Of a DNA stretch of 5,063 nucleotides, positions 1 through 5,063 are shown piece by piece; the stretch's first letter is position 1; every line of letters starts with the position of its first letter. The position numbers and the translations under genes are program-made. Source of the stretch: Thermococci archaeon (GTDB lineage: Archaea; Hadarchaeota; B88-G9); the NCBI GenBank assembly GCA_003660555.1, contig QMUK01000080.1, positions 1 through 5,063 of the forward strand. Reading direction: 5' to 3'. The notes below the pieces were generated by a model. That model searched no databases, was not told where the DNA came from, and was given only the letters and a program-made list of their open reading frames with translations.

Positions 1-2
1 AG

Positions 3-104
3 ATTAAGAAGGTGATGGAGAAGGAAGAGATTGAGAAAACTAATTTGCTTCTTGGGAATTTCCTTTCAATAAATTCTCATTTGATATCCCAAGGAAAAAA
101 GTAA
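3..104 (+). CDS. C-terminal fragment of an unidentified protein
   Basis: The frame beginning at base 3 is open to a TAA stop at 102-104, giving 33 residues that start before the window. The piece is rich in Lys and Glu at first (IKKVMEKEEIEK), then more hydrophobic, and ends in QGKK. This composition would suit the C-terminal helix of a real protein, but it is too short to name a family. It lies on the same strand as the protease gene that follows and ends only 9 nt before an in-frame ATG at 114, so the two could be co-transcribed. It could also be chance reading of a non-coding end. Confidence 0.35.
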   Translation: MKKVMEKEEIEKTNLLLGNFLSINSHLISQGKK

Positions 105-113
105 TTATAAGTC

Positions 114-260
114 ATGAACTATACTAAGTTGGGGGGATTCCCATTATTCCAATAGAATTGTTTTGGGAAAAAGGGAGTAGATAGGAGATCAATAGAGATA
201 GTTTCTGAAGCCATACGGAACCTGAGGAGGATCACAACCTCTAACCTAGAGGTAGCCCTT
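114..260 (+). pseudogene. Disrupted or mis-sequenced N-terminal part of the archaemetzincin-like gene
   Basis: The protease frame is open upstream of its ATG at 261 back to a TAG at 153-155, with protein-like sequence (GVDRRSIEIVSEAIRNL) but no ATG, GTG or TTG in frame. An ATG at 114 lies in the same frame but meets that TAG after 13 codons. Between a G6 run (131-136) and an A5G3 run (168-175), frame 2 reads GIPIIPIELFWEKG. This resembles the first beta strand of archaemetzincins, which typically begins with a short hydrophobic stretch such as 'VPIG' before the first helix. One extra base in the first run and one fewer in the second would give a continuous protein starting at 114. Either two indels exist in the organism or the assembly is wrong at two homopolymers. 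The frame reading is seen directly; the repair is inference. Confidence 0.35.
249..253 (+). promoter_or_regulatory. Shine-Dalgarno-like GAGGT before ATG 261
   Basis: GAGGT ends 7 nt before the ATG at 261, a good spacing, and matches the core of the strong site before S8e in this window. It supports 261 as a usable start even if the longer upstream frame is real or once was. Confidence 0.4.
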
Positions 261-890
261 ATGGGCCACGGGCCTAGAGAAAACCCCATGTTCATTGACG
301 ACTTACTTGAGTCTAGTATGCTCGAAAATGGGACTGTAGATGCCAATGAATTCCTAGCTAAGTTGACTACCGAATTCCTAACTAATAAGTTGATGCAGAA
401 GAAGAGAGATCTAAACCCAACGATAGTAATTTCTAGGAGACACATTAGAACTGAGAAAGAAAACTTCCTCTTCGGAGCTACAGAGAAACCAATCAAAATA
501 CTACCCTCAGAGTATAGTTCCGTGAGACTCGAGGCGCGCATTGCAACAATACTTTCAACTCATCACTTCATGAAGTCCTATGGGAAGAATTGGGAGCTTC
601 CTTTCCTCCTGATTACCTATCACGAAATAGGTCATCTTTTCGGAGCTCCAAGGAGCAATAGAACTGACTTGGAAGACCTAATCGGAAAGCATTGTAAAAA
701 TAGGAATTGCGCAATGGAGCAGGTGAATGTAAATGGCAAATTAGACGCTCTGGAGAAGGTCAAATACGTGGATCTCGATTCTCCTTATTGTAATCAATGC
801 CTAGAGGACATTAGAATTGGAATTACATCTTGGAAGAAGTTGAAAGAGAAATTAAAAGCAAGCGATGGACGAGATGAACTACAGTCCTAG
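261..890 (+). CDS. Archaemetzincin-like zinc metalloprotease with an insertion in the metal-binding motif
   Basis: This is a predicted zinc-dependent peptidase of the archaemetzincin group (peptidase family M54), of 209 residues in the intact frame. The metal site is visible: HEIGHLFG at 121-128 gives H121, E122 (catalytic base) and H125. Next come H144-C145, C150, M152 (Met-turn) and C177/C180. The family motif is HExxHxxGxxHCx4CxM followed by CxxC. All elements are present and HC-x4-C-x-M is exact, but 13 extra residues separate the glycine from the third histidine. NPTIVISRRHI (52-62) and FLFGAT (69-74) match the strand and FG segment that precede the active site in the family. No signal peptide or membrane segment is visible, so it is probably cytoplasmic. 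In-frame coding seems to continue upstream of 261 (see 114-260), so the N-terminus is uncertain. The 3' end overlaps the converging HD gene by 12 bp. Physiological substrates of archaeal members are not established. Confidence 0.85.
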   Translation: MGHGPRENPMFIDDLLESSMLENGTVDANEFLAKLTTEFLTNKLMQKKRDLNPTIVISRRHIRTEKENFLFGATEKPIKILPSEYSSVRLEARIATILSTHHFMKSYGKNWELPFLLITYHEIGHLFGAPRSNRTDLEDLIGKHCKNRNCAMEQVNVNGKLDALEKVKYVDLDSPYCNQCLEDIRIGITSWKKLKEKLKASDGRDELQS

Positions 891-1430
891 AGAATCCGAA
901 ATGCTTTTCATGGACTTTAATCCTATCTCAAGGAACTCGTCTAATTCCAGCCCTATTTTCTCACATAGTTTTATTTTCTCTCTGTCTACACCTCTAGCGA
1001 AATCCTTGGACTTGAATTTCTTCTTAAGAGTAGACAGTTTCACTTCCTCTATTTTCTTGTTCGGCATAACCAAAGCACAAGCTACTATCAATCCGGAAAG
1101 TGCATCAGCTGCCCTAAGCCCTATATCGAGCTTGGTTTTGGCTTCAATCCCAGTTCTCTCGTTATGGGCCATTATGGCCCTAATGGCCTCCTCCGGTAAG
1201 TGTTCTCTCAGTATCTCGGCAGAAACCAATCCATGTCTGGAAGGATTATCCTTAGTTTCCTCGTAGTCTATGTCATGGAGCAGACCAGTTATTCCCCATA
1301 GATCTTCGTCTTCTCCTAGCCTCTTGGCGAGACCACGCATTATCGCTTCGACTGCCAACATGTGTTTAACCAATTTGTCATCGGAAACTCTCTCCAAGAA
1401 CATCTTTAGACTCTCTCTATTCAAGACCAT
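879..1430 (-). CDS. HD-domain (HDIG-type) predicted metal-dependent phosphohydrolase
   Basis: This 183-residue protein is a compact single-domain member of the HD superfamily, whose metal-binding His/Asp residues support phosphoester hydrolysis. The expected ligands are visible: H23 in VKHMLAVEAIM, the doublet H52-D53 in GLLHDIDYEE, H89 in IMAHNER and D109 in RAADALSGLI. The C-terminal 60 residues are Lys-rich and helical (LSTLKKKFKSKDFARG), as in other small HDIG proteins of archaea and bacteria. The substrate is unknown; nucleotides are a guess. The ATG at 1430 is only 3 nt after the MATE stop, with no spacing for a ribosome site. The TTG at 1424 (codon 3) has AGGGG six nt upstream and would give MNRESLK, close to the N-terminus I associate with this family, so 1424 is a serious alternative. 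It is the last gene of the minus-strand cluster. Confidence 0.93.
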   Translation of the reverse strand: MVLNRESLKMFLERVSDDKLVKHMLAVEAIMRGLAKRLGEDEDLWGITGLLHDIDYEETKDNPSRHGLVSAEILREHLPEEAIRAIMAHNERTGIEAKTKLDIGLRAADALSGLIVACALVMPNKKIEEVKLSTLKKKFKSKDFARGVDREKIKLCEKIGLELDEFLEIGLKSMKSISDSLGL

Positions 1431-1433
1431 CCC

Positions 1434-2753
1434 CTAAACTAGGATCCTTACCCTCCTGTTAAATAGTTTCCTAAACGCTAGGAAGAAGAGCAAGCCCCTG
1501 AAGCTGACCTCTATGGCCATACATGCCCAAACACCAAAGACACCAAATCCAAGCACGTATCCGAGGAGATATCCTACTCCTATTCTCACACTCCAAAAAG
1601 AGATTAAATTAAGCACCACAGGTAGTCTAGTGTCTCCAGACCCCCTCATCGCCCCGCTCATTCCCATCGAGAATCCCAGCCCAGGTTCACTTAGGCCAGC
1701 AATCACTAGGTAGACAGTGGCTAAAAACAGCAGTGACTCGTCTTTTAGAAACGGTTTGGGAGTCATCGGAGCAGTCAAAGCCAAAGCCAATCCTGAAAGT
1801 GACATAGCTATTGTGGAGGCCTTTGAACTTTCCCAAGCCATCTCTACAGCTCTTTTCATATTTTTAGACCCTATTGACTGTCCTACTAGCACAGAGGATA
1901 CTATAGAGAAAGCTAGTCCAGGCATGTAAGCGAAACTCTCTATCTTCAGCCCGACTTGATAAGCAGCTAGGTATTCGGATCCGAATCTGGCTATTAGCGA
2001 TACGTACGCTGAGTAAGAAACGCTCATTGCAATTCTCTCAACTCCAGCCGGTATTCCCAAGTCTAACAGTTTCAGGAAAGTTTCTTTCCTCGGAAGCATT
2101 GGTTCAATTCCAATTCTACTCGGGATCACTATCAAGTAGACTAGGAAGGACCAGTAAGTAGAGAGCGCAGAGGCCAGTCCAGCTCCGAATACCCCTAGTC
2201 CATTGAATGGACCGAAACCGTATATTAACAGAGGATCCAATACTAAGTTCAGCGCATTAGCTCCTAGTCCTATCTTCATTGGAGTCCTAGTATCACCTAT
2301 ACCCCTCAGCGAAGCTGAAAGTGAGGCAGACATGTATAGCCCGGGAATGGACATTAAGAGTGGGGCCAAGTATGACTCAGTATCAGACCATAATTCCGAA
2401 GGAGCACCTATTGCCCTGAGATAGAACTCAATACCTGCCCTAGAGGCTATTAGTAACGGAAGGCTCAGCAGAAGAGACAATAGAAGAGACTCGAAAACTA
2501 TTTTCCTTACTTCTCTTGTTTTCCCAGATCCAAAAGTTTGGGAAACTAGGACAGTAGTTCCAATTACTGAGACCTGAGCCAAAGTGATGGTTATCCAGAA
2601 CATATAGGTACCGAGTCCAACAGATGCTATGGCTCTAGGCCCAAGTTTAGAGACAAAGAAGGTGTCCATGAGGAGAAGGAAGCTAGAGGAGAAATGTTCC
2701 ACTAGAACTGGGAGGGCTAAACTGACTACTTCCTTCCTGAACAAGAGGTTCAC
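1434..2753 (-). CDS. MATE family efflux transporter
   Basis: This 439-residue, very hydrophobic protein has about 12 predicted transmembrane segments in two similar halves, the length and layout of MATE (multi-antimicrobial extrusion) transporters. These export drugs or metabolites in exchange for Na+ or H+. The N-terminus has the family pattern VLVEHF followed by [10 protein letters not shown] (29-38). Each half carries the repeat after its third or fourth helix: [20 protein letters not shown] in the first half and [20 protein letters not shown] in the second, an internal duplication typical of the family. The first also has [10 protein letters not shown]. The start is GTG at 2753, overlapping the S8e stop as GTGA, so translation is probably coupled; there is no clear ribosome site of its own. 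The substrate cannot be told from the sequence. The C-terminus ends in a basic RKLFNRRVR tail, expected on the cytoplasmic side. Confidence 0.95.
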
Positions 2754-3133
2754 CGCTTCAGCAGAACAGCGTTAACCACCCCATTCTGTCCAGGCCTGCT
2801 AGTCACCCTAGCATCTCCCAATTCCGTTTTTATTATACTTCCCTTGGTTATGATGTTCCTTTTGGAGTAATGGGGGTGAGCTGGACTCTCTATGACGTCT
2901 ATTATCTTGACTCTTTTAGTCTCTCCAGATCCTGGATCGGAGACATTGGCATATTCTGCCTGATAGAGTTTGACCTTCACACCACCGCCTTTGGTTCTCA
3001 CCGCTACTACCTTGGTCTTCCCTATCTTAGTCTCAGCGAATGGTCTTCCCATCTCTCTCTTCCTATGCTTCCTGAAGTGTTTGTATCTTCCTCCAGTGGC
3101 TTTCCTCCTAGACCTACCCTGCCATATAGGCAA
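2750..3133 (-). CDS. rps8e: 30S ribosomal protein S8e
   Basis: This is a small-subunit ribosomal protein of the archaeal/eukaryotic S8e family, 127 residues, the usual archaeal length (eukaryotic S8 is longer). The hallmark N-terminus is complete: a basic [14 protein letters not shown] (residues 4-17) followed by the Lys/Arg-rich [14 protein letters not shown], which contacts rRNA. The conserved beta core is also present: [30 protein letters not shown], and the C-terminal [18 protein letters not shown]. The start is TTG at 3133, fixed by the conserved N-terminus and an almost perfect Shine-Dalgarno site; no in-frame ATG is available nearby. It lies 12 nt downstream of scpB and overlaps the MATE start by 4 nt, so it sits inside the cluster rather than in a standard ribosomal operon. 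Confidence 0.98.
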
Positions 3134-3136
3134 ATC

Positions 3137-3145
3137 ATCACCTCC
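3137..3145 (-). promoter_or_regulatory. Strong Shine-Dalgarno site for the TTG start of rps8e
   Basis: GGAGGTGAT on the minus strand immediately follows the scpB stop. Its GGAGG core ends 7 nt before TTG 3133. It matches the full complement of the 16S rRNA 3' end expected in archaea. The site explains how a weak TTG codon could support high expression of a ribosomal protein, and it shows that this organism uses SD-led initiation inside operons. Confidence 0.85.
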
Positions 3146-3682
3146 CTAGTCGTTGCTCCTACTTCCCAACTCCCTTTTTATCATTTCCTTAAGCTCTTGG
3201 GGGGAAAGACCAAAGTACTCCTTAACTCTTTCTGTTAAATGGAGGGCAGAGGTCCTCCCTAGAGGTTCGCTGGATATCAGCCCCATTTCCTCCAGCCTCT
3301 TTATATATTTGTAGGACTCCTTGCCAAGTCTCGAGGCCACCTCTTTCTTAGTTACACCCTCCTTGTATGCGATGAGAGCCAATACCCTAAGCATACCTCT
3401 CGGTAATCTGTATTTCTCCTTGAGGAACGGTTTTATCTCTTCTGCCACCCAACCTTTTAATCGCATAACGTATTTCCCGCTGGAAACCTCTACTATTTCC
3501 ATTGCCCTGTCTTCATATTCTCTGGATAGCTCTGATATTAATTCTAACAGATATGTCTTCTCCTTCCCAGTTAGCTTGAGTAGAGTCTCTTCTGGGACTG
3601 GATCCTCAGACGCGAATAACATCGCTTCAATCAGAATTTTATCTAGTTCTCGGCTCAATGTAAACCTCTCCAAACATTTCAT
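3146..3682 (-). CDS. scpB: Segregation and condensation protein B (ScpB), SMC complex kleisin-associated subunit
   Basis: ScpB dimers bind the kleisin ScpA and, with SMC, form the complex that compacts and segregates chromosomes. The protein has 178 residues, near the usual archaeal size, and contains the two winged-helix domains of the family. The first is at about 10-88 (ILIEAMLFASEDPVPEETL matches the family N-terminus). The second is at about 95-158 (LRVLALIAYKEGVTKKEVASR, then IKRLEEMGLISSEPLGR and LTERVKEYFGL). The tail is short and charged. The gene overlaps the end of scpA by 44 nt if the ATG at 3682 is used. A TTG at 3658 has GGAGAGG six nt upstream, would cut the overlap to 20 nt, and leaves the whole first winged helix intact, so it may be the true start. 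Co-location with scpA supports the call strongly. Confidence 0.95.
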   Translation of the reverse strand: MKCLERFTLSRELDKILIEAMLFASEDPVPEETLLKLTGKEKTYLLELISELSREYEDRAMEIVEVSSGKYVMRLKGWVAEEIKPFLKEKYRLPRGMLRVLALIAYKEGVTKKEVASRLGKESYKYIKRLEEMGLISSEPLGRTSALHLTERVKEYFGLSPQELKEMIKRELGSRSND

Positions 3683-4298
3683 CCTGCTCTAAATTTATTT
3701 TCCCATCTCTGCACAGAAACAGCAGGTAAAGGAAGACTCTCACAGTCCTTAGTCTGTCTCTGAAGTCTACCAGTACGGAAAATCTTATTCTCCTTCTGGA
3801 AGACCACATGTTCCTTATAGTCCTGTATAGGCGCTCTATCTCTCTTTTGACTTCTATGTCTCTCTTCTTGAATATCGATAACTTCCTAATGAGAGTCTTT
3901 TTATATCTTCTCCTAGTAACCTTCTTTTTCCCTTCTTCGCACTCTATAGCCTCCCTTAGAGCCGAGACTAGTTCCACAAGAGACATTTTCCTTCTAGTCC
4001 TCCTAGGCATGAGTTTAACTTCACCTCCGAAATCCAAGTTCGATACTAGGACTTCCTCGTTTTCCTTCCTGTGATCATTCGCATCATCGTCACTGTTACT
4101 CAGTTCAGCTAGGACAGCTTCAGATTTCATCCTTAGTAGAGTGGAGGAGGCCAATATGAACTTTCCAGATTCAGAGATGTCTATTTCTTTCTCTCTGATG
4201 ACCTCCAAGTATCTCTCTGTGAGTTCCACTATATCGATCTCCCAGGGATCCATTCCGCCTTTGTTCACTACCTCTATGAGCAAGGATATCGGGTCCAT
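3639..4298 (-). CDS. scpA: Segregation and condensation protein A (ScpA), kleisin subunit of the SMC complex
   Basis: ScpA is the kleisin that bridges the two heads of the SMC dimer and carries ScpB. In its 219 residues the N-terminal domain (1-64) shows the diagnostic MDPWEIDIVELTERYL (16-31) and LLRMKSE (54-60), the helices that bind the SMC neck. Residues 66-95 are an acidic, low-order linker (SNSDDDANDHRKENEE), where ScpB is expected to dock. A basic helical part follows (98-168, with RRTRRK and KKVTRRRYKK). The C-terminal winged helix (about 150-217) ends with GKINLEQDEMFGEVYI, the family's SMC-cap binding element. No start exists further upstream in frame, and the ATG at 4298 fits the family N-terminus. 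There is no well-placed Shine-Dalgarno site (GAGG lies 14 nt away), so the mRNA may be leaderless. It is the first gene of the cluster. SMC itself is not in this window. Confidence 0.95.
   Translation of the reverse strand: MDPISLLIEVVNKGGMDPWEIDIVELTERYLEVIREKEIDISESGKFILASSTLLRMKSEAVLAELSNSDDDANDHRKENEEVLVSNLDFGGEVKLMPRRTRRKMSLVELVSALREAIECEEGKKKVTRRRYKKTLIRKLSIFKKRDIEVKREIERLYRTIRNMWSSRRRIRFSVLVDFRDRLRTVRVFLYLLFLCRDGKINLEQDEMFGEVYIEPRTR
3665..3671 (-). promoter_or_regulatory. Possible ribosome binding site for a TTG start of scpB at 3658
   Basis: GGAGAGG lies inside the 3' end of scpA, six nt before an in-frame TTG (codon 9 of the ATG form). The ATG at 3682 has only a weak AGG upstream. 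The site would allow scpB initiation by ribosomes finishing scpA. Confidence 0.4.
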
Positions 4299-4330
4299 CG
4301 TAATGGTTAACTTCCTCAGTGAAGAAAAAG

Positions 4331-4386
4331 CTTGGGGATGAGAGAACCCTTCTGAGTGGTGATGAGGGTCTTGAGTGCTGACACAT
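4331..4386 (+). ncRNA. C/D box small RNA guiding 2'-O-methylation, predicted target C34 of tRNA-Leu(CAA)
   Basis: Four boxes occur in order with archaeal spacing. Box C is GGGATGA at 4335-4341 (one departure from RTGATGA, at position 2). A 10-nt guide follows at 4342-4351. Box D' is CTGA at 4352-4355, then a 3-nt spacer, and a perfect C' GTGATGA at 4359-4365. A 12-nt guide follows at 4366-4377, and box D is CTGA at 4378-4381. The ends pair only weakly (G4334-C4382, T4333-A4383), as is common in archaeal sRNAs. The total of about 50-56 nt is the normal archaeal size. Such RNAs bind L7Ae, Nop5 and fibrillarin. The D guide (GGGTCTTGAGTG) is complementary to ACUCAAGA, the anticodon-loop sequence expected for archaeal tRNA-Leu(CAA); the fifth base from box D pairs with wobble C34. 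The D' target is not identified. Exact ends are estimates. Confidence 0.78.
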
Positions 4387-4389
4387 GTC

Positions 4390-5063
4390 GAGGAGAATTT
4401 TCCAATGACAAACGGAAAACGTCAGTGAGACGATGTTGTTCCCCTTTCGAGGTCAACTGACATATAATGACGCCCAAACAAAATATCCGCTAAGTACTGT
4501 CTTTATTTTCTTCTAAGACACGTAAGCCTGCTCTACCCTCTCTACAATAGATGGACTATGGAATTCGTAGAGAAACCTACTCCGAATATGAGTTCTTTGA
4601 CCACTATGCCAACTTTACTCGTGAAGTAACCCAGCTTCTCAGGACAATGAAGAGATCATTTGCTACTGGCTACACCCTTAAATTACTTTCCACAACGAGT
4701 AGCTGTCTCTTGGGAGTTAGATCCCCAATCCGAATGAATAGACATACTCAATCCTAGAGTTAGGTGCAAAGTATATTCCATAGCTCTACGAGTAAAGGTC
4801 GCTGATTTCTTGTTTTTCCGAATCTTCATTCATTGAGTTTGGGAAACCGGAGATTATTACTGCCAACATACATACCATCGAAGAGACAAACGTCTTTATT
4901 TATTGGGTACTTCCTGTTCCACCAACTAAGCTAAAAAATATTTTTCTACCTCCAGAGTATGGAGAAACTCTTCTAAGTCTCTGGGCAGGATAGAGATAGA
5001 GAACTTCACATTTTTTCCTCTGAACCCGTACGATTACTCCTAGGGCATCTCGGACTAGTCGAG
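4390..5063. other. Stretch without a supportable gene; possible decayed or intergenic DNA
   Basis: No ORF here has a recognisable family, a good ribosome site and a sensible length. The longest candidate is plus-strand 4551-4757 (68 codons), preceded directly by an in-frame TAG at 4548. Sequence that looks protein-like moves to another plus frame after about 4651 (YFPQRVAVSWELDP, then IDILNPRVRCKVYSIALRV) and is cut by TGA at 4735 and 4834, TAA at 4927 and TAG at 5041. That pattern would fit a gene remnant but is also what chance can give. Other contents are an inverted repeat GTCAGT/ACTGAC (4421-4426, 4456-4461), another TGTCTT/AAGACA (4498-4503, 4515-4520), a small hairpin near 4882-4897 followed by a T-rich tail, a TATA-like CATATAATG (4461-4469), and a 12-bp AT palindrome (4934-4945). 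I found no tRNA or rRNA segment and no second C/D RNA. Confidence 0.5.

Follow-up and report, generated by a model that had tools for sequence, protein, structure and literature searches.

The window analysed here (the whole 5,063-nt stretch of contig QMUK01000080.1, from a member of the Hadarchaeota) carries genes for ScpB, ribosomal protein S8e, a MATE transporter and an HD-domain protein, together with scpA (segregation/condensation protein; 3639-4298, minus strand; Pfam PF02616, E 2.2e-17) and, on the plus strand, a predicted box C/D sRNA gene (4331-4386; core 4335-4381, ends not mapped) that is probably absent from the existing annotation. The sRNA gene is situated 33 nt upstream of scpA, in divergent orientation, and scpA is considered a neighbour and not a part of the guide. 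ScpA used as a query recovered distant relatives only (26-32% identity), and the two archaeal loci obtained in this manner (L078 and L079) contained no four-box RNA. Downstream of the sRNA gene, neither strand of the ~680 bases that extend to the contig end (4387-5063) showed a recognisable gene or RNA family. Elsewhere in the window (261-890, plus strand), a 209-aa open reading frame with a HEIGH...G motif followed by HC/C/CNQC motifs (and an insertion between HEXXH and the cysteines) was found to be weakly archaemetzincin-like (NCBIfam archmetzin E 5e-5, far under the cut-off; Pfam M54 not significant).

Read from the plus strand, positions 4335-4381 spell GGGATGA-GAGAACCCTT-CTGA-GTG-GTGATGA-GGGTCTTGAGTG-CTGA, in which box C (4335-4341), a 10-nt D' guide (4342-4351), box D' (4352-4355), a 3-nt spacer (4356-4358), box C' (4359-4365), a 12-nt D guide (4366-4377) and box D (4378-4381) succeed each other. 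The arrangement expected of the C/D class (boxes C, D', C' and D in order, guides of 10 and 12 nt, and a short D'-C' spacer) is present, and the box order and 10/3/12-nt spacing that an earlier note on this DNA had described stand as given, with a sole correction: box C departs once from the consensus RTGATGA, carrying G at its second position where RUGAUGA has U (GGGAUGA), while the other three boxes are perfect. We consider this mismatch the chief reservation about the anatomy, because the uridine of box C, situated in the k-turn loop, is listed among the features on which L7Ae binding depends (PMC7994747). The terminal stem of the sRNA is minimal; C/D RNAs of Nanoarchaeum likewise have ends without base-pairing (PMC3491384).

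We weighed the reading that the resemblance to boxes is fortuitous, or that the element is what remains of a guide RNA which has decayed and lost its function. Besides the imperfect box C, this reading could draw on the fold of the sRNA, which has no significance (z -0.5), though C/D sRNAs function without the need for a significant fold. It could also draw on the outcome of the Rfam comparison, in which 6 of the 7 matches in the window were archaeal C/D families placed at 4331-4384 (i.e. exactly at the location proposed in the earlier note), every one of them under its gathering score. The best of these (snoPyro_CD, RF00095; E 0.0011) reached 31.3 bits against a gathering score of 45, which leaves the RNA outside that family, and the match lay mostly in the boxes and not in the guides. 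The Rfam archaeal C/D families appear to be largely guide-specific, and a low score would therefore be expected for a new guide. Against a fortuitous origin stand the box controls: neither the reversed sequence nor any of 20 first-order Markov resamples (~8 Mb, both strands included) yielded an arrangement in a strict four-box scan, whereas in ~198 kb of the source genome the scan recovered two distinct C/D RNAs. One of these is the RNA at 4335-4381; the other (L013, ~2123-2170, minus strand; G000:C3 ~36496-36543) has perfect C and C' boxes, lies near tRNA-Asp and tRNA-Lys genes, and carries a D guide whose best fit is position 2353 of the 23S rRNA. Together with an independent fit to a tRNA wobble base and a guide in the same register in a second genome (both presented below), these controls make chance or decay highly improbable.

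The fit in question concerns tRNA-Leu(CAA), whose intron-less gene (L062, G000:C9:16538-16622) was recovered within a set of 42 tRNA genes (ARAGORN and Rfam; genome 91% complete). Positions 30-41 of this tRNA read GACTCAAGATCC, and the D guide forms 11 contiguous pairs with positions 31-41 (10 Watson-Crick and one G·U), so that C34 faces G4373, the fifth base upstream of box D (the N+5 register). Without sight of the tRNAs of this genome, the earlier note had predicted pairing with positions 31-38, an extension into the anticodon stem by G-C or G-U pairs, and C34 opposite the fifth base; the genome's own tRNA bears out all three, the extension consisting of a G·U pair at U39 and G-C pairs at C40 and C41. 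An anticodon arm mismatched to the guide, which would have spoken against this target, was not what we encountered. Among the 42 recovered tRNAs and the 16S and 23S rRNAs, tRNA-Leu(CAA) was the top N+5 target of the D guide (pairing score 21; duplex -17.0 kcal/mol). The pairing score alone is weak, because 74 out of 1000 shuffled D guides reach it somewhere in the target set; only 1 in 1000, on the other hand, equalled it at any wobble base. Two further observations concern the same genome. An exact copy of the 12-mer target (CACTCAAGACCC) at G000:C5:14913-14924 falls outside any tRNA, on the opposite strand of a predicted open reading frame start, and was taken as chance. A gene called by ARAGORN as an intron-bearing tRNA-Ser(CGA) (L051 1208-1299, G000:C7) has a length and a segment preceding the 'intron' (GGCTCATAG) which suggest instead that the tRNA has a CAT anticodon (elongator Met or Ile) and that its intron follows position 37.

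The second guide of the RNA raises the question of whether we are dealing with a genuine C/D sRNA that acts mainly on 23S rRNA, the match to the tRNA being secondary. For the D' guide (GAGAACCCTT), the best N+5 site is G873 of the 23S rRNA of the same genome, with 9 of 10 bases paired, all of them Watson-Crick (duplex -13.3 kcal/mol). This fit is suggestive at most, because 51 of 1000 shuffled D' guides are as good as the observed one. Moreover, tRNA-targeting sRNAs of Pyrobaculum typically combine one tRNA guide with one targetless guide (PMC7994747), and the RNA of the second genome keeps the tRNA target despite having a different D' guide. We regard a primarily ribosomal role as very unlikely, and prefer the reading in which the D guide directs the RNA to tRNA-Leu(CAA) while the D' guide would be either an orphan or aimed at a single 23S site.

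Comparison within the phylum provided the strongest support for this target. Guide and boxes were searched for in 27 genomes, which share with the source genome the phylum and not the family, and a clear equivalent was found in one of them, the distant genome G022: a four-box C/D RNA (L077, where it lies on the minus strand, and L083), flanked by the genes for a V-type ATPase subunit and for tryptophanyl-tRNA synthetase. Its 12-nt D guide (AGATCTTGAGTT) forms 12 of 12 pairs with the tRNA-Leu(CAA) of that genome (GACTCAAGATCT) in the same N+5 register. At base 41 the tRNA has C in the source genome and U in G022, and the opposing guide base is G in the former and A in the latter; it is this co-change, combined with the shared register, that carries the argument. 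Opposite tRNA U39, the guide has G (a G·U pair) in the source genome and A in G022. The two RNAs are alike in target, register, length of the D guide and even in the deviation of box C, which in G022 (GCGATGA) departs from the consensus at the same second base; they differ in locus, in the sequence and length of the D' guide, and in the D'-C' spacer. Two side observations belong to the G022 RNA: its D' guide (L077) matches the D arm of both tRNA-Leu and tRNA-Ser along 10 bases, G15 taking the N+5 position, and C34 of tRNA-Ser(CGA) in the same genome is a further fit for its D guide. The remaining 26 genomes gave no clear equivalent under the strict pattern; since that pattern is strict and many of these genomes are incomplete, absence from them is not established. 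Relaxed guide-plus-box matches in G008, G019 (two) and G026 were rejected, the remaining boxes being missing. Lack of box conservation among relatives had been named in the earlier note as grounds for doubt, and on this point the same target and register do recur, albeit in only 1 of 27 genomes and at the level of the phylum.

Taking anatomy, target and relatives into account, we conclude with a probability of roughly 0.88 that 4331-4386 is a canonical archaeal box C/D sRNA gene (~50 nt, plus strand) that guides the formation of Cm34 in tRNA-Leu(CAA). The protein partners of such an RNA are encoded in the source genome, i.e. fibrillarin (E 2.6e-96), L7Ae (E 1.3e-33) and Nop5 (E 3.2e-70), and the textbook guide mechanism is most likely: the sRNA would be transcribed from the plus strand and bound by L7Ae, Nop5 and fibrillarin, the D guide of the resulting RNP would dock on positions 31-41 of tRNA-Leu(CAA), in its anticodon arm, and the 2'-OH of the wobble C34 would be methylated by fibrillarin in accordance with the N+5 rule. 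We infer that Cm34, in turn, may favour the reading of UUG codons.

A broader specificity has also to be contemplated, in which a genuine C/D sRNA uses its D guide for both UUR-leucine tRNAs, i.e. for C34 of tRNA-Leu(CAA) and, through a tolerated G·U pair, for U34 of tRNA-Leu(UAA). In the same register, the latter tRNA (GACTTAAGATCC) forms 11 contiguous pairs with the guide, the one at U34 being G·U, and is one pair weaker than its CAA counterpart (score 20 vs 21; -14.8 vs -17.0 kcal/mol). Guided methylation, however, is usually weakened by a G·U pair at the methylation site, and the fit may merely reflect the anticodon-loop sequence common to both tRNAs. A separate guide for tRNA-Leu(UAA) in the same register was not found in the source genome, in a search that relied on one strict pattern and an assembly 91% complete, whereas in Pyrococcus each of the two tRNAs has a guide of its own (PMC7994747). 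A match in G012 considered as a tRNA-Leu(UAA) guide failed the four-box scan. A precedent for the pairing of these two targets is found in bacteria, where TrmL modifies position 34 of exactly tRNA-Leu(CAA) and tRNA-Leu(UAA) (PMC5485728). On balance we deem the service of both tRNAs by one guide speculative and rather unlikely, and retain C34 of tRNA-Leu(CAA) as the preferred target.

Guides of this sort have precedents. For Pyrococcus, a C/D sRNA has already been predicted to target C34 of tRNA-Leu(CAA) (PMC7994747), and PMC7668247 includes this nucleotide among the predicted C/D targets of P. furiosus; the accessible part of the latter paper reports Cm34 for some archaeal tRNAs, tRNA-Leu(CAA) not being among those it names. 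As the Pyrococcus guides have already been predicted, the one described here is not the first of its sort and is new only as to lineage. It shares with the Pyrococcus sRNAs (PMC7994747, PMC7668247) the tRNA, the nucleotide and the class of guide RNA, and differs in belonging to another archaeal lineage; the likeness described here is one of target and class. The C/D RNA in the tRNA-Trp intron of Haloferax and Pyrococcus (which guides Cm34 and Um39) is comparable as a C/D guide for the methylation of a wobble C, but it resides inside the intron of its own target, whereas the gene described here is free-standing and its target tRNA intron-less. Bacterial TrmL, which 2'-O-methylates position 34 of the two leucine tRNAs mentioned above, is a stand-alone protein enzyme that operates without a guide RNA, and its likeness to the present system is functional only.

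The finding adds a probable wobble-base methylation guide for an archaeal lineage represented by few genomes. Were both UUR-leucine tRNAs to be served, the guide would be an RNA-guided counterpart of TrmL with the same two-tRNA specificity, and the same two tRNAs would have become, by convergence, the substrates of both an RNA-guided and a protein-only methylation. Furthermore, the occurrence in G022 of a guide with the same target, at another locus and with another D' guide, suggests that the C34 target has been kept while the surrounding gene moved or was reinvented.
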